A stretch of DNA of 64,000 bases from Dorea sp. AF36-15AT (GTDB lineage: Bacteria > Bacillota > Clostridia > Lachnospirales > Lachnospiraceae): assembly GCF_003477705.1 (NCBI RefSeq), contig NZ_QUDV01000006.1, positions 1-64,000 of the forward strand, given 5' to 3'. The position numbers were made by a program, and so were the translations under genes. Each line of letters begins with the position of its first letter. Position 1 is the first letter of the stretch. The notes beneath the pieces were generated by a model, which was given only the letters and a program-made list of their open reading frames with translations, was not told the origin of the DNA and did not search any database. This document shows, one piece after another, positions 1 through 64,000 of the stretch.

Positions 1-64
1 GGTAAGAAGATGTAGAGTTTCTTGTATACGGTTTTGAAGGTATATATGATGAGGCTGTAAGTTG

Positions 65-87
65 AAAGACTTGCAGTCTTTTTTGTT
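65..87 (+). terminator. Rho-independent terminator of an upstream gene
   Basis: A 7-bp perfect stem (AAAGACT / AGTCTTT, 65-71 and 75-81) with a 3-nt loop is followed by a T-rich run. It most likely ends a transcript entering from before the window; no convincing C-terminal reading frame is visible in the 64 bases before it. Confidence 0.7.
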
Positions 88-118
88 GCGTTCAGGGCCA
101 GGCAGAAGTGCCACACCC

Positions 119-147
119 TTGACAATATGTGAAATTAAGCCTAGAAT
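119..147 (+). promoter_or_regulatory. Predicted sigma-A promoter for the YitT-family gene
   Basis: A perfect -35 TTGACA (119-124) and a -10 TAGAAT (142-147) are separated by 17 bp. This predicts a 5' leader of about 85 nt before the YitT gene. Confidence 0.7.
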
Positions 148-240
148 GAATAGCGGAAAGAGCAGTTGCGGATTATAGATTTATGAGTTAGATTTATAGT
201 TTGTGGCTGTTTTTTATTATTATGGAGCAGGAGGTACATG

Positions 241-1107
241 ATGGAGAATGCAAAGGTAAAAGACTGGGTACTTGATATAGGAGCTGATCTGCTCGGCGGT
301 ATGCTGATAGCACTGGGAATTTATAATTTTGCTTTGCATGCGAATTTCCCGGTTGCAGGATTTTCGGGTATTGCGATTATTTTATATCATGTATTTGGAC
401 TCCCAATTGGTATAGGAACAATTCTGTTGAATATTCCGGTATCCATATTCTGTTATAAGTTTTTAGGAAAGGGATTTTTCTTCCGTTCGGTCAAGTCTAT
501 GGTGATTTCATCATTGCTGATGGACTATGTGGCACCATTGTTTCCGGTATACGATGGAGAAAGACTGCTTGCTGCATTGTGTATGGGTGTGCTCTGTGGT
601 CTGGGATATGCGTTGATCTTTATGCGGGATTCTTCAACAGGAGGTCAGGATTTCATCACAGTGTCCATTCGTAAGATTCGTCCGCATCTGACACTTGGCG
701 TACTTACGATGATCTTTGACAGTACGACGATTTTGTTGGGTACATTGATTGTCTTCCATGAAATTGATGGGTTGTTATATGGTATTATTGTAACGTTTCT
801 GATCTCAACGGTTATGGATCATTTCATGTATGGTATTTATAAAGGGAAACTTACTTTTGTAGTGACGGAACATGGCAAGGCAGTTGTAGATGCGATCGAT
901 AAGATCAGTGGCAGAGGAGCGACAATCGTTAAGGGAGTAGGTGGATATTCGCTGAAAGAAAAGGATATCGTTTTATGTGCATGTAATAATAAAGAAATGT
1001 ATCAGATCAAGCGTCGTGTGCATGAAATCGATCCGGATGCATTTACGATGATTGTAGAGTCTAATGAGGTCGTGGGAGAAGGATTCCAGGAAGGGTCATT
1101 CGATTGA
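241..1107 (+). CDS. YitT family membrane protein (DUF2179 C-terminal domain)
   Basis: Integral membrane protein of the YitT/DUF161 family with a C-terminal soluble DUF2179-like domain. The first ~190 residues hold about five or six hydrophobic segments; the family hallmark STGGQD loop lies near residue 130 and an FPVAGFSGIA-type loop near residue 38. The last ~80 residues (KGKLTFVV... onward) form the cytoplasmic alpha/beta domain. Length (288 aa) is normal for the family. Two ATGs are adjacent (238 and 241); the AGGAGGT at 229-235 gives better spacing to 241. It has its own promoter and is transcribed alone or reads into the next unit. The family's substrate is not established. Confidence 0.88.
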   Translation: MENAKVKDWVLDIGADLLGGMLIALGIYNFALHANFPVAGFSGIAIILYHVFGLPIGIGTILLNIPVSIFCYKFLGKGFFFRSVKSMVISSLLMDYVAPLFPVYDGERLLAALCMGVLCGLGYALIFMRDSSTGGQDFITVSIRKIRPHLTLGVLTMIFDSTTILLGTLIVFHEIDGLLYGIIVTFLISTVMDHFMYGIYKGKLTFVVTEHGKAVVDAIDKISGRGATIVKGVGGYSLKEKDIVLCACNNKEMYQIKRRVHEIDPDAFTMIVESNEVVGEGFQEGSFD

Positions 1108-1132
1108 CACCAGATAGGGTACGGAGTATAAT
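1104..1132 (+). promoter_or_regulatory. Consensus sigma-A promoter for the D-Asp-ligase-like / racemase / MurE-like unit
   Basis: A perfect TTGACA (1104-1109) and perfect TATAAT (1127-1132) sit exactly 17 bp apart. The -35 box overlaps the stop codon of the YitT gene. Such a full-consensus promoter predicts strong constitutive transcription of the following three genes. Confidence 0.85.
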
Positions 1133-1170
1133 AAACTGACAGTATTTCGACAAAGGGGAATATATAAATT

Positions 1171-2382
1171 ATGGAATTTAAAGAAAGAGAATTTATCCCG
1201 GTGTTGCTGGGTGGGGATATTAACACTTACAGTGTTGCACGGGCATTTTATGAACAATATCAGGTGAAATCATATGTATTCGGTAAGTATCAGACCGGAC
1301 CGAGTTTTAGGAGTAAGATCACGATTTATGAAGGGAATCAGGCAATCGATACGGACGATTATTTTATGAAGCGGATTAATCGTTTCGCGAATGAACATAA
1401 GGATAAGAAGATTCTTCTGATTGGCTGTGGAGATAGCTATGTGGCACTTGCAAGCCGCCATAAGAATGAGCTTCCGGCTAATGTAATTGCACCATATATT
1501 GATTTTGACCTGATGGATAGTTTACAGCAGAAGGAACGTTTCTATGAATTGTGTGAGAAACATGGTGTAGCATATCCTAAGACGATTGTATACAAGCGTG
1601 AGATGGGACTGGATTTTGCATGTGATTATCCATATCCGGTAATTTTAAAGCCATCGAACAGTATCGCATATTGGGAGCACCCATTTGAGACACAGAAGAA
1701 GATATATAAGATCAAAGATCGTGCAGAGCTTGAAAAGGTAATTGAAGAGATTTACGGCGCAGGTTATGATGATGATCTTATTATTCAGGATATGATCCCG
1801 GGTAATGATGAATATATGCGTGTGCTGACTTCTTATTCAGACCGTGATGGTAAGGTGAAGATGATGTGCCTGGGTCATGTGCTGTTGGAAGAACATACAC
1901 CACATGGTTTGGGCAATCATGCGGTTATCATTACAGAGCCGAATAAGGAACTGATGGGACGTGTGAAGAATCTGCTGGAAGATCTGCATTATGTGGGATT
2001 TTCTAATTTTGATATCAAATATGATCAGAGAGATAACACATATCGTTTCTTTGAAATTAATACCAGACAGGGAAGAAGTAATTACTATGTAACCGGATCT
2101 GGCTTTAATGTAGCGAAGTATTTTGTAGAAGATTATATTTATCACAACGAACTTCCGTATGAAGAAGCAACAGAGGAACACCTCTGGATGACTGTTCCTA
2201 AGGGAGTCGCTTATAAACATGTGAAGAATCCGGAATATGTAGCGAAGATGAAGAAGCTGGTATCGGAAGGCAAGATGGTGAATCCTGTATTTAAGAAGGG
2301 GGATCTTGGAATGAACCGTTTCCTTAGAATGGTAAAAACACATCTGAAACAGTATAAGTACTTTGACACGTATTATAACTAG
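1171..2382 (+). CDS. ATP-grasp carboxylate-amine ligase, D-aspartate ligase-like
   Basis: Cytoplasmic ATP-grasp enzyme of 403 aa. The N-terminal PVLLGGDINTYSVARAF segment (about residues 11-27) and the late EINTRQGRSNYYVTGSG metal/ATP-binding segment (E295, N297) resemble what I recall of the Enterococcus faecium D-aspartate ligase family (Aslfm), which activates the beta-carboxylate of D-Asp and attaches it to the stem-peptide lysine of the peptidoglycan precursor. The next gene is an aspartate/glutamate racemase and the third a Mur ligase, so the neighbours support a cell-wall peptide role. The exact acceptor is unknown: the canonical MurE of this genome looks meso-DAP-specific, which does not fit the classical L-Lys acceptor. 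The GGGGAA ribosome site before ATG 1171 is modest. Confidence 0.72.
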   Translation: MEFKEREFIPVLLGGDINTYSVARAFYEQYQVKSYVFGKYQTGPSFRSKITIYEGNQAIDTDDYFMKRINRFANEHKDKKILLIGCGDSYVALASRHKNELPANVIAPYIDFDLMDSLQQKERFYELCEKHGVAYPKTIVYKREMGLDFACDYPYPVILKPSNSIAYWEHPFETQKKIYKIKDRAELEKVIEEIYGAGYDDDLIIQDMIPGNDEYMRVLTSYSDRDGKVKMMCLGHVLLEEHTPHGLGNHAVIITEPNKELMGRVKNLLEDLHYVGFSNFDIKYDQRDNTYRFFEINTRQGRSNYYVTGSGFNVAKYFVEDYIYHNELPYEEATEEHLWMTVPKGVAYKHVKNPEYVAKMKKLVSEGKMVNPVFKKGDLGMNRFLRMVKTHLKQYKYFDTYYN

Positions 2383-2400
2383 AGGTATCTAAAGAATAAA

Positions 2401-3120
2401 ATGGAAGAATTAAAGAACAGAAAGATGTTGGGGATCATAGGCGGTATGGGACCGGAGGCCAGCTGTTATTTCTACGAGAATGTAATTGCACATACGAAAG
2501 CGGAAAAGGATCAGGAGCACATCGATATGGTGCTGTTGAGTCATGCGTCCATGCCGGATCGTACAGAAGCGATCCGTACAGGAGATGACACACATTTGAT
2601 CAATCTGCTGTGTAATGATGCCAGAACACTGGAAACGTTGGGAGCATCGAATATTGCAATCACCTGTAATACATCGCATTATTTTTATAAACATATACAG
2701 AATGCAGTCAAGATTCCGGTGATCAATATGATTCAGGAGAGTGTGAACTATGCGGTACATAGGTATGACAATGTGAAGCGTGTGGGAATCATGGCGACAG
2801 ATGGAACAATCGGCTCTAAGATTTATCACAAAGCCTGTAGAAAAGCAGGGGTGACGCCTGTACAGCCATCAGCAGAACGGCAGGCGGATGTGATGTCACT
2901 GATCTACGATGATATCAAGGCAGGGAAGAGCGGAGACCGTGCAAAATTTGATCGTGTGGTCAGTGAGTTTATGCGCAAAGGATGCGATGTGATCATCCTG
3001 GCATGTACAGAATTATCCGTGTTTAAGGGTAAGCATGAAGTGGCATCTATTTGCCTGGATGCAATGGATGTACTGGTGGAAGAATCCATCCGCAGATCCG
3101 GAGCGGAGTATGTGGAATAA
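2401..3120 (+). CDS. Aspartate/glutamate racemase family protein
   Basis: 239-aa PLP-independent amino-acid racemase. Both catalytic cysteines of the family are present: C89 in ITCNTSHY and C202 in LACTELSVF; the N-terminal GIIGGMGPEA loop is typical of aspartate racemase (RacD/YgeA type) rather than MurI. It follows the ATP-grasp ligase by 18 bp and precedes the MurE-like gene by 41 bp, so all three are probably one transcript from the promoter at 1104. The likely product is D-aspartate for the upstream ligase (inference); glutamate or another substrate is possible. Confidence 0.85.
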   Translation: MEELKNRKMLGIIGGMGPEASCYFYENVIAHTKAEKDQEHIDMVLLSHASMPDRTEAIRTGDDTHLINLLCNDARTLETLGASNIAITCNTSHYFYKHIQNAVKIPVINMIQESVNYAVHRYDNVKRVGIMATDGTIGSKIYHKACRKAGVTPVQPSAERQADVMSLIYDDIKAGKSGDRAKFDRVVSEFMRKGCDVIILACTELSVFKGKHEVASICLDAMDVLVEESIRRSGAEYVE

Positions 3121-3161
3121 CGTAATAAAGCAGAAAGATCTGTTTTAACAGGAGGAAAAAA

Positions 3162-4685
3162 ATGGCAGAGATGAAGCATTATACACTTGGGGAATATGTG
3201 AAGCTGCTGGAGGAAAAAGGTATGCTTGCAGAATATGATCTGCAGGGAAAAGACGGAGAAGAAATCGAACTTCTTACTTATGATTCCAGAGAAGTTACAC
3301 GGGGAACGCTCTTTATCTGCAAGGGCGCTGCATTTAAGGCAGAGTACCTGAAGAATTCAATGAATCAGGGAGCAGTATGTTACGTCAGTGAAAAGAAATA
3401 TGAATTAGAAAAAGAAGTACCGTATATTCTGGTGAAGGGTATCAGAGATGCAATGGCGGTACTTGCTAATTTCTTCTATAATAAGCCGTGGGAAGATCTT
3501 GAAGTGATCGGATTTGGCGGAACAAAGGGCAAATCTACTTCAACATATTATATGAAAGCGGTTGTAGATGATTATCTGGCGGCACAGGACAAGCCGGAAA
3601 GTGCCGTGATCTCAACAATCGACATATACGATGGTAAATCAAAAGTAGAATCACATATTACTACACCGGAGGCAGTAGAGTTACAGATGCATCTGCGCAA
3701 TGCGTTGGACTGTAACATTGAATATGCGGAGATGGAGATCTCTTCACAGGCATTAAAGTATGGTCGTGTAGATGAGATGCAGTTTGATGTATCTGTATTT
3801 TTGAATATTTCGGAAGATCATATTAGTCCGATTGAACATCCCGATTTTGAAGATTATTTCCAGTCTAAGATGAAGATGTTTGAGAAGTCCAAGACTGCAG
3901 TTGTGAATCTGGACGCAGATTATATTGATCGGATTCTGGAAGCATCAAAAGCAGCCGGAGAGGTCGTGACATTCAGCACAAAGAATCCAGACGCAGATTA
4001 TTATGCTTATGATATTCATAAAGAGGGAAAAGATATTCATTTTTCGGTAAAATGTGAAGCATTTGATGAAGAATTTGTACTTACCATGCCAGGCTTCTTT
4101 AATGTGGAGAATGCGCTTGGCGTAGTTGCAGCATCTGTGAAACTTGGCATTCCGACAGAATATATTCATTCTGGACTTCGACGTGCAAGATCCAGTGGAC
4201 GTATGGAGTTTTATCACAGCAAGGACCATGAGGTCATGGCAATTGTAGATTATGCACATAACAAGCTAAGCTTTGAAAAGTTATTTTCGGCTATGAAAGA
4301 GGAATTTCCGGATTATGGACTGGTAGCTATCTTTGGATGTCCTGGCAAGAAGTCACTTCTTCGTAGAAAGTATCTGGGAACGATTGCCGGTCAGTATTCT
4401 AATATGGTATACTTAGTGGCAGAGGATCCGGGATATGAACCGGTGGAAGATATTTCCAAAGAGATCGCGCAGTATGTAGAAGCCCAGAATTGTCCGTATA
4501 AGATGATTGAGGACCGCGGTGAGGCGATCAAGGATGCGATCGAGACGGCAGAAGGTAAGACACTTCTTCTGGTTACAGGTAAAGGAGCTGAGACCAGACA
4601 GAAGTATGGCTGTGAATATCTGGACTGTCCTTCAGACGTAGAGTATGTACAGCGTTATCTGGCCGAGTATGACAGCAGACATTAG
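3162..4685 (+). CDS. Mur ligase family protein, divergent MurE paralog
   Basis: 507-aa Mur ligase with the three-domain layout: an N-terminal UDP-MurNAc-binding-like domain (1-110), a central ATPase with P-loop GTKGKS (120-125) and the EISSQALK segment, and a C-terminal domain with DYAHN and FGCPGKK motifs. The substrate-selecting loop, DNPR in meso-DAP-type MurE, reads EDPG here (421-424), and the following GKGHE motif is GKGAE. It is therefore unlikely to add meso-DAP. It is co-transcribed with the D-Asp-ligase-like and racemase genes, and a second, canonical MurE follows at 5482. The amino acid it adds, and whether UDP-MurNAc-dipeptide is its acceptor, cannot be read from sequence. A good AGGAGG ribosome site precedes ATG 3162. 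Confidence 0.8.
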   Translation: MAEMKHYTLGEYVKLLEEKGMLAEYDLQGKDGEEIELLTYDSREVTRGTLFICKGAAFKAEYLKNSMNQGAVCYVSEKKYELEKEVPYILVKGIRDAMAVLANFFYNKPWEDLEVIGFGGTKGKSTSTYYMKAVVDDYLAAQDKPESAVISTIDIYDGKSKVESHITTPEAVELQMHLRNALDCNIEYAEMEISSQALKYGRVDEMQFDVSVFLNISEDHISPIEHPDFEDYFQSKMKMFEKSKTAVVNLDADYIDRILEASKAAGEVVTFSTKNPDADYYAYDIHKEGKDIHFSVKCEAFDEEFVLTMPGFFNVENALGVVAASVKLGIPTEYIHSGLRRARSSGRMEFYHSKDHEVMAIVDYAHNKLSFEKLFSAMKEEFPDYGLVAIFGCPGKKSLLRRKYLGTIAGQYSNMVYLVAEDPGYEPVEDISKEIAQYVEAQNCPYKMIEDRGEAIKDAIETAEGKTLLLVTGKGAETRQKYGCEYLDCPSDVEYVQRYLAEYDSRH

Positions 4686-4763
4686 AAAGTTACAAAAGAA
4701 TAAGGATTTAATGCCGATGGCGTAAATCATAAATGCGGAATGAGCGAAAGGAGAACATGTATC

Positions 4764-5390
4764 ATGAAGAAACTGGTAGCAGCGTTATTAGCTGGAGTGA
4801 TGGTATTTTCACTTGCAGCCTGCGGAGAAGAAGAGGATTTTGACGCAAAAGGTTATGTGGAGGGTGTGCTGGACGCAACCTATCATGGAGAATATGCGGC
4901 ACATGCGGAGGATGTAGGCGAGAGCGAAGAGGATATTAAGAAAGAGCTGGAAGATAATAATATTCAGGTTGCCAAAGATGCTCTGGCTCAGTCCGGACTG
5001 ACTGCAACAGACGATGAGATTGCGGCATATGTTGCTATGATTGAAGATGGATATAAGAAGATTACCTGGACAGTAAAAGACGCAGTCAAAGATGACAATG
5101 ATAATTTTACTGTAGATGTAGAGATTACTCCGGTAGGTCTTCTGGATAATCTGCAGACAATCTTCACGAACAAGCTTCAGGAAGCAGTGGCAAATGGCGT
5201 AGATGAAAGTGGTTATATGGCAGTCTTTAATGAGGCTGTACAGGAAAGTATCAATCAGGCACAGACTTATGATCCACAGACAGTGACACTCAATGTTACT
5301 TATGAAGAGAATTCAGATGGTGATCATGTATACTCTATTAATGAGAGTGATATGGAGAAATTAGATTCTATCGCAACACATATGAACTAA
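4764..5390 (+). CDS. Putative lipoprotein of unknown function
   Basis: 208-aa secreted lipoprotein: a short positive N-terminus, a hydrophobic stretch and the lipobox LAAC with the acylated C20. The mature part is acidic and predicted mostly helical, followed by a C-terminal beta-rich stretch (residues ~90-205). The start at 4764 is chosen over an in-frame ATG at 4740 because AAAGGAG (4746-4752) is correctly spaced and the signal peptide then begins MKKLVAALL. I do not recognise a named domain; it resembles small Lachnospiraceae lipoproteins. It stands between the two Mur ligases and is followed by a strong terminator. Confidence 0.75.
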   Translation: MKKLVAALLAGVMVFSLAACGEEEDFDAKGYVEGVLDATYHGEYAAHAEDVGESEEDIKKELEDNNIQVAKDALAQSGLTATDDEIAAYVAMIEDGYKKITWTVKDAVKDDNDNFTVDVEITPVGLLDNLQTIFTNKLQEAVANGVDESGYMAVFNEAVQESINQAQTYDPQTVTLNVTYEENSDGDHVYSINESDMEKLDSIATHMN

Positions 5391-5409
5391 TGTAGATGTG
5401 AATACGGAT

Positions 5410-5440
5410 AAAAGAGGCAGAGTAATCTGCCTCTTTTGTT
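5410..5440 (+). terminator. Rho-independent terminator after the lipoprotein gene
   Basis: A 12-bp perfect stem (5410-5421 with 5426-5437; core AGAGGCAGA / TCTGCCTCT) and a 4-nt GTAA loop, with the T-run formed by the 3' arm. It separates the first Mur unit from the canonical murE. Confidence 0.9.
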
Positions 5441-5481
5441 ACCATACAAGGCTTTCGGCATAAGATGATAGCAAGGAAGTT

Positions 5482-7023
5482 GTGGGATGTACGGAAATGA
5501 GTATTCGCATAAAGGAATTGATTTCAGGAGTTGAATATCGAGTTATACAGGGAACAACAGAGACGGTTGTGATGGAGATCGCATATGATTCCAGAAAAAC
5601 AAAGTCCGGCAGTATGTTTGTATGTATCAAAGGATATCGGACAGATGGGCATGATTATATCGAAGAAGCTGTAAGGCGAGGAGCAGTTGCGATAGTTGTA
5701 CAGCAATCATATGATTGGAAAAAAGACCGGCTGCCAGAGCAGATTGCAGTGATAGCAGTCCTGGATACGCGTATTGCACTGGCAGAGATAGCAGCAGCAT
5801 TTTATCGTTATCCTGCAAAAGAAATGCAGATCATAGGTGTGACCGGGACGAAAGGAAAGACGACCACTACCTACATGATACGGGAAGGTCTTAGACAGGC
5901 AGGACATAAAACAGGATTGATAGGGACGATCGAAGTTGATGCTGATGGCGCAGAGACAGGGAGAGTTCAGGCAGAGACTCATACCACGCCGGAATCACCT
6001 GAGCTTCAGCAGTATCTCCGGATTATGGCAGATGCTGGATGTGATTCAGTGGTGATGGAAGTGTCTTCTCAGGCATTAAAGATGCATCGGGTAGAAGGAA
6101 TTCATTTTACGGCAACGGTATTTACCAATCTGGGAGAGGACCATATTGGACCGGGAGAACATGCGGATATGCAGGAGTATCTGGAATGTAAGCGTAAATT
6201 GTTTTTACAGACAGAGTTCGCAGCCGGCAACCAGAATGATGTGCTTCTGGAGGAAGTGTGGGCGCAGACCCTTTGTAGAAAGGTCCGTTATATGGTAAGA
6301 GATGGGGAATGTGATGGACAGAATACGCAGATGGCAGATTACGTTGCAGAGCAGATTGAGTATATTAATTTGCAGGAAGAACTTGGAATAACCTGTAATG
6401 TGAGTGGGAATATGTCGGGAAGACTTACATTATCCATGCCGGGACAGTATAATATATCCAATGGGCTTGCTGCAATGGCAGTGTTGAAAGAAATGGGAGT
6501 GTCGGATGCAGTGATCTTTGAGGCCTTGCGGACAGTGCAGGTTCCGGGACGGATGGAGCAGATAAAACTTCCGATATTGACAGGATATAGAATTCTGGTG
6601 GATTATGCTCATAATGCTATGAGTCTGAAGAATAGTCTGAAGACATTACGGAATTATCAGCCGAAGAGAATTGTTGTCATCTTTGGATGTGGCGGCAACC
6701 GGTCAAAATCCAGAAGGATGGCGATGGGAGAGACGGCTGGGAGATATGCGGATCAGGTGATCGTGACGACAGATAATCCAAGATACGAAGATCCGGAAGC
6801 TATTATGAAAGAGATAGAAATAGGTTTGTTAAAAACAAATGTTTATTATACAATGATTGCAGACAGGAAAGAAGCAGTTTATTATGCAATCGAACATGCG
6901 CAGTCAGGAGATATGATCCTGATCGCGGGGAAAGGACATGAGAATTATCAGGAGATACGGGGCATCCGTTATCCGATGGATGATAAAGAGCTGGTGAGAG
7001 AATGTATGCAGATGTTATTGTAG
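5482..7023 (+). CDS. murE: UDP-N-acetylmuramoyl-L-alanyl-D-glutamate--2,6-diaminopimelate ligase (MurE)
   Basis: Cytoplasmic enzyme adding meso-diaminopimelate to UDP-MurNAc-L-Ala-D-Glu. It carries a P-loop GTKGKT (122-127), the EVSSQALKMHRVEG segment, DYAHN and FGCGGNR motifs, and the DAP-recognition motif DNPR (D431-R434) followed by GKGHE near the C-terminus. Length (513 aa) is typical. The start is the GTG at 5482 with AAGGAAG just upstream; an in-frame ATG at 5497 is an alternative because spacing to the GTG is short. The 3' end overlaps priA by 22 nt, so the two genes are translationally coupled. The intact DNPR indicates DAP-type peptidoglycan in this organism. Confidence 0.93.
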   Translation: MGCTEMSIRIKELISGVEYRVIQGTTETVVMEIAYDSRKTKSGSMFVCIKGYRTDGHDYIEEAVRRGAVAIVVQQSYDWKKDRLPEQIAVIAVLDTRIALAEIAAAFYRYPAKEMQIIGVTGTKGKTTTTYMIREGLRQAGHKTGLIGTIEVDADGAETGRVQAETHTTPESPELQQYLRIMADAGCDSVVMEVSSQALKMHRVEGIHFTATVFTNLGEDHIGPGEHADMQEYLECKRKLFLQTEFAAGNQNDVLLEEVWAQTLCRKVRYMVRDGECDGQNTQMADYVAEQIEYINLQEELGITCNVSGNMSGRLTLSMPGQYNISNGLAAMAVLKEMGVSDAVIFEALRTVQVPGRMEQIKLPILTGYRILVDYAHNAMSLKNSLKTLRNYQPKRIVVIFGCGGNRSKSRRMAMGETAGRYADQVIVTTDNPRYEDPEAIMKEIEIGLLKTNVYYTMIADRKEAVYYAIEHAQSGDMILIAGKGHENYQEIRGIRYPMDDKELVRECMQMLL

Positions 7024-9227
7024 ATATTACACATGAAAAACTAGATAAAGTATTTCAGTATCGGATACCAGATACGCTGAAGGATCGTCTGTGTATTGGT
7101 TCGGAAGTAATCGTGTCATTTGGAAAAGGTGATCGAAAGATTCGTGGATATGTAGTTGGATTTTCTGAGAAACCGGACTATGCGCCGGAGAAGATTAAGC
7201 CGATTCTTGAGATTGATGAAAAGGGCATGGCAATTGAATCCAGACTGGTACGTCTGGCAGCATGGATGAAGGAAGCTTATGGCGGTACTATGATCCAGGC
7301 ATTAAAGACGGTACTTCCAATCAAGAAAAAGGAACAGGAGCGGACGAAACGTACCCTGCGTCTGTGTCTTACAGAGCAGGAAGGAAAAGAGAGACTTGAA
7401 CGGTATCTGGAGAAGAATCAGAAGGCAAGAGCCAGGGTACTTGCGGCACTTTTAGACAGTCCGGAAATGGATTACGGTCTGGCAGTGAAGAAGCTTCATG
7501 TGACCGCATCGGTAGTGCGTGCGCTGGAAGAGCAGGGCGTGTTGAAGGTGGAGTCTGAACGGGAATACCGGAACCCAAAGATCCAGAAGCGGGAACAGAA
7601 CGTGCCGATCCGGTATACGCCGGAACAGCAGCAGGCAATTGAACAATTTCAGAGGGAATATCTGGCTGGGGATTATGGCACTTACTTGATACACGGAGTG
7701 ACCGGGAGCGGCAAGACGGAAGTATATATGGAAATGATCCGGACGGTGGCAGCAGAGGGCCGACAGGCGATCGTACTCATACCGGAGATTGCGCTGACCT
7801 GGCAGACGGTGATGCGCTTTTATCAGATATTTGGTGCCCGTGTGTCGGTGATGCATTCCCGGATGTCGGCGGGTGAGCGGTACGATCAGATGCAGCGGGC
7901 AGCAAATGGTGAGCTGGATGTGATGATCGGGCCGAGATCTGCACTCTTTACCCCATTTCCGAATCTGGGATTGATCGTTATTGACGAGGAACATGAGAAC
8001 AGTTATAAGAGTGAACAGGTACCGAGATACCATGCCAGAGAGACGGCGATCGCAAGAGCGGAGATGGAACATGCAAGTGTGGTACTGGGTTCGGCCACAC
8101 CGTCTATGGAAAGCTATTACCGGTGCCAAATGCGGGAATATCGTCTGATAGAACTGAAGGAGCGAGTGGGAAACAGGCCGCTCCCGACAGTACATACGAC
8201 GGATATGCGGGAAGAACTGGCACATGGTAACCGGTCAATCTTCAGTGATCTGCTCCGAGAGAAGATCAGAGACCGGCTGGAAAAGGGGCAGCAGACGATG
8301 TTGTTCATCAACCGGAGAGGCTATGCAGGATTTGTATCCTGTCGTTCCTGTGGATATGTGGTGAAATGTCCACATTGTGATGTGTCATTGTCAGCACATC
8401 GGAATGGCAAGCTGCTCTGCCATTACTGCGGTTATGAAGAACCGATGATAAAAGTATGCCCATCCTGTGGATCTCGTCATGTGGGCGGATTCAAGGCAGG
8501 AACTCAGCAGATCGAGGATCTGGTGAAACGGGAATTTCCGGAAGCCAGAGTCCTGCGAATGGATATGGATACGACGAAGAATAAAGATGGTCATGAAAGA
8601 ATATTATCTGCATTTGCGGATGGCGAAGCAGATATTCTGGTTGGTACGCAGATGATCGTGAAGGGACATGATTTTCCGGCAGTGACGCTGGTGGGAGTGC
8701 TGGCAGCAGATATGTCGTTATATTCTTCAGATTACAGATCCGGGGAGCGTACATTCCAGCTGCTTGTGCAGGCAGCTGGTCGTGCGGGAAGAGGAAGTGC
8801 GCCGGGTGAAGTAGTGATCCAGACTTATGATCCGGAGCACTACAGCATTAAAACAGCGGCAAAGCAGGATTATCAGGCGTTTTATCGGGAAGAACTGGAA
8901 TTTCGTGACCGGATGGGATATCCACCGGTGGAGAATATGCTGGCAGTGCTTATGATGGGAGAAGAGGAGAACCTTCTGAATACAGCGGCAGAATATCTGA
9001 AGGCTTATGCTGAGCGGAGTGGTGGCAATTATCTGGAAGTAATCGGTCCGGCAGTACCGTATGTCGGTAAGGTCAGTGACATTTACCGAAAGATTCTCTA
9101 TCTAAAATGTCCGAAATATGGTATGCTGATAAGAGTGAAAAATCAGCTGGAACGTTATATTAAGGTTAATTCCGGGTTTCAGACACTGAGAATTCAGTTT
9201 GATTTTAATCCGATGAATATATTTTAA
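7002..9227 (+). CDS. priA: Primosomal replication protein N' (PriA helicase)
   Basis: 741-aa superfamily 2 DNA helicase that restarts stalled replication forks. An N-terminal DNA 3'-end-binding domain (MYADVIVDI...) precedes the Walker A GVTGSGKTE (about 232-240), a DEEH box, and a zinc-binding region (about 446-500) with CRSCG, CPHC, CHYCG and CPSCG pairs embedded between the helicase lobes, the family hallmark. The ATG at 7002 lies inside the murE 3' end with only a weak GAGAG upstream. Followed by def and fmt, the common Firmicute order priA-def-fmt-rsmB-rlmN-prpC-prkC. Confidence 0.96.
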   Translation: MYADVIVDITHEKLDKVFQYRIPDTLKDRLCIGSEVIVSFGKGDRKIRGYVVGFSEKPDYAPEKIKPILEIDEKGMAIESRLVRLAAWMKEAYGGTMIQALKTVLPIKKKEQERTKRTLRLCLTEQEGKERLERYLEKNQKARARVLAALLDSPEMDYGLAVKKLHVTASVVRALEEQGVLKVESEREYRNPKIQKREQNVPIRYTPEQQQAIEQFQREYLAGDYGTYLIHGVTGSGKTEVYMEMIRTVAAEGRQAIVLIPEIALTWQTVMRFYQIFGARVSVMHSRMSAGERYDQMQRAANGELDVMIGPRSALFTPFPNLGLIVIDEEHENSYKSEQVPRYHARETAIARAEMEHASVVLGSATPSMESYYRCQMREYRLIELKERVGNRPLPTVHTTDMREELAHGNRSIFSDLLREKIRDRLEKGQQTMLFINRRGYAGFVSCRSCGYVVKCPHCDVSLSAHRNGKLLCHYCGYEEPMIKVCPSCGSRHVGGFKAGTQQIEDLVKREFPEARVLRMDMDTTKNKDGHERILSAFADGEADILVGTQMIVKGHDFPAVTLVGVLAADMSLYSSDYRSGERTFQLLVQAAGRAGRGSAPGEVVIQTYDPEHYSIKTAAKQDYQAFYREELEFRDRMGYPPVENMLAVLMMGEEENLLNTAAEYLKAYAERSGGNYLEVIGPAVPYVGKVSDIYRKILYLKCPKYGMLIRVKNQLERYIKVNSGFQTLRIQFDFNPMNIF

Positions 9228-9271
9228 GTGGTTCGGTTCTGGTGACCGGATCTGTGAAAGGAGAACAATAA

Positions 9272-9742
9272 ATGGCACTGAGAGACATACGCGTGATGGG
9301 AGACGGGGTTCTGAATAAGACCTGCAAGGAAGTGACTAAGATGACACTTCGTACCAAGTTATTGATCCACGACATGCTGGATACAATGTACGATGCAGGA
9401 GGAGTTGGACTGGCAGCACCACAGGTGGGCATTCTTAAACGTATTGTTGTAATTGACATAGGCGAAGGACCGATCGTTCTGGTGAATCCGGAGATCGTTG
9501 AGGAGTCCGGAGAACAGACAGGAGAAGAGGGATGCTTAAGCGTTCCTGGCAAATCTGGCATTGTAACACGTCCGAATCATGTAAAAGTCAAAGCATTTAA
9601 TGAAGATATGGAGCCGATCGAACTGGAAGGAGAAGAATTGCTTGCAAGAGCATTCTGTCATGAGATCGATCATCTGGATGGACATCTCTATGTGGAACTC
9701 GCAAAAGATGGCATCCATGATGTGGAGTACGAGGAGGACTAA
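9272..9742 (+). CDS. def: Peptide deformylase
   Basis: 156-aa iron/zinc metallohydrolase that removes the N-formyl group from nascent proteins. All three signature motifs are intact: GVGLAAPQ (44-51), EGCLS with ligand C88, and HEIDH with ligands H130 and H134 and catalytic E131. A clear AAAGGAG precedes the ATG. It is two bases from fmt, which makes the formyl-Met-tRNA whose formyl group this enzyme later removes. Confidence 0.96.
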
Positions 9743-9744
9743 GA

Positions 9745-10671
9745 ATGAGAGTTATTTTCATGGGAACGCCGGATTTTTCGGTGGGAACACTGGAAGCACT
9801 TATAGAAGCAGGGCATGAGATTGTACTGGCAGTAACACAGCCGGACAAGCCGAGAGGACGCGGTAAGGAGATGCAGTACTCCCCGGTAAAAGAGGCGGCA
9901 CTCGCACACGATATTCCGGTGTATCAGCCACAGCGGATTCGCAATGCAGAATGTGTGGAAGAATTAAAGAAATATCCGGCAGATGTGATGGTAGTTATCG
10001 CATTTGGACAGATTTTACCAAAAGAGATCCTGGATATGACAAAGTATGGCTGTATTAATGTACATGCTTCACTGCTTCCGGATTATCGCGGCGCAGCACC
10101 GATCCAGTGGGCGGTGATCAATGGTGAACCGGTCAGTGGCGTGACAACTATGCAGATGGATGAGGGACTGGATACCGGTGATATGATCATGAAGACGGAA
10201 ATCGTGCTGGATGAGAAAGAAACTGGTGGTTCTTTACATGATAAGCTGGCAGAGGCCGGAGCAAAGCTGTGTGTGGAGACGTTAAAGGCGGTGGAAGACG
10301 GTACTGCAGTTCGCACGAAACAGGGCGAGACCGGTACGGATTATGCGAAGCAGCTGAATAAGAAGATGGGAGATATCGACTGGACAAAGCCTGCGGTAGA
10401 GATCGAGCGGCTGATTCGTGGACTGAATCCATGGCCAAGCGCATATACTTCATGGAGTGATAAGACTATGAAGATCTGGGAGGCTGAGGTTCTGGATAAA
10501 GAGTCAGGACAGGCACCGGGTACAGTTGCAGAAGTGGATAAGAAGACATTTGCAGTGCAGACCGGAAAAGGGATGCTGAAGATACTGAGTCTGCAGCTTC
10601 CAGGCAAGAAAAGAATGGATACCGATGCATTTCTGCGGGGTAATCAGATAAAAATAGGCGAAACATTGTAA
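9745..10671 (+). CDS. fmt: Methionyl-tRNA formyltransferase
   Basis: 308-aa enzyme transferring formyl from 10-formyltetrahydrofolate to initiator Met-tRNA. The N-terminal Rossmann formyltransferase domain begins MRVIFMGTPDFSVGTLEAL, and the active-site region NVHASLLPDYRGAAPIQ (about residues 101-117) has the expected Asn and His; a C-terminal OB-like domain follows from about 205. Immediately follows def and ends just before a terminator. Confidence 0.96.
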   Translation: MRVIFMGTPDFSVGTLEALIEAGHEIVLAVTQPDKPRGRGKEMQYSPVKEAALAHDIPVYQPQRIRNAECVEELKKYPADVMVVIAFGQILPKEILDMTKYGCINVHASLLPDYRGAAPIQWAVINGEPVSGVTTMQMDEGLDTGDMIMKTEIVLDEKETGGSLHDKLAEAGAKLCVETLKAVEDGTAVRTKQGETGTDYAKQLNKKMGDIDWTKPAVEIERLIRGLNPWPSAYTSWSDKTMKIWEAEVLDKESGQAPGTVAEVDKKTFAVQTGKGMLKILSLQLPGKKRMDTDAFLRGNQIKIGETL

Positions 10672-10680
10672 AAAAAGTGT

Positions 10681-10709
10681 GAAAAACAGGTTATTGGCCT
10701 GTTTTTCGA
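10681..10709 (+). terminator. Rho-independent terminator after fmt
   Basis: A perfect 10-bp stem (10681-10690 with 10698-10707, GAAAAACAGG / CCTGTTTTTC) with a 7-nt loop; the 3' arm supplies the T-run. Confidence 0.85.
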
Positions 10710-10710
10710 C

Positions 10711-10716
10711 TATAAT
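10711..10716 (+). promoter_or_regulatory. Candidate -10 box for the zinc protease gene
   Basis: A perfect TATAAT directly follows the fmt terminator, 31 bp upstream of the next ATG. No good -35 hexamer is visible because the spacing falls in the terminator hairpin, so this is a weak call. Confidence 0.4.
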
Positions 10717-10746
10717 AAGGAAAACGCATTACAGGGGGTAAGAACA

Positions 10747-11448
10747 ATGTTTTATTATTATATGGATCCTACGTATATACTGGTGCTGATCGGTGTGGTA
10801 ATCTGCATGGCAGCATCGTCTAAGATGAACCGTACATTTCAGAAGTATTCCAGAGTGCGCAGCCACAATGGAATGACCGGAAGAGAAGCTGCGGAGCGTA
10901 TTCTGCACAGCCAGGGAATCTATGATGTGCGTGTAGAGCATGTATCCGGCAATCTGACAGATCATTATGATCCGAGAAATAAAGTACTGCGTCTGTCAGA
11001 TGCTACATGGCAGTCTACATCTGTTGCGGCTATTGGAGTTGCAGCGCATGAGTGCGGTCACGCATTACAGCATGCAAGGGGATATGTGCCGCTTTCTATC
11101 CGAAGCACACTGGCACCAGTAGCAAGTTTTGGAAGCGGTATTGCATGGCCATTGATCATTCTGGGACTGATCTTTAACAATCATATGTCAGTGACATTAC
11201 TGAATCTTGGTATTCTTGCGTTTTCACTGGCGGTACTGTTTCAGATTGTGACTCTTCCGGTAGAATTTAATGCATCCAGAAGAGCACTGCATCTGCTTGG
11301 CAGTACGGGAATGCTCTATGAACCAGAGGTATCCGATGTGCGTAAGGTACTGACGGCGGCAGCACTGACTTATGTGGCAGGAACAGCATCTGCAATCTTA
11401 CAGCTGCTCAGAATTCTTATTCTGACTGGCGGAAGACGCAATGATTAA
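10747..11448 (+). CDS. Neutral zinc metallopeptidase, YugP-like membrane protein
   Basis: 233-aa membrane-embedded protease of the YugP/Zn_peptidase_2 family. The zinc motif HECGH (H101, E102, H105) is intact; an N-terminal hydrophobic segment (8-24) and two more around 125-180 anchor it. A third ligand candidate is the glutamate in the LPVEFNASRRAL segment near residue 180, as usual in this family. Normal length. It lies between the fmt terminator and rsmB, 29 bp ahead of the latter, and probably starts the rsmB transcript. Physiological substrates are unknown for the family. Confidence 0.88.
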   Translation: MFYYYMDPTYILVLIGVVICMAASSKMNRTFQKYSRVRSHNGMTGREAAERILHSQGIYDVRVEHVSGNLTDHYDPRNKVLRLSDATWQSTSVAAIGVAAHECGHALQHARGYVPLSIRSTLAPVASFGSGIAWPLIILGLIFNNHMSVTLLNLGILAFSLAVLFQIVTLPVEFNASRRALHLLGSTGMLYEPEVSDVRKVLTAAALTYVAGTASAILQLLRILILTGGRRND

Positions 11449-11477
11449 GAGCCTGAACAGTTACAAAAGGAGTATAT

Positions 11478-12779
11478 ATGGGAAATACAGTAAATGACCG
11501 GGAACTGATACTTGAGATCCTTCTGGCGGTAACCAGAGATGGAGAGTATAGTCATATTGCCCTTCGGAATGTGCTGGAGAATTACCAGTATCTGGATAAA
11601 TCGGAGCGGGCATTTATTACGAGAGTAACCGAGGGTACATTAGAACGTATGATAGAACTGGATTACATTATTAACCAGTTCTCCAAGACAAAAGTCAATA
11701 AAATGAAACCGGTGATCCGGACGATTATCAGGAGCGCAGTCTATCAGCTGAAGTATATGGACAGCGTTCCTGATTCAGCTGTCTGTAATGAGGCAGTGAA
11801 GCTGGCTGGTAAGAGAGGATTTTCCGGATTAAAAGGATTTGTCAATGGCGTGCTGCGCAATATCAGCCGTAACCTGGACAGTGTGAAGTATCCGGATAAG
11901 TCAGATACGGTAAAGTGGCTGTCCGTAATGTACTCAATGCCGGAATGGATCATTACCGAATGGCTGAAGAATTATGATTGTGAGATGGTAGAGAAGATGC
12001 TGCAGGCATTTCTGGCTGAACGTCCAACAACGATCCGATGCAATCTGAGCCAGATAAGCAGAGATGAGCTTGCGGAAGAATTGAAGAAGGAAGGCGTGAA
12101 AGTACGCCTGTGTGATACCGTCGACAGTGCACTGTTTATCAGTGGATATGATTATCTGGGAGCATTGAAAAGCTTCAGAGCGGGACATTTCCAAGTTCAG
12201 GATATCAGTTCTATGGAAGTGGCAGAATGGGCAGATCCGAAAGAGGACGAGTATATTATCGATGTGTGTGCAGCACCGGGCGGCAAGTCGTTGCATCTGG
12301 CAGATAAGCTTACAGGAAAGGGACATGTAGAAGCGAGGGATCTGACGCCGTACAAGGTAGACCTGATCCGTGATAATATTGCGCGTATAGGCATAGATAA
12401 TATAGAAGCTGTGTGTCAGGATGCAACGGTATACGACGAAGCATCTGAGAAGAAGGCAGACATTCTGATCGCGGATCTGCCGTGTTCGGGACTTGGTGTA
12501 CTTGGTAAAAAGACGGATCTGAAATATAAAATGAATCCGGATACACAGGAAGAACTGGTTCATTTGCAGAGAGAGATCCTGTCTGTGGTACACCGCTATG
12601 TCAAGTCCGGCGGTAAGCTGTTATACAGCACCTGTACGATCCATAGGGCAGAGAATCAGGAGAACGCAGCGTGGTTTGCAGAGCAGTATCCGGAGTTTGA
12701 ACTGGTAAGAGAACGACAGTTCCTTCCAGGAGTGGATGACAGTGATGGATTCTATATTGCTGAGTTTGTCAGAAAGTAA
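11478..12779 (+). CDS. rsmB: 16S rRNA (cytosine(967)-C(5))-methyltransferase RsmB
   Basis: 433-aa rRNA methyltransferase. An N-terminal NusB-like RNA-binding domain (about 5-140) is joined to a Rossmann SAM methyltransferase domain with the SAM loop VCAAPGGKSLHLA, the catalytic DLPCSGLG and the second cysteine motif STCTI, both cysteines being needed for 5-methylcytosine chemistry. A good AAAGGAG lies before ATG 11478. Part of the conserved fmt-yugP-rsmB-rlmN-prpC-prkC order. Confidence 0.95.
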   Translation: MGNTVNDRELILEILLAVTRDGEYSHIALRNVLENYQYLDKSERAFITRVTEGTLERMIELDYIINQFSKTKVNKMKPVIRTIIRSAVYQLKYMDSVPDSAVCNEAVKLAGKRGFSGLKGFVNGVLRNISRNLDSVKYPDKSDTVKWLSVMYSMPEWIITEWLKNYDCEMVEKMLQAFLAERPTTIRCNLSQISRDELAEELKKEGVKVRLCDTVDSALFISGYDYLGALKSFRAGHFQVQDISSMEVAEWADPKEDEYIIDVCAAPGGKSLHLADKLTGKGHVEARDLTPYKVDLIRDNIARIGIDNIEAVCQDATVYDEASEKKADILIADLPCSGLGVLGKKTDLKYKMNPDTQEELVHLQREILSVVHRYVKSGGKLLYSTCTIHRAENQENAAWFAEQYPEFELVRERQFLPGVDDSDGFYIAEFVRK

Positions 12780-12807
12780 ATACAGCATAGTCTGAAGAAA
12801 TGAGAGA

Positions 12808-13872
12808 ATGACGATGGAAAAGACAATCGAGAAAGTAGATGTACGTTCCTTGGATTATAAAGAACTGCAGGAAGAAATGACGAGAATTGGAGAAAAAGCC
12901 TTTCGGGGGAAACAGATCTATGAATGGCTGCATGTGAAGCTGGCAGACAGCTTTCAGGAAATGACCAATCTTTCCAGGAGCCTGCGGGAAAGGCTGGAAG
13001 CACAGTATGTGATCCGCAAGGTGGATATGCTGGAGCATCAGATATCGAAGAAGGATCCTACGGAAAAGTTCCTCTTTGAGCTGGAAGACGGCAATGTGGT
13101 AGAGAGTGTACTAATGAAATATAATTATGGCAATTCAGTTTGCATTTCATCACAGGTCGGATGCCGGATGGGATGCAAGTTCTGTGCCTCGACGATTGGT
13201 GGGAAGGTACGAAATCTGACTACATCAGAGATGCTGGGACAGGTGTACCGAATTCAGAAAATCAGCGGAGAGCGGGTATCCAATATCGTAGTCATGGGAA
13301 CCGGAGAGCCATTAGATAACTATGATAATTTTCTGAAGTTTATCCATATGGTCAGTGATGAACATGGACTGCATATCAGCCAGCGCAATATCACAGCATC
13401 GACCTGTGGGATCGTGCCTAATATTAAGCGGCTTGCAGAAGAAAAGCTGCAGATCACACTGGCTTTGTCACTACATGGTTCCAGTCAGGAAAAACGACAG
13501 GAACTGATGCCGATCGCTTATCAGTATGATCTGTCAGAGGTACTTGCGGCATGTGAGGAGTATTTTGAGAAGACAGGACGGCGCATCACATTTGAATACA
13601 GCCTGGTGCAGGGTGTCAATGATACAGCGGAGGATGCGGCAAGACTGATTAAGATGTTGGGACATATGAATTGTCATATGAATCTGATTCCGGTGAATCC
13701 GATCAAAGAGCGCGCATTCCAGAAACCTAGCCGCAAAAATGCGGAGGAATTCAAAAATAAACTTGAACATAGTGGAATAAATGTTACAATAAGAAGAGAA
13801 CGCGGTTCTGATATAGATGGGGCCTGCGGTCAATTGAGACGACGTCATATTACTTCTAAAAAGGAGAACTAG
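12808..13872 (+). CDS. rlmN: Dual-specificity 23S rRNA/tRNA adenine-C2 methyltransferase RlmN
   Basis: 354-aa radical SAM enzyme that methylates A2503 of 23S rRNA (and tRNA A37 in some bacteria). The 4Fe-4S motif CxxxCxxC is at C119, C123, C126; a GTGEPLDNYDN loop and the C-terminal INVTIRRERGSDIDGACGQL segment, carrying the resolving cysteine, are typical. No Cfr-like signature is apparent. ATG at 12808 has a poor Shine-Dalgarno; the alternative in-frame ATG at 12814 cannot be excluded. The stop abuts the prpC ATG with no gap. Confidence 0.95.
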   Translation: MTMEKTIEKVDVRSLDYKELQEEMTRIGEKAFRGKQIYEWLHVKLADSFQEMTNLSRSLRERLEAQYVIRKVDMLEHQISKKDPTEKFLFELEDGNVVESVLMKYNYGNSVCISSQVGCRMGCKFCASTIGGKVRNLTTSEMLGQVYRIQKISGERVSNIVVMGTGEPLDNYDNFLKFIHMVSDEHGLHISQRNITASTCGIVPNIKRLAEEKLQITLALSLHGSSQEKRQELMPIAYQYDLSEVLAACEEYFEKTGRRITFEYSLVQGVNDTAEDAARLIKMLGHMNCHMNLIPVNPIKERAFQKPSRKNAEEFKNKLEHSGINVTIRRERGSDIDGACGQLRRRHITSKKEN

Positions 13873-14616
13873 ATGAAATATTATGCAATGACTGATGTCG
13901 GAAGACGGCGTGAAATGAATCAGGATTATGTATATGCAATGGGGCAGCCGATTGGTCCGTTCCCAAACCTGCTGGTGGTAGCCGATGGAATGGGAGGACA
14001 CAAAGCGGGTGATTTTGCATCCAAATTCACAGTAGAAGTTGTAAAGCGTGAGATCGCAGGAAGCCGGAGCAGAAAGCCGGAGAAAGTACTGCATGACGCG
14101 ATACAGGTTGCCAATCGGGAGCTGATCCGTGTGGCATCGAGGGATGTGAAGCTGGAAGGCATGGGTACGACACTTGTAGTTGCAACGGTGATCGGTGATA
14201 CGCTGTATTTTGCCAATATCGGTGACAGCCGTCTCTATTTGATAGATGATAATATAAAGCAGTTGTCCAAGGATCATTCCCTGGTAGAAGAGATGGTACG
14301 TCTGGGTGGTATCAAAGCGGAAGATGCAAGGAATCATCCGGATAAGAATATTATTACCAGAGCCATGGGGGTGAAGGATGAAGCAGAAGCTGATTTTTAT
14401 GAATTCAGGATCAAAAGGGGAGATAAGATTCTGATGTGTACCGATGGACTTAGTAACATGGTAGAAGACGAAGATATGTTTGGACTGGTGAAGGGGTCAC
14501 GGGATGTTGTCGAAGCTGTTCAGATGTTGATAGACAGAGCGAACAGCAACGGAGGAAGAGATAACATCGGAGTGGTACTTGCCGAACCGATTGCAAGTGA
14601 GGAGAGTACGTGGTGA
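13873..14616 (+). CDS. prpC: PP2C-family serine/threonine phosphatase (PrpC/Stp)
   Basis: 247-aa metal-dependent protein phosphatase that reverses phosphorylation by the neighbouring PASTA kinase. Metal-binding aspartates are visible in NQDYV (D18), VADGMGGH (D38), NIGDSRLYL, CTDGLSNMV and GGRDNIGVVL. Length is standard. The stop codon overlaps the start of the kinase gene (GTG at 14610 or 14613), so the pair is translationally coupled. Confidence 0.95.
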   Translation: MKYYAMTDVGRRREMNQDYVYAMGQPIGPFPNLLVVADGMGGHKAGDFASKFTVEVVKREIAGSRSRKPEKVLHDAIQVANRELIRVASRDVKLEGMGTTLVVATVIGDTLYFANIGDSRLYLIDDNIKQLSKDHSLVEEMVRLGGIKAEDARNHPDKNIITRAMGVKDEAEADFYEFRIKRGDKILMCTDGLSNMVEDEDMFGLVKGSRDVVEAVQMLIDRANSNGGRDNIGVVLAEPIASEESTW

Positions 14617-16616
14617 GCATTTATTTAGGTAAGCGATATGAAGTGTTAACGAAGATCGGCGCAGGCGGTATGGCGGATGTCTACAAAGGCAAAGACCATA
14701 TGCTGAATCGTTATGTGGCGATCAAGGTATTGAAGAAGGAATTCAGAGAAGACGAGACATTTGTTAAGAAGTTTCGCTCTGAGGCTCAGGCAGCAGCCGG
14801 GCTTCTGAACCCGAATATTGTTAATGTATATGATGTAGGGGAAGATCGTGGTCTGTACTACATGGTCATGGAACTGGTAGACGGCATCACGTTAAAAGAA
14901 TATATTGATAAAAAAGGCAGACTGTCTGCAAAGGAAGTTATCAGCATCGCCATTCAGATGTGTAATGGTATTGAGGCGGCACATGAACGACAGATCGTAC
15001 ATCGGGATATCAAGCCGCACAATGTGATGATTTCCAAGGATGGCAAGGTGAAGGTGACAGACTTTGGTATTGCCAAGGCTGCATCGTCAGCGACGGTCAG
15101 CACCTCTGCGATGGGATCCGTACATTATACTTCGCCGGAGCAGGCAAGAGGCGGGTATGTAGATACCAAGAGTGATATCTATTCCGTAGGTATTACCTTG
15201 TATGAGATGGTGACAGGTCATGTGCCGTTTGATGGTGAGACAGCTGTAGAAGTTGCTGTGAAGCATCTGCAGGAAGAGATTACGCCACCATCGGAAGAAG
15301 TGCCGGATATTCCGTACAGTCTGGAACAGATTATTTTAAAATGTACACAGAAGAATTCAGAGAGACGTTATGATAATATGGAAGATCTTATCAAAGATCT
15401 GAAACATGCATTAGTAGATCCGGATGGCGACTTTGTACAGATCATACCACAGAATAATGCAGATACTGTGATCATTACAGAAGATGAGTTGAATGATATC
15501 CGTGATTCTTATGATGACACGGATGATTACGATGATGATAGCTATGATGACGGTTATGATGATGAGTATGACGATGATTACGATGACGAAGACGAGGAGC
15601 ATGACAGTGATGAAGTGAACCCGCGCATGAATAAGATCATGAAGATTCTTACGATCGTAGTAGCTGTATTGATCCTTGTGGTATTGGGAGTTGTAGTTGG
15701 TAAGGCTACAGGTGTCCTGAAGTTTAATAAAGGTATCCTGGCACTTGATACAGAGAATAAGATCAAGGTGCCGAATCTTGTAGGCAAGACAGAAGGCGAA
15801 GCGAAACAGATTCTGGAAGAATCCGGATTGAAGTGTAAGGTTACAGCCAGACGTGAGTCTAAAAAATATGACGAAGGATATGTTATCGAACAGAATCCGG
15901 AAGAGGGCAAACGCGTAAAGAAAGGCTATGATGTAGAGATTGTAGTAAGCTCTGGAAAGAAGACAGAAGAAGGTACAATCCCGGATGTATCCGGACAGGA
16001 TGAAGCATCAGCACAGAAAGCTCTGGAAAATGCAGGATTTACCAATATTAAATCTGAAGCTGTGTATAGTGAAGAAGAGCAGGGTACTGTTATTGGCACG
16101 AATCCGAAAGCAGGAACTAAGGTTAGCAAAGATACAGAGATTACCATGCAGGTCAGCAAAGGTTCTGAGAAAATTACGGTACCGAATGTGGTCGGTAAGA
16201 CAGAGTCAGAAGCCAAGAGTGCGATCACAGGAGCAGGTCTGACAGTGTCTACTGTTGAGACAGAGTATAATGAGAACTATTCAGAAGGTCAGGTTATCCG
16301 TCAGGATCCGGCAAGCGGCAAGGTGGAAAAGGGAACCAGTGTCAGTCTGGTAGTAAGTCTTGGCAAGAAACCGGAGACGAAGCTGACGGTACCGAATGTG
16401 GTCAATGTATCAGAGGCGAGTGCACGACAGATGATCAGCAATGCAGGACTGACTGTATCAGATACAACATATATTTCCAGTGATACGGTGGCAGCAGGAT
16501 GTGTTATCAGTTGTAGTCCTGGTGTCGGATCGGAAGTGTCTAAGGGCACAGGAGTGAGTCTTGTGATCAGTACCGGTTCATCCGCTTCTGGTGGTAATAT
16601 GGGAAATGAGCAGTAA
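14610..16616 (+). CDS. prkC: PASTA-domain serine/threonine kinase (PrkC/StkP type)
   Basis: 668-aa membrane sensor kinase. The cytoplasmic Hanks kinase domain (about 8-270) has GAGGMADVYKG, catalytic K39, HRDIKPHN and DFGIAK. A very acidic Asp/Tyr-rich linker (about 291-336, encoded by GAT repeats) leads to one transmembrane helix (about 345-367), then four PASTA repeats (from about 384 to 655), which in the family bind muropeptides or lipid II. The start is GTG 14610 or GTG 14613, both inside prpC, with GAGGAGAG upstream. Cluster prpC-prkC-rsgA-rpe-thiN is conserved in Firmicutes. The kinase probably couples cell-wall state to growth. Confidence 0.95.
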   Translation: MVSIYLGKRYEVLTKIGAGGMADVYKGKDHMLNRYVAIKVLKKEFREDETFVKKFRSEAQAAAGLLNPNIVNVYDVGEDRGLYYMVMELVDGITLKEYIDKKGRLSAKEVISIAIQMCNGIEAAHERQIVHRDIKPHNVMISKDGKVKVTDFGIAKAASSATVSTSAMGSVHYTSPEQARGGYVDTKSDIYSVGITLYEMVTGHVPFDGETAVEVAVKHLQEEITPPSEEVPDIPYSLEQIILKCTQKNSERRYDNMEDLIKDLKHALVDPDGDFVQIIPQNNADTVIITEDELNDIRDSYDDTDDYDDDSYDDGYDDEYDDDYDDEDEEHDSDEVNPRMNKIMKILTIVVAVLILVVLGVVVGKATGVLKFNKGILALDTENKIKVPNLVGKTEGEAKQILEESGLKCKVTARRESKKYDEGYVIEQNPEEGKRVKKGYDVEIVVSSGKKTEEGTIPDVSGQDEASAQKALENAGFTNIKSEAVYSEEEQGTVIGTNPKAGTKVSKDTEITMQVSKGSEKITVPNVVGKTESEAKSAITGAGLTVSTVETEYNENYSEGQVIRQDPASGKVEKGTSVSLVVSLGKKPETKLTVPNVVNVSEASARQMISNAGLTVSDTTYISSDTVAAGCVISCSPGVGSEVSKGTGVSLVISTGSSASGGNMGNEQ

Positions 16617-16618
16617 TT

Positions 16619-17497
16619 ATGCAGGGTAAGATAGTGAAAGGTATTGCCGGATTCTACTATGTTCACGTAGTAGAATTCGGTATTTACGAATGTAAGGCAA
16701 AAGGTATTTTTCGAAAAAAAGGCACCAAACCACTGGTTGGTGATAATGTAGAGATCGATATTCTGGATGAAGAGACGAAACTGGGTAATATCCGTGAGAT
16801 ACTGCCAAGAAAGAATGAATTGATCCGTCCGGCGGTTGCCAATGTGGATCAGGCACTTGTGGTATTTGCAGTAAAGAAGCCGGCCCCACATTTTAATCTG
16901 TTGGATCGTTTTCTGGTTATGATGGAAAGCAAGGATATACCTGTTGTATTGTGCTTTAATAAACAAGATGTGGCCTCATTGGAAGAGATGCAGGAGATCA
17001 GAGAGATTTACGAGCCATCTGGATATCGTGTGGCATTTATCAGCGCACGGATGGAAGAGAATATTGACGAGATCAGAGAACTGCTGGAAGGAAAGACAAC
17101 GACGGTGGCGGGACCATCCGGTGTGGGTAAGTCTTCGTTGATCAATTGTCTACAGCAGGAGATACAGATGGAGACGGGGGCAATCAGCCAGAAGATTGAC
17201 CGCGGCAAGCACACTACAAGACATTCCGAGCTGATTACAGTAGATGAGAATACATATATCATGGATACTCCGGGATTCAGCTCGCTGTATACCAATGATT
17301 TTGAAAAAGAAGAACTCAAACAGTATTTTCCGGAATTTGAACCATATGAAGGACAGTGCAGATTCAATGGATGCGATCATGTGCATGAACCGGACTGTGC
17401 GGTGAAGCGTGCACTGGAAGAAGGTAAGATCAGCCAGGTAAGATATCAGAATTATCTGGAATTATATAAAGAACTAAAGGAAAAGAGGAGGTACTAG
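16619..17497 (+). CDS. rsgA: Small ribosomal subunit biogenesis GTPase RsgA
   Basis: 292-aa circularly permuted GTPase acting in late 30S assembly. An N-terminal OB-fold (1-65) is followed by the permuted G domain with G4 NKQD, then G1 GPSGVGKSS and G3 DTPGF, and a C-terminal zinc-binding motif with CRFNGCDHVHEPDC. Two bases after the prkC stop; the upstream ribosome site is weak, consistent with coupling. Homologs (CpgA) are phosphorylated by PrkC in Bacillus. Confidence 0.95.
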   Translation: MQGKIVKGIAGFYYVHVVEFGIYECKAKGIFRKKGTKPLVGDNVEIDILDEETKLGNIREILPRKNELIRPAVANVDQALVVFAVKKPAPHFNLLDRFLVMMESKDIPVVLCFNKQDVASLEEMQEIREIYEPSGYRVAFISARMEENIDEIRELLEGKTTTVAGPSGVGKSSLINCLQQEIQMETGAISQKIDRGKHTTRHSELITVDENTYIMDTPGFSSLYTNDFEKEELKQYFPEFEPYEGQCRFNGCDHVHEPDCAVKRALEEGKISQVRYQNYLELYKELKEKRRY

Positions 17498-17499
17498 AA

Positions 17500-18162
17500 T
17501 TGAAGTACGTAATTGCTCCTTCCATTCTGTCAGCAGATTTTACACAGCTTGGTAAGGATATCAAAGAAACAGAAGAAGGCGGTGCAGCTTACCTGCACTT
17601 TGACGTTATGGATGGTATGTTTGTGCCAAATATATCTTTCGGAATTCCGGTTATGAAATCGATCCGTAAGGCAACACACCAGGTGATGGATGCACATCTT
17701 ATGGTGCAGGATCCAATTCGTTATGTGAAAGCATTTAAAGAGGCAGGTGCAGATCTGATCACGGTACATCTTGAGGCATGTCCGGATGTACGCAAGACGT
17801 TGACGGAGATTAAAGATCTTGGGATTATGGCAGGACTTTCTATCTGTCCTGAGACACCGGTAGAAGAGATTCGTGAATATCTGGAATATGTAGATATGAT
17901 ACTGATCATGTCTGTACATCCGGGTGCGGGTGGACAGAAGTTCATGGAAGAATCACTGGATCGTATCCGTGAGACCAGAAAAATGATTGAAGAAAGCGGA
18001 AAAGAGATCGATATTCAGGTTGATGGCGGTGTGAAGTTTGAGAATGCCCGTAAGATCCTGGATGCAGGAGCTAATATTCTGGTAGCCGGTTCTGCTGTAT
18101 TCGGTGATAACATTGTTGAAAATACAAGAAAATTTGTGGAGATATTCAGAGACTATGAGTAA
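17500..18162 (+). CDS. rpe: Ribulose-phosphate 3-epimerase
   Basis: 220-aa TIM-barrel enzyme interconverting ribulose-5-phosphate and xylulose-5-phosphate. It starts with IAPSILSADFTQLG and has the metal-site segments HFDVMDGMFVPN and DAHLM, VHPGAGGQKF, and DGGVKFENA. The start codon is TTG at 17500, set by a strong AGAGGAGGT at 17484-17492. The 3' end overlaps thiN through ATGAGTAA. Confidence 0.95.
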   Translation: MKYVIAPSILSADFTQLGKDIKETEEGGAAYLHFDVMDGMFVPNISFGIPVMKSIRKATHQVMDAHLMVQDPIRYVKAFKEAGADLITVHLEACPDVRKTLTEIKDLGIMAGLSICPETPVEEIREYLEYVDMILIMSVHPGAGGQKFMEESLDRIRETRKMIEESGKEIDIQVDGGVKFENARKILDAGANILVAGSAVFGDNIVENTRKFVEIFRDYE

Positions 18163-18817
18163 GTGTGCAATCATTGTCAGTGGGGGAACTCTTGATGAGG
18201 CATTGGCATTTGAAACGCTTAGGGAGTATGAAGAACCATGTGTGATCGGTGTAGATCGGGGCGTAGAATTTCTCTATCACCACAAGATCCGTCCGAATTA
18301 TATCGTAGGAGATTTTGACAGTCTGCCAGAGGAGATCGTTACCTATTACAAGGAGCGGAACGATGTACCGATCCGGGAGTTTAATCCGGTGAAGGATGCA
18401 ACGGATACAGAGATTGCAGTGCGTCTTGGTATGACGCTGGGATGTAGTAAGCTGATCATTCTGGGGGCGACAGGTGGAAGACTGGATCATTTCTGGGCAA
18501 ATGTACAGACTCTTATGATTTCACATAAGGCAGGCATCTATGCGGAGATTCTGGATACACAGAATCGGATCCGTCTGATTGGCGGCGAGACACATATCCG
18601 TAGAGAAGATATGTACGGTCCGTATTTCAGTGTATTTCCGCTGGGTGAGATTATCTATGGATTTAATATTACCGGGGCAAAGTATCCGCTCAGGGACCAT
18701 ACGCTGACACCATATGACAGTCTCTGTGTGAGCAATGAGATCGCAGAAGGCGAAGATGAAGCGGTGATTGACTATTCCGGAGGTACCGTGATACTGATGG
18801 AGACGAGAGATCGATAA
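18155..18817 (+). CDS. thiN: Thiamine diphosphokinase
   Basis: 220-aa enzyme converting thiamine to thiamine diphosphate. Typical motifs are GVDRGVEFLY, VGDFDS and ATDTEIAVR in the N-terminal catalytic domain and a short C-terminal thiamine-binding beta domain. The start is ATG 18155 inside the rpe stop (ATGAGTAA overlap); an upstream in-frame ATG at 18104 would lie deep in rpe and is not used. It closes the prkC cluster and is followed by a terminator. Confidence 0.93.
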   Translation: MSKCAIIVSGGTLDEALAFETLREYEEPCVIGVDRGVEFLYHHKIRPNYIVGDFDSLPEEIVTYYKERNDVPIREFNPVKDATDTEIAVRLGMTLGCSKLIILGATGGRLDHFWANVQTLMISHKAGIYAEILDTQNRIRLIGGETHIRREDMYGPYFSVFPLGEIIYGFNITGAKYPLRDHTLTPYDSLCVSNEIAEGEDEAVIDYSGGTVILMETRDR

Positions 18818-18829
18818 ATAATAAAAGTA

Positions 18830-18888
18830 AAAAGACTATGCAGACGGACGAGATGGCAAAGTGGTCCAAAATGCATAGTCTTTTATTA
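18830..18888 (+). terminator. Rho-independent terminator after thiN
   Basis: The 12-bp stem AAAGACTATGCA / TGCATAGTCTTT (18831-18842 with 18872-18883) has a ~29-nt apical region that may fold further (GGAC/GTCC), ending in TTTTATTAT. Confidence 0.8.
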
Positions 18889-18937
18889 TGTACTGAATGG
18901 GGAAATGTTGAAAATATATAAAAATATTAAGAAAAAC

Positions 18938-19001
18938 AATAGAATTTTGATAATTAATCCAAAAATATTCTATTCTTTCCTGGTGGGTTCGTTATTATAA
19001 T
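18938..19001 (+). promoter_or_regulatory. mglBAC promoter region with inverted repeat
   Basis: -10 TATAAT at 18996-19001 with a weak -35 TTCTTT at 18973-18978 (17-bp spacer). An 8-bp inverted repeat AATAGAAT / ATTCTATT (18938-18945, 18967-18974) overlaps the -35 edge. The poor -35 suits an activator-dependent promoter, plausibly driven by the AraC-type response regulator at 23764 (inference). The region 18890-19062 is AT-rich with no ORF. Confidence 0.55.
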
Positions 19002-19062
19002 TAAATTAATCAATTAAGCGAAGGGCTTATAGAACAAAACGACCAAATGGGAGGAAAGAAAA

Positions 19063-20355
19063 ATGAAAAGAAAAGTAATTGCAACAATGCTGGCAGCAAC
19101 GCTTGCATTATCTCTGGCAGGATGTGGAGGATCTTCAGGATCTTCAGGATCTTCAGGTTCATCTGATTCATCAAGTTCTTCAGAGAGCAGCACAGCCAAC
19201 AAAGACAAACCACTGTGCTGGTTTAACCGTCAGCCATCCAACAGCTCAACCGGAGAACTGGATCAGGAGGCACTGAACTTTAACAAAGATACTTATTATG
19301 TAGGATTTGATGCTAACCAGGGTGCTGAACTTCAGGGCCAGATGGTTGTAGATTATATCAAAGCTAATGCGGACAAGATCGACAGAAATGGTGACGGAGT
19401 GATCGGTTACGTACTTGCGATCGGAGATATCGGACATAATGATTCAATTGCACGTACACGTGGTGTTCGTTCAGCTCTTGGTACAGGCGTAGAAGCTGAT
19501 GGCGATGTTGATTCTACTCCGGCAGGAACAAATGTAGACGGATCATCTAAAGTTGTTCAGGATGCAACTCTTGAAATCGATGGAAAGACATTTACGATTC
19601 GTGAGTTGGCTTCTCAGGAAATGAAGAACGCAGCAGGAGCAACATGGGATGCAGCTACAGCCGGTAATGCAATCGGAACATGGACAGCATCATTTGGCGA
19701 TGAGATTGATGTTGTTGTTTCTAACAATGATGGTATGGGAATGTCAATGTTCAATGCATGGGCAAAAGACAGTAAAGTTCCTACATTTGGATATGATGCA
19801 AACAGTGATGCGGTAGCAGCTATCGGCGAAGGATACGGCGGAACAATTTCACAGCATGCAGATGTTCAGGCTTATCTGACACTGAGAGTTCTTCGTAACT
19901 CACTTGACGGAGTAGATATTGACACAGGTATCGGTACAGCTGATGAGGCTGGTAACTGCCTGACAGAAGGTGAAGATTACAGATACAGCGAAGAAGACAG
20001 ATCTTACTACGCATTGAATGTTGCAGTAACAGCTGATAACTACAAAGACTTTACAGATTCTACCAAGGTTTATGACAAGGTTTCTAAGCAGCTGGATTCA
20101 GAGAAGAGCCCATCTAAGAAAGTATGGCTGAACATTTATAACTCATCTGATAATTTCCTGAGTTCTACATATCAGCCACTGCTTGAGAACTACGATGATC
20201 TTCTCAACTTAACTGTAGATTACATCGGTGGAGATGGACAGACAGAGTCTAACATCACAAACCGTCTTGGTAATCCTGGAGAGTATGATGCATTTGCAAT
20301 TAACATGGTTAAGACAGATAACGCAGCAGCATATACATCAATCCTTTCTAACTAA
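19063..20355 (+). CDS. mglB: Galactose/methylgalactoside ABC transporter substrate-binding lipoprotein MglB
   Basis: 430-aa lipid-anchored periplasmic-binding-protein-type receptor. Signal peptide with lipobox LAGC (C21), then a Ser/Gly linker partly encoded by three perfect 9-bp repeats (19129-19155). The mature protein has the EF-hand-like calcium loop DRNGDGVIG (107-115) and the following GHNDSIARTRG segment, equivalent to the calcium loop of E. coli galactose-binding protein, plus the VVSNNDGMGMSMF and FGYDANSDA segments. It is longer than E. coli MglB (about 330 aa), with extra sequence in mid-domain and C-terminus. It heads the mglBAC operon, and galK and galT follow further on, supporting galactose as ligand. 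Confidence 0.92.
   Translation: MKRKVIATMLAATLALSLAGCGGSSGSSGSSGSSDSSSSSESSTANKDKPLCWFNRQPSNSSTGELDQEALNFNKDTYYVGFDANQGAELQGQMVVDYIKANADKIDRNGDGVIGYVLAIGDIGHNDSIARTRGVRSALGTGVEADGDVDSTPAGTNVDGSSKVVQDATLEIDGKTFTIRELASQEMKNAAGATWDAATAGNAIGTWTASFGDEIDVVVSNNDGMGMSMFNAWAKDSKVPTFGYDANSDAVAAIGEGYGGTISQHADVQAYLTLRVLRNSLDGVDIDTGIGTADEAGNCLTEGEDYRYSEEDRSYYALNVAVTADNYKDFTDSTKVYDKVSKQLDSEKSPSKKVWLNIYNSSDNFLSSTYQPLLENYDDLLNLTVDYIGGDGQTESNITNRLGNPGEYDAFAINMVKTDNAAAYTSILSN
19129..19155 (+). repeat. Three tandem copies of a 9-bp repeat in the MglB linker
   Basis: GGATCTTCA is repeated three times head to tail and encodes Gly-Ser-Ser units just after the lipid-anchored cysteine. Such repeats can change copy number by slippage without changing frame. 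Confidence 0.8.
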
Positions 20356-20385
20356 GAAGTAAGTAAAACAGTAAATGAATGAAAT

Positions 20386-20417
20386 AAAGAAGGGCGTCGA
20401 GCTGGATGCCCTTCTTT
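20386..20417 (+). terminator. Intercistronic hairpin between mglB and mglA
   Basis: A perfect 10-bp stem AAAGAAGGGC / GCCCTTCTTT (20386-20395 with 20408-20417) with a 12-nt loop, followed by only a few pyrimidines. It is likely a partial terminator or mRNA-stabilising hairpin that lets the binding protein be made in excess over MglA and MglC, as in many binding-protein transport operons (inference). Confidence 0.75.
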
Positions 20418-20440
20418 CTCTAAGAAAAGGAAGCAGAGCT

Positions 20441-21949
20441 ATGGCAGAGGATAAGAATAAGTACATCTTATCGATTAATGGCATGAGCAAATCATTCGGC
20501 AGGAATAAGGTTCTGAAACATATCGACCTGAATGTCAAACCCGGATCTATCATGGGACTTATGGGTGAGAATGGTGCCGGAAAATCGACAATGATGAAAT
20601 GTCTATTTGGAACCTATCAGAAAGATGAGGGGACAATTATATTAGATGGACGGGAAGTTAATTTCTCAGGTCCGAAGGATGCGCTTGAAAATGGGGTGGC
20701 AATGGTTCATCAGGAGTTGAATCAGTGTCTGGAAAGAAGCGTAGTGGATAATATGTTCCTTGGACGATATCCGAAAAATTCATTCGGAATCGTTGACGAG
20801 GCAAGAATGAAAAAGGAAACGTCGAAGTTGTTCCGAAAGCTTGGAATTACAGTGAGTCTGACGCAGCCGATGAAGAAAATGTCTGTATCGCAGCGTCAGA
20901 TGTGTGAGATCGCAAAAGCGATTTCCTATAATTCAAAGGTGATTGTACTGGACGAGCCAACATCTTCACTGACAGCACCGGAAGTGGAAAAGCTGTTTAA
21001 GATGATGCGGCAATTGAAAGCACAGGGAATTTCGTTGATCTATATTTCTCACAAAATGGACGAGATACTTGATATTTGTGATGAGATATCAGTATTGCGA
21101 GATGGTAATCTGGTTATGACGAAAGATAGCAAGGACACAGATATGAATGAGCTGATCGCAGCCATGGTTGGGCGTTCTCTTGATAACCGTTTTCCACCTG
21201 TGGATAATGAACCGGGAGAGACAGTTTTTTCTGTACAGAATCTCTCGACGAAATATGCACCAAAGCTTCAGAACATTTCGTTTGATATTAGAAAAGGTGA
21301 GATTTTTGGTTTTTATGGTCTGGTTGGTGCCGGAAGAACCGAACTTCTGGAAACTATATTTGGAATGCGTACCAGAGCAGAAGGTAATGTAATATACAAT
21401 GGTAAAATCATGAATTTCAATTCTCCAAGGGAGGCAATGGATCATGGATTTGCATTGATTACGGAGGAAAGAAAGGCAAATGGTCTGTTCCTGAAAGGTG
21501 ACCTTACCTTTAATACGACTATTTCAAATATGAATCATTATAAGAATGGAATTGCATTGTCACATGATCGTATGGTACGTGCAACTGCAGAAAAGATCCG
21601 AATCATGCGTACAAAATGCATGGGACCGGATGATATGATTTCAAGTCTTTCCGGAGGAAACCAGCAGAAGGTTATCTTTGGAAAGTGGTTGGAACGTTCG
21701 CCGAGTATATTTATGATGGATGATCCTACCAGAGGAATCGATGTAGGAGCAAAATATGAGATTTATGAACTGATCATTAATATGGCAAAACAGGGAAAAA
21801 CAATTATTGTAGTTTCTTCTGAGATGCCGGAGATTCTGGGAATTACGAACCGTATTGGAGTAATGTCCAATGGTCGTCTGGCCGGAATCGTTAACACCAA
21901 AGAGACAGATCAGGAAGAATTATTGAGACTCAGTGCAATGTACTTATAA
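20441..21949 (+). CDS. mglA: Galactose/methylgalactoside import ATP-binding protein MglA
   Basis: 502-aa sugar ABC transporter ATPase with two fused nucleotide-binding domains. Domain 1: Walker A GENGAGKST (42-50), signature MSVSQRQM, Walker B IVLDEPTSSLT. Domain 2: degenerate Walker A GLVGAGRTE, signature LSGGNQQK, FMMDDPTRGIDVG. Start ATG 20441 is set by AAAAGGAAG at 20425-20433; an in-frame ATG at 20375 lies before the mglB-mglA hairpin and would put the hairpin in the coding sequence. It energises uptake through MglC. Confidence 0.93.
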   Translation: MAEDKNKYILSINGMSKSFGRNKVLKHIDLNVKPGSIMGLMGENGAGKSTMMKCLFGTYQKDEGTIILDGREVNFSGPKDALENGVAMVHQELNQCLERSVVDNMFLGRYPKNSFGIVDEARMKKETSKLFRKLGITVSLTQPMKKMSVSQRQMCEIAKAISYNSKVIVLDEPTSSLTAPEVEKLFKMMRQLKAQGISLIYISHKMDEILDICDEISVLRDGNLVMTKDSKDTDMNELIAAMVGRSLDNRFPPVDNEPGETVFSVQNLSTKYAPKLQNISFDIRKGEIFGFYGLVGAGRTELLETIFGMRTRAEGNVIYNGKIMNFNSPREAMDHGFALITEERKANGLFLKGDLTFNTTISNMNHYKNGIALSHDRMVRATAEKIRIMRTKCMGPDDMISSLSGGNQQKVIFGKWLERSPSIFMMDDPTRGIDVGAKYEIYELIINMAKQGKTIIVVSSEMPEILGITNRIGVMSNGRLAGIVNTKETDQEELLRLSAMYL

Positions 21950-21967
21950 TAGAGAGGAGCAGTGAAT

Positions 21968-23620
21968 ATGGCAGAGAACAGTGTAATTCTTTCGGTTGAA
22001 GAAGAAGCAAAGCTTTTGCAGCCGATTGATGAATACGTTGGTAAAATACAGGATCAGATTGACGCACTTCGCGTTGATGGAACCGATCAGGTTAATAATA
22101 TCAGCAATTGTATTGCAATTGCGAAAGAAAACAAGAATTTATCAAAAGAAGAACAGGCAAAACTTATTGCTGAGTATAAACAAGAACTGGAAAAAGCAAA
22201 ATCAGTAGAAAATGCTAATAAGCAGGAAGTCACCAGGTTGATTGCAGAAGCAGAAAGTTATCTTGCCAAGCATTACAATAGCGAGTATTACGATATTGTT
22301 GCAAAGAGCTGTGAGGCAGAAAAGAAAGCAGAAAACAGTAATTATGATAAGCTGAAACAGGATCTTCAGACTGAACATAAGCAGAGACTGAATAGTTTGA
22401 AAGATGCAGAAGACATCAAAGCAGAAAAGTATAATTATAAGAATAAACTGTTTGATGCTCAGATGGCACATGAATCCAGAATCCAGGAGATCAAAGACAG
22501 AAGACATGATGCATTTATGCATAAGTTCCATCTGATCGACCTTCTGAGAATGTCTAAATTCACGTTTGCACAGAAACGTATCCAGAGTTGGGAAAACTAT
22601 AAATATTCGTTTAATGTATCTCAGTTCCTGTACAAAAACGGTCTGTATATTGTTATCATTATGATTTTTATTGCATTGTGTATCATTACACCGATGGTGA
22701 AAAATGCTCAGCTGCTTACAGTAACCAATATTCTGAACATTTTACAGCAGGCATCGCCGCGTATGTTCCTGGCTCTTGGTGTTGCAGGACTGATTCTTCT
22801 GACAGGTACGGACCTTTCTGTAGGACGTATGGTTGGTATGGGTATGGTTACAGCAACGATCATTATGCATAACGGTATTAATACAGGTAGTGTGTTTGGT
22901 CACATTTTTGACTTTTCTGCTATGGCACCTGTGCAGAAAGCATTACTGGCATTAGCTACATGTATTTTCCTTACAACTATGTTTGCGATGATCGCCGGAT
23001 TTTTTATGGCAAGGTTTAAGATGCATCCGTTCATTTCGACGATGGCAAATATGCTGATCATCTTTGGACTCGTAACTTATGCTACCAAGGGTGTTTCGTT
23101 TGGTGCAATTGATGCTGCTATTCCAAATATTTTTATTCCACAGATCGGTAAGTTCCCGACAATTATTCTTTGGGCTGCAGCAGCAGTATTTGTCGTATGG
23201 TTTATCTGGAATAAGACAACATTTGGTAAGAACCTGTATGCAGTAGGAGGAAATCCGGAGGCAGCAGCAGTATCTGGTATTTCTGTATTCAAGGTGACAA
23301 TGGGAGCATTCATTCTGGCTGGTATTCTGTATGGATGTGGATCATGGCTGGAATGCAACCGAATGATCGGTTCAGGAAGTGCAGCTTATGGACAGGGATG
23401 GGATATGGATGCCATTGCAGCCTGTGTGGTTGGTGGTGTGTCATTTACCGGTGGTATCGGTAAGATCTCAGGTGTAGTAACTGGTGTGCTGATCTTTACA
23501 TCACTTACATACTCTTTGACAATTCTTGGAATTGATACCAACCTTCAGTTCATTTTTGAAGGAATTATTATTCTTGCAGCGGTTACGCTTGACTGTCTGA
23601 AATATGTACAGAAGAAATAA
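21968..23620 (+). CDS. mglC: Galactose/methylgalactoside ABC transporter permease MglC with long coiled-coil N-terminal extension
   Basis: 550-aa permease. Residues ~222-550 are a normal BPD_transp_2 sugar permease with several membrane helices, including the LTGTDLSVGRMVGMG motif and the ATKGVSFGAID and VGGVSFTGGIGK segments. Residues 1-~220 are an added hydrophilic, Lys/Glu/Asn-rich, helical region of probable coiled coil facing the cytoplasm; E. coli MglC (336 aa) lacks it. ATG 21968 is preferred to GTG 21962 because AGAGGAG (21953-21959) is better spaced. What the extension does is unknown; interaction with MglA or a regulator is conceivable. Confidence 0.9.
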   Translation: MAENSVILSVEEEAKLLQPIDEYVGKIQDQIDALRVDGTDQVNNISNCIAIAKENKNLSKEEQAKLIAEYKQELEKAKSVENANKQEVTRLIAEAESYLAKHYNSEYYDIVAKSCEAEKKAENSNYDKLKQDLQTEHKQRLNSLKDAEDIKAEKYNYKNKLFDAQMAHESRIQEIKDRRHDAFMHKFHLIDLLRMSKFTFAQKRIQSWENYKYSFNVSQFLYKNGLYIVIIMIFIALCIITPMVKNAQLLTVTNILNILQQASPRMFLALGVAGLILLTGTDLSVGRMVGMGMVTATIIMHNGINTGSVFGHIFDFSAMAPVQKALLALATCIFLTTMFAMIAGFFMARFKMHPFISTMANMLIIFGLVTYATKGVSFGAIDAAIPNIFIPQIGKFPTIILWAAAAVFVVWFIWNKTTFGKNLYAVGGNPEAAAVSGISVFKVTMGAFILAGILYGCGSWLECNRMIGSGSAAYGQGWDMDAIAACVVGGVSFTGGIGKISGVVTGVLIFTSLTYSLTILGIDTNLQFIFEGIIILAAVTLDCLKYVQKK

Positions 23621-23640
23621 TTAGAAAAACAGTAATGAGC

Positions 23641-23685
23641 AAGCCGCCTTTATTCGTCGGATAGAGATGAAAAAGGCGGCTTTTA
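23641..23685 (+). terminator. Rho-independent terminator after mglC
   Basis: The 10-bp GC-rich stem AAGCCGCCTT / AAGGCGGCTT (23641-23650 with 23673-23682) and a TTTTA tail end the mglBAC transcript. Confidence 0.9.
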
Positions 23686-23716
23686 CGATATGATTGTTTA
23701 GTATCATATTATTTTC

Positions 23717-23725
23717 TGATATAAT
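23717..23725 (+). promoter_or_regulatory. Extended -10 promoter for the sensor/gal operon
   Basis: TGATATAAT (TG at 23717-23718, TATAAT at 23720-23725) is an extended -10 element that can work with a poor -35. The AraC-type regulator gene starts 39 bp later. Confidence 0.6.
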
Positions 23726-23763
23726 GATAACAGAAGTCCGGAGCGTGACAGAGGGGTATTAGA

Positions 23764-25368
23764 ATGGAACAATACAAAGTGATCCTGGTAGATGATGAAG
23801 TGGAAGTGATTGATGCGATGCAGGCATTAATCCATTGGGATGAACTGGGATTTGAAGTGGTAGGCAGTGCGACAAACGGAGTGAAGGCACTGGAACTTGT
23901 GGAAAAACTTCAGCCGGATGTGGTGTTGACGGATATTAAGATGCCATATATGGATGGGCTGGAGTTAGCAAGAAGATTGAATAAGGACTATCCGAATATC
24001 TATATTCTGCTGTGTACAGGGTTTGATGAATTTGAATATGCGCAAGAAGCAGTACACCTTGAGATTAAGGAATATATGCTGAAACCGATCAATGCATCGG
24101 AATTATCCACAGGTCTGACAAAGTTGAAAGATACCCTGGATCGTGAGCGTGAAGAAAAATTAAATGTGCGTAAGCTGGAAGATTATTTTAAGGAAGTATT
24201 GCCTGCATTGCGTTCAAATTTATTCGTGTCATTAATAGAAGGTCGGATCAGCGAACAGGAATATCAGAGATTTCTTTCTGCATACCGAGTGGAAATGCAG
24301 GGTCCGCTGTATTGCTGTGTGATCTTCCATACATCCAGCACTCATGTGCCGGATGGTGTAGATCCTGTGCTTTTGTCAATGTCAGTTGAACGGGAAATCA
24401 AGGAGCGCCTGGCGACAGAATGGAAATGTCAGGAATTTATATATCTGGGGAATACACTCCTAATCGTGGAACTGGAGATGGAAGAGAAAATTGCGGAATT
24501 AACAGATGCGTGTGACCGGTTCTGCAGATGGGCATATCGGATTATGGGAGCAGTTGTAACTGCAGGAATAGGAAGAACAAGTGATAGTCTGTTTCATATC
24601 CATCTTTCTTATGAAGGTGCACGGGAAGCGGTGTCTTACAGAGTTCTGTATGGAACGAAACGTGCGATCAGTATCGGAGAGATTGTGCCGAAGGAACAGA
24701 ATCTGACCATACAGGCAGAAGAGACCCGGATGCAGGAATTATTTCGGGCAGTGCATGTAGGTAATCAGGAAAAGATTGAAAAGGCGGTTAAAAAAGAAAT
24801 TGAGATATTGCATAAAAACGCAGATACGATCGAACAGTATCGTTTGGCAACAATGGAGATTGTGAGTGGCTTTTACAGATTCTGTGTAAATAATTCAATA
24901 GATTTTAATGGAATATCCAAAGATATGCAGAGCAACTATGAAAAAGTACCGGAGATGGATGAAAGTACACTTGCGGCATGGCTGATAGAAGTATCCATGA
25001 CGATTAGTGATATGTTAAAGAAGGCAAGGAACAGTACATCCAGAAGGCTTGTAACAGAGGCACAGAATCTGGTTAAGAATCGCTATATGGAAGCAGAAAT
25101 ATCACTGGATGAAGTGTGTTCGGTACTTGGGGTATCTAATTCCTATTTTTCCTCGGTGTTTAAAAAGGAGACAGGCAAGCCATTTATTACATATCTGACA
25201 GATTACAGAATGGACATTGCGGCAGATCTGATGGTAAATACGAATGATAAGAGTTATACGATTGCGGAGAAAGTCGGATATCCGGATGCTAATTATTTCA
25301 GTTATGTGTTTAAAAAGAGATTCGGAGTATCTCCGTCCAAGTACAGAACAAAGTATCTGCAAAAATAA
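23764..25368 (+). CDS. AraC-type response regulator (YesN family)
   Basis: 534-aa two-component transcription factor. The receiver domain (1-~120) has the acidic pair D10-D11, phospho-acceptor D57 in LTDIKMP and the late KPI lysine. A ~300-residue middle region follows. The C-terminal AraC/XylS DNA-binding domain (about 430-534) has two helix-turn-helix units, ending in the family signature VGYPDANYFSYVFKKRFGVSPSKYR. Paired with the histidine kinase immediately downstream. It lies between mglBAC and galKT, so it probably activates these galactose genes on sugar sensing (inference). Confidence 0.93.
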   Translation: MEQYKVILVDDEVEVIDAMQALIHWDELGFEVVGSATNGVKALELVEKLQPDVVLTDIKMPYMDGLELARRLNKDYPNIYILLCTGFDEFEYAQEAVHLEIKEYMLKPINASELSTGLTKLKDTLDREREEKLNVRKLEDYFKEVLPALRSNLFVSLIEGRISEQEYQRFLSAYRVEMQGPLYCCVIFHTSSTHVPDGVDPVLLSMSVEREIKERLATEWKCQEFIYLGNTLLIVELEMEEKIAELTDACDRFCRWAYRIMGAVVTAGIGRTSDSLFHIHLSYEGAREAVSYRVLYGTKRAISIGEIVPKEQNLTIQAEETRMQELFRAVHVGNQEKIEKAVKKEIEILHKNADTIEQYRLATMEIVSGFYRFCVNNSIDFNGISKDMQSNYEKVPEMDESTLAAWLIEVSMTISDMLKKARNSTSRRLVTEAQNLVKNRYMEAEISLDEVCSVLGVSNSYFSSVFKKETGKPFITYLTDYRMDIAADLMVNTNDKSYTIAEKVGYPDANYFSYVFKKRFGVSPSKYRTKYLQK

Positions 25369-25391
25369 GCTGGCTATGAGGGCAGAACAGA

Positions 25392-27239
25392 ATGAAAGAT
25401 ATGAAGAACGATTCCGGAATAAGGAAAACCTTTGCCAAATTTAATATACAGTCGATTATTCTGTCTGTACTGATGACATTGTCTCTTGTAACAGTTACGG
25501 TTATGGGTTTTCTGCTGTATCATCGTTTTAAACTGGCATCGGATAAGAGCGCAGTGGCGAATACAGAAATGACGGTAGAAAGTACAATAGACAGATTGAA
25601 TTCATCACTTCTGGATCTTCGACAGATTTCGGATGCAGCAAATTATAATATTGTGCAGGAATATGATATTTCCAGTCAGGAATTTACCAGGCAGTTCAGT
25701 ATGCTGTATGAAACGAATGTAGATAAGATTCAGAGCCTTGCCCTGTATGGATATGATGGGATGCTGATTGAGTCAGAACCAGTGGCGACAGTTAAGGATA
25801 ATGTTAAAGTTGCCGAGCAGAAATGGTACCAGGACGCCAGATCCGAGATAGAAAATATTCACTTTTCCACACCGCATGTTCAGAATCTGTTTGATGACGG
25901 AACATTTCGCTATCATCGGGTGGTGTCATTGAGTCGTTCGGTGGATATTAATGATGGCAGTACATCAGGCAGCGGTGTGTTGCTTGTGGATATGAAATAT
26001 TCGGTACTTGAAGATATGCTGGAGCGGATCAATGAGACATCGAGTGGAATCTATTATTATCTGTGCAGCAGAGATGGAGAGATTATTTATCATCCCCGGT
26101 GGACGGAGATTAACAGGGGACTTTTTAAGGAAAAGAATAATAAAGCGGCATCTTATGAGGATGGAATCTATGAGATGAAGACGGACGGACAGAAAGAGAA
26201 TATAGTAGTGGGAAGTGTTGCGTATACGGGCTGGAAGCTGATCGGTGTGGTGCCGGAGAGTGTGCAGGAAACCAGTATTAATAAATTCCGATATTACATT
26301 ATTACAACAATTCTCATTCTGGTGATGATGTTGCTTCAGGTTAACCGTTTTATTTCCAGAAAGATATCCAGACCGATCAGAGAGTTAGATGAATCTGTTA
26401 AGGCATATGAAGCCGGAGCAATGCCAGATATTTATATCGGTGGATCGGCAGAAATTCGTCATCTGGGATATTCGGTACAGAAATCATATGAACAAATTGA
26501 AGCGCTGATGAAAGAGATTATTCAACAGCAAACAGAAAGACGAAAAAGTGAGCTGGATGCACTTCAGAGTCAGATTAACCCACATTTTCTCTATAACACA
26601 TTGGAATCAATCACCTGGATGATCGAGGCGCAGAGAAATAAAGAAGCGGTTGTGATGATCTCAGAGCTTGCAAAACTTCTTCGTGTAAGTTTATCCAGGG
26701 GAAAGACGATTATCTCTATTGGAGACGAATTGCAGCACAGCAGAAGTTATATGAATATTCAGCGTGTACGCTATAAAGAACGATTTAAGGTAGAGTTTCT
26801 GATAGATGAAGAGATTAAAAATTACTGTATTGTAAAACTGGTGATTCAACCGCTTCTGGAAAATGCAATATATTATGGAGTAGGTAATATGGATGAGGAT
26901 GATGATGGTCAGATCCTTATACGTGGAGAGAAGAAAGGTGAAGATATTTACATCAGCATAGAGGATAATGGAATGGGTATGCCGGAAGACATAAGGAGTA
27001 ATATTCTGACAGATAACAGTAAAGTTCCAAAACATGGTTCCGGGGTAGGGGTGATCAATGTTCATTCCAGAATCAGTCTTATGTTTGGTCCGGAATATGG
27101 ACTAGAAGTATACAGTGAGTTGGATGAAGGGACGAAAGTTGTGATTCATATTCCGGCTATTCCTTATACAAAAGAAAATGCGGAACAATTAGAAAAGCAA
27201 ACATATGGACAGAGGAGGATGCCGGATGAAGAAGAGTAA
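25392..27239 (+). CDS. Sensor histidine kinase (YesM/LytS-like)
   Basis: 615-aa membrane kinase. Transmembrane helix 1 is at about 18-40, an extracytoplasmic Cache-like sensor domain follows (about 41-295), then transmembrane helix 2 (about 300-318), a HAMP region with the RKISRPIRELDESV segment, the His_kinase domain with phospho-acceptor H398 in QINPHFLYNTLE, and an ATPase domain with the N box PLLENAIYYG and GSGVGVINVHSR. It pairs with the response regulator 23 bp upstream. Two sugar-binding-like proteins are encoded directly downstream, the first overlapping by 14 nt, a setting known for binding-protein-assisted sensing. Confidence 0.93.
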   Translation: MKDMKNDSGIRKTFAKFNIQSIILSVLMTLSLVTVTVMGFLLYHRFKLASDKSAVANTEMTVESTIDRLNSSLLDLRQISDAANYNIVQEYDISSQEFTRQFSMLYETNVDKIQSLALYGYDGMLIESEPVATVKDNVKVAEQKWYQDARSEIENIHFSTPHVQNLFDDGTFRYHRVVSLSRSVDINDGSTSGSGVLLVDMKYSVLEDMLERINETSSGIYYYLCSRDGEIIYHPRWTEINRGLFKEKNNKAASYEDGIYEMKTDGQKENIVVGSVAYTGWKLIGVVPESVQETSINKFRYYIITTILILVMMLLQVNRFISRKISRPIRELDESVKAYEAGAMPDIYIGGSAEIRHLGYSVQKSYEQIEALMKEIIQQQTERRKSELDALQSQINPHFLYNTLESITWMIEAQRNKEAVVMISELAKLLRVSLSRGKTIISIGDELQHSRSYMNIQRVRYKERFKVEFLIDEEIKNYCIVKLVIQPLLENAIYYGVGNMDEDDDGQILIRGEKKGEDIYISIEDNGMGMPEDIRSNILTDNSKVPKHGSGVGVINVHSRISLMFGPEYGLEVYSELDEGTKVVIHIPAIPYTKENAEQLEKQTYGQRRMPDEEE

Positions 27240-28182
27240 ATTCAGATTTATGGCAGCAGAGGTGATTCTTTTTGTTTTAACGCTGTTTTTTGTATATAAG
27301 ATATTTAATCAGAATGTCGAAGAACCAAGGGTGGCAATCATTCTCCCGGAGTCAGGAGATCAACGTTGGGATGCATTGATTGAAGGAATGAAACAGTCAG
27401 CAAGTCTGAATAAGATTCATCTTATTATTTGTAATACAGATGAGATTGAGGATGCTGATGTTGAGCGGGAAGCAATCAGAGAACAGTTGGATAATCAGGT
27501 AGATGCATTTATTATATGTCCGTCGCCCGGAAGTGAGACAAAGGAAATGCTGGAGAATGAGTGTGCAGACATACCGATATTGCTGATCACAGAAGATATC
27601 TATGATGAAGAGCAGAAAGCATCTGGTCTGCCGGTGATTAAGCCGGATTATTATGAAATTGGTCAGACATTGGCGGCGCACTTGCAGGAAGATGGACAAC
27701 GGCGAATTGGCGTAGTGGCTGGATGGAGAAAAAGTGATATCAGTGACAACGGTGTCAGAGGACTGAATGATGCACTGGAAGGCACAGATTGTGAGATTGC
27801 CTGGTACTATTACAATCAAAAGGAAAAGAAGGCATCTGAAATGGTGAGTGTGAAGGAGAAGGTAGATGCGATGGTTGTACTGGATCCCGATGCGTTGGTT
27901 GAACTTGGGGAACAGGCGGAAAACGGCACTTATTACGGAGCAGAAATATACGGTATTGGCAGCAGTGTTAAATCTATCGCATTGTTGGATTATGGATATA
28001 TTACAGATATTGTACTTCTTGATGGATATGAGATTGGTTATAAGAGCGTAGAGGAAATTGCTGAAAAATTGAATCACAGATTCTACCAGTTGGAAAGCTG
28101 TAACACAGGAGTCAGAGAGCTTGATGGGGAAGAGCTGTTTTCAGATGATGATATGGAAAGGTTGTTGTATTCTTATGAGTAA
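27226..28182 (+). CDS. Membrane-anchored sugar-binding-like protein, probable accessory sensor
   Basis: 318-aa protein with an uncleaved-looking N-terminal transmembrane helix (about 8-27, FMAAEVILFVLTLFFVY) and then a periplasmic-binding-protein fold starting PRVAIILPESGDQRWDALIEGM. No lipobox cysteine is seen. The start 27226 is set by AGAGGAGG (27211-27218) and lies inside the end of the kinase gene. It resembles XylFII, the membrane-tethered xylose-binding protein that works with a LytS-type kinase in Clostridium beijerinckii, so a sensor role rather than transport is likely; no permease is adjacent. The ligand is unproven. Confidence 0.8.
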   Translation: MKKSKFRFMAAEVILFVLTLFFVYKIFNQNVEEPRVAIILPESGDQRWDALIEGMKQSASLNKIHLIICNTDEIEDADVEREAIREQLDNQVDAFIICPSPGSETKEMLENECADIPILLITEDIYDEEQKASGLPVIKPDYYEIGQTLAAHLQEDGQRRIGVVAGWRKSDISDNGVRGLNDALEGTDCEIAWYYYNQKEKKASEMVSVKEKVDAMVVLDPDALVELGEQAENGTYYGAEIYGIGSSVKSIALLDYGYITDIVLLDGYEIGYKSVEEIAEKLNHRFYQLESCNTGVRELDGEELFSDDDMERLLYSYE

Positions 28183-29221
28183 AAAAGGCAGGATGGCACA
28201 AAGTATACTGGTTCTTGTGAGCACAATGTCATTTGCTGTTACAGGGTGTCGGCAGAACCAGAGAATACAGACAGACAGGGAAGTACTTCGGGTTGGTGTG
28301 GTGACATATACACAGGATGATCCATTTATTAATGCACTGACGGACAAGCTAAAAGAAGATCTGAAAGCTATGAGTACCAAAGATGTGAAAGTTATAGTTT
28401 CTGTTAAGAATGGAGACAATGATCAGAAAAATCAGGACGAAACGATAGAAGAAATGATTGATGCCGGATGCGATGTGCTGTGTGTGAATCTGGTAGACAG
28501 AACGGCTCCGGCAAAGATTATTCGACTGGCAAAGCAGGATGATATCCCAATCGTTTTCTTTAATCGGGAACCGGTTAAAGAAGACCTGATGCAATGGGAA
28601 TATCTGTATTATGTGGGATGCAAGGCTGAACAGTCAGGTGTCATGCAGGGTGAGACAGCAGCAGAATATATTAAGAATCATCCGGAAGTAGATAAGAATC
28701 AGGATGGAAAGATACAATATGTGCTTCTGGAAGGAGAGGCAGGGCATCAGGATGCGATCAGTAGAACGGACTATTCTGTCAGAACAGTGCTGGATGCGGG
28801 CATATCTCTTGAAAAGCTCAGTTATCAGTTTGCTGACTGGAACAGAGGGCAGGCAGAAAACAGAATGAACCGTCTGATCAGTCAATATGGAGAAGGGATT
28901 GAATTGATCCTTTCTAATAATGATGAAATGGCATTGGGAGCCGTAGAAGCTTACCGAAAGGCAGGATATGAACCTTCTCAGAGACCGGTTATTTTCGGTA
29001 TCGATGGGTTGGATGATGCACTGGAAGCAATTAAAGATGGGGAAATGCAGGGAACCGTGTATAACGACAAAGAGGATCAGGCATTGCAGATTGCGAAGCT
29101 TGCATATGAAGTGTTCAAGGGTGAACAGCAGGTGAGAAAGGAACTGAAGGAAGGCAGATATTATGTATCGCAGTATCAGCAGGTGGACAGCAGCAATGTG
29201 GAGGAGTTTTTAGACAGATGA
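28175..29221 (+). CDS. Galactose-binding-protein-like lipoprotein, second MglB homolog
   Basis: 348-aa lipoprotein (lipobox VTGC, C25) of the galactose/glucose-binding protein type. The calcium loop DKNQDGKIQ (173-181), followed by VLLEGEAGHQDAISRT, is very close to what is known for E. coli MglB, closer than the transporter MglB at 19063, and SNNDEMALGAVEAYRKAG is also typical. The ATG at 28175 overlaps the upstream stop as ATGAGTAA. There is no transporter next to it; with the kinase and the anchored binding protein it probably forms the sugar-sensing input (inference). It could alternatively feed MglAC. Confidence 0.85.
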   Translation: MSKKGRMAQSILVLVSTMSFAVTGCRQNQRIQTDREVLRVGVVTYTQDDPFINALTDKLKEDLKAMSTKDVKVIVSVKNGDNDQKNQDETIEEMIDAGCDVLCVNLVDRTAPAKIIRLAKQDDIPIVFFNREPVKEDLMQWEYLYYVGCKAEQSGVMQGETAAEYIKNHPEVDKNQDGKIQYVLLEGEAGHQDAISRTDYSVRTVLDAGISLEKLSYQFADWNRGQAENRMNRLISQYGEGIELILSNNDEMALGAVEAYRKAGYEPSQRPVIFGIDGLDDALEAIKDGEMQGTVYNDKEDQALQIAKLAYEVFKGEQQVRKELKEGRYYVSQYQQVDSSNVEEFLDR

Positions 29222-29805
29222 TCGGAGTAAAGCGAATGGATAAAACGTGGACAGATGAATTTTACCGGGAGATGGATGCAGATAAACGTCTGGTATTACT
29301 GAAAGAGAATATTGAGAGTAATCCAACAGAAGAGGATGCATTTCGAAAAAAGCTGTGGATTGCCAGATATGGCAGAAAAAAACCGAAGAAAGATGCGTAT
29401 GTTGGATGTCTTATGGAGTTAAAATATCTGGCTGAGGGCGGTACGCTTGATATTGGCGGGAAAAAGAAACGACAGGCTGCCAGGATCGCAGCAGATATGT
29501 ATCTGAATAGTCCGGAAGTACAGGAGGACAGATACCGGGAAATCTTACAGGAAGAACTGAAACATGTGTTTTTAAAATTCATGGAAGTAAGCAGTCAAGG
29601 AAGAGGGTTTACTTCACTGGTTTTTGGTATGGGACAGTTGTCGGATGAAGGAGTGATTAAAAAAATTGCAGAGCAGATCAGCACGATCGCATTTCAGACT
29701 CCGCACATGTTTCATATGGACAGGGAATTTTACATTTTACAACGAGCAGCACTTTCAGCGTTCCGGGAGGAATATCCGAACCGAGAGCATTTTCTGAAAA
29801 AATAA
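29218..29805 (+). CDS. Conserved-looking protein of unknown function in the gal operon
   Basis: 195-aa soluble, basic, helical protein with no signal peptide, membrane helix or motif I recognise. Its start overlaps the preceding stop (ATGA); an in-frame ATG at 29236 with GGAG upstream is an alternative. Located between the galactose-sensing binding protein and galK, 22 bp before the latter, so it is co-transcribed with galactose genes. Its function is unknown. Confidence 0.75.
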   Translation: MIGVKRMDKTWTDEFYREMDADKRLVLLKENIESNPTEEDAFRKKLWIARYGRKKPKKDAYVGCLMELKYLAEGGTLDIGGKKKRQAARIAADMYLNSPEVQEDRYREILQEELKHVFLKFMEVSSQGRGFTSLVFGMGQLSDEGVIKKIAEQISTIAFQTPHMFHMDREFYILQRAALSAFREEYPNREHFLKK

Positions 29806-29827
29806 AAGAAAGAGGAGAACGAAAGCT

Positions 29828-31108
29828 ATGAGAACTTGGAATGATCTATATAAAATGTTGAAGAATGGGGAGATGGATCGGTCATTGATGCAGACCGGAT
29901 GTGAAGATATAAACGCATACAGGACACGTGCGACAGAAGTCATGAATGGATTTGAAAAAACATTTGGCGTAAAAGAGGATACTTTGGCAGCATTGTGTTC
30001 TGCTCCGGGACGTACAGAAATCTGTGGGAATCATACGGATCATCAGCATGGACATGTTCTGGCGGCAGCAGTGAATCTGGATTTCCTTGCATGTGTGTCA
30101 CCGAATGGGACTCAGACTGTTCACTTCCAGTCAGAGGGCTGGCCGATGACGACGGTAGATCTGTCAGATCTAAAGCAGCAGGAAGCGGAAAAAGAGACGA
30201 CGGCATCTCTGGTGCGGGGAGTAATGGCAGAACTCGCGAAAGCAGGATATACAATAGGCGGATTTGATATGTATGCTGTTTCTAATGTCCTGCCAGGTTC
30301 GGGACTGTCTTCCTCAGCAGCTTGTGAGATATTGTTGGGAGTGGCTGGCAATCATTTGTTTTGTCAGGATGAACTGGATGCGGTAACTCTTGCAAAGATT
30401 GGACAGAAGGCAGAAAACCAGTATTTTGGAAAACCGAGTGGGCTGATGGATCAGACAGCTTCTTCTGTGGGAGATGCAGTGGCTATTGATTTTGCAGATC
30501 CTTCTGCACCGATTGTGCGTTCAGTTACAGCGAACCTGGAAGAACTGGGTCTTGCGTTGTGTATTGTTGACTGTGGCGCAGATCATGCGGCATTGACCGG
30601 AGAGTATGCATCTATTCCTCGGGAAATGGAACAGGTGGCTGCATTCTTTGGGAAAAAAGTGCTTCGTGAAGTGCAGGAAGAAGAGGTATTGAAAGCAATG
30701 CCGCAACTTCGAAGAGCGGTTGGAGACAGGGCAGTTCTCAGAGCCTTACATTTTTATGCAGATGACAGAAGAGCGGTGGAAGAGGCAGATGCGCTGGAGC
30801 GAAGAGACAGGGATGCATTCCTGCAGCTGGTAAAAGAATCCGGACGTTCATCCTGGGAATTGTTGCAGAATATTACACCTGCCGGAGCTGTAGAAGCCCA
30901 GGATATGGCAATTGCACTGGAAGCGGCAGAAATTGCATTGAATGGAAAGGGAGCCTGCCGTGTACATGGAGGCGGATTTGCCGGTACAATCCAGGCATTT
31001 GTTCCGACGGAAAGTGTATCTGAATTCTGTGAAAAAATGGAATTGATGTTGAGAAAAGGATGCTGCCACGTGTTGAATATACGACCGACCGGCGGAATTG
31101 TACTTTAA
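29828..31108 (+). CDS. galK: Galactokinase (GHMP kinase)
   Basis: 426-aa GHMP-family kinase phosphorylating galactose to galactose-1-phosphate. The galactokinase signature is present in a variant form, GRTEICGNHTDHQHG (about 62-76) in place of GRVNLIGEHTDYNDG; the ATP loop VLPGSGLSSSAA and the C-terminal CRVHGGGFAGTIQAF segment are intact. It is about 40 residues longer at the N-terminus than E. coli GalK. Strong AGAGGAG before the ATG. It lies directly before galT. The changed signature leaves some room for a related sugar. Confidence 0.92.
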   Translation: MRTWNDLYKMLKNGEMDRSLMQTGCEDINAYRTRATEVMNGFEKTFGVKEDTLAALCSAPGRTEICGNHTDHQHGHVLAAAVNLDFLACVSPNGTQTVHFQSEGWPMTTVDLSDLKQQEAEKETTASLVRGVMAELAKAGYTIGGFDMYAVSNVLPGSGLSSSAACEILLGVAGNHLFCQDELDAVTLAKIGQKAENQYFGKPSGLMDQTASSVGDAVAIDFADPSAPIVRSVTANLEELGLALCIVDCGADHAALTGEYASIPREMEQVAAFFGKKVLREVQEEEVLKAMPQLRRAVGDRAVLRALHFYADDRRAVEEADALERRDRDAFLQLVKESGRSSWELLQNITPAGAVEAQDMAIALEAAEIALNGKGACRVHGGGFAGTIQAFVPTESVSEFCEKMELMLRKGCCHVLNIRPTGGIVL

Positions 31109-31138
31109 AATATGTGGTGAAAACAGAGGAGGCGTGTC

Positions 31139-32635
31139 ATGAATAGAAATGAGGCTATTACCGGTCTGGCAGAGTATGCGTTGGATAAGGAATTGATTCG
31201 ACCGGAAGAAAAAATATGGGCAGTGAACAGCCTGTTGGATGTATTGGAAATAGATACCTATTCACTAGAAGAACTGCAGGAAAATGAGACAATAAATCTG
31301 ACAGAGCTTCTGGATGTATTGTTAGATGATGCATATGAGCGAGGAGTACTGACAGAGAATTCGGTTGTATATCGGGATCTGCTGGATACGAAGCTGATGG
31401 GGTGCCTGACCCCACGTCCGTCGCAGGTGATGGACCGATTTGCGATGCTTCGGAAAGAATCTTCACAGAAAGCGACAGACTGGTATTATCAGTTCAGTCA
31501 GGACACAAATTATATTCGAAAAGACCGTGTGGCAAAAGACATCCGGTGGAAGACAGCTACAGAGTATGGTGATCTGGATATATCGATTAATCTGTCTAAG
31601 CCGGAGAAAGATCCAAAAGCTATAGCAGCTGCGAGGATGCAGCCTGCATCAGATTATCCGAAATGTATGCTTTGTGTTGAGAATGTAGGATATCCGGGAA
31701 GGCTGAATTTTCCGGCACGTCAGAATCATCGTATCGTTCCGATAGAGATTAATGGGACAGCCTGGTATCTGCAGTATTCTCCATATGTATATTATAACGA
31801 ACATTGCATTTGCTTTAATGAGAAACACACGCCGATGAAGATTGACCGCGCTTGTTTTGCGAAACTTTTAGATTTCGTAAGACAGTTTCCACATTATTTT
31901 GTGGGATCAAATGCGGATCTCCCTATTGTAGGTGGCTCTATTCTGGCACATGATCACTTCCAGGGAGGACATTATACATTTGCCATGGAGAGGGCGCCGA
32001 TTGAGACAGATATAATTTTTGATGGGTATAAGGATGTCAGGGCAGGAATTGTGAAATGGCCAATGTCCGTTATAAGACTTACAGCGAAAGCTCCGGAGCG
32101 CCTGGTAGAACTGGCAGACAGAATCCTTCTCAGCTGGCGCGGATATACAGATGAGAAGGCTATGATCCTGGCAGAGACAGACGGTGAGCCACACAATACG
32201 ATTACTCCAATCGCAAGACGTCGTGGAGAAGACTTTGAACTTGACCTGGTATTGAGGAACAATCTGACTACACCGGAGCATCCATTAGGAGTGTATCATC
32301 CACATGCAGAGCTTCATCATATCAAAAAAGAGAATATTGGTCTGATTGAGGTGATGGGGCTGGCAATTCTTCCTGGCAGGCTTAAGACAGAATTGGCAGC
32401 AGTAGCGGATAAGCTTGTATCGGGCGAAGATATGACGAAAGACCCGCTGACAGCTGTACATGCGGAATGGGCGAATGATATTGCTGCTCGCTATGATATT
32501 ACAGAAGATAATGCATGGACGATTGTTCAGGAAGAGACTGGACTGATATTTGCAAAAGTACTTGAACAGGCTGGCGTATACAGCAGAGATGAAGAGGGAA
32601 AAGAAGCTTTTCTGCGATTTGTTCATCAGGTATAA
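31139..32635 (+). CDS. galT: UDP-glucose--hexose-1-phosphate uridylyltransferase (GalT, Firmicute type)
   Basis: 498-aa GalT of the long Firmicute class (GalT2-like), transferring UMP from UDP-glucose to galactose-1-phosphate. The segments CMLCVENVGYPGRLNFPARQNHR and GGSILAHDHFQGGHYTFAMERA carry the nucleotide-site residues, with the HDHFQGG motif corresponding to the catalytic histidine region. Follows galK by 30 bp and ends the operon before a clear terminator. No galE is seen nearby. Confidence 0.95.
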   Translation: MNRNEAITGLAEYALDKELIRPEEKIWAVNSLLDVLEIDTYSLEELQENETINLTELLDVLLDDAYERGVLTENSVVYRDLLDTKLMGCLTPRPSQVMDRFAMLRKESSQKATDWYYQFSQDTNYIRKDRVAKDIRWKTATEYGDLDISINLSKPEKDPKAIAAARMQPASDYPKCMLCVENVGYPGRLNFPARQNHRIVPIEINGTAWYLQYSPYVYYNEHCICFNEKHTPMKIDRACFAKLLDFVRQFPHYFVGSNADLPIVGGSILAHDHFQGGHYTFAMERAPIETDIIFDGYKDVRAGIVKWPMSVIRLTAKAPERLVELADRILLSWRGYTDEKAMILAETDGEPHNTITPIARRRGEDFELDLVLRNNLTTPEHPLGVYHPHAELHHIKKENIGLIEVMGLAILPGRLKTELAAVADKLVSGEDMTKDPLTAVHAEWANDIAARYDITEDNAWTIVQEETGLIFAKVLEQAGVYSRDEEGKEAFLRFVHQV

Positions 32636-32721
32636 TCTGGATTGTGGTTCTGCGAAAATTAGTATATGCAGAAGAAATCAAGGGAATCTTTCCGTAAGAA
32701 AAATAATGGATTGGTAGATTG

Positions 32722-32768
32722 TACATCAGATGTTGCACATTAATCAGCATCTGATGTATTTTTTTTGT
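32722..32768 (+). terminator. Rho-independent terminator after galT
   Basis: The 11-bp perfect stem TACATCAGATG / CATCTGATGTA (32722-32732 with 32748-32758) is followed by an eight-T run. Confidence 0.92.
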
Positions 32769-32780
32769 GTTTTTCGTCAA

Positions 32781-32809
32781 TTGTATTCATCCAGAAAAGC
32801 ATCTATAAT
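32781..32809 (+). promoter_or_regulatory. Predicted promoter of the AEC transporter gene
   Basis: -35 TTGTAT (32781-32786) and perfect -10 TATAAT (32804-32809), 17 bp apart. Confidence 0.65.
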
Positions 32810-32860
32810 GAATCGGGTTAAGTAGAAAAGAGTAAAAGAAAGTCAAGAAAAGAGGCAAAC

Positions 32861-33793
32861 ATGCAGATAAGCATATTATTGATGAAACAGATCCTGGAAC
32901 TTTTTCTGATGATCTTCATGGGATATGTCATTGTGAAGACAGGACTCTTGAAAGATGAAGACAGTAAGGTAATCTCTAAGATTGTATTGTATCTGATCAT
33001 CCCATGTGTGATTATCAATGCATTTCAGGTGGAGTATACAGATGATAAAGTAAAAGGGCTGTTTCTGGCACTTGTGGCATCCGCGTTGTTACAGGTATTG
33101 CTGCTTTTGATTGTCTGGGGAATTGGAAGAGTATTCCATATGAATGAAGTAGAGACAACATCCATTTACTATTCGAATACGGGAAATTTGATCGTGCCGA
33201 TTGTAACTTATGTGCTGGGCGAAAAATGGGTGTTATATGGATGTGTGGCTATGTGTGTTCAGCTTGTGTTTATCTGGACGCACTGTAAAAGCGTGCTTGG
33301 GAAAGAAGAAAAAACAGACTGGAAAAAGATTGTGTTAAATATCAACATGATCTCAGTATTTCTGGGAGTAGTGCTTTTCGTTACCAGAATACGTCTTCCG
33401 GAACTGGTCAACCATACGCTTAGTTCTGTAGGTTCCATGATTGGACCAGCCAGCATGATTGTTACAGGTATGCTGATCGCAGGAATGAATCTGAAAGAGA
33501 TATTTTCACGTGGAAGAGTCTATGGGATTGCATTTATGAGACTGATCATAATTCCGCTGATTGCGCTTCTGATACTGAAAATAAGTGGACTGGCGACCTG
33601 GGGACAGGATAGTACAAAGATTCTTCTGATTGTATTTCTTTCTGTTATTACACCGTCTGCTTCAACTGTCACACAGATGTGTCAGGTATACGGAAATGAT
33701 TCGCAGTATGCGAGTGCGATTAATGTAATTACTACAATATTTGCAATCATTACAATGCCGTTGATGGTACTTGTGTTTCAGATGGTGATATAG
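32861..33793 (+). CDS. AEC family transporter (auxin efflux carrier type)
   Basis: 310-aa integral membrane protein with about ten hydrophobic helices in two halves, typical of the AEC family of secondary carriers for organic acids and amino acids (malate, malonate or lactate in known members). The substrate cannot be told from sequence. It has its own promoter and terminator and is a single-gene unit between galT and the VWA-ARH pair. Confidence 0.87.
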   Translation: MQISILLMKQILELFLMIFMGYVIVKTGLLKDEDSKVISKIVLYLIIPCVIINAFQVEYTDDKVKGLFLALVASALLQVLLLLIVWGIGRVFHMNEVETTSIYYSNTGNLIVPIVTYVLGEKWVLYGCVAMCVQLVFIWTHCKSVLGKEEKTDWKKIVLNINMISVFLGVVLFVTRIRLPELVNHTLSSVGSMIGPASMIVTGMLIAGMNLKEIFSRGRVYGIAFMRLIIIPLIALLILKISGLATWGQDSTKILLIVFLSVITPSASTVTQMCQVYGNDSQYASAINVITTIFAIITMPLMVLVFQMVI

Positions 33794-33795
33794 GA

Positions 33796-33825
33796 GAAGT
33801 GCTTGTATGAGCGCTTCTTTTTTTG
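33796..33825 (+). terminator. Rho-independent terminator after the AEC transporter
   Basis: An 8-bp stem GAAGTGCT / AGCGCTTC (33796-33803 with 33810-33817, one G-T pair) with a 6-nt loop and a seven-T run. Confidence 0.88.
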
Positions 33826-33870
33826 AATAAATGCAGATGTATTGTTCTGTTATACAGGCTTCTGAAAAAT

Positions 33871-33914
33871 GTCGCATACCATGCGACCATTCATTCTCCT
33901 GTTTTTCTTATAAT
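33871..33914 (+). promoter_or_regulatory. Dyad operator and promoter of the VWA-ARH operon
   Basis: A perfect 7-bp inverted repeat GTCGCAT-ACC-ATGCGAC (33871-33887) stands immediately upstream of and partly over the -35 position of a -10 TATAAT (33909-33914). No good -35 hexamer exists, so the site could bind an activator or a repressor. Its cognate regulator is not in the window. Confidence 0.6.
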
Positions 33915-33945
33915 GAAATCACAATAAAAAAAGGAGGATTTCAAA

Positions 33946-34590
33946 ATGACAGAACTTGTATTTATCTTAGACCGCAGCGGTTCCATGTCGGGACTGGAAA
34001 AGGATACTATCGGAGGTTTTAATTCTATGTTGGAAAAGCAGCGTAAGGAGCCAGGTGATGCCGTGGTATCCACCGTGCTGTTTGACAACGAAACAGAGGT
34101 TATTCATGACCGTGTTGTTATTGCTGATGTACCAAATCTTACAGACAAGGAATATTTCGTGCGTGGCTGCACTGCACTTCTCGATGCGGTTGGAGGTGCA
34201 ATCCACCATATTGGAAATGTTCATAAGTATGCCCGCAAAGAAGATGTGCCGGAAAAGACCCTCTTTATCATCACAACTGATGGTATGGAAAATGCCAGCC
34301 ATCATTACACCTACGATAAGGTGCGCCATATGATTGAACGTCAGAAGGAACGCTATGGTTGGGAGTTCCTTTTCCTCGGTGCAAACATTGATGCGGCAGC
34401 TGAAGCCAAAAGATTTGGTATCGATGAATCTATGGCCGCAAACTATCACTGTGATGAGGTTGGAACGGTACTCAACTATGAAGTCATCAGCGAGGCAATT
34501 ACCAGCGTAAGAACAAGCGCAGCACCATTGTCTGCTGATTGGAAAAAGAAGATTGATGCGGATTACAAGAAGAGAGGTGGAAAGAGATGA
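33946..34590 (+). CDS. von Willebrand factor type A domain protein
   Basis: 214-aa soluble protein that is almost entirely a VWA domain. The MIDAS metal site DRSGSMSG (from D10) is intact, with a later FIITTDGMENAS strand supplying the conserved aspartate. No signal peptide, so cytoplasmic. Strong AAGGAGG before ATG 33946. Its stop overlaps the ATG of the ADP-ribosylglycohydrolase gene (ATGA), implying tight coupling. Codon use (more CGC, CTC, GGC) differs somewhat from neighbours, which may reflect transfer. Its partner protein is unknown. Confidence 0.87.
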   Translation: MTELVFILDRSGSMSGLEKDTIGGFNSMLEKQRKEPGDAVVSTVLFDNETEVIHDRVVIADVPNLTDKEYFVRGCTALLDAVGGAIHHIGNVHKYARKEDVPEKTLFIITTDGMENASHHYTYDKVRHMIERQKERYGWEFLFLGANIDAAAEAKRFGIDESMAANYHCDEVGTVLNYEVISEAITSVRTSAAPLSADWKKKIDADYKKRGGKR

Positions 34591-35402
34591 TTGGAGCAAT
34601 CTTAGGTGATATCATTGGTAGTCCTTATGAATTTGACCGTGGTAACAAGAGTAAAGAGTTCCCTTTATTCTCTCGCAAATCCACCTATACGGATGATACC
34701 GTAATGACTTTGGCTGTCGGTCTGACTTTTCTTGATGCACAGCCGAGTGCTTCAGATGATTGGATTTTGCAAAATTTGGCTAATCGTATGCGTCAATTTG
34801 GAAAGATGTATCCGAATGCCGGGTACGGAGGAATGTTCCGACAATGGCTTCGTAATCCAGAGTGCAAGGCTTACAATAGTTTTGGTAATGGCTCTGCAAT
34901 GCGTGTTTCTTCAGTTGCGTGGTTATATAACAATATCGATGCTGTCAGACACGCAGCAAGGCTTTCAGCTGAAGTTACCCACAATCATCCGGAAGGAATC
35001 AAGGGTGCTGAAGCAACTGCCAGTGCTATTTTTCTGGCAAGGACAGGACATAGCAAGACAGAAATTAAGGAATATATGGAATATGAATTTGGTTATGAAT
35101 TGAGTCGTACTTGCGACGAAATCAGACCCGGATATTTTCATACAGAAACCTGCATGGAAACTGTGCCGGAGGCCATCACGGCTTTCCTGGAGGGAGATAG
35201 TTTTGAGGATGTTATCCGTACTGCGGTATCCCTTGGTGGTGATTGTGATACACTGACGGCTATTGCTGGCGGCATCGCAGAAGGCTTCTATGGTGTTCCT
35301 GTCGAGCTGAAGGAAGAGTGCTATAAGCATTTGCCGGAGCCGTTGCTTAAGGTGTTGAAAGCGTTTGCGGAGTATCTCGAGCGAAATGCTACTGTGAATT
35401 AG
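34587..35402 (+). CDS. ADP-ribosylglycohydrolase family protein (DraG/ARH3 type)
   Basis: 271-aa hydrolase of the ARH fold. Dimagnesium-site motifs are present: the N-terminal GAILGDIIGSPYEF and YTDDTVMT (metal Thr-Asp-Asp) and the C-terminal SLGGDCDTLTAIAGGIAEGFYG, equivalent to the GGDxDT signature. It would remove ADP-ribose from proteins or other acceptors. Translationally coupled to the VWA gene by a 4-nt ATGA overlap. The target is unknown; no ADP-ribosyltransferase gene is seen in the window. Confidence 0.9.
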   Translation: MIGAILGDIIGSPYEFDRGNKSKEFPLFSRKSTYTDDTVMTLAVGLTFLDAQPSASDDWILQNLANRMRQFGKMYPNAGYGGMFRQWLRNPECKAYNSFGNGSAMRVSSVAWLYNNIDAVRHAARLSAEVTHNHPEGIKGAEATASAIFLARTGHSKTEIKEYMEYEFGYELSRTCDEIRPGYFHTETCMETVPEAITAFLEGDSFEDVIRTAVSLGGDCDTLTAIAGGIAEGFYGVPVELKEECYKHLPEPLLKVLKAFAEYLERNATVN

Positions 35403-35828
35403 GTCTTTCTTCCATCTTGTAAGTGATGTTGCTGGGGCAAGCAGCACGGCAGATCTTATTTGTGTAGTGACTTAAGCGGAAACTAAATTGTAAAAATAGC
35501 TGATCTGTACATTGAATTTGAAGCTCTAGTGTGGTAATCTATAAGTTGCTATATTGGAGCTTCTTTTGTTGGAAGGAGCTAAAATAAAATGAACATAGTG
35601 ATATAGAACAAGCTACAAGTATGATAGTAGATGCGATGAAGCTATTAAGATATTAAAGGCTCAAAAAGAGAAAAATGAAAAGAAATTGATAAGGTGGCTT
35701 GTGCATTAAATGTAGGATAAAAATACATATATTATCATGTTTGGTGGCATTCGATATGGCACTTGGTGTGATAAATGGAAAGCGCAAACACTATGAATAA
35801 AGGAACTTTGAAGGAGGAAATATAAAAA
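35403..35828 (+). other. 426-bp gene-free stretch with apparent coding remnants
   Basis: AT-rich spacer between the ARH gene and ychF. It holds a loose hairpin GAAGCTC / GAGCTTC (35520-35526 with 35557-35563) followed by TTTTG, then a ribosome-site-like GGAAGGAG (35571-35578) and ATG 35589 that meets a stop after five codons. Downstream, short open stretches in shifted frames (about 35597-35708, one ending KNEKKLIRWLVH) have a protein-like composition but no start. This looks like a small gene broken by frameshifts; I cannot name it. Confidence 0.4.
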
Positions 35829-36929
35829 ATGAAACTAGGAATCGTGGGACTTCCAAATGTAGGAAAAAGTACATTATTCAATTCACTGACAAAGGCTGGA
35901 GCTGAGTCAGCCAACTACCCATTCTGTACCATCGACCCGAATGTAGGGGTTGTTACTGTACCGGATGAACGTCTGAATGTACTTGGTGAGATGTATCATA
36001 CCAAGAAGATCATTCCGGCAGCAATTGAATTTGTAGATATTGCAGGGTTGGTAAAAGGAGCTTCTAAGGGTGAAGGACTTGGCAACCAGTTTCTGGCGAA
36101 TATTCGTGAAGTGGATGCGATTGTACACGTAGTACGTTGCTTTGAGGACAGCAATATTGTACATGTAGACGGAAGTATCGATCCGATGCGTGACGTAGAG
36201 ACGATTAATCTGGAACTGATCTTTTCTGATATTGAAGTGTTGGACAGAAGAATTGCCAAGACAGCGAGATCAGCAAGGAATGACAAGGCGGCAGCTAAAG
36301 AGCTGAAGCTTCTGGAGAAAATCAAAGCATATCTGGAAGATGGACGTCTTGCTAAGAATTTTGATGACTTTGAAGACGAGGAAGAGGAAGAACTGTTCCA
36401 GAGCTTCAATCTGCTGACTGCAAAGCCGGTAATCTTTGCGGCTAATGTGACAGAGGATGATCTGCCGAATGACGGAGAAGACAACGAAGGCGTACAGAAA
36501 CTTCGCAAATATGCAGAAGAAGAGAAGTGTGAAGTATTTGTGGTATGTGCTCAGATCGAGCAGGAGATCGCTGAGTTAGAGGATGATGAGAAGAAGATGT
36601 TCTTAGAGGATCTTGGACTTAAGGAGTCCGGACTTGAGAAACTGATCCGTGCAAGCTACAGACTGCTAGGACTGATCAGTTACCTGACAGCAGGTGAGCC
36701 GGAGGTTCGTGCGTGGACAATCACCAAGGGAACTAAGGCACCGCAGGCTGCAGGCAAGATTCATACAGACTTTGAACGTGGATTCATCCGTGCAGAAGTT
36801 GTTGCATATGATGACCTGATCGCATGTGGATCTCACAATGCAGCTAAAGAGAAAGGGCTGATTCGTCTGGAAGGAAAAGACTATGTCGTACAGGATGGAG
36901 ATATTATGCTGTTCCGCTTTAATGTGTAG
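35829..36929 (+). CDS. ychF: Redox-regulated ATPase YchF
   Basis: 366-aa Obg-family P-loop protein that prefers ATP. G1 GLPNVGKST (about 6-14), G3 DIAGLVKGASKGEGLGNQFL, a coiled-coil insert (about 120-200) and a C-terminal TGS domain ending GDIMLFRFNV. Length is exactly typical. A strong AAGGAGG ribosome site precedes the ATG. Universally conserved, with roles proposed in translation and stress control. Confidence 0.96.
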   Translation: MKLGIVGLPNVGKSTLFNSLTKAGAESANYPFCTIDPNVGVVTVPDERLNVLGEMYHTKKIIPAAIEFVDIAGLVKGASKGEGLGNQFLANIREVDAIVHVVRCFEDSNIVHVDGSIDPMRDVETINLELIFSDIEVLDRRIAKTARSARNDKAAAKELKLLEKIKAYLEDGRLAKNFDDFEDEEEEELFQSFNLLTAKPVIFAANVTEDDLPNDGEDNEGVQKLRKYAEEEKCEVFVVCAQIEQEIAELEDDEKKMFLEDLGLKESGLEKLIRASYRLLGLISYLTAGEPEVRAWTITKGTKAPQAAGKIHTDFERGFIRAEVVAYDDLIACGSHNAAKEKGLIRLEGKDYVVQDGDIMLFRFNV

Positions 36930-36963
36930 AATGTGATCCGGAAAGAAAGAGAGTGTTGTTAAT

Positions 36964-37830
36964 ATGCATAAAACAATTGATTTTCCGAATCTCGGCATTC
37001 ATTTGAAAAATGTGGGAAAAACGATCAGTGTATTCCATTTTGATATTGCATACTATGGGGTTATTATTGGCCTTGGCATATTGGCAGGTTTGTTGATGGC
37101 TATGCATGTGGCAAAGAAGACCGGACAGAATCAGGAAGATTATATAGATCTGGCTATTTATGGGGTTATCTTTGGTATTATCGGAGCCAGAGTATACTAT
37201 GTTGTATTTTCCTGGGATATGTATAAAAATGATTTGTTAAGTATTTTTAATATCCGGCAAGGTGGACTGGCAATCTATGGTGGGGTGATCGCAGCAGTTA
37301 TTACGGTGTTTGTATTTGCGAAAAGACGACATTTGGCAGTGGGGATACTCCTGGATACTGCCTGTCATGGGCTGGTGCTCGGACAAGCGATCGGACGCTG
37401 GGGTAATTTTTTTAACAGAGAAGCTTTTGGTAAATATACGAACAGTCTGTTTGCAATGAGACTTCCGTTGGATGCGGTGAGGATCGGTGACGTGACACAG
37501 CAGATGCGGGATGAACTGGAAATGATAGATGGCGTAGGTTATATTCAGGTACATCCGACTTTTTTGTATGAATCCGTATGGTGTCTGTTAGTGCTGGCAT
37601 TCTTGTTCTGGTATCGATGCAGACAGAAGTTTCAGGGCGAGATTTTTTTAGTATATCTGGCAGGATATGGATTGGGCAGATTCTGGATTGAAGGTCTCAG
37701 GACAGATCAGCTTCTGATTCCGGGAATAGGAATACCGGTGTCAAGAGTTCTGGCACTGATTCTGTTTGTGGGCGCGACAGCAATCATTATCGTACATCGT
37801 AAAAAGATAAAGAAAGAGTCAAAAGAATAA
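36964..37830 (+). CDS. lgt: Prolipoprotein diacylglyceryl transferase
   Basis: 288-aa membrane enzyme attaching diacylglycerol to the lipobox cysteine of prolipoproteins. Several membrane helices; conserved RQGGLAIYGGVIAA and GRWGNFFNREAFG motifs (the signature with catalytic Arg/Asn residues). Needed to lipidate the lipoproteins encoded in this window (4764, mglB, 28175, 44909, 46131). Follows ychF by 34 bp and ends in a terminator. Confidence 0.94.
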   Translation: MHKTIDFPNLGIHLKNVGKTISVFHFDIAYYGVIIGLGILAGLLMAMHVAKKTGQNQEDYIDLAIYGVIFGIIGARVYYVVFSWDMYKNDLLSIFNIRQGGLAIYGGVIAAVITVFVFAKRRHLAVGILLDTACHGLVLGQAIGRWGNFFNREAFGKYTNSLFAMRLPLDAVRIGDVTQQMRDELEMIDGVGYIQVHPTFLYESVWCLLVLAFLFWYRCRQKFQGEIFLVYLAGYGLGRFWIEGLRTDQLLIPGIGIPVSRVLALILFVGATAIIIVHRKKIKKESKE

Positions 37831-37844
37831 TATAGAATGATGCG

Positions 37845-37876
37845 AGGGACAGATTTCAGAGGAATCTGTCCCTTTA
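37845..37876 (+). terminator. Rho-independent terminator after lgt
   Basis: The 11-bp perfect stem AGGGACAGATT / AATCTGTCCCT (37845-37855 with 37863-37873) with a 7-nt loop and short T tail. Confidence 0.85.
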
Positions 37877-37931
37877 ATATACAATGTAGTATGTTGTATT
37901 GGAAAAGGAACAATATATTCGGGGGAATAAC

Positions 37932-37960
37932 TGGACTTTTAACAGGTCAGGGGATATAAT
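37932..37960 (+). promoter_or_regulatory. Predicted nifJ promoter
   Basis: -35 TGGACT (37932-37937) and perfect -10 TATAAT (37955-37960) with a 17-bp spacer, giving a leader of about 50 nt with an AAGGAGG ribosome site. Confidence 0.65.
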
Positions 37961-38015
37961 AATTACATACGTCAAAATGAAATTTTAAGACAAAATTCTA
38001 AGGAGGAACATTGAA

Positions 38016-41000
38016 ATGGCAAGAAAAATGAAGACCATGGATGGTAACCATGCAGCGGCTCATGCTTCCTATGCATACACAGACGTTGCAGCAATTTACC
38101 CAATCACACCTTCATCTGTTATGGCAGAAGCTACAGACGAGTGGGCAACACAGGGAAGAAAGAACATCTTTGGACAGGAAGTACAGGTTACAGAGATGCA
38201 GTCAGAGGCAGGTGCAGCAGGTACAGTTCACGGATCTCTGGCAGCAGGAGCTCTGACAACTACTTATACAGCTTCACAGGGTCTGCTGCTTATGATTCCA
38301 AACCTTTACAAAATAGCTGGCGAGCAGCTTCCAGGTGTATTTAACGTATCTGCTCGTGCTATCGCAAGCCATGCATTATCAATCTTTGGAGATCACTCAG
38401 ATGTTTACGCCTGTCGTCAGACCGGATGTGCTATGCTCTGTGAGTCCAGTGTACAGGAAGTAATGGACCTGACACCGGTTGCACACTGCGCAGCTATCAA
38501 AGGACGTATTCCATTTATCAACTTCTTCGATGGATTCCGTACATCACACGAGATTCAGAAGATCGAGACATGGGATTATGAAGATCTGAAAGATATGGTA
38601 GATATGGACGCAGTTGATGCTTTCAGAAAGCACGCTCTGAATCCAAATCACCCATGTCAGAGAGGTTCAGCTCAGAACCCGGATATCTTCTTCCAGGCAA
38701 GAGAAGCATGTAACCCATATTACGATGCTATGCCGGCTATCGTACAGGAGTACATGGACAAGGTTAATGAGAAGATCGGAACAAACTACAAACTGTTCAA
38801 CTACTATGGAGCAGAAGATGCAGAGCATGTAATCGTTGCTATGGGTTCTGTCTGTGATACAATCGACGAGACAGTTGATTACCTGGTGGCAGAAGGCAAG
38901 AAGGTTGGTATTGTAAAGGTTCGTCTTTACAGACCATTTAGCGCAGAAGCATTGATCAGTGCTATTCCGGACAGTGTTAAGACAATTACAGTATTAGACA
39001 GAACAAAAGAGCCGGGAGCACTTGGCGAGCCATTATACCTGGACGTTGTAGCAGCTCTGAAGGGATCTAAGTTCGATGCAGTACCGGTACAGTCAGGACG
39101 TTACGGATTAGGTTCTAAAGATACAACACCTGCACAGATCGTTGCAGTATATGAGAACACAACAAAAGCTAAATTCACAATCGGTATCGTGGATGATGTT
39201 ACAGGACTTTCACTGGAAGTTGGAGCACCGCTTGTTACTACACCGGAAGGAACAATCAACTGTAAGTTCTGGGGTCTGGGAGCAGATGGTACTGTAGGTG
39301 CTAACAAGAACTCTATCAAGATCATTGGTGATAATACAGATATGTATGCTCAGGCATACTTCGATTACGACTCTAAGAAGTCAGGCGGTGTTACAATGTC
39401 TCACTTGCGTTTCGGTAAGAAGCCGATCAAGTCTACTTACCTGATTCACAAGGCTAACTTTGTAGCATGTCACAATCCGTCCTATGTTAACAAGTATAAC
39501 ATGGTACAGGAGCTGGTTGATGGCGGTACATTCCTTTTGAACTGCCCATGGGATATGGAAGGTCTTGAGAAACATCTGCCAGGACAGGTAAAAGCATTCA
39601 TCGCTAACCACAACATCAAACTTTACACAATCGACGGTATCAAGATTGGTAAAGAGATCGGACTTGGCGGTCGTATCAATACCGTACTTCAGTCAGCATT
39701 CTTCAAACTGGCAGCTATCATTCCGGAGGAAGAAGCTATCGACCTGATGAAGAAAGCAGCTAAGGCTACTTACGGAAGAAAAGGTGATAAGATCGTACAG
39801 ATGAACTACGATGCAATCGATGCTGGTGCTAAGCAGGTAGTTGCAGTAGAAGTACCGGAGAGCTGGAAGTCATGCGAGGATGAAGGTCTGTTCTCGCCAG
39901 AAGTTAAGGGTGGAAGAGAAGATACTGTTAAATTCGTTAAGAATATCCAGGCTAAGGTAAATGCTCAGGAAGGTAATACACTGCCTGTATCTGCATTTAC
40001 AGATTACGTAGATGGTTCTACACCGTCAGGTACTGCTGCATATGAGAAACGTGGTATTGCAGTAGATATCCCGGTATGGAAATCAGAAAACTGTATCCAG
40101 TGTAACCGTTGTGCATATGTATGTCCGCACGCAGTTATCCGTCCGGTAGCATTGACAGAAGAAGATATGGCTAAGGCTCCGGAAGGACTGAAGACAATTG
40201 ATATGATCGGTATGCCAGGTATGAAGTTCACAATGACTGTATCAGCTTATGACTGTACAGGATGTGGATCATGTGCTAACGTTTGCCCGGGCAAGAAGGG
40301 TGAGAAAGCACTTGTTATGGCTAACATGGAAGAGAATGCCGGAGAGCAGACATTCTTCGATTTCGGAACAGAGATTCCGGTTAAGCCAGAAGTTGTTGCT
40401 AAGTTTAAAGAGAATACCGTTAAGGGTAGCCAGTTTAAACAGCCTCTGCTTGAGTTCTCAGGTGCTTGTGCAGGTTGTGGTGAGACACCTTACGCTAAAC
40501 TTGTAACACAGTTATTCGGTGACAGAATGTACATTGCGAATGCAACTGGATGTTCATCAATCTGGGGTAACTCTTCACCGTCTACACCTTATACAGTAAC
40601 ACCAGAAGGAAAAGGACCGGCTTGGTCTAACTCACTGTTCGAAGATAATGCTGAGTTCGGATATGGTATGCTGTTAGCTCAGAAGGCTCTGAGAGAAGGA
40701 CTGAAATCTAAAGTTGAGACAGTAGCTGCTTCAGAAAAAGCTTCTGAAGAAGTTAAGGCTGCTTGTGCTGAATGGCTTGACACATACAGCTGTGGCGCTA
40801 CTAACGGAACTGCTACAGATAAGCTTGTTGCTGCATTAGAAGGATGCGACTGCGAGACATGCCAGGATATCGTTAAGAATAAAGATTTCCTTGCTAAGAA
40901 ATCACAGTGGATCTTCGGTGGTGACGGATGGGCTTACGATATCGGATTCGGTGGTGTTGACCATGTACTTGCAAGTGGTAAGGACATCAACGTTATGGTA

Positions 41001-41552
41001 TTCGATACAGAGGTATATTCTAACACAGGTGGACAGTCTTCTAAGTCTACTAAGACAGGTGCTGTTGCTCAGTTCGCAGCAGGCGGTAAAGAGACTAAGA
41101 AGAAAGACCTTGCTGGTATTGCAATGAGCTATGGTTATGTATATGTTGCACAGATCGCTATGGGTGCTGACTTCAATCAGACAGTTAAAGCAATCGCAGA
41201 GGCAGAGGCATATCCGGGACCATCACTGATCATCGCATACGCTCCATGTATCAACCATGGTATTAAGAAGGGTATGAGCAAAGCTCAGACAGAGGAACAG
41301 CTTGCAGTTGAGTGCGGATACTGGAATAACTTCAGATTCAACCCGGCAGCAGAAGGCGCTAAGTTTACTCTGGACAGCAAAGAACCTAAGATGGAAGGAT
41401 ATATGGACTTCCTGAACGGAGAAGTTCGTTACAACTCTCTTGCAAGATTCTACCCAGAAAAAGCAGAAGTTCTGTTTGCTAAGAATGAAGCAGAAGCAAA
41501 GGATAGATACGAATATCTGAAGAAGCTCGTTACTCTGTACGGAGCAGAATAA
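38016..41552 (+). CDS. nifJ: Pyruvate:ferredoxin (flavodoxin) oxidoreductase
   Basis: 1178-aa single-chain PFOR oxidising pyruvate to acetyl-CoA and CO2 with reduction of ferredoxin, the key step of anaerobic sugar fermentation. Domain order is the usual one: N-terminal pyrimidine-binding domain (YPITPSSVMAEATDEW), domain II, gamma domain, a 2x[4Fe-4S] domain with CIQCNRCAYVCPH and CTGCGSCANVCPG (about 690-770), then the TPP domain with a proximal cluster cysteine set starting CAGCGETPY and the GDGWAYDIGFGGVDH motif. Codon choice and a strong ribosome site indicate high expression. Monocistronic, with its own promoter and terminator. Confidence 0.97.
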   Translation: MARKMKTMDGNHAAAHASYAYTDVAAIYPITPSSVMAEATDEWATQGRKNIFGQEVQVTEMQSEAGAAGTVHGSLAAGALTTTYTASQGLLLMIPNLYKIAGEQLPGVFNVSARAIASHALSIFGDHSDVYACRQTGCAMLCESSVQEVMDLTPVAHCAAIKGRIPFINFFDGFRTSHEIQKIETWDYEDLKDMVDMDAVDAFRKHALNPNHPCQRGSAQNPDIFFQAREACNPYYDAMPAIVQEYMDKVNEKIGTNYKLFNYYGAEDAEHVIVAMGSVCDTIDETVDYLVAEGKKVGIVKVRLYRPFSAEALISAIPDSVKTITVLDRTKEPGALGEPLYLDVVAALKGSKFDAVPVQSGRYGLGSKDTTPAQIVAVYENTTKAKFTIGIVDDVTGLSLEVGAPLVTTPEGTINCKFWGLGADGTVGANKNSIKIIGDNTDMYAQAYFDYDSKKSGGVTMSHLRFGKKPIKSTYLIHKANFVACHNPSYVNKYNMVQELVDGGTFLLNCPWDMEGLEKHLPGQVKAFIANHNIKLYTIDGIKIGKEIGLGGRINTVLQSAFFKLAAIIPEEEAIDLMKKAAKATYGRKGDKIVQMNYDAIDAGAKQVVAVEVPESWKSCEDEGLFSPEVKGGREDTVKFVKNIQAKVNAQEGNTLPVSAFTDYVDGSTPSGTAAYEKRGIAVDIPVWKSENCIQCNRCAYVCPHAVIRPVALTEEDMAKAPEGLKTIDMIGMPGMKFTMTVSAYDCTGCGSCANVCPGKKGEKALVMANMEENAGEQTFFDFGTEIPVKPEVVAKFKENTVKGSQFKQPLLEFSGACAGCGETPYAKLVTQLFGDRMYIANATGCSSIWGNSSPSTPYTVTPEGKGPAWSNSLFEDNAEFGYGMLLAQKALREGLKSKVETVAASEKASEEVKAACAEWLDTYSCGATNGTATDKLVAALEGCDCETCQDIVKNKDFLAKKSQWIFGGDGWAYDIGFGGVDHVLASGKDINVMVFDTEVYSNTGGQSSKSTKTGAVAQFAAGGKETKKKDLAGIAMSYGYVYVAQIAMGADFNQTVKAIAEAEAYPGPSLIIAYAPCINHGIKKGMSKAQTEEQLAVECGYWNNFRFNPAAEGAKFTLDSKEPKMEGYMDFLNGEVRYNSLARFYPEKAEVLFAKNEAEAKDRYEYLKKLVTLYGAE

Positions 41553-41580
41553 GATTATTCAACAGAAAGATAAACTTAGG

Positions 41581-41612
41581 AGTCCGTCGGGTCATTCCGG
41601 CGGACTTCTTTT
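41581..41612 (+). terminator. Rho-independent terminator after nifJ
   Basis: A 10-bp stem AGTCCGTCGG / CCGGCGGACT (41581-41590 with 41597-41606, one G-T pair) with a 6-nt loop, followed by TCTTTT. Confidence 0.9.
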
Positions 41613-41630
41613 CAAAAAGGAGACCGGATC

Positions 41631-42428
41631 ATGATGGTAAATAAATCCGAGAACAGAAAAAAAGAAATAGAACTGTTACAGACAGCGCCGGATCTGACAG
41701 CAATTGTATGTGACAGTACCAGACTGCCGTATGTAGAATGTGATATTGAGACCTGTGACGATCAAGTGTTGGTATATGAGAACAGGGAAATGGCGGAAAA
41801 TGAAGCTAAGAAGATTGAGGACGCAGGATACAGAGTGCGTACTGCTCATCTTCCGCAGAAGCAGAGATTTGGATTTTTTGCAAATCTTTATTCTTTGGGC
41901 GTTAATGCGGTTCTGATCAACAAAGGAGAGGAATCACAGGTACGGCTGGATTTGGATAAGGTAATTAACCGTCCGGATATTCCTCGTTTTACATATGAGA
42001 TCAGAAAGGCGTTGGATGCAGGAGAAAGGCCAAAGTTTCGTGTGGAGAATCCGGAATTTCATCTGACAGCTATCTACTTCACACAGCTTTCGCGCGGGAC
42101 AAAGGCGCAGGAACATGAAGAAGAACTAAAAGAGCTTCAAGAAGAGATGATGACTCATTACCGGGAAGGATATTACATTGTGGCAAGAACTAAGGAAGGA
42201 ACAACACCCCTTCTGAAGACAAAAGATGGTGGCTCTTTGCAGCCGATGTTTAGCGACATGCAGGAATTCCTGAAGTTCCAGCATGTGAATCCAACCATGA
42301 AAGTGGAGACGGCAGTTATGACAGAAGCAGAATTTCTGAAACATCTGGCAAAAGAGGCCACAGGAGTAGTAATTAATCCGCTTGGAATCAGTCTGCTTCT
42401 GCAGGTGAACCGTAAAAAATCGGATTAA
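41631..42428 (+). CDS. SseB-domain protein of unknown role
   Basis: 265-aa cytoplasmic protein that appears to hold an SseB N-terminal-like fold twice: a first half with YVENREMAENEAKKIEDAG and a GVNAVLINKG strand near residue 100, and a second half with YYIVARTKEG, PMFSDMQEF and GVVINPLG near the end. Such proteins are common and uncharacterised in Lachnospiraceae. Two consecutive ATGs (41631 and 41634) follow AAAGGAGA. It starts 19 bp after the nifJ terminator with no obvious separate promoter. Confidence 0.65.
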   Translation: MMVNKSENRKKEIELLQTAPDLTAIVCDSTRLPYVECDIETCDDQVLVYENREMAENEAKKIEDAGYRVRTAHLPQKQRFGFFANLYSLGVNAVLINKGEESQVRLDLDKVINRPDIPRFTYEIRKALDAGERPKFRVENPEFHLTAIYFTQLSRGTKAQEHEEELKELQEEMMTHYREGYYIVARTKEGTTPLLKTKDGGSLQPMFSDMQEFLKFQHVNPTMKVETAVMTEAEFLKHLAKEATGVVINPLGISLLLQVNRKKSD

Positions 42429-42478
42429 AACCAGAGTATTGCTATGTCCGTATGAAGTGTTTGATAAAATAGTAACAG

Positions 42479-42507
42479 TTGACATTTTGATTCAGACATG
42501 ATAAAAC
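42479..42507 (+). promoter_or_regulatory. Predicted promoter upstream of the lysine riboswitch
   Basis: A perfect TTGACA (42479-42484) and -10 TAAAAC (42502-42507), 17 bp apart, place the transcript start about 15-20 nt before the aptamer. Confidence 0.55.
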
Positions 42508-42529
42508 ATATACTATATGAATAAGGTCT

Positions 42530-42690
42530 TGGATAGAGGCGCAGGTTTCATGAGTATCATATGACGATAGTGTGGCATACTGTTGTATGAGAAAGGGGAG
42601 ACTGCCGAAGATGGATTTAAGCCAAAGGATTTGTCTGGGCTGCAGGAGAATATCTTGCGGACTGTCACGAAAGTGGAGCGCTATCATGAT
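42530..42690 (+). promoter_or_regulatory. Lysine riboswitch (L-box)
   Basis: The conserved L-box elements occur in order: AGAGGCGCAG at 42536-42545, TGAGTA, GAAAGGGGAGACTGCCGAAG (42591-42610), CTGGGC, ACTGTCACGAAAGTGGAGCGCTATC (42661-42685). The P1 stem pairs GATAG (42532-42536) with CTATC (42681-42685). This aptamer binds free L-lysine and usually causes premature termination when bound. It precedes an NhaC-family transporter gene, a known target class of L-boxes. Confidence 0.93.
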
Positions 42691-42734
42691 GAATATAAGT
42701 AAGATACATTTTATAAAGTGTTGATTTAGTAATT

Positions 42735-42780
42735 AAAGTCATGGATAGTGTGCGTAAGCATTGTCCATGACTTTCTTTGT
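42735..42780 (+). terminator. Riboswitch-controlled terminator
   Basis: An 11-bp perfect stem AAAGTCATGGA / TCCATGACTTT (42735-42745 with 42764-42774) ending in CTTTG, 45 nt after the aptamer. It is the likely expression platform of the lysine riboswitch, turning the downstream gene off when lysine is plentiful. Confidence 0.85.
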
Positions 42781-42829
42781 ATAGTAACACTAATGTTATA
42801 GAGTATCTAAGAGAGAAGAGAGGTATTAT

Positions 42830-44449
42830 ATGAACAACATGAAGAGAAAGATCGCATGGACGATATCTGCCATTGCATTAATGGTAATGTGCTGTCCGGT
42901 GATCGCATTTGCAGCAGACGGAGCAGAAGAGTATGTTCCAAATATGTACGCCAGCTTTTGGGCGTTGATTCCGCCGGTAGTGGCAATCGCGCTTGCATTG
43001 ATTACTAAGGAAGTATACAGTTCGCTGTTTATCGGTATTGTGATTGGTGGCGTATTTTATTCTAACTTTACATTTGAAAAAACGGTTACACATGTTGTAC
43101 AGGACGGATTCGTCGGAGTACTGGCTGACAGTTACAATATGGGTATTCTGATTTTCCTGGTAATCTTGGGAACGATCGTGTGTCTGATGAATCGTGCAGG
43201 AGGTTCGGCAGCATTTGGACGTTGGGCTGAGGTACACATTAAGACACGTGTAGGTGCACAGATTGCAACAATTATTTTGGGTATTCTGATCTTTATCGAT
43301 GACTATTTTAACTGTCTGACAGTCGGAAGTGTTATGCGTCCGGTAACTGACCGTCATAATGTATCCAGAGCGAAGTTATCTTATCTGATTGATGCGACAG
43401 CAGCTCCGGTATGTATTATTGCACCAATCTCATCCTGGGCAGCAGCTGTTACAGGATTCGTAGAGGGTGAAGATGGACTGTCCATTTTTGTAAGAGCAAT
43501 TCCGTATAATTTCTATGCATTACTTACCATTGTTATGATGTTTGGTCTGGTACTCCTCAAAGTAGAGTATGGTCCGATGAAAGTCCATGAAGATAATGCA
43601 GTTAAGAATGGAGATATTTATACAACTCCTGACAGACCATATGAGAATGCTTCCAAAGAAATCGTGAATCAGAAAGGAAGAGTTATTGATCTGGTCTTTC
43701 CGATCGTAGTGCTGATCATCTGCTGTATCATTGGAATGATCTGGTCCGGCGGATTCTTCGAGGGTGACGATTTTATCACTGCATTTTCTAACAGTGATGC
43801 ATCCGTAGGACTTGCGGTAGGAAGCTTCTTCGCGCTGATCATTTCCATTGTGTTCTATCTGGTAAGACGCGTACTGAACTTCGCAGATTGCATGTCATGT
43901 CTTCCGGAAGGATTTAAGGCGATGGTTCCGGCTATCCTGATCCTGACAATGGCATGGACATTGAAGGCAATGACAGATAGCCTTGGCGCGGCAGAATTTG
44001 TGGCTAACGCAATGCAGCATGCGGCAGGAGGACTGATGAGTCTGCTTCCGGCGATCATTTTCCTGGTAGGATGCTTCCTTGCATTTGCAACCGGTACATC
44101 ATGGGGAACCTTTGGTATCCTGATCCCGATCGTAGTAGCTGTGTTCCAGGGAACAAATGATACAATGATGATCATTTCTATTTCAGCGTGTATGGCAGGT
44201 GCAGTATGTGGAGATCACTGTTCACCGATTTCCGATACTACGATCATGGCATCTGCGGGAGCACAGTGTAATCATGTGAATCATGTATCTACACAGCTTC
44301 CATATGCTATCACTGTAGCGGCAATTTCATTTGTGACATATGTGGTCGCAGGTTTCGTGAGAACAGCATTTATCGCACTTCCGGTCGGAATCGTATTGAC
44401 AATCGGAACCTTGCTGGTACTCCGTAAGATATATGGAAAAGAAGAATAA
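42830..44449 (+). CDS. NhaC-family transporter, probable lysine carrier under L-box control
   Basis: 539-aa membrane protein with an N-terminal signal-like helix and about eleven membrane segments. The family Na+/H+ antiporter NhaC signature regions are seen: LIFIDDYFNCLTVGSVMRPVTDRH (near 160), FLAFATGTSWGTFGILIPI and DHCSPISDTTIMASAGA. By name the family suggests Na+/H+ antiport, but the lysine riboswitch directly upstream argues for lysine import, as proposed for riboswitch-linked NhaC proteins (often called LysW). Monocistronic, ending in a terminator. The call of family is firm, the substrate is inferred. Confidence 0.9.
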   Translation: MNNMKRKIAWTISAIALMVMCCPVIAFAADGAEEYVPNMYASFWALIPPVVAIALALITKEVYSSLFIGIVIGGVFYSNFTFEKTVTHVVQDGFVGVLADSYNMGILIFLVILGTIVCLMNRAGGSAAFGRWAEVHIKTRVGAQIATIILGILIFIDDYFNCLTVGSVMRPVTDRHNVSRAKLSYLIDATAAPVCIIAPISSWAAAVTGFVEGEDGLSIFVRAIPYNFYALLTIVMMFGLVLLKVEYGPMKVHEDNAVKNGDIYTTPDRPYENASKEIVNQKGRVIDLVFPIVVLIICCIIGMIWSGGFFEGDDFITAFSNSDASVGLAVGSFFALIISIVFYLVRRVLNFADCMSCLPEGFKAMVPAILILTMAWTLKAMTDSLGAAEFVANAMQHAAGGLMSLLPAIIFLVGCFLAFATGTSWGTFGILIPIVVAVFQGTNDTMMIISISACMAGAVCGDHCSPISDTTIMASAGAQCNHVNHVSTQLPYAITVAAISFVTYVVAGFVRTAFIALPVGIVLTIGTLLVLRKIYGKEE

Positions 44450-44462
44450 TTGATATGATATG

Positions 44463-44493
44463 AAATGGGAATCCGAGAGGGTTCCCATTTTTC
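44463..44493 (+). terminator. Rho-independent terminator after the NhaC-family gene
   Basis: A 12-bp stem AAATGGGAATCC / GGGTTCCCATTT (44463-44474 with 44479-44490, one G-T pair) with a 4-nt loop and a T tail. Confidence 0.9.
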
Positions 44494-44512
44494 AGTATCG
44501 TGTGATTGGGGT

Positions 44513-44541
44513 TTGACAGACCTGCGACTCCGTGTTACATT
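44513..44541 (+). promoter_or_regulatory. Promoter of the cobalamin-riboswitch transcript
   Basis: A perfect -35 TTGACA (44513-44518) and -10 TACATT (44536-44541) separated by 17 bp, about 30 nt before the first riboswitch helix. Confidence 0.7.
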
Positions 44542-44574
44542 AATTAGGTAAATGAGTGATGCAATTAAATACAG

Positions 44575-44740
44575 ATGTGTGAGGTGTCGGTCGGATTACA
44601 AGTATGGTCTGACCGGTGAAAAGGGAAACAGGTGTGAATCCTGTACGAACTCGTCACCGTATTTCACGAGCAGAAGAAGTATCCACTGGGAGACCGGGAA
44701 GGATCGGATGCGTCAGAGTGATAAGCCGGGAGACCTGCCT
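44575..44740 (+). promoter_or_regulatory. Cobalamin (AdoCbl) riboswitch
   Basis: Conserved elements appear in order: GGTGTCGG (44583-44590), GACCGGTGAAAAGGGAAAC (44611-44629), AGGTGTGAATCCTGTACGAACTCGTCACCG, CCACTGGGAGACCGGGAAGG (44683-44702) and the B12 box AAGCCGGGAGACCTGCC (44723-44739). This fold binds adenosylcobalamin or a related corrinoid and normally switches off downstream genes. A short imperfect hairpin AAGACTAT / ATAGTTTT (44801-44808 with 44816-44823) before T-rich sequence could be the terminator. The controlled genes are the chelatase lipoprotein and probably the next lipoprotein. Confidence 0.92.
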
Positions 44741-44908
44741 TTCGCAGTACAGGAATGAGAATTCATGCCACGAGCAACTGGCAGTACGAAAGATAGATAA
44801 AAGACTATTTTGCTGATAGTTTTGTCTTTGCGTATCTTTGTTTTTGGAATCTTCGTTCTTGTACGGAACGGAGTATTTTTGTGTCCAAAATTCAAGGAGG
44901 AACGGAGC

Positions 44909-46111
44909 ATGAAGAAGAAACTGGTGGCAGCGTTACTTACAGCAGCAATGGCAATGTCTCTGCTTGCAGGATGCGGAAGCAGTGACAGCAAGGGCAGTGA
45001 TGCAGACAGCAAGGAGACTGCAGAAAGTACGGAGGATAGTGATCAGGAGGCAGCAGACAAGGTGGCAGACCTGATTGATGCAATCTATGTACAAGAGAGA
45101 ACAGAGGACACTGACAAGCAGTGTGAAGAAGCAAAAACAGCATGGGATAAGCTGACAGATGCGCAGAAGGAACTGGTATCCGGAGAGAATGCTGATCCGG
45201 ACTATTTTGGAAGAGATACAGGAGATGCATCAAAAGATGATCCGTTAAATGAAGATGAGATTGGGGAAAATGAACTTCTGGTCGTAAGCTTTGGTACATC
45301 ATTTAATGACAGCCGTGCGACAGATATCGGTGGCATTGAGAAAGCACTTCAGGAAGCTAATCCAGACTGGTCTGTAAGAAGAGCATTTACCGCTCAGATC
45401 ATTATCAACCATGTACAGGCCCGTGATGGTGAAAAGATTGATAACATGGATCAGGCACTGGAGCGTGCGGTCAATAATGGCGTAAAGAATCTGGTTGTAC
45501 AGCCGACACATCTGATGCACGGAGCAGAATATGATGAACTGAGTGAAGCAGTTGAGAATTATAAGGACAAATTTGAGTCTGTAAAGATTGCAGAGCCTCT
45601 TCTTGGAGAAGTAGGATCTGATGCAACTGTGATCAATGCAGATAAAGAAGCTGTTGCAAAAGCAATCACGGACGAAGCAGTAAAGGCAGCAGAGTATGAC
45701 AGCTTGGAAGCAGCAGAAGCAGACGGAACAGCATTTGTATTCATGGGACATGGTACTTCTCATGTGGCAAATGTAAGCTATGACCAGATGCAGACACAGA
45801 TGGAACAGCTTGGATACAAGAATGTATTCATCGGTACGGTAGAAGGTGAACCAGAGGATACAGCCTGCGAAGCTGTTATCGACAAGATCAAAGAAGCAGG
45901 ATACAAGAAAGTAATCCTTCGTCCTCTGATGGTAGTTGCAGGAGACCATGCAAATAATGATATGGCTGGTGATGATGACGATTCATGGAAGAGCCAGTTT
46001 GAAGCATCAGGAGCATTTGACAGTATCGAGACACAGATCGAAGGTCTGGGAAGAATCCCGGCTGTTCAGCAGATCTATGTAGAGCATACAAAGGCAGCTA
46101 TTGAACAGTAG
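44909..46111 (+). CDS. Lipoprotein-anchored sirohydrochlorin cobaltochelatase-like protein (CbiK family)
   Basis: 400-aa exported lipoprotein (lipobox LAGC, C22) with an acidic linker and a small helical segment (about 46-92, ending AKTAWDKLTDAQKELV, similar to spacer modules of surface proteins). A CbiK-type chelatase domain follows (about 122-395). Candidate metal/catalytic histidines are H281 in GHGTSH and H347 in GDHANNDMAGDD, spaced as the two essential histidines of Salmonella CbiK; PTHLMHG (H201, H204) is also conserved-looking. The start 44909 is fixed by AAGGAGG at 44894-44900 and the signal peptide. A cobalamin riboswitch lies upstream. An extracellular location is odd for cobalamin synthesis, so scavenging or dechelation of external tetrapyrroles is possible. 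Confidence 0.88.
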   Translation: MKKKLVAALLTAAMAMSLLAGCGSSDSKGSDADSKETAESTEDSDQEAADKVADLIDAIYVQERTEDTDKQCEEAKTAWDKLTDAQKELVSGENADPDYFGRDTGDASKDDPLNEDEIGENELLVVSFGTSFNDSRATDIGGIEKALQEANPDWSVRRAFTAQIIINHVQARDGEKIDNMDQALERAVNNGVKNLVVQPTHLMHGAEYDELSEAVENYKDKFESVKIAEPLLGEVGSDATVINADKEAVAKAITDEAVKAAEYDSLEAAEADGTAFVFMGHGTSHVANVSYDQMQTQMEQLGYKNVFIGTVEGEPEDTACEAVIDKIKEAGYKKVILRPLMVVAGDHANNDMAGDDDDSWKSQFEASGAFDSIETQIEGLGRIPAVQQIYVEHTKAAIEQ

Positions 46112-46130
46112 ATTGTAGAGGCGGTAAAGT

Positions 46131-46682
46131 ATGTTGAGAAAGAAGATAGCGGTATTATTGCTTTCCGCAGTTATGGCAATGACCATGCTCAGCGGATGCG
46201 GCGATAACGCTGCAAAAGAAGACAAAAAAGCAGCTACAGAAGATCAGAATAAGGATGATGCTTCAGAAGCTAAGGAAGAAGAGGCAGATGAAGCGGAAAA
46301 GGCACCGGTAGAAGATGGTGAATACTGGGTGGATTTTAATACTGACAGTGGTATGTTTCATGAAAATCCAGATTTCGATGGTGGTAAGGCAACATTGATC
46401 GTTGAGGATGGAAAGATGACGGTGCATATTACTCTGAATTCCAAGAATATCGTGCAGTTATTCTTAGGAACGGCAAAGGATGCACAGAAAGATGGCGCAG
46501 ATCTGATCGATCCTTCTGGTACAGAAACGATTGAATATACAGACGGTTCAGAACCGAAAGAAGTATATACATTTGATGTGCCGGTAAAGAAACTGGATGA
46601 AGAGTTTGATCTGGCACTGATCGGTACCAAGGACAAGTGGTATGACCACAAAGTCAGCGTAAGTAATCCTGTGGCAAAGTAA
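46131..46682 (+). CDS. Small lipoprotein with NEAT-like beta domain
   Basis: 183-aa lipoprotein (lipobox LSGC, C23), an acidic Lys/Glu/Ala linker (24-62), then a beta-rich domain of ~115 residues. The strand pattern GKATLIVEDGKMTVHITLNSKNIVQLFLGTA ... YTFDVPVKKLDEEF ... WYDHKVSV looks like the heme-binding NEAT fold, although the second tyrosine of the usual YxxxY motif is not seen. It starts 19 bp after the CbiK-like gene and is probably in the same cobalamin-controlled operon. A tetrapyrrole-binding partner for the chelatase is a reasonable inference; the family call is by eye. Confidence 0.7.
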   Translation: MLRKKIAVLLLSAVMAMTMLSGCGDNAAKEDKKAATEDQNKDDASEAKEEEADEAEKAPVEDGEYWVDFNTDSGMFHENPDFDGGKATLIVEDGKMTVHITLNSKNIVQLFLGTAKDAQKDGADLIDPSGTETIEYTDGSEPKEVYTFDVPVKKLDEEFDLALIGTKDKWYDHKVSVSNPVAK

Positions 46683-46703
46683 TAGAATAGAAATAGAATC
46701 TCG

Positions 46704-46742
46704 GCAGGTGGAACGTAGAGATATGTTCTGCCTGCTGTTTCT
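46704..46742 (+). terminator. Rho-independent terminator after the lipoprotein pair
   Basis: Imperfect stem GCAGGTGGAAC / GTTCTGCCTGC (46704-46714 with 46725-46735) followed by TGTTTCTTT. Confidence 0.7.
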
Positions 46743-46799
46743 TTATGTGTGACATGTTCTCGATAAACATATCTTCCGGATGAAAAAAGAAATAGATTG

Positions 46800-46808
46800 T
46801 GTTACAAT
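46800..46808 (+). promoter_or_regulatory. Extended -10 promoter for the M16 peptidase gene
   Basis: TGTTACAAT (TG at 46800-46801, TACAAT at 46803-46808) 43 bp before the ATG; no clear -35. Confidence 0.5.
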
Positions 46809-46851
46809 GGGAGATAATGATGAATGATTGAATAGAATTGGAGACTAGAGT

Positions 46852-49776
46852 ATGAGTATAAGAGATTTGAATCAATACGAGATTATAAAGGATGAAGATC
46901 TGCAGGATGTCAAGTGCCACGGTTATCTGCTGAAGCATAAGAAAAGCGGTGCCAAACTTGTGCTGATGGAGGCAGATGATGACAATAAGGTGTTTTCGGT
47001 AGGATTCCGTACACCGCCGGAGGACAGCACAGGACTTCCGCATATTCTGGAGCATTCGGTACTGTGCGGATCTGATCATTTCCCAGTCAAGGATCCGTTT
47101 GTAGAGCTGGTCAAAGGATCGCTGAATACATTTTTAAATGCGATGACTTATCCGGACAAGACGATGTATCCGGTGGCAAGCTGCAATGATAAGGATTTCC
47201 AGAACCTGATGCATGTATATATGGATGCAGTATTCTATCCGAATATCTATAAGCATGAGGAGATTTTCCGTCAGGAGGGATGGAGTTATAAGCTGGATTC
47301 TGAGGATGCGGACCTGGAATACAACGGCGTTGTATATAATGAGATGAAAGGAGCATTTTCTTCGCCAGAGGGTGTGCTTGACCGAGTGGTATTGAATGAA
47401 CTGTTTCCGGATACTGCTTATGCTAATGAATCAGGTGGAGATCCGGATGTAATCCCGAATCTCAGCTATGAGCAGTTTCTGGCATTTCATAAGAAATATT
47501 ATCATCCGTCCAACAGCTATATTTATCTGTATGGTGATATGGATATGGAAGAGAAGCTTGTATGGCTGGATCAGGAATATCTGAGCAAGTTTGATGTGGC
47601 AGAGATTGATTCGCGGATTGCTTATCAGGAGCCATTTGCGAAGATGAAAGAAGTGGAGATGCCATATTCGGTTACCAGTGAGGAACCATTGGAGGATAAT
47701 ACATTCCTTTCTTATAATAAGGTAATCGGAACCAGTCTGGATAAAGAATTGTATGTGGCGTTTGAGATTCTGGATTATGCGTTGTTATCAGCACCGGGAG
47801 CACCGCTTAAGAAGGCACTGTTAGAGGCTGGAATTGGTAAGGATATTCTGGGCTCTTATGACAATGGCATATATCAGCCAATTTTTTCTGTAGTTGCTAA
47901 GAATGCGAATCCGGAGCAGAAGGAAGAATTTGTGACACTGATCGAGAAGCTTCTTACAGATATGACAGAGCATGGCATTGACAGAAAAGCACTGGAGGCA
48001 GGTATTAATTATCATGAGTTCCAGTACCGAGAAGCGGATTACGGACGTTACCCGAAGGGTCTGATGTACGGTCTGCAGATCATGGACAGCTGGCTCTATG
48101 ATGAAAATGAACCGTTTATTCATATCCAGGCATTGGACACATTTGCATTTCTTAAGAAACAGATGAATACCGGATATTTTGAGAATCTGATCCGTGAGTA
48201 TCTGCTGGACAATGAGCACGGTGTGATCGTAACGCTGAAACCGGAGCGCGGACGTACAGCGCGTATGGACAAGGAACTTCACGATAAGCTGCAGGCATAT
48301 AAGGCAGGTCTCAGCAAAGAAGAGATTGCAGAATTAGTAGAGCGTACGAAGGCGTTGGAAATATACCAGTCAGAGCCATCCGATGCGGAAGCGCTGGCTA
48401 CGATTCCTGTATTGAAGCGTGAGGATATCAGCAGAGAGATTGCACCGATCTATAATGAAGAAATGAAACTCGCAGGTATTCCGATGGTATTCCACGAGAT
48501 TGATACCAATGGTATAGGCTATATAGATATTATGTTCGATATGTCAGAGGTTCCGGAGGAATTGCTTCCGTATGCGGGAATCCTGCAGGGTGTGCTGGGA
48601 ATCATTGATACAGAGAATTATGAATATGGTGAACTCTTTAATGAGATCAATGTGCATACCGGCGGTATCGGTACATCGTTGGAACTTTACACAGATGTGA
48701 CCAAGGCAAAAGAAAAAGAATTCCGGGCAACATTCGAGATCAAGGCCAAAGCATTATATGACAAGCTTCCAATTGCATTTAACATGATGCAGGAGATTCT
48801 GGTAAGATCGAAGCTGGATGATGAGAAACGTCTGAAAGAGATCATTGCCATGACAGCATCCAGATTGCTGATGCGGTTCCAGTCATCCGGACATACGACA
48901 GCAGCGCTCCGGGCAATGTCTTATGCGTCACCGTCAGCCAAGCTAAAAGATATGACTAGCGGTATTGAGTACTACCAGAATGTGGCAAGAATTGAGAAAG
49001 CATTTGATACAGAAAAGGATGAGCTGATCACCAATCTCATCAAGCTTACCAGAATGCTGTTCCGTGCTGACAATATGATGATCAGCTATACGGCAGAACG
49101 TGTGGGACTGGAAGGAATGAAACAGCAGATCAGCGCATTTGCGGAAGGCTTATATCTGCAGGAGAAAGAGAGCGGAAAGCACTGCGAGCTTCACTGTGAG
49201 AAGAAGAACGAAGGATTTAAGACAGCGTCCAAGGTACAGTATGTGGCACGTTGCGGTAATTTTATTGATCAGGGCGCAGAATATACCGGAGCACTGCAGG
49301 TACTGAAGGTTATTATGGGTTATGAATATCTGTGGCAGAATATCCGTGTAAAGGGCGGAGCATATGGATGTATGAGTAACTTTAACCGGATCGGAGAAGG
49401 TTACTTTGTATCTTACCGTGATCCGAATCTGGAACGCACGATGGAGATTTATGAAGGCGTGGCAGATTATCTGCGGACATTTACTGTCAGTGATTTTGAT
49501 ATGAATAAATATATCATCGGCACGATCAGTAATCTGGATCAGCCAATGACACCGGCACTGAAAGGTGACCGTTCTATGAACCTGTATATGAATCATGTGA
49601 CAGAAGATATGATCAAAGAAGAACGTGCACAGGTACTGGAGGCAACACAGGAAGATATCAGAGGACTTGCAGGAATCGTGGAAGCGATGATGAAAGCAGA
49701 GCAGATCTGTGTCATCGGAAGTGAGGACAAGATCGAAGAAGCGAAGGATATGTTTGATACCGTGACCGGATTTTAG
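46852..49776 (+). CDS. M16 family zinc metallopeptidase (presequence-protease/PreP-like)
   Basis: 974-aa inverzincin. The zinc motif HxxEH is at H64, E67, H68 (LPHILEHSVLCGS), with the distal glutamate in YNEMKGAFSS near residue 160. The chain holds four M16 modules and an M16C-associated region in the middle, as in PreP/Cym1 and bacterial homologs. No signal peptide, so cytoplasmic; likely degrades short peptides. The start at 46852 has only a modest ribosome site. Followed by era at a 36-bp gap. Confidence 0.93.
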   Translation: MSIRDLNQYEIIKDEDLQDVKCHGYLLKHKKSGAKLVLMEADDDNKVFSVGFRTPPEDSTGLPHILEHSVLCGSDHFPVKDPFVELVKGSLNTFLNAMTYPDKTMYPVASCNDKDFQNLMHVYMDAVFYPNIYKHEEIFRQEGWSYKLDSEDADLEYNGVVYNEMKGAFSSPEGVLDRVVLNELFPDTAYANESGGDPDVIPNLSYEQFLAFHKKYYHPSNSYIYLYGDMDMEEKLVWLDQEYLSKFDVAEIDSRIAYQEPFAKMKEVEMPYSVTSEEPLEDNTFLSYNKVIGTSLDKELYVAFEILDYALLSAPGAPLKKALLEAGIGKDILGSYDNGIYQPIFSVVAKNANPEQKEEFVTLIEKLLTDMTEHGIDRKALEAGINYHEFQYREADYGRYPKGLMYGLQIMDSWLYDENEPFIHIQALDTFAFLKKQMNTGYFENLIREYLLDNEHGVIVTLKPERGRTARMDKELHDKLQAYKAGLSKEEIAELVERTKALEIYQSEPSDAEALATIPVLKREDISREIAPIYNEEMKLAGIPMVFHEIDTNGIGYIDIMFDMSEVPEELLPYAGILQGVLGIIDTENYEYGELFNEINVHTGGIGTSLELYTDVTKAKEKEFRATFEIKAKALYDKLPIAFNMMQEILVRSKLDDEKRLKEIIAMTASRLLMRFQSSGHTTAALRAMSYASPSAKLKDMTSGIEYYQNVARIEKAFDTEKDELITNLIKLTRMLFRADNMMISYTAERVGLEGMKQQISAFAEGLYLQEKESGKHCELHCEKKNEGFKTASKVQYVARCGNFIDQGAEYTGALQVLKVIMGYEYLWQNIRVKGGAYGCMSNFNRIGEGYFVSYRDPNLERTMEIYEGVADYLRTFTVSDFDMNKYIIGTISNLDQPMTPALKGDRSMNLYMNHVTEDMIKEERAQVLEATQEDIRGLAGIVEAMMKAEQICVIGSEDKIEEAKDMFDTVTGF

Positions 49777-49812
49777 CCGGATTATGAGTATCTGAAAGAT
49801 AAGGAGAACCAG

Positions 49813-50709
49813 ATGAAAAAAGATTATAAATCAGGATTTGTAACACTGATCGGCCGTCCGAATGTGGGCAAATCTACATTGATGAATTACCTGATCGGAC
49901 AGAAGATTGCAATTACATCGAATAAGCCACAGACGACTAGAAACCGGATTCAGACGGTGCTGACAACGGAGGAAGGGCAGATTATTTTTGTGGACACACC
50001 GGGTATCCACAAGGCAAAGAACAAGCTGGGCGAGTACATGGTTAATGTGGCTGAACGCACATTGAACGAAGTAGATGCGGTGCTGTGGTTAGTTGAGCCG
50101 ACAACGTTTATCGGAGCCGGTGAAAAGCATATTGCAGATCAGCTGAAAAAAGTAACAACACCTGTCATTCTTGTTATTAATAAGGTAGATTCTGTGAAGA
50201 AAGAGGAAGTGCTGGCTTCTATTGCAGCATATCAGGACATTTATGATTTCGCGGCAATCGTGCCGGTATCGGCCAGAAGTGGGGAGAATACCAAAGAACT
50301 TCTGAAGGTAGTATATCAGTATCTGCCGTATGGACCTCAGTTTTACGATGAGGATACGATTACTGATCAGCCGGAGCGTCAGATCGTGGCAGAGCTGATC
50401 CGTGAGAAGGCATTACACTGCCTGAATGAAGAGATTCCTCATGGTATCGCAGTTGTGATCGACAGCATGAAGAAAAAAGGTAAAGTGATGCATATTGATG
50501 CCACGATCATCTGTGAACGCGATTCACATAAGGGTATCATTATTGGAAAACAAGGAAGTATGTTGAAAAAAATCGGAAGTACTGCGCGGTATGAGATTGA
50601 AAAAATGCTGGATATGCAGGCAAATCTGAAGCTTTGGGTCAAGGTAAAGAAGGACTGGAGAGACAGTGATTTCCTTGTGAAAAATTTTGGATACCGGGAA
50701 GATGAATAA
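49813..50709 (+). CDS. era: GTPase Era
   Basis: 298-aa ribosome-assembly GTPase. G1 GRPNVGKST (about 13-21), G3 DTPG, G4 NKVD, and a C-terminal KH RNA-binding domain (about 200-298) with the GKQGSMLKKIG loop. AAGGAG before the ATG. In the usual era-yqzL-recO-glyS neighbourhood. Confidence 0.97.
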   Translation: MKKDYKSGFVTLIGRPNVGKSTLMNYLIGQKIAITSNKPQTTRNRIQTVLTTEEGQIIFVDTPGIHKAKNKLGEYMVNVAERTLNEVDAVLWLVEPTTFIGAGEKHIADQLKKVTTPVILVINKVDSVKKEEVLASIAAYQDIYDFAAIVPVSARSGENTKELLKVVYQYLPYGPQFYDEDTITDQPERQIVAELIREKALHCLNEEIPHGIAVVIDSMKKKGKVMHIDATIICERDSHKGIIIGKQGSMLKKIGSTARYEIEKMLDMQANLKLWVKVKKDWRDSDFLVKNFGYREDE

Positions 50710-50762
50710 AACGCCCCTTCCATAGGAGAACCTAATCCTATAACACAGGATGAGGTGATTGC

Positions 50763-50960
50763 ATGGAAGAAACATACTGGAATAAATTTATGGCATCGGG
50801 TAAGGTTGATGATTATCTGGAATATAAGGGAATCCAAATCTGTCATTCGGTCATGGAGCATTATGGCAGATCATCAGATGCCGGGACAGAGGTAAGGCGA
50901 AGTGAATCAGATAACGGTTATGGGAATGGTGCTATCTGCTGTTCCGATCGGCGAGTATGA
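50763..50960 (+). CDS. YqzL-like small protein overlapping recO
   Basis: 65-aa protein lying between era and recO, where Bacillus has yqzL. The N-terminal half YWNKFMASGKVDDYLEYKG matches the remembered YqzL pattern (W-N-x-F-x-x-[ST]-G-x-[VI]-D-x-Y-L); the rest is a basic, Ser/Gly-rich tail whose last 20 codons overlap recO in another frame. GATGAGGTG upstream is an acceptable ribosome site. Function is unknown in the family. The overlap of 59 nt suggests coupled translation with recO. Confidence 0.65.
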   Translation: MEETYWNKFMASGKVDDYLEYKGIQICHSVMEHYGRSSDAGTEVRRSESDNGYGNGAICCSDRRV

Positions 50961-51642
50961 TAAGCGGGTTGTCATACTCACCAGAGAAAGAGGCAAGATC
51001 AGCGCATTTGCCAGAGGGGCGAGGAAGCCTGGCAATGCACTGAGCGGAGTGATCAACCCGTTTTCATTTGGTGAATTTACAGTCTATGAGGGGCGGACAT
51101 CATATACACTGGTGTCGGCCTCTATTTCCAATTATTTTGCAGAGTTACGAGAAGATATCGAGGGTGCTTATTATGGCTTTTATTTTGTAGAGATTGCATC
51201 CTATTACTGCCGAGAAGCTAATGATGAGAGAGAAATGTTAAAGCTTCTGTATCAGACAATGCGGGCACTTATCAATGAGAAGGTTCCAAATCGTCTGATC
51301 CGGTATATCTACGAGCTGAAGGCAATCTGCATTAACGGCGAGGCACCGCAAGTATTCCAATGTGTGGTGTGCGGAGATAAAGAGCGTCCAGGGAAGTTCA
51401 GTACGCTGAAGGGCGGCAAAGTATGTACCCACTGCATCCGGGATGTCTATGACGGTCTGGAACTTGACCCATCTACCTGGTATACGCTGCAGTACATAGA
51501 GAGTGCAAAGGTAGAACATCTGTATAATTTTACTGTATCGGATCTGGTGCTCAGAGAACTTGCGATGGTCATGGGAAGATACATGGATGTGTATGTAGAC
51601 CATCAGTTTAAATCACTGGAAATATTAAAGCTGATGACTTGA
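50902..51642 (+). CDS. recO: DNA repair protein RecO
   Basis: 246-aa recombination mediator acting with RecF and RecR to load RecA. An N-terminal OB fold begins NQITVMGMVLSAVPIGEYDKR, and a zinc site CVVCG...CTHC lies at about residues 153-176. The start is GTG 50902 with GAGGTAAGG upstream, inside the yqzL-like ORF. The 3' end contains the -35 of the glyS promoter. Confidence 0.94.
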   Translation: MNQITVMGMVLSAVPIGEYDKRVVILTRERGKISAFARGARKPGNALSGVINPFSFGEFTVYEGRTSYTLVSASISNYFAELREDIEGAYYGFYFVEIASYYCREANDEREMLKLLYQTMRALINEKVPNRLIRYIYELKAICINGEAPQVFQCVVCGDKERPGKFSTLKGGKVCTHCIRDVYDGLELDPSTWYTLQYIESAKVEHLYNFTVSDLVLRELAMVMGRYMDVYVDHQFKSLEILKLMT

Positions 51643-51667
51643 AAACTCTGTATACAGACGGTATAAT
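51639..51667 (+). promoter_or_regulatory. glyS promoter
   Basis: -35 TTGAAA (51639-51644, overlapping the recO stop) and perfect -10 TATAAT (51662-51667), 17 bp apart. The leader is about 50 nt, too short for a T-box. Confidence 0.75.
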
Positions 51668-51720
51668 ATGCGATAAGGGTGCATTTTGGCATCGAATAAC
51701 AAAAGGAAAGAGGATTAATA

Positions 51721-53121
51721 ATGGCAGAGAAGACAATGGATAAGATTGTGGCACTGGCGAAGTCAAGAGGATTCGTATATCCGGGTTCTGAGATCTACGG
51801 CGGCCTTGCCAATACATGGGACTATGGTAATCTTGGAGTAGAGCTTAAGAATAATGTAAAGAAAGCCTGGTGGCAGAAGTTTGTACAGGAGTCTCCATAT
51901 AATGTAGGCGTAGATTGTGCGATTCTGATGAACCCGCAGACATGGATTGCCAGCGGACATCTGGGGGGATTCAGTGACCCATTGATGGACTGTAAAGAAT
52001 GTCACGAGCGTTTCCGTGCAGATAAAATCATCGAGGATTATGCGCATGAGAACGGCATCGACATTGGAGACAGTATTGATGGATGGAGCCATGAGAAGAT
52101 GCAGGAGTTCATCGCAGAGAACAATATTCCATGTCCGACCTGCGGTAAGCATAATTTTACAGAAATCCGTGAGTTTAACCTGATGTTCAAGACATTCCAG
52201 GGTGTAACAGAGGATGCTAAGAACGTGGTATACCTTCGTCCGGAGACTGCACAGGGTATTTTCGTTAATTTTAAGAACGTACAGCGTACATCCAGAAAGA
52301 AGATTCCATTTGGTATCTGTCAGATCGGTAAGTCTTTCCGTAACGAGATCACACCTGGTAACTTTACATTCCGTACCAGAGAGTTCGAACAGATGGAGAT
52401 GGAATTCTTCTGTGAGCCGGATACGGATCTGGAATGGTTTGCATACTGGAAGCAGTATTGTCTGGACTGGCTGAGCAAGCTGGGACTTAAGGATGACGAA
52501 GTACGTTACCGTGACCACGATCAGGAAGAACTGTCATTCTACAGTAAGGCAACTACGGATATCGAGTTCCTGTTCCCATTCGGATGGGGTGAGTTGTGGG
52601 GTATTGCTGACCGTACAGATTATGACCTTTCCCGTCATATGGAGGTATCTAAGCAGGATCTGACATATTTCGATGATGAGAAGAAAGAGAAATACATCCC
52701 ATACGTTATTGAGCCGTCGCTGGGAGCAGACCGTATGGTACTTGCATTCCTGTGCAGTGCATACGATGAGGAGAACATTGGTACAGAGGAAAAACCGGAT
52801 GTCAGAACTGTGCTTCATTTCCATCCGGCACTTGCACCGGTTAAGATTGGTGTCCTTCCACTGTCTAAGAAGCTGTCTGAAGGTGCACAGAAAGTGTATG
52901 CTCAGTTAGCTAAGAAGTATAACTGTGAGTATGATGAGCGTGGTAACATTGGTAAGAGATACCGCCGTCAGGATGAGATTGGTACACCATTCTGCGTAAC
53001 ATACGATTTCGATTCTGAGGAAGACGGAGCAGTAACTGTAAGAGACAGAGATACCATGGAGCAGGAAAGAGTGAAGATCGAAGATCTGAACGCATATTTC
53101 GAGAAGAAGTTTGAGTGGTAA
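51721..53121 (+). CDS. glyS: Glycyl-tRNA synthetase (dimeric type)
   Basis: 466-aa class II synthetase of the eukaryote-like alpha2 type (GlyQS), charging tRNA-Gly. Motif 2 region [16 protein letters not shown], the motif 3 region [14 protein letters not shown] and the C-terminal anticodon-binding domain (from about 365, [12 protein letters not shown]) are all present; the N-terminal zinc region has CKECHERFR and CPTCGKHNF. Own promoter; strong AAAGGAAAGAGG ribosome site. Confidence 0.97.
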
Positions 53122-53260
53122 GTCGAACGCAGCATGCAAGCAAAGACGCGTCGGCTGCTTGCAGACGAAAGAGTCTTTGTGAAGCAGGCTATGTGAGCGC
53201 AGCGGACAGCGAGGAACCGAAGGTTTCGAGCCGGGCGTTCGACGTACGTCTGCAAGCATG
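53122..53260. repeat. GC-rich palindromic intergenic element
   Basis: A 139-bp element much richer in GC than its surroundings. Outer inverted repeat GTCGAACGC / GCGTTCGAC (53122-53130 with 53235-53243); a perfect 11-bp inverted pair GCTTGCAGACG / CGTCTGCAAGC (53157-53167 with 53247-53257); and an inner hairpin GCAAGCA / TGCTTGC (53136-53142 with 53156-53162). It looks like a dispersed REP/MITE-type repeat inserted after glyS; it may also act as terminator or mRNA stabiliser. Copies elsewhere cannot be checked here. Confidence 0.7.
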
Positions 53261-53280
53261 TAAGTGATTCAGGAGAGTAT

Positions 53281-54432
53281 ATGAATCAAATTTATTTTGA
53301 CAATGGCAGTACGTCATGGCCAAAGGCACCAGGTGTGCCGGAAGCCATGGCGGATTTGTTAGCTCACGGTGCATTTAATATTAACCGTGGCAATTATGAA
53401 GGCGCATACGAGATCGAAGGCGTCGTGCTGGATACGAGAGAACAGCTGACGCGTCTTTTTCATGCGAAGAATTCTAAGGGAGTAGTGTTTACACCGAGTG
53501 TGACCTATTCCCTCAATCTGTTTATAAAAGGCTTTTTGAAGCCCGGAGATCATGTGATCGTGACGGGGCTGGAGCATAATGCAGTGATGCGCCCGCTGGA
53601 ACAGATGAAGGCTGTGGGTGTGGACTATGACATTGCACAGACAGACAGAGACGGCAATCTGGATCTTGAACATTTAAAATCACTGATTGGAGACAGCACC
53701 AGAGCGGTATTGGTAACTCATGCGTCAAATGTGTGTGGAACCGTAGTTCCGATTGAAGAAATTGGTAAGATCTGTCAGGAACATGATTTGATCTTTGCAG
53801 TGGATACGGCACAGACTGCAGGAACATTGGATATCGATATGGAGAATTGCGGGATTGATTTCCTGGCGTTTACCGGTCACAAGGGACTGCTTGGACCACA
53901 GGGAATCGGTGGATTTCTGATATCAGAGAGGCTGGATCGAGATATGAAGCCGTTGATTGCAGGAGGTACCGGAAGTCAGTCAGATTCTCTGCTGATGCCG
54001 GAGAATCTGCCGGATAAGTATGAGAGCGGTACAATGAACCTTCCGGGGATCATAGGATTGCATACGGCGCTGTCTTATTTAGAAGAACAGGGAATCGAAC
54101 GCATACATGACCGTAAGATGTCGCTGACTGGATATTTTCTCGAGCGAGTGTCTGAGAATTCTAAGATACGGATCGTGGGTCGAAAAGATCTGGAACACAG
54201 AGTGGCAGTAGTGTCATTGGATTTTCAGACGGTGGACAATGCAGTAGCTGCCTTTGAACTGGAGCAGGCAGCAGGGATTATGACCAGAGTAGGACTACAC
54301 TGTGCACCTGTGGCACACCGGTCGCTTGGCACTTTTCCGCAGGGAACCGTGCGGTTTGCATTCAGCGCATCGAATACAGAAGAAGAGATAGATATTTGTA
54401 TAGAAGAAATAAATAAAATCGCCTACATATAG
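53281..54432 (+). CDS. Class V aminotransferase, cysteine desulfurase family
   Basis: 383-aa PLP enzyme of the NifS/CsdB type. It starts NQIYFDNGSTSWPKAPGVPEAM; the PLP lysine is in FTGHKGLLGPQG (about residues 199-210), HASNVCG and VDTAQTAGT are cofactor segments, and a late RVGLHCAPVAHRSLG loop carries the candidate catalytic cysteine. It would liberate sulfur (or selenium) from cysteine as a persulfide. Next to the double-cubane protein, DUF3343 protein and activator, which suggests sulfur supply or selenium handling for that system (inference). Confidence 0.9.
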   Translation: MNQIYFDNGSTSWPKAPGVPEAMADLLAHGAFNINRGNYEGAYEIEGVVLDTREQLTRLFHAKNSKGVVFTPSVTYSLNLFIKGFLKPGDHVIVTGLEHNAVMRPLEQMKAVGVDYDIAQTDRDGNLDLEHLKSLIGDSTRAVLVTHASNVCGTVVPIEEIGKICQEHDLIFAVDTAQTAGTLDIDMENCGIDFLAFTGHKGLLGPQGIGGFLISERLDRDMKPLIAGGTGSQSDSLLMPENLPDKYESGTMNLPGIIGLHTALSYLEEQGIERIHDRKMSLTGYFLERVSENSKIRIVGRKDLEHRVAVVSLDFQTVDNAVAAFELEQAAGIMTRVGLHCAPVAHRSLGTFPQGTVRFAFSASNTEEEIDICIEEINKIAYI

Positions 54433-54463
54433 ATGAAAACTATAACAAAAAGCCTTGTTATTA

Positions 54464-54492
54464 TTGTGAATAATTGATAAAAATGTTACGAT
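54464..54492 (+). promoter_or_regulatory. Candidate promoter of the double-cubane operon
   Basis: -35 TTGTGA (54464-54469) and -10 TACGAT (54487-54492) with a 17-bp spacer in an AT-rich gap of 107 bp. Confidence 0.45.
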
Positions 54493-54539
54493 AAAAATAG
54501 ATTAATTGTTCAAATGCGATAATAAGGAGGAAAAGAATT

Positions 54540-55814
54540 ATGGCAGATAATCAGAAAATGTGGGAAGAACTGGGGATGAATCTGGAGCTGCATGATCAGT
54601 TGTGTCAGGTGCTTCCACAGGCGGTTGGGGATGTATTTCTCTCTCAGGAAAACCGCCCGGACGGAATGGACTATTATGATATGGTAGTTGCAGATATTCA
54701 CGGTATCCGCCCATCAGAACTGATTGAACATCAGAAAAAAGGCGGCAAGGTATTTGGTACATTCTGTGTATACGTACCGGATGAGGTGATCTTCGCAGCA
54801 GATGCAATTGCGACCGGACTCTGCGGCGGATCTCAGTTCTGGGTACCGGGAGGCGAGAAGGTGCTTCCGAATAATACCTGTCCGCTGATCAAAGCATCTG
54901 TAGGAGCAAGACTTGACCGTACCTGTCCATTTTTCCGGATCGCGGATATGTATATCGGAGAGACTACCTGTGATGGTAAAAAGAAGGCATGGGAGATTTT
55001 GTCTGAGGACGTACCGGTACATGTAATGGATCTTCCGCAGATGAAACGTGCCAAGGATGTAAAGGCATGGGCAGAAGAGATTAAAGAGCTGATGCATGTG
55101 GTAGAAGAATTTACCGGTAACAAAGTGACAGCAGAGAAGTTAGCAGAAAGTATCAAACTGATTAATAATAAGAGAAAAGCGTTGGACAGACTGTATGCCT
55201 GTCGTAAGAATGAGAAGCTTCCAATCAGCGGTACGGATGCATTGGTTATTTCTCAGATTGCATTTTATGATGATCCGGCAAGATTTGCACAGATGACGAA
55301 TAAACTGTGTGATGAGTTGGAGCAGCGGATCAAAGATGGTGTCAGTGTAGTGCCGGAAGGAACCAAGAGAATCATGCTGACAGGAACACCGCTTGCAATT
55401 CCGAACTGGAAGCTTCATAATATTGTTGAGACCAGCGGAGCAGTGGTTGTTTGTGAAGAAATGTGCACAGGTACCCGTTACTTTGAGCGTTTTGTAGACG
55501 AGAGTGGTACTACGATCGACGAGCAGATCGATGCAATCGCAGAGCGGTATATGGGCATTAACTGTGCATGCTTTACACCAAATCATGGAAGAATCGATGA
55601 TATCCTCCGCCTGGCAAAAGAATACAAAGTAGACGGAATCATTGATGTGAATCTGAAGTTCTGTAACCTTTACGACACCGAAGGATATTTCGTAGAGCGT
55701 GCGATGAAGGAAGCAGGTATTCCGGTACTGGGAATCGAGACCGATTACACGGACAGCGATGCTCAGCAGCTTCGTACCAGAATCAGTGCATTTGTGGAGA
55801 TGCTTAATAACTAA
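54540..55814 (+). CDS. 2-hydroxyacyl-CoA dehydratase subunit D family protein (double-cubane cluster protein type)
   Basis: 424-aa HgdB/FldB-superfamily iron-sulfur protein. Candidate cluster-ligand cysteines fall in NTCPLIKASVG, LDRTCPFFR, CEEMCTGTRYF and KFCNLYDTEGY-type segments. It is encoded alone, without the second dehydratase subunit or a CoA-transferase, next to one ATPase activator. This pattern fits the double-cubane [8Fe-9S] cluster proteins described from Carboxydothermus, which carry out ATP-driven low-potential reductions, rather than amino-acid fermentation dehydratases. Strong AAGGAGG ribosome site. The physiological substrate is unknown. Confidence 0.87.
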   Translation: MADNQKMWEELGMNLELHDQLCQVLPQAVGDVFLSQENRPDGMDYYDMVVADIHGIRPSELIEHQKKGGKVFGTFCVYVPDEVIFAADAIATGLCGGSQFWVPGGEKVLPNNTCPLIKASVGARLDRTCPFFRIADMYIGETTCDGKKKAWEILSEDVPVHVMDLPQMKRAKDVKAWAEEIKELMHVVEEFTGNKVTAEKLAESIKLINNKRKALDRLYACRKNEKLPISGTDALVISQIAFYDDPARFAQMTNKLCDELEQRIKDGVSVVPEGTKRIMLTGTPLAIPNWKLHNIVETSGAVVVCEEMCTGTRYFERFVDESGTTIDEQIDAIAERYMGINCACFTPNHGRIDDILRLAKEYKVDGIIDVNLKFCNLYDTEGYFVERAMKEAGIPVLGIETDYTDSDAQQLRTRISAFVEMLNN

Positions 55815-55829
55815 GGAGATATGGGATAG

Positions 55830-56090
55830 ATGTCAGAGATTCAGCATTATATTCTGTTTCCTAATCATGACAATGCAATGCGATTATACCGCGAATTAAA
55901 AAAGCTGGGGGTTCGGGCAGTGATTGCTCCTACCCCCAGAAGTGCGAGTAAATGCTGCGGCGTGTCGTTGATGGTGGAAAAGGACGATCTGGATACGATA
56001 TGGGAGACTGCAGAACAGAAGGAGATTGAGATTCTGAAAGTGGCAGAGGTGAAAAAGGACTTTAATCCACACCGCGACCGTTACTGTTAA
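55830..56090 (+). CDS. DUF3343 domain protein
   Basis: 86-aa small protein of the DUF3343 family (putative Se/S carrier-like). It has the pattern YILFPNHDNAMRLYRELKKLG and a vicinal cysteine pair C42-C43 in the SKCCGVSL motif. Family members often sit beside or are fused to YedF/SirA-like and selenium or sulfur metabolism proteins. Fifteen bases after the double-cubane gene and 41 before the activator, so in one operon. Confidence 0.88.
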   Translation: MSEIQHYILFPNHDNAMRLYRELKKLGVRAVIAPTPRSASKCCGVSLMVEKDDLDTIWETAEQKEIEILKVAEVKKDFNPHRDRYC

Positions 56091-56131
56091 AGATCGTAAA
56101 ACGAAATAGAAGAAATCAGAGGGAAGACAAG

Positions 56132-56902
56132 ATGTATTATGTAGGAATTGATATTGGATCTACTGCGTCCAAGACAGCAGTACGAGGAGATAAGGAATTA
56201 ATGTTTGTGCTGCCGACAGGATGGAGCAGTAAGGAGACAACCGGAGTGATCCGTGAGAGGCTTCTGGAGGAAGGAATCGATGTGGAATCTGACGATGTGA
56301 AAGTTGTGGCAACAGGATATGGAAGAGTTGCAGTAGACTTTGCAGATTATGTGATCACAGAGATTACCTGTCATGCCAGAGGCGGCAGAGAGATGGCAGG
56401 AGATGACTGCTCGATCATCGATGTCGGCGGACAGGATACAAAGGTGATACTGGTATCAGGCGGCATGGTACAGGATTTTCTGATGAATGATAAATGCTCG
56501 GCAGGAACCGGTAAATTCCTGGAGATAATGGCGAATCGCCTGGGTGTAACTCTGCAGGAGTTGTTTGATATGGCAGATACTGGAGATGTGTTATCGATCA
56601 GTTCACTCTGCACCGTATTTGCAGAATCAGAAGTGATCAATTATATCGGTGAAGGTAAGAAACGGGAAGATATCGCAGCCGGTGTGGTAGATTCTGTAGC
56701 AGCGAAGGTATCACAGCTTGCAGGCAGAAAGAATCTGGCAGATAAGGTGATCCTTACCGGAGGTTTGAGCAACAGCGAATACTTTACCAGGATCTTATCA
56801 GAGAAGCTTGGCAAGAAAGTAGAGATGACCGAGAACGGACGGTATGCCGGAGCAATCGGAGCAGCGTTGCTGGCAGAAGAGAAAAGTAAGAGAAGAAGAT
56901 AG
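56132..56902 (+). CDS. Acyl-CoA dehydratase activase (HgdC-like ATP-dependent activator)
   Basis: 256-aa ASKHA-fold ATPase that drives electrons into its partner iron-sulfur protein. Phosphate loop GIDIGSTASK (5-14), DVGGQDTKV (97-105), and the two cysteines that hold the dimer-bridging [4Fe-4S] cluster: C122 in DKCSAGTG and C160 in SSLCTVFAES. Normal length for the family. Partner is the double-cubane protein two genes upstream. Followed by a strong bidirectional terminator. Confidence 0.95.
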   Translation: MYYVGIDIGSTASKTAVRGDKELMFVLPTGWSSKETTGVIRERLLEEGIDVESDDVKVVATGYGRVAVDFADYVITEITCHARGGREMAGDDCSIIDVGGQDTKVILVSGGMVQDFLMNDKCSAGTGKFLEIMANRLGVTLQELFDMADTGDVLSISSLCTVFAESEVINYIGEGKKREDIAAGVVDSVAAKVSQLAGRKNLADKVILTGGLSNSEYFTRILSEKLGKKVEMTENGRYAGAIGAALLAEEKSKRRR

Positions 56903-56910
56903 CAATATAA

Positions 56911-56959
56911 AAAGGCGGTCGGAGATTCGAGGGTACTCGAACTCCGACCGCTATATTTT
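56911..56959. terminator. Bidirectional terminator with nested palindromes
   Basis: A 10-bp stem GCGGTCGGAG / CTCCGACCGC (56915-56924 with 56942-56951) encloses a second 6-bp stem TTCGAG / CTCGAA (56926-56931 with 56936-56941). A runs on the left and T runs on the right let it serve both the activator operon (+) and the small minus-strand gene. Confidence 0.9.
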
Positions 56960-56970
56960 TATATATGAGT

Positions 56971-57204
56971 TTAGGCAATGTACTTGGTATCTATTGCGTA
57001 AGCTAACAGTTTTGAGATATCTTCGCGATTATGGAGGGCTAACTGAAGCTCTGAGAAATGGCCGTCAATAGAAAGGATATTCTGTGTGAGTTTGGATTTT
57101 AAGTCAATACGTGAGCCATCTTTCTTTACTAATTCTACTTTGTCTTTGCATTCATTTACTACGTTAAAAAATTCTTCTGAGTTATCGATATTAAAAAGTT
57201 TCAT
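56971..57204 (-). CDS. HPr-like small protein lacking the phosphorylatable histidine
   Basis: 77-aa protein, the only gene on the minus strand. By eye the spacing of KVELVKKDGSRIDLKSKLTQNILSI ... EDISKLLAYAI resembles the HPr phosphocarrier fold (strand V-x-L, then G-x-x-[VI]-[DN]-[LIVM]-K-S), but the N-terminal GIHARPA loop with His15 is absent. The start is placed at 57204 because AAGGAAGGAG precedes it on the minus strand; an in-frame ATG at 57234 lies upstream of that site. Terminates at the shared hairpin at 56911-56959. Function unknown; the HPr resemblance is tentative. Confidence 0.65.
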   Translation of the reverse strand: MKLFNIDNSEEFFNVVNECKDKVELVKKDGSRIDLKSKLTQNILSIDGHFSELQLALHNREDISKLLAYAIDTKYIA

Positions 57205-57534
57205 ACTTTTCAAACTCCTTCCTTTGTTAAACATTTATCATCTTTTCTTTTGCTGATTTTATTTTAACTGAAATACAGAAAATATCAATGCATTTAATGT
57301 ATGAATTATACAAAACCAAATGAAAAAAATTGTGCAATATTACAAATACGATTAAGGATGTCAAAGCTATAGATAAAAAAGACGATTCTTTGTGTAAAAA
57401 ATAACAATAGAATAGCATTTCTGCCTTTCAAAAAAAGTACTTGCCAAATCTTTTTTATTATGATATTGTTTGAAGGTCAAAATATTTTAAAACAAAATAA
57501 TATGAAAACAAAGGTAAATAAAGAGGCGGATATG
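57205..57534. other. Divergent AT-rich intergenic region
   Basis: About 330 bp between the minus-strand gene and fabH. It holds the ribosome site of the minus-strand gene, very AT-rich sequence, and the fab promoter/operator at 57441-57481. Nothing else recognisable. Confidence 0.6.
57441..57481 (+). promoter_or_regulatory. fab operon promoter with FabT-like operator
   Basis: -35 TTGCCA (57441-57446) and -10 TATTGT (57464-57469) are 17 bp apart. The palindrome TTTGA-AGG-TCAAA (57469-57481) touches the -10 and covers the start site. It matches the TTTGAnnnTCAAA core of FabT boxes that repress streptococcal fab operons. No fabT gene is in the window. Confidence 0.65.
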
Positions 57535-58452
57535 ATGATAGGAAAGATATGTGGCACAGGATCCGGTATTCCAGTAAAAATCATGGATAATGATGATCTG
57601 TCGAATATGGTGGATACGAATGATGCGTGGATCCGTGAGCGTACCGGCGTAGAGAAACGCCATATCGCAGAGTCAGAATCCACAGTGTCTATGGCAGTGG
57701 AAGCAGGCAGACAGGCGCTTGCACAGACAGGAATACGACCGGAAGAGTTGGATATGATAGTGGTGTCAACGATGTCACCGGATGCAGTGCTTCCTTGTAC
57801 AGCCTGCGAAGTGCAAAAGGCTATCGGCGCAGAGGGTGCGGTCTGTTTTGATTTGCAGGCAGCATGTACAGGATTTATATTTGCGTATAATACAGCGCAG
57901 GCGTACATTCAGAGTAATATGTGCAGAACAGTATTATTGATCGGGAGTGAGAGATTGTCCAGGCTGGTAGACTGGACCGACAGAGGAACCTGTATTTTAT
58001 TTGGTGACGGTGCCGGAGCAGCAGTTTTGAAGGCAGCAGAAGGAAGAGCCTATCTTCCGGCTTTTCATTCTGATGGAAAAAGGGGAGAAGCTCTGACCTG
58101 TGACAGATACATTCATATGGATGGAAGAGCAGTGTTTCAGTTTGCGGTAACCAGAGTGCCGGAGGTGATTCGTGAAGTACTCACAAAAAATGAACTGCTC
58201 ATGGAGGATGTTGATTATTTTGTTCTGCATCAGGCAAATCGGAGAATTGTGGAAGCAGTGGCAAAAAGATTGAGACAGCCAATTGAGAAATTTCCGATGA
58301 ATCTTCAAGAATATGGAAATACATCTTCTGCAAGTATTCCGATTCTTCTGGATGAAATGAATCGGTCAGGAAAGCTGAAAAAAGGTCAGAAGCTTGTAGT
58401 GGCAGGATTTGGGGCAGGTCTTTCGTGGGGCGCATCCATTGTAGAATGGTAA
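57535..58452 (+). CDS. fabH: 3-oxoacyl-[acyl-carrier-protein] synthase III
   Basis: 305-aa condensing enzyme starting fatty-acid synthesis from acetyl-CoA (or branched primers) and malonyl-ACP. Catalytic C111 in DLQAACTGF, histidine in FVLHQANRRI and asparagine in YGNTSSASIP. The start at 57535 (or the adjacent ATG 57532) follows AGAGGCGGA; the longer in-frame ATG at 57460 overlaps the operator. It is first in the fab operon. Confidence 0.95.
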   Translation: MIGKICGTGSGIPVKIMDNDDLSNMVDTNDAWIRERTGVEKRHIAESESTVSMAVEAGRQALAQTGIRPEELDMIVVSTMSPDAVLPCTACEVQKAIGAEGAVCFDLQAACTGFIFAYNTAQAYIQSNMCRTVLLIGSERLSRLVDWTDRGTCILFGDGAGAAVLKAAEGRAYLPAFHSDGKRGEALTCDRYIHMDGRAVFQFAVTRVPEVIREVLTKNELLMEDVDYFVLHQANRRIVEAVAKRLRQPIEKFPMNLQEYGNTSSASIPILLDEMNRSGKLKKGQKLVVAGFGAGLSWGASIVEW

Positions 58453-58542
58453 AAATGATTGAAAGGTAATTACCGGTAAGGAGCCGGATTACATAGATAC
58501 AGAAAACTTAGAAATGAACAAATATGAAGGAGAATAAGAATT

Positions 58543-58761
58543 ATGTTAGAAAGAGTAAAAGAAATCGTAGCAGATACACTGGGAACAGAAGCAGAGAAGT
58601 TGACTGAGGCGACTTCATTCAAGGCTGATCTGGATGCAGATTCACTGGATTTATTTGAAATGGTAATGGCACTGGAAGAGGAATTTGGTAAGGAAATCCC
58701 AACGGAGGATCTGGAGAAGATTGCAACGATTGGAGATGTAGTTGCTTATCTTGAGAAATAG
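58543..58761 (+). CDS. acpP: Acyl carrier protein
   Basis: 72-aa acidic four-helix protein. Phosphopantetheine attachment S34 in DADSLDLFE. Strong AAGGAG before ATG. The 90-bp gap after fabH holds no evident terminator. Carries growing acyl chains for the enzymes encoded on either side. Confidence 0.97.
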   Translation: MLERVKEIVADTLGTEAEKLTEATSFKADLDADSLDLFEMVMALEEEFGKEIPTEDLEKIATIGDVVAYLEK

Positions 58762-58773
58762 GAGCTGGGTGAT

Positions 58774-59712
58774 ATGAAGACAGAGATTACAGAACTTTTA
58801 GGAATTCGTTATCCGATTATCCAGGGAGGCATGGCCTGGGTGGCAGATTATCATCTGGCGGCTGCCGTGTCTAATGCAGGAGGTCTTGGATTGATCGGAA
58901 GCGGAGGCGCACCGGCAGAATGGGTCAGAGAGCAGGTGCGAGAAGCAAAGAAACTGACAGATCAGCCATTTGGTGTCAATCTGATGCTGATGAATCCGGA
59001 AGCCGATCAGATCGCGAAAGTACTGGTAGAAGAAGGCGTGGCAGTTGTAACGACAGGTGCAGGAAGTCCGGAAAAATATATGAGCATGTGGAAAGAAGCC
59101 GGTATGAAGGTAATTCCGGTAGTGGCAAGCGTGGCGTTGGCAAAGAGAATGGAACGCTGTGGTGCGGATGCTCTTGTAGCAGAAGGAACGGAAGCCGGGG
59201 GACATATTGGAGAACTGACTACGATGGTACTGGTTCCGCAGATTGTTGATGCAGTATCTGTACCGGTAATCGCAGCTGGTGGAATCGCAGATGGCAGAGG
59301 AATTGCAGCAGCCTTTATGCTGGGAGCAAGAGGAGTGCAGATGGGCACACAGTTTGTGGTAACAAAAGAATGTAATGTTCATGAGAATTATAAACAGGCA
59401 TTGATTAAGGCAAGAGATATTGATTCTCGTGTGACAGGGAGAACCACCGGGCATCCGGTCCGTGTCCTTCGCAATGCAATGGTAAAAGAGTACCTGAAGA
59501 AGGAACAGGCTGGAGTTCCATTTGAAGAACTGGAACAGCTGACACTCGGCGCACTGCGCAAGGCAGTAGTGGATGGAGATGTAACTAATGGAAGTGTTAT
59601 GGCAGGTCAGTGTGCGTCGATGGCTCATGAGGTAATGACTTGTAAAGAATTGATCACAAAGCTGACTTGCGAGACAGATAAATTGATCGGAGGCTCAGGG
59701 TTCTATGAGTAA
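58774..59712 (+). CDS. fabK: Enoyl-[acyl-carrier-protein] reductase FabK
   Basis: 312-aa FMN-dependent TIM-barrel reductase of the FabK/nitronate-monooxygenase superfamily, performing the last step of each elongation cycle. PIIQGGMAWVADYHLAAAVSNAGGLGLIG at the N-terminus and EGTEAGGHIG with the FMN-side histidine are typical. Its place between acpP and fabD is the same as in Streptococcus, supporting FabK over nitronate monooxygenase. No fabI is seen. The end overlaps fabD as ATGAGTAA. Confidence 0.94.
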   Translation: MKTEITELLGIRYPIIQGGMAWVADYHLAAAVSNAGGLGLIGSGGAPAEWVREQVREAKKLTDQPFGVNLMLMNPEADQIAKVLVEEGVAVVTTGAGSPEKYMSMWKEAGMKVIPVVASVALAKRMERCGADALVAEGTEAGGHIGELTTMVLVPQIVDAVSVPVIAAGGIADGRGIAAAFMLGARGVQMGTQFVVTKECNVHENYKQALIKARDIDSRVTGRTTGHPVRVLRNAMVKEYLKKEQAGVPFEELEQLTLGALRKAVVDGDVTNGSVMAGQCASMAHEVMTCKELITKLTCETDKLIGGSGFYE

Positions 59713-60634
59713 GATTGCATTTATCTATCCGGGACAGGGAGCGCAGAAAGCTGGCATGGGAAAGGATTTCTATGAAAACAGTCCGCTTGCCAGAGATATC
59801 TATGACCGGGCATCGGAATGTCTCAAACTGGATATGAGGGCATTATGTTTTGAGGAAAATGACTTGCTGAATCAGACGGAATATACGCAGGCAGCTATGG
59901 TGACAACCTGTCTTGCAATGACTGCGGTATTGAATGAACAGGGAGCAGAAGCGGACGTGACAGCAGGATTGAGTCTGGGAGAATACTGTGCCATTGCAGA
60001 GGCAGGTGCAATGGATCTGTTGGATGCGATCCGCCTGGTCCGAGTACGCGGACAACTGATGCAGCATACAGTTCCGACAGGAGAAGGCGCGATGGCGGCA
60101 GTGCTTGGAATGGATGCAGATCAGATTGATGCCGTGATTGAACCAATTGTGAATGTAACGGTAGCTAATTATAATTGCCCGGGGCAGATTGTAATCACAG
60201 GAGGAACAGCAGGCATCGAACAGGCATCCAAGACATTGAAAGAGGCTGGTGCAAAGCGGGTAGTTTCACTGAATGTCAGTGGACCGTTTCATTCACCGAT
60301 GCTTCGGAGTGCAGGGGAAAAGCTTGGCAAAGAGCTGTTGACAGTACAGCTTGGTGAGTTGAAGATCCCATATGTAACGAATGTGACGGCAGAGTATGTG
60401 ACAGACAGCAGCAAGATCCGGGAGCTTCTTACCAGACAGGTATATTCACCGGTGCGCTGGGAGCAGAGCATCCGGAAAATGATCGCACAGGGCGTGGATA
60501 CGTTTGTGGAAATCGGACCAGGCAGAACCTTAACCGGATTTTTACGTAAAATCGATCGGAATGTGACGGTATATCAGGTAAATACCTGGGAAGATTCAAA
60601 GCAAATTATGGAGGAGTTATGGAAGAAAAAGTAG
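59705..60634 (+). CDS. fabD: Malonyl-CoA:ACP transacylase
   Basis: 309-aa enzyme loading malonyl units onto ACP. Nucleophile motif GLSLGEY (serine near residue 90), catalytic histidine in [10 protein letters not shown] near 197, and [12 protein letters not shown] at the start. Its ATG is inside the fabK stop, and its own 3' end overlaps fabG by 16 nt. Confidence 0.96.
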
Positions 60635-61356
60635 CGGTGGTAACAGGTGCATCCAGAGGAATCGGAAGAGCAATTGCAATGGAACTTGCAGAAAAAGGAT
60701 ACAAGGTGATTTTAAATTACTGTGGCTCTAAGGTTCGTGCAGAGCAGGCGGCAGAAGAAATCTGCGCAGCAGGCGGACAGGCAAAAGCCGTACAGTGTGA
60801 TGTATCAGATTACATAGCATGCGAGACATTTATCAGCAATACTATCAAAGAGGAAGGACGGATAGATGTATTGGTTAATAATGCCGGAATCACCAGAGAT
60901 GGACTTCTTATGAAGATGTCGGAGGAAGATTTCGATGCGGTGATCAATACGAATCTGAAGGGATGCTTTCACTGTATGCGATTTGTTTCCAGACAGATGT
61001 TAAAGCAGAGAAGCGGAAGAATCATTAATTTGTCTTCTGTATCCGGAGTGGCAGGTAATGCAGGGCAGGCAAATTATGCAGCATCTAAAGCCGGTGTGAT
61101 CGGGCTTACCAAAACCGCTGCAAAAGAGCTGGCAAGCCGTGGAATCACAGTCAATGCAATCGCACCGGGATTCATCAATACAGAGATGACAGAGATATTA
61201 TCAGATGCAGTAAAAGAAGGAGCCAGAGGGCAGATTCCATTGGGACATTTTGGAAGACCGGAAGATGTGGCAAAGGCAGCAGCATTTCTGGCATCGGAAG
61301 ATGCGGCTTATATCACAGGCCAGGTGATTCATGTTGATGGCGGCATGGTCATGTAG
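60619..61356 (+). CDS. fabG: 3-oxoacyl-[acyl-carrier-protein] reductase
   Basis: 245-aa NADPH-dependent short-chain dehydrogenase. Cofactor motif [18 protein letters not shown], catalytic serine and YAASKAG (Tyr/Lys), and a C-terminal [15 protein letters not shown] typical of FabG. GGAGGAG ribosome site within the end of fabD. Confidence 0.96.
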
Positions 61357-61370
61357 AGAAGGAGAAGAGT

Positions 61371-62609
61371 ATGAAAAGACGGGTAGTTGTAACAGGACTG
61401 GGGGCAGTCACCCCGATCGGAAATACAGTGGATGAATTCTGGACAGGGATTCGTACTGGTAAAACAGGAATCGGTCCAATTACCAGATTTGATGCGGAAG
61501 GATATAAAGCACAGCTTGCAGCAGAAGTAAAAGATTTTAATGCCAGGGAGCGTATGGATGTAAAAGCAGCCAGAAGAATGGAATTGTTTTCGCAGTATGC
61601 AGTGGCAGCTGCATTAGAAGCAAAAGAAGATGCAGCAATTGATATGGAACAGGAAGATGTGTTCCGTGTAGGTGTGATTATCGGGTCAGGAATTGGCAGT
61701 CTTGCGACAGTGGAACTGGCTCATGAGAAAATTGTGGAAAAAGGTCCGGGAAGAGTTTCTCCAATGATGATTCCATTGATGATATCCAATATGGCAGCGG
61801 GAAATGTATCCATTCAGCTGGGTGCCAGAGGAAAATGTACGAATGTAGTAACAGCCTGCGCATCAGGTACACATTGTATCGGAGACGCTTTTCGGGCAAT
61901 TCAGTATGGAGATGCAGATGTGATATTTGCAGGCGGTACGGAAAGCGCAATCTGTCCGACCGGAGTGGCTGGATTCTCAGCATTGACGGCGCTCAGCACC
62001 AGTACAGATCCTATGCGAGCATCGATTCCGTTTGATAAAGACAGGGATGGATTTGTGCTTGGAGAAGGTGCTGGTGTGGTGGTTTTGGAAGAATTGGAGC
62101 ACGCGAAAAAGCGTGGCGCAAGAATCTATGCAGAGCTTGGCGGATATGGAGCGACTGGGGATGCCTATCATATCACTTCTCCGATTCCAGATGGAAGCGG
62201 AGCAGCAAAGGCTATGCTTCTGGCAATGGAAGAAGCAGGTGTGACACCGGAACAGGTGGATTATATCAATGCACATGGCACCAGTACCCATCACAATGAT
62301 CTGTTTGAGACAAAGGCGATTCATGAGGCGTTTGGAAGTGCGGCTGCGCATGTGGCTGTGAACTCAACGAAATCAATGATCGGTCATCTGTTAGGTGCAG
62401 CCGGCGGTGTAGAGTTTATTGTCTGTGTGAAATCAATTCAGGAAGGATTTATCCATCAGACGGTAGGAACAAAAGAGACAGATGAGGAATGTGATCTGAA
62501 TTATGTACTGGGTTCACCGTTGGAGCAGGAAGTCAATGTTGCAATGTCCAATTCTCTTGGATTTGGAGGACATAATGCAACTGTACTGGTAAGAAAATAC
62601 AAGGGATAG
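61371..62609 (+). CDS. fabF: 3-oxoacyl-[acyl-carrier-protein] synthase II
   Basis: 412-aa elongating condensing enzyme with the Cys-His-His triad: cysteine in VTACASGTHCIG (about 165), HGTSTHHND and KSMIGHLLGAAGG, and the late GFGGHNATVL loop. Good AAGGAG before ATG. Only one FabF-type gene is present in the window. Confidence 0.96.
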   Translation: MKRRVVVTGLGAVTPIGNTVDEFWTGIRTGKTGIGPITRFDAEGYKAQLAAEVKDFNARERMDVKAARRMELFSQYAVAAALEAKEDAAIDMEQEDVFRVGVIIGSGIGSLATVELAHEKIVEKGPGRVSPMMIPLMISNMAAGNVSIQLGARGKCTNVVTACASGTHCIGDAFRAIQYGDADVIFAGGTESAICPTGVAGFSALTALSTSTDPMRASIPFDKDRDGFVLGEGAGVVVLEELEHAKKRGARIYAELGGYGATGDAYHITSPIPDGSGAAKAMLLAMEEAGVTPEQVDYINAHGTSTHHNDLFETKAIHEAFGSAAAHVAVNSTKSMIGHLLGAAGGVEFIVCVKSIQEGFIHQTVGTKETDEECDLNYVLGSPLEQEVNVAMSNSLGFGGHNATVLVRKYKG

Positions 62610-62620
62610 AGGTGACAGTA

Positions 62621-63058
62621 ATGGAACTGAAACAGATACTACAGCTGATCGATGCAGTATCCGGATCCAGCCTGGACAAATTTGAATATGAAGAAAACGG
62701 TTCGAAGTTGTCTTTGGAAAAAGGAAAAGAGCCGGTCATTATGACGCAGGTGGCAGAAAATGAGGAAATGTCACAGACGTTGAAACCGTCGGCTGAAATA
62801 CAGAAAGAAGAGAAAGAGTCAATCGGACAGATTGTGAAATCACCACTGGTAGGAACCTTTTATGCAGCACCGGCAGAAGATGCAGATCCGTTTGTGAAAA
62901 CCGGGGATAAGATAAAACAGGGACAGGTACTTGCTATTGTAGAAGCTATGAAATTGATGAATGACATCGAAAGTGAGTACGAAGGTGAGATTGCAGAGAT
63001 CTATGTTGAAAATGGACAGAGCGTAGAGTATGGTCAGCCATTATTTCGGATTATATAG
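62621..63058 (+). CDS. accB: Biotin carboxyl carrier protein of acetyl-CoA carboxylase
   Basis: 145-aa carrier. A C-terminal biotinyl domain (about 72-145) with the biotinylated lysine in EAMKLMND, preceded by a charged linker and a short N-terminal helical domain. ATG 62621 is preferred over GTG 62612 because GAGGTGA (62609-62615) is then correctly spaced. Confidence 0.95.
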   Translation: MELKQILQLIDAVSGSSLDKFEYEENGSKLSLEKGKEPVIMTQVAENEEMSQTLKPSAEIQKEEKESIGQIVKSPLVGTFYAAPAEDADPFVKTGDKIKQGQVLAIVEAMKLMNDIESEYEGEIAEIYVENGQSVEYGQPLFRII

Positions 63059-63074
63059 ATACAGGAGGACTGAG

Positions 63075-63515
63075 ATGAGACATCTGGGAATCAAGGAAAT
63101 TGAAGAAATTATTCCACACAGACATCCATTTCTGTTGGTGGATTATATTGAAGATTATGAGCCGGGAGAATATGCGGTTGGATATAAATGTGTATCCTTC
63201 AGAGAAGAATTCTTTCAGGGACATTTTCCACAGGAACCGGTAATGCCGGGCGTGTTGACCGTGGAGGCATTAGCGCAGACCGGAGCAGTAGCTATTCTTT
63301 CAAAAGAGGAAAATAAAGGAAAAATTGCCTATTTTGGCGGGATTCAGAAATGTCGCTTTAAAGGAAAAGTCGTACCGGGGGATAAAGTGCGTCTGGAGAC
63401 CAGGATTATCAGACAGAAAGGACCATTGGGAGTCGGTGAAGCGGTGGCAAGTGTAGACGGCAAAGTTGTTGTTAGTGCAGAACTTACTTTTGTGGTTGGC
63501 CAGAATAATGATTAA
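63075..63515 (+). CDS. fabZ: 3-hydroxyacyl-[acyl-carrier-protein] dehydratase FabZ
   Basis: 146-aa hot-dog-fold dehydratase. Catalytic histidine in PHRHPFLLVD and glutamate in PGVLTVEALAQTGA. The start at 63075 is set by AGGAGGACTG; an in-frame ATG at 63030 lies inside accB. The stop overlaps the accC ATG. Confidence 0.96.
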   Translation: MRHLGIKEIEEIIPHRHPFLLVDYIEDYEPGEYAVGYKCVSFREEFFQGHFPQEPVMPGVLTVEALAQTGAVAILSKEENKGKIAYFGGIQKCRFKGKVVPGDKVRLETRIIRQKGPLGVGEAVASVDGKVVVSAELTFVVGQNND

Positions 63516-64000
63516 GAAGGTATTGATTGCCAATCGCGGCGAAATTGCGGTACGGATTATTCGCGCATGCAGAGAGATGGGAATTGAAACCGTAGCAGTG
63601 TATTCAGAAGCAGATCGGGAAGCGTTACATACACAGCTTGCGGATGAGGCAGTCTGTATCGGTCCGGCATCATCCGCAGAGAGTTATCTGAATATGGAGC
63701 GGATTATCAGCGCAACAATCATTTCCGGGGCAGATGCAGTGCATCCCGGTTTTGGATTTCTGTCAGAGAACAGTCAGTTTGCCAGGTTATGTGAGCAGTG
63801 TCAAATCACATTTATCGGTCCTGACGCAGATACAATCGAGAGGCTGGGCAATAAATCACAGGCAAGAAATACGATGATCCAGGCAGGTGTTCCGGTTATT
63901 CCAGGAAGTAAAGAAGCACTATATGAACCGGAAGAAGCGGTTCCTGTTGCTGCAGAGGTAGGATATCCGGTGATCGTGAAGGCGGCTCTTGGCGGCGGTG
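63508..64000 (+). CDS. accC: Biotin carboxylase subunit of acetyl-CoA carboxylase (3'-truncated by window edge)
   Basis: The first 164 codons of biotin carboxylase are present: KKVLIANRGEIAVRIIRACREMG, the VHPGFGFLSEN signature, the GNKSQARNTM segment, and the ATP-grasp stretch IVKAALGGG at the very end. It carboxylates biotin on AccB using ATP and bicarbonate. The ATG at 63508 overlaps the fabZ stop by 8 nt. The reading frame is open to base 64000; accD and accA are expected to follow. Confidence 0.96.
   Translation, partial: MIKKVLIANRGEIAVRIIRACREMGIETVAVYSEADREALHTQLADEAVCIGPASSAESYLNMERIISATIISGADAVHPGFGFLSENSQFARLCEQCQITFIGPDADTIERLGNKSQARNTMIQAGVPVIPGSKEALYEPEEAVPVAAEVGYPVIVKAALGGG

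What the first reader, a model, noticed from the sequence alone, without database searches (positions are those of the whole stretch)
44575..46682. Cobalamin riboswitch controls a surface-anchored CbiK-type chelatase and a NEAT-like lipoprotein
Seen: a full B12-riboswitch core upstream of a lipoprotein whose main domain is CbiK-like with two histidines (H281, H347) spaced as the essential pair of cytoplasmic CbiK, followed 19 bp later by a lipoprotein with a NEAT-like beta domain. Known: CbiK normally inserts cobalt into sirohydrochlorin in the cytoplasm; a periplasmic CbiK in Desulfovibrio binds heme, and the Porphyromonas surface protein IhtB is a CbiK-like putative heme dechelatase. Inference: this pair handles external tetrapyrroles when cobalamin is scarce, for example by binding and metallating or demetallating scavenged corrinoid precursors or heme. 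There are no cbi/cob synthesis genes beside it. I do not know of a description of this pair in Gram-positive gut bacteria.
Basis: partly seen in the sequence, partly recalled or inferred. Interest (0 to 1): 0.8.

Follow-up and report, generated by a model that had tools for sequence, protein, structure and literature searches.

The report
Surface capture system for B12 precursors
A vitamin-B12-sensing RNA switch precedes two surface proteins of a gut bacterium, a cobalt-inserting-enzyme relative and a heme-carrier relative; in related bacteria such proteins head gene clusters for import and B12 assembly, so they probably take up a half-built vitamin B12 ring from outside, which would explain how bacteria with only the later half of the B12 pathway could use it.

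Summary

It is one arrangement of a widespread system. In relatives, surface CbiK, NEAT-A, NEAT-B, binding protein, FecCD permease and ATPase follow one riboswitch, with domains fused in many ways. In 200 genomes of one family, strong NEAT-A matches occur only in genomes with window-type CbiK (52 of 53), and all 53 carry CbiD. In 26 of them HemB, HemC and any other CbiK or CbiX were not found, nor CobA in 24. In 18 such clusters read, chosen because CbiD lay near, the importer leads into the cbi/cob genes.

Best explanation: surface CbiK captures, and probably cobalt-loads, a scavenged early corrin precursor (sirohydrochlorin or factor III); NEAT domains pass it to the importer. The compound is inferred. 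Half of the 26 also lack CbiL, and one comparable genome has no CbiK. I saw no biochemistry; the window's own genome is not held.

The parts
44513..44541 (+). sigma-70-like promoter TTGACA-17-TACATT with TG before the second hexamer
   Evidence: 10 of 12 matches; 6 such sites in the stretch against 4.7 in shuffles, so weak alone
44565..44756 (+). cobalamin riboswitch aptamer (RF00174)
   Evidence: 85.0 bits, full model length
44851..44873 (+). hairpin followed by TATTTTTGTG between aptamer and start codon: candidate intrinsic terminator (expression platform)
   Evidence: 9 pairs, 4 G-C; role inferred
44909..46111 (+). surface lipoprotein with CbiK-type chelatase domain (400 aa)
   Evidence: lipobox LLAGC
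45275..46105 (+). CbiK domain, residues 123-399; E207 (45527-45529), H281 (45749-45751), H347 (45947-45949)
   Evidence: for the range; E207, H281, H347 identical in the 35 aligned rows (window plus 34 of the 80 loci); H281/H347 align with H145/H207 of 1qgo
46131..46682 (+). lipoprotein with NEAT-like domain (183 aa)
   Evidence: lipobox MLSGC
46296..46679 (+). NEAT-A domain; W170, Y171, H173, V175 identical in 69 of 69 aligned rows
46702..46737 (+). terminator hairpin closing the two-gene unit
   Evidence: 16 pairs; -26.9 kcal/mol, z -4.5

Best explanation
The pair is the outer end of a corrin-precursor uptake system. When adenosylcobalamin is scarce the riboswitch lets the unit be transcribed (inferred from the RNA family). 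Both proteins are lipid-anchored outside the membrane (signal sequence only). The CbiK domain binds a scavenged early ring intermediate, most likely sirohydrochlorin or factor III, and probably inserts cobalt (inferred from the intact catalytic pair and from it being the only CbiK/CbiX-type chelatase found in many genomes). NEAT-A and then NEAT-B hand the ring to a FecCD-type ABC importer (inferred from domain order and fusions). Inside, the Cbi enzymes from CbiL or CbiH onward finish the ring and the cobamide. In the window the importer and cbi genes are not adjacent and are expected elsewhere in the genome, as in G154 and G185.
For: B12 switch: 74 of 80 related loci have a B12 box 30-700 nt upstream, against 6 other matches in 2.32 Mb; Rfam adds L018 and L069. 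Unit: NEAT-A in 78 of 80 loci; of 65 loci with at least 6 kb downstream, SBP in 53, FecCD in 53, ATPase in 54. Fusions CbiK-A, CbiK-A-B, A-B-SBP and B-SBP link the parts. Pathway: in 200 family genomes all 53 with window-type CbiK have CbiD (116 of 200 overall); 26 of 53 have neither HemC nor any other CbiK (25 of 52 without the doubtful G055). Of the 26, CobA over its cut-off is absent in 24 and HemB in 26; all 35 CbiX matches in the 39 genomes checked lie inside a CbiK gene. 18 clusters read (15 of the 26, taken because CbiD lay near on the same contig, plus G005, G006, G221) each hold CbiK, NEAT-A, NEAT-B, SBP, FecCD, ATPase, CbiC, D, F, G, H. 61 of 84 CbiD-less genomes have a cobalamin riboswitch, yet 1 of the 84 has a surface CbiK, which does not fit a plain corrinoid importer. 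CbiK catalytic pair intact in 35 of 35 aligned.
Against: 13 of the 26 have no CbiL match of 160 bits or more, so one single imported intermediate does not fit all. G039 has CbiD and a NEAT-SBP-FecCD-ATPase locus but no HemC and no CbiK at all, so surface CbiK is not always needed; G080, G108 and G166 also have CbiD without HemC or any CbiK. 21 of 53 carriers keep CbiD, HemC and another CbiK. In 11 of the 26 CbiD is not close to CbiK on the same contig, so the joint cluster is not general. 'Window-type' was judged by match length; G055 (open frame 293 aa, no NEAT-A, no riboswitch match) is probably misplaced. Related genomes are not independent, so the Fisher p of 5.9e-6 only describes. I asked for genomes of at least 95% completeness, but the tool printed no completeness values. 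HemA and HemD were not searched. I saw no binding or activity data. The window's own genome is not held.
Confidence: 0.55

Rival explanations
1. It captures finished or nearly finished corrinoids (cobamides, cobinamide, cobyrinate) at the surface, like BtuG/BtuH in Bacteroides; the CbiK domain is only a binding module.
For: B12 riboswitch; SBP, FecCD and ATPase families that also serve corrinoids; some clusters continue with salvage genes CbiP, CobT, CobU, CobS.
Against: 1 of 84 CbiD-less genomes has a surface CbiK, although 61 of the 84 have a cobalamin riboswitch; corrin-ring genes follow the importer in the 18 headless clusters read, which were chosen for nearness; the catalytic residues are kept in 35 of 35 aligned.
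Confidence: 0.27
2. It is a heme or siroheme scavenger like Isd/Iht that takes up iron-porphyrin, with B12 control because cobalt and iron tetrapyrroles compete.
For: NEAT fold; CbiK relatives FetB and the periplasmic Desulfovibrio CbiK are solved structures close in fold; the NEAT first tyrosine is kept.
Against: Cluster partners are corrin genes; the second tyrosine of S/YXXXY is valine in 69 of 69 NEAT-A, and NEAT-B has an invariant H-E-x-x-Y in 55 of 55; surface CbiKs form their own clade apart from FetB and the periplasmic CbiK.
Confidence: 0.08
3. It is a cobalt-handling system: surface CbiK/NEAT concentrate cobalt or a cobalt complex for cytosolic B12 synthesis.
For: Cobalt chelatase fold and catalytic histidines; linked to corrin synthesis.
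Against: A FecCD importer and NEAT domains suit flat tetrapyrroles rather than metal ions (established knowledge of the families); in headless genomes cobalt alone would not supply a ring.
Confidence: 0.05

Closest known systems
Isd heme relay of Gram-positive bacteria (NEAT domains plus FecCD-type importer)
   Same: surface NEAT domains in series (FecCD importer of Isd recalled); same NEAT fold
   Different: B12 riboswitch, lipoprotein CbiK at the head, corrin genes downstream, S/YXXXY motif incomplete
Iht system of Porphyromonas gingivalis (IhtB = FetB, identity recalled)
   Different: TonB receptor, no NEAT mentioned in that passage; FetB lies in another clade
BtuFCD corrinoid importer, and BtuG/BtuH surface lipoproteins
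   Same: B12-linked surface capture plus SBP/permease/ATPase
   Different: unrelated surface folds (recalled for BtuG/BtuH); those systems bind vitamin B12 itself (listing and abstract starts)
Cytoplasmic cobaltochelatase CbiK
   Same: fold and catalytic pair
   Different: extracytoplasmic, extra N-terminal part, 203.8 bits against the NCBIfam equivalog cut-off of 400
Tetrapyrrole precursor salvagers of Shelton et al. (PMC6461909)
   Same: corrin ring genes without the early pathway; no importer is named in the passages and section seen
   Different: here a candidate uptake system and surface chelatase are named, and entry lies at or after sirohydrochlorin

Membership tests
Cobalamin riboswitch RF00174 | covariance-model score above the gathering score | tested here: met
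   85.0 against 31.5 bits
CbiK (type II sirohydrochlorin chelatase) | CbiK fold and the catalytic His pair | tested here: met
   Pfam 252.7 bits; H281/H347 align with H145/H207; the pair named as active-site histidines in PMC7689651 (passage)
CbiK (type II sirohydrochlorin chelatase) | NCBIfam equivalog cut-off for biosynthetic CbiK | tested here: not met
   203.8 against 400 bits; I do not file it as the biosynthetic enzyme
CbiK (type II sirohydrochlorin chelatase) | metal insertion into sirohydrochlorin | not testable with these tools
   needs assay
NEAT domain PF05031 | Pfam gathering score | tested here: not met
   19.7 against 32.8 bits; NEAT is nonetheless the only family matched by more than one member, 27 of 69 at E 0.01
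NEAT domain PF05031 | NEAT beta-sandwich fold | tested here: met
Heme-binding NEAT (S/YXXXY) | both tyrosines of YXXXY | tested here: not met
   Y171 kept, V175 in place of the second tyrosine in 69 of 69; motif from PMC7815599 (passage), which adds that some NEAT domains without the full motif still bind heme; register inferred from the last strand
IhtB/FetB | same clade within CbiK | tested here: not met
   30 surface CbiKs form one clade, 100/99; FetB groups with the periplasmic CbiK of Desulfovibrio, 98/91 (40 chosen rows, long branches, bootstrap not settled)
BtuFCD-type importer | SBP, FecCD permease and ABC ATPase beside it | tested here: met
   in relatives 53, 53 and 54 of 65 loci with enough sequence; not next to the window pair
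Tetrapyrrole precursor salvager | corrin ring genes present, all upstream genes absent | tested here: inconclusive
   CbiD present, HemB and HemC absent in 26 of 26, CobA absent in 24 of 26; HemA and HemD not searched; window genome not held

The most novel reading that the evidence does not exclude
A dedicated uptake route for an early corrin intermediate: an extracellular chelatase, in many species the only CbiK/CbiX-type chelatase found, inserts cobalt into a sirohydrochlorin-type ring made by other microbes, NEAT domains relay it, and a headless corrin pathway starting at CbiL or CbiH finishes vitamin B12. This would define a nutritional class of gut bacteria that build B12 from a shared half-built ring, and would be an importer for the predicted precorrin-2 salvagers.
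Probability: 0.5. Interest if true: 0.9.

Novelty: new variant of a known kind. Interest (0 to 1): 0.78.

Why it matters
Shelton et al. (PMC6461909; passages and section 13) predicted bacteria that need an imported tetrapyrrole precursor to make cobamides, tested dependence on one of them (ALA), and name no importer in what I read; a review quoting them gives precorrin-2 salvagers as 0.6% of bacteria (PMC8123684, passage). This system is a concrete, genetically coherent candidate for such uptake, in gut and rumen Lachnospiraceae. If right, half-built corrin rings are a traded nutrient, metal insertion can happen outside the cell, and these NEAT domains carry a ligand other than heme. Genomes that look like incomplete B12 producers would be reread as precursor users. 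It also suggests re-testing IhtB/FetB: P. gingivalis is said to lack the steps to precorrin-2 (PMC6461909, passage) and IhtB is not regulated by Fur (PMC10913741, passage).

Tried and rejected
Sequence search of NEAT-A against solved structures gave only weak NEAT hits (best E 0.036), and NEAT-B gave none; the fold search settled NEAT-A, and NEAT-B rests on weak Pfam hits (22 of 55 members), profile comparison with NEAT-A (94.6%) and its part in the L021 model, whose Foldseek list holds tandem NEAT domains. The VIA list for that model covers mainly the CbiK part, so NEAT-B was not tested alone. Rejected: that NEAT pairing is unique to the window-type CbiK. Thirteen shorter CbiKs have a weak NEAT within 2.5 kb; of the 12 of these 13 loci fetched, 10 carry a cobalamin riboswitch, and the two without (L111, L112) look cytoplasmic by their N-termini. 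Rejected: that the lone pair in the window is a broken remnant; G154 and G185 show the same split. Corrected on re-checking: CbiL is not absent from every cluster; it follows CbiA in G221 and lies just past the fetched stretch in G153, and sits between CbiD and CbiF in G185 (L136). I could not name the window's species: 397 family genomes gave 74% for NEAT at best. Heme as sole substrate was set aside on operon content. Paper searches for cobalamin riboswitch with CbiK and NEAT, for cobalamin riboswitch with CbiK and lipoprotein, and for CbiK with BtuF and riboswitch gave 0, 0 and 7 papers; of those 7, I read passages of four and only the listing of the other three. NEAT domain with cobalamin gave 5 (one read in passages). 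Not finding a description rests and 112 of an open-access library only; older comparative genomics of B12 riboswitches in subscription journals was not seen.

Full report
What is in the window. A promoter-like site (44513-44541), a full cobalamin aptamer (44565-44756, 85 bits), a hairpin with a T-rich tail before the start codon (44851-44873), the CbiK lipoprotein (44909-46111), the NEAT lipoprotein (46131-46682) and a strong terminator (46702-46737; z -4.5) form one self-contained two-gene unit. The next gene, a 974-aa ORF at 46852, starts after that terminator.

Related loci. 74 of 80 have a B12 box 30-700 nt upstream (6 other matches in 2.32 Mb). Of the six without, Rfam finds a cobalamin-type riboswitch in L018 and L069 and none in L038, L048 and L072; L043 has only about 113 nt upstream. 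NEAT-A follows CbiK in 78 of 80 (L046 has 502 nt downstream, L060 lacks it), often in the same polypeptide. Then come a second NEAT-like domain (NEAT-B), a Peripla_BP_2 protein, a FecCD permease and an ABC ATPase: of 65 loci with at least 6 kb downstream, 57, 53, 53 and 54. Twelve of the 65 lack FecCD within 8.2 kb, as the window does. NEAT-B occurs at the end of the NEAT-A protein, alone, at the start of the binding protein, or at the end of CbiK-NEAT-A. Such shuffling of the same parts in one order is what a physical relay would leave. Further downstream, in 34 of the 65, lie cob/cbi genes: CbiP (in places fused to the ATPase), CobT, CobU, CobS, or CbiC, CbiD, CbiF, CbiG.

Two lineages, one clade. 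A shorter surface CbiK with a weaker NEAT occurs too; of 12 loci fetched, out of 13, 10 carry a cobalamin riboswitch, and 9 of these 10 show SBP, FecCD and ATPase, L107 only the last two. All 30 surface CbiKs in a 40-row tree form one clade (100/99); FetB and the Desulfovibrio periplasmic CbiK group elsewhere (several long branches, bootstrap not settled, rows chosen by me).

Phylogenetic profile. In 200 genomes of one family (at least 95% completeness requested, values not shown): CbiK in 117, NEAT-A profile in 68, of which 52 strong, HemC in 91, CbiD in 116, cobalamin riboswitch in 171 with strict filters. Window-type CbiK, judged by match length: 55 copies in 53 genomes; strong NEAT-A within 2.5 kb downstream of 49, upstream of 3, near none of 3, and near 0 of 94 other CbiK matches. 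In two of the last three (G103, G051) NEAT-A lies on another contig; the third, G055, has an open frame of 293 aa, no NEAT-A and no riboswitch match and is doubtful. All 53 genomes have CbiD. Split: 26 with neither HemC nor another CbiK, 6 with HemC only, 21 with both, none with another CbiK but no HemC; without G055, 25, 6, 21. Including the second lineage, 63 of 64 surface-CbiK genomes have CbiD against 53 of 136 others. Among CbiD genomes, 30 of 63 with and 5 of 53 without surface CbiK lack HemC. For the 55 window-type copies a riboswitch within 1.5 kb upstream is among the printed places for 29; the printed list was cut by the tool, so this is a lower bound.

The pathway hole. In the 26 genomes HemB is absent in 26, CobA over cut-off in 24 (G104 and G149 have it), and CbiL at 160 bits or more is present in 13, three of them just under the cut-off, and absent in 13. 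Four further genomes reached through loci (G005, G006, G007, G221) also lack HemC, HemB and CobA; G006 has a second divergent CbiK. Six carriers with HemC all score CobA over 300 bits, and 8 of 9 HemC-positive genomes tested have HemB (not G154). No CbiX was found apart from matches inside CbiK genes, 35 of 35 (places held). I read 18 headless clusters: 15 of the 26, taken because CbiD lay near CbiK on one contig, plus G005, G006 and G221; in the other 11 of the 26 CbiD lies elsewhere. All 18 hold CbiK, NEAT-A, NEAT-B, SBP, FecCD, ATPase, CbiC, CbiD, CbiF, CbiG and CbiH; CbiJ, CbiE and CbiP 17, CbiT 15, CbiA 14, and CobT/U/S/C, CbiB, CobD 15 each, some cut by the 20-kb limit. In AC2031 (L128) the cluster runs from the importer to CbiA and holds no CbiL or CobA. 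CbiL stands at the far end in G221 (155.6 bits) and just past the stretch in G153, and within the separate cbi cluster of G185; in G142, G021, G137, G069 and G006 it is elsewhere, and in the other 11 of the 18 there is no match of that size.

Reading. An importer and a surface chelatase at the head of the ring-building genes, in cells where the ring's beginning was not found, points to import of that beginning: cobalt-sirohydrochlorin where CbiL is kept, cobalt-factor III where it is not. The plain corrinoid-importer reading would predict the system in corrinoid users without ring genes; 61 of 84 CbiD-less genomes have a cobalamin riboswitch, and one genome, G120, of the 84 has a surface CbiK. 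What is not settled is the exact compound and whether CbiK inserts cobalt or only binds. Against the strict form: the missing CbiL, and G039, which has the NEAT importer, CbiD, no HemC and no CbiK.

The window's own case. In the nearest relatives found, G154 (NEAT 74%, CbiK 87%) and G185 (59%, 81%), the pair also stands alone under a riboswitch (L134, L137), and a second riboswitch elsewhere heads a ~980-aa NEAT-SBP-like protein, SBP, FecCD, ATPase and cbi genes (L135, L136). L001, as near as G185 by CbiK (81%), has the undivided cluster. The window's lone pair is therefore not odd, but its second locus could not be looked for.

Literature. Seen as passages or sections: PMC6461909, PMC8123684, PMC7689651, PMC7815599, PMC10913741, PMC12654859, PMC6593275, PMC2667541, PMC10327494, PMC7299338; others only as listings. 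None of the searches named under Tried and rejected turned up this pair or its operon in what I saw.

Noticed in passing
window 42526-42691: Lysine riboswitch (RF00168, 88 bits) upstream of a 539-aa membrane protein ORF at 42830-44449 that looks like an NhaC-type antiporter (name recalled, not searched).
   Followed up: no
L135:12596, L136:4387, L138:3737, L139:8415, L141:5391, L005:12260-17047: Large proteins (about 980-1595 aa) with NEAT-like domains and, in those other than L005, a binding-protein-like part; in L135, L136, L138 and L141 just downstream of a cobalamin riboswitch and beside SBP, FecCD and ATPase.
   Followed up: partly
L065:12201-14555: ABC ATPase fused to cobyric acid synthase CbiP in one 784-aa protein; similar lengths occur in several other loci.
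   Followed up: partly
L018:8001-10670; G183:C6:18970-21249: CbiK-NEAT-CbiK arrangement in one long open frame.
   Followed up: no
L111:3586, L112:3852: NEAT-B-like protein directly after a cytoplasmic-type CbiK without a cobalamin riboswitch in the stretch fetched.
   Followed up: no
L068, L037, L033, L020: The window-type CbiK also occurs in a Spirochaetaceae MAG and in Faecalibacterium, Gemmiger and Pseudoflavonifractor, which hints at transfer between groups (L068, L037 and L020 also in the tree).
   Followed up: no
L048:5743-5903: TwoAYGGAY RNA (RF01731) in a locus whose CbiK gene has no detected cobalamin riboswitch.
   Followed up: no
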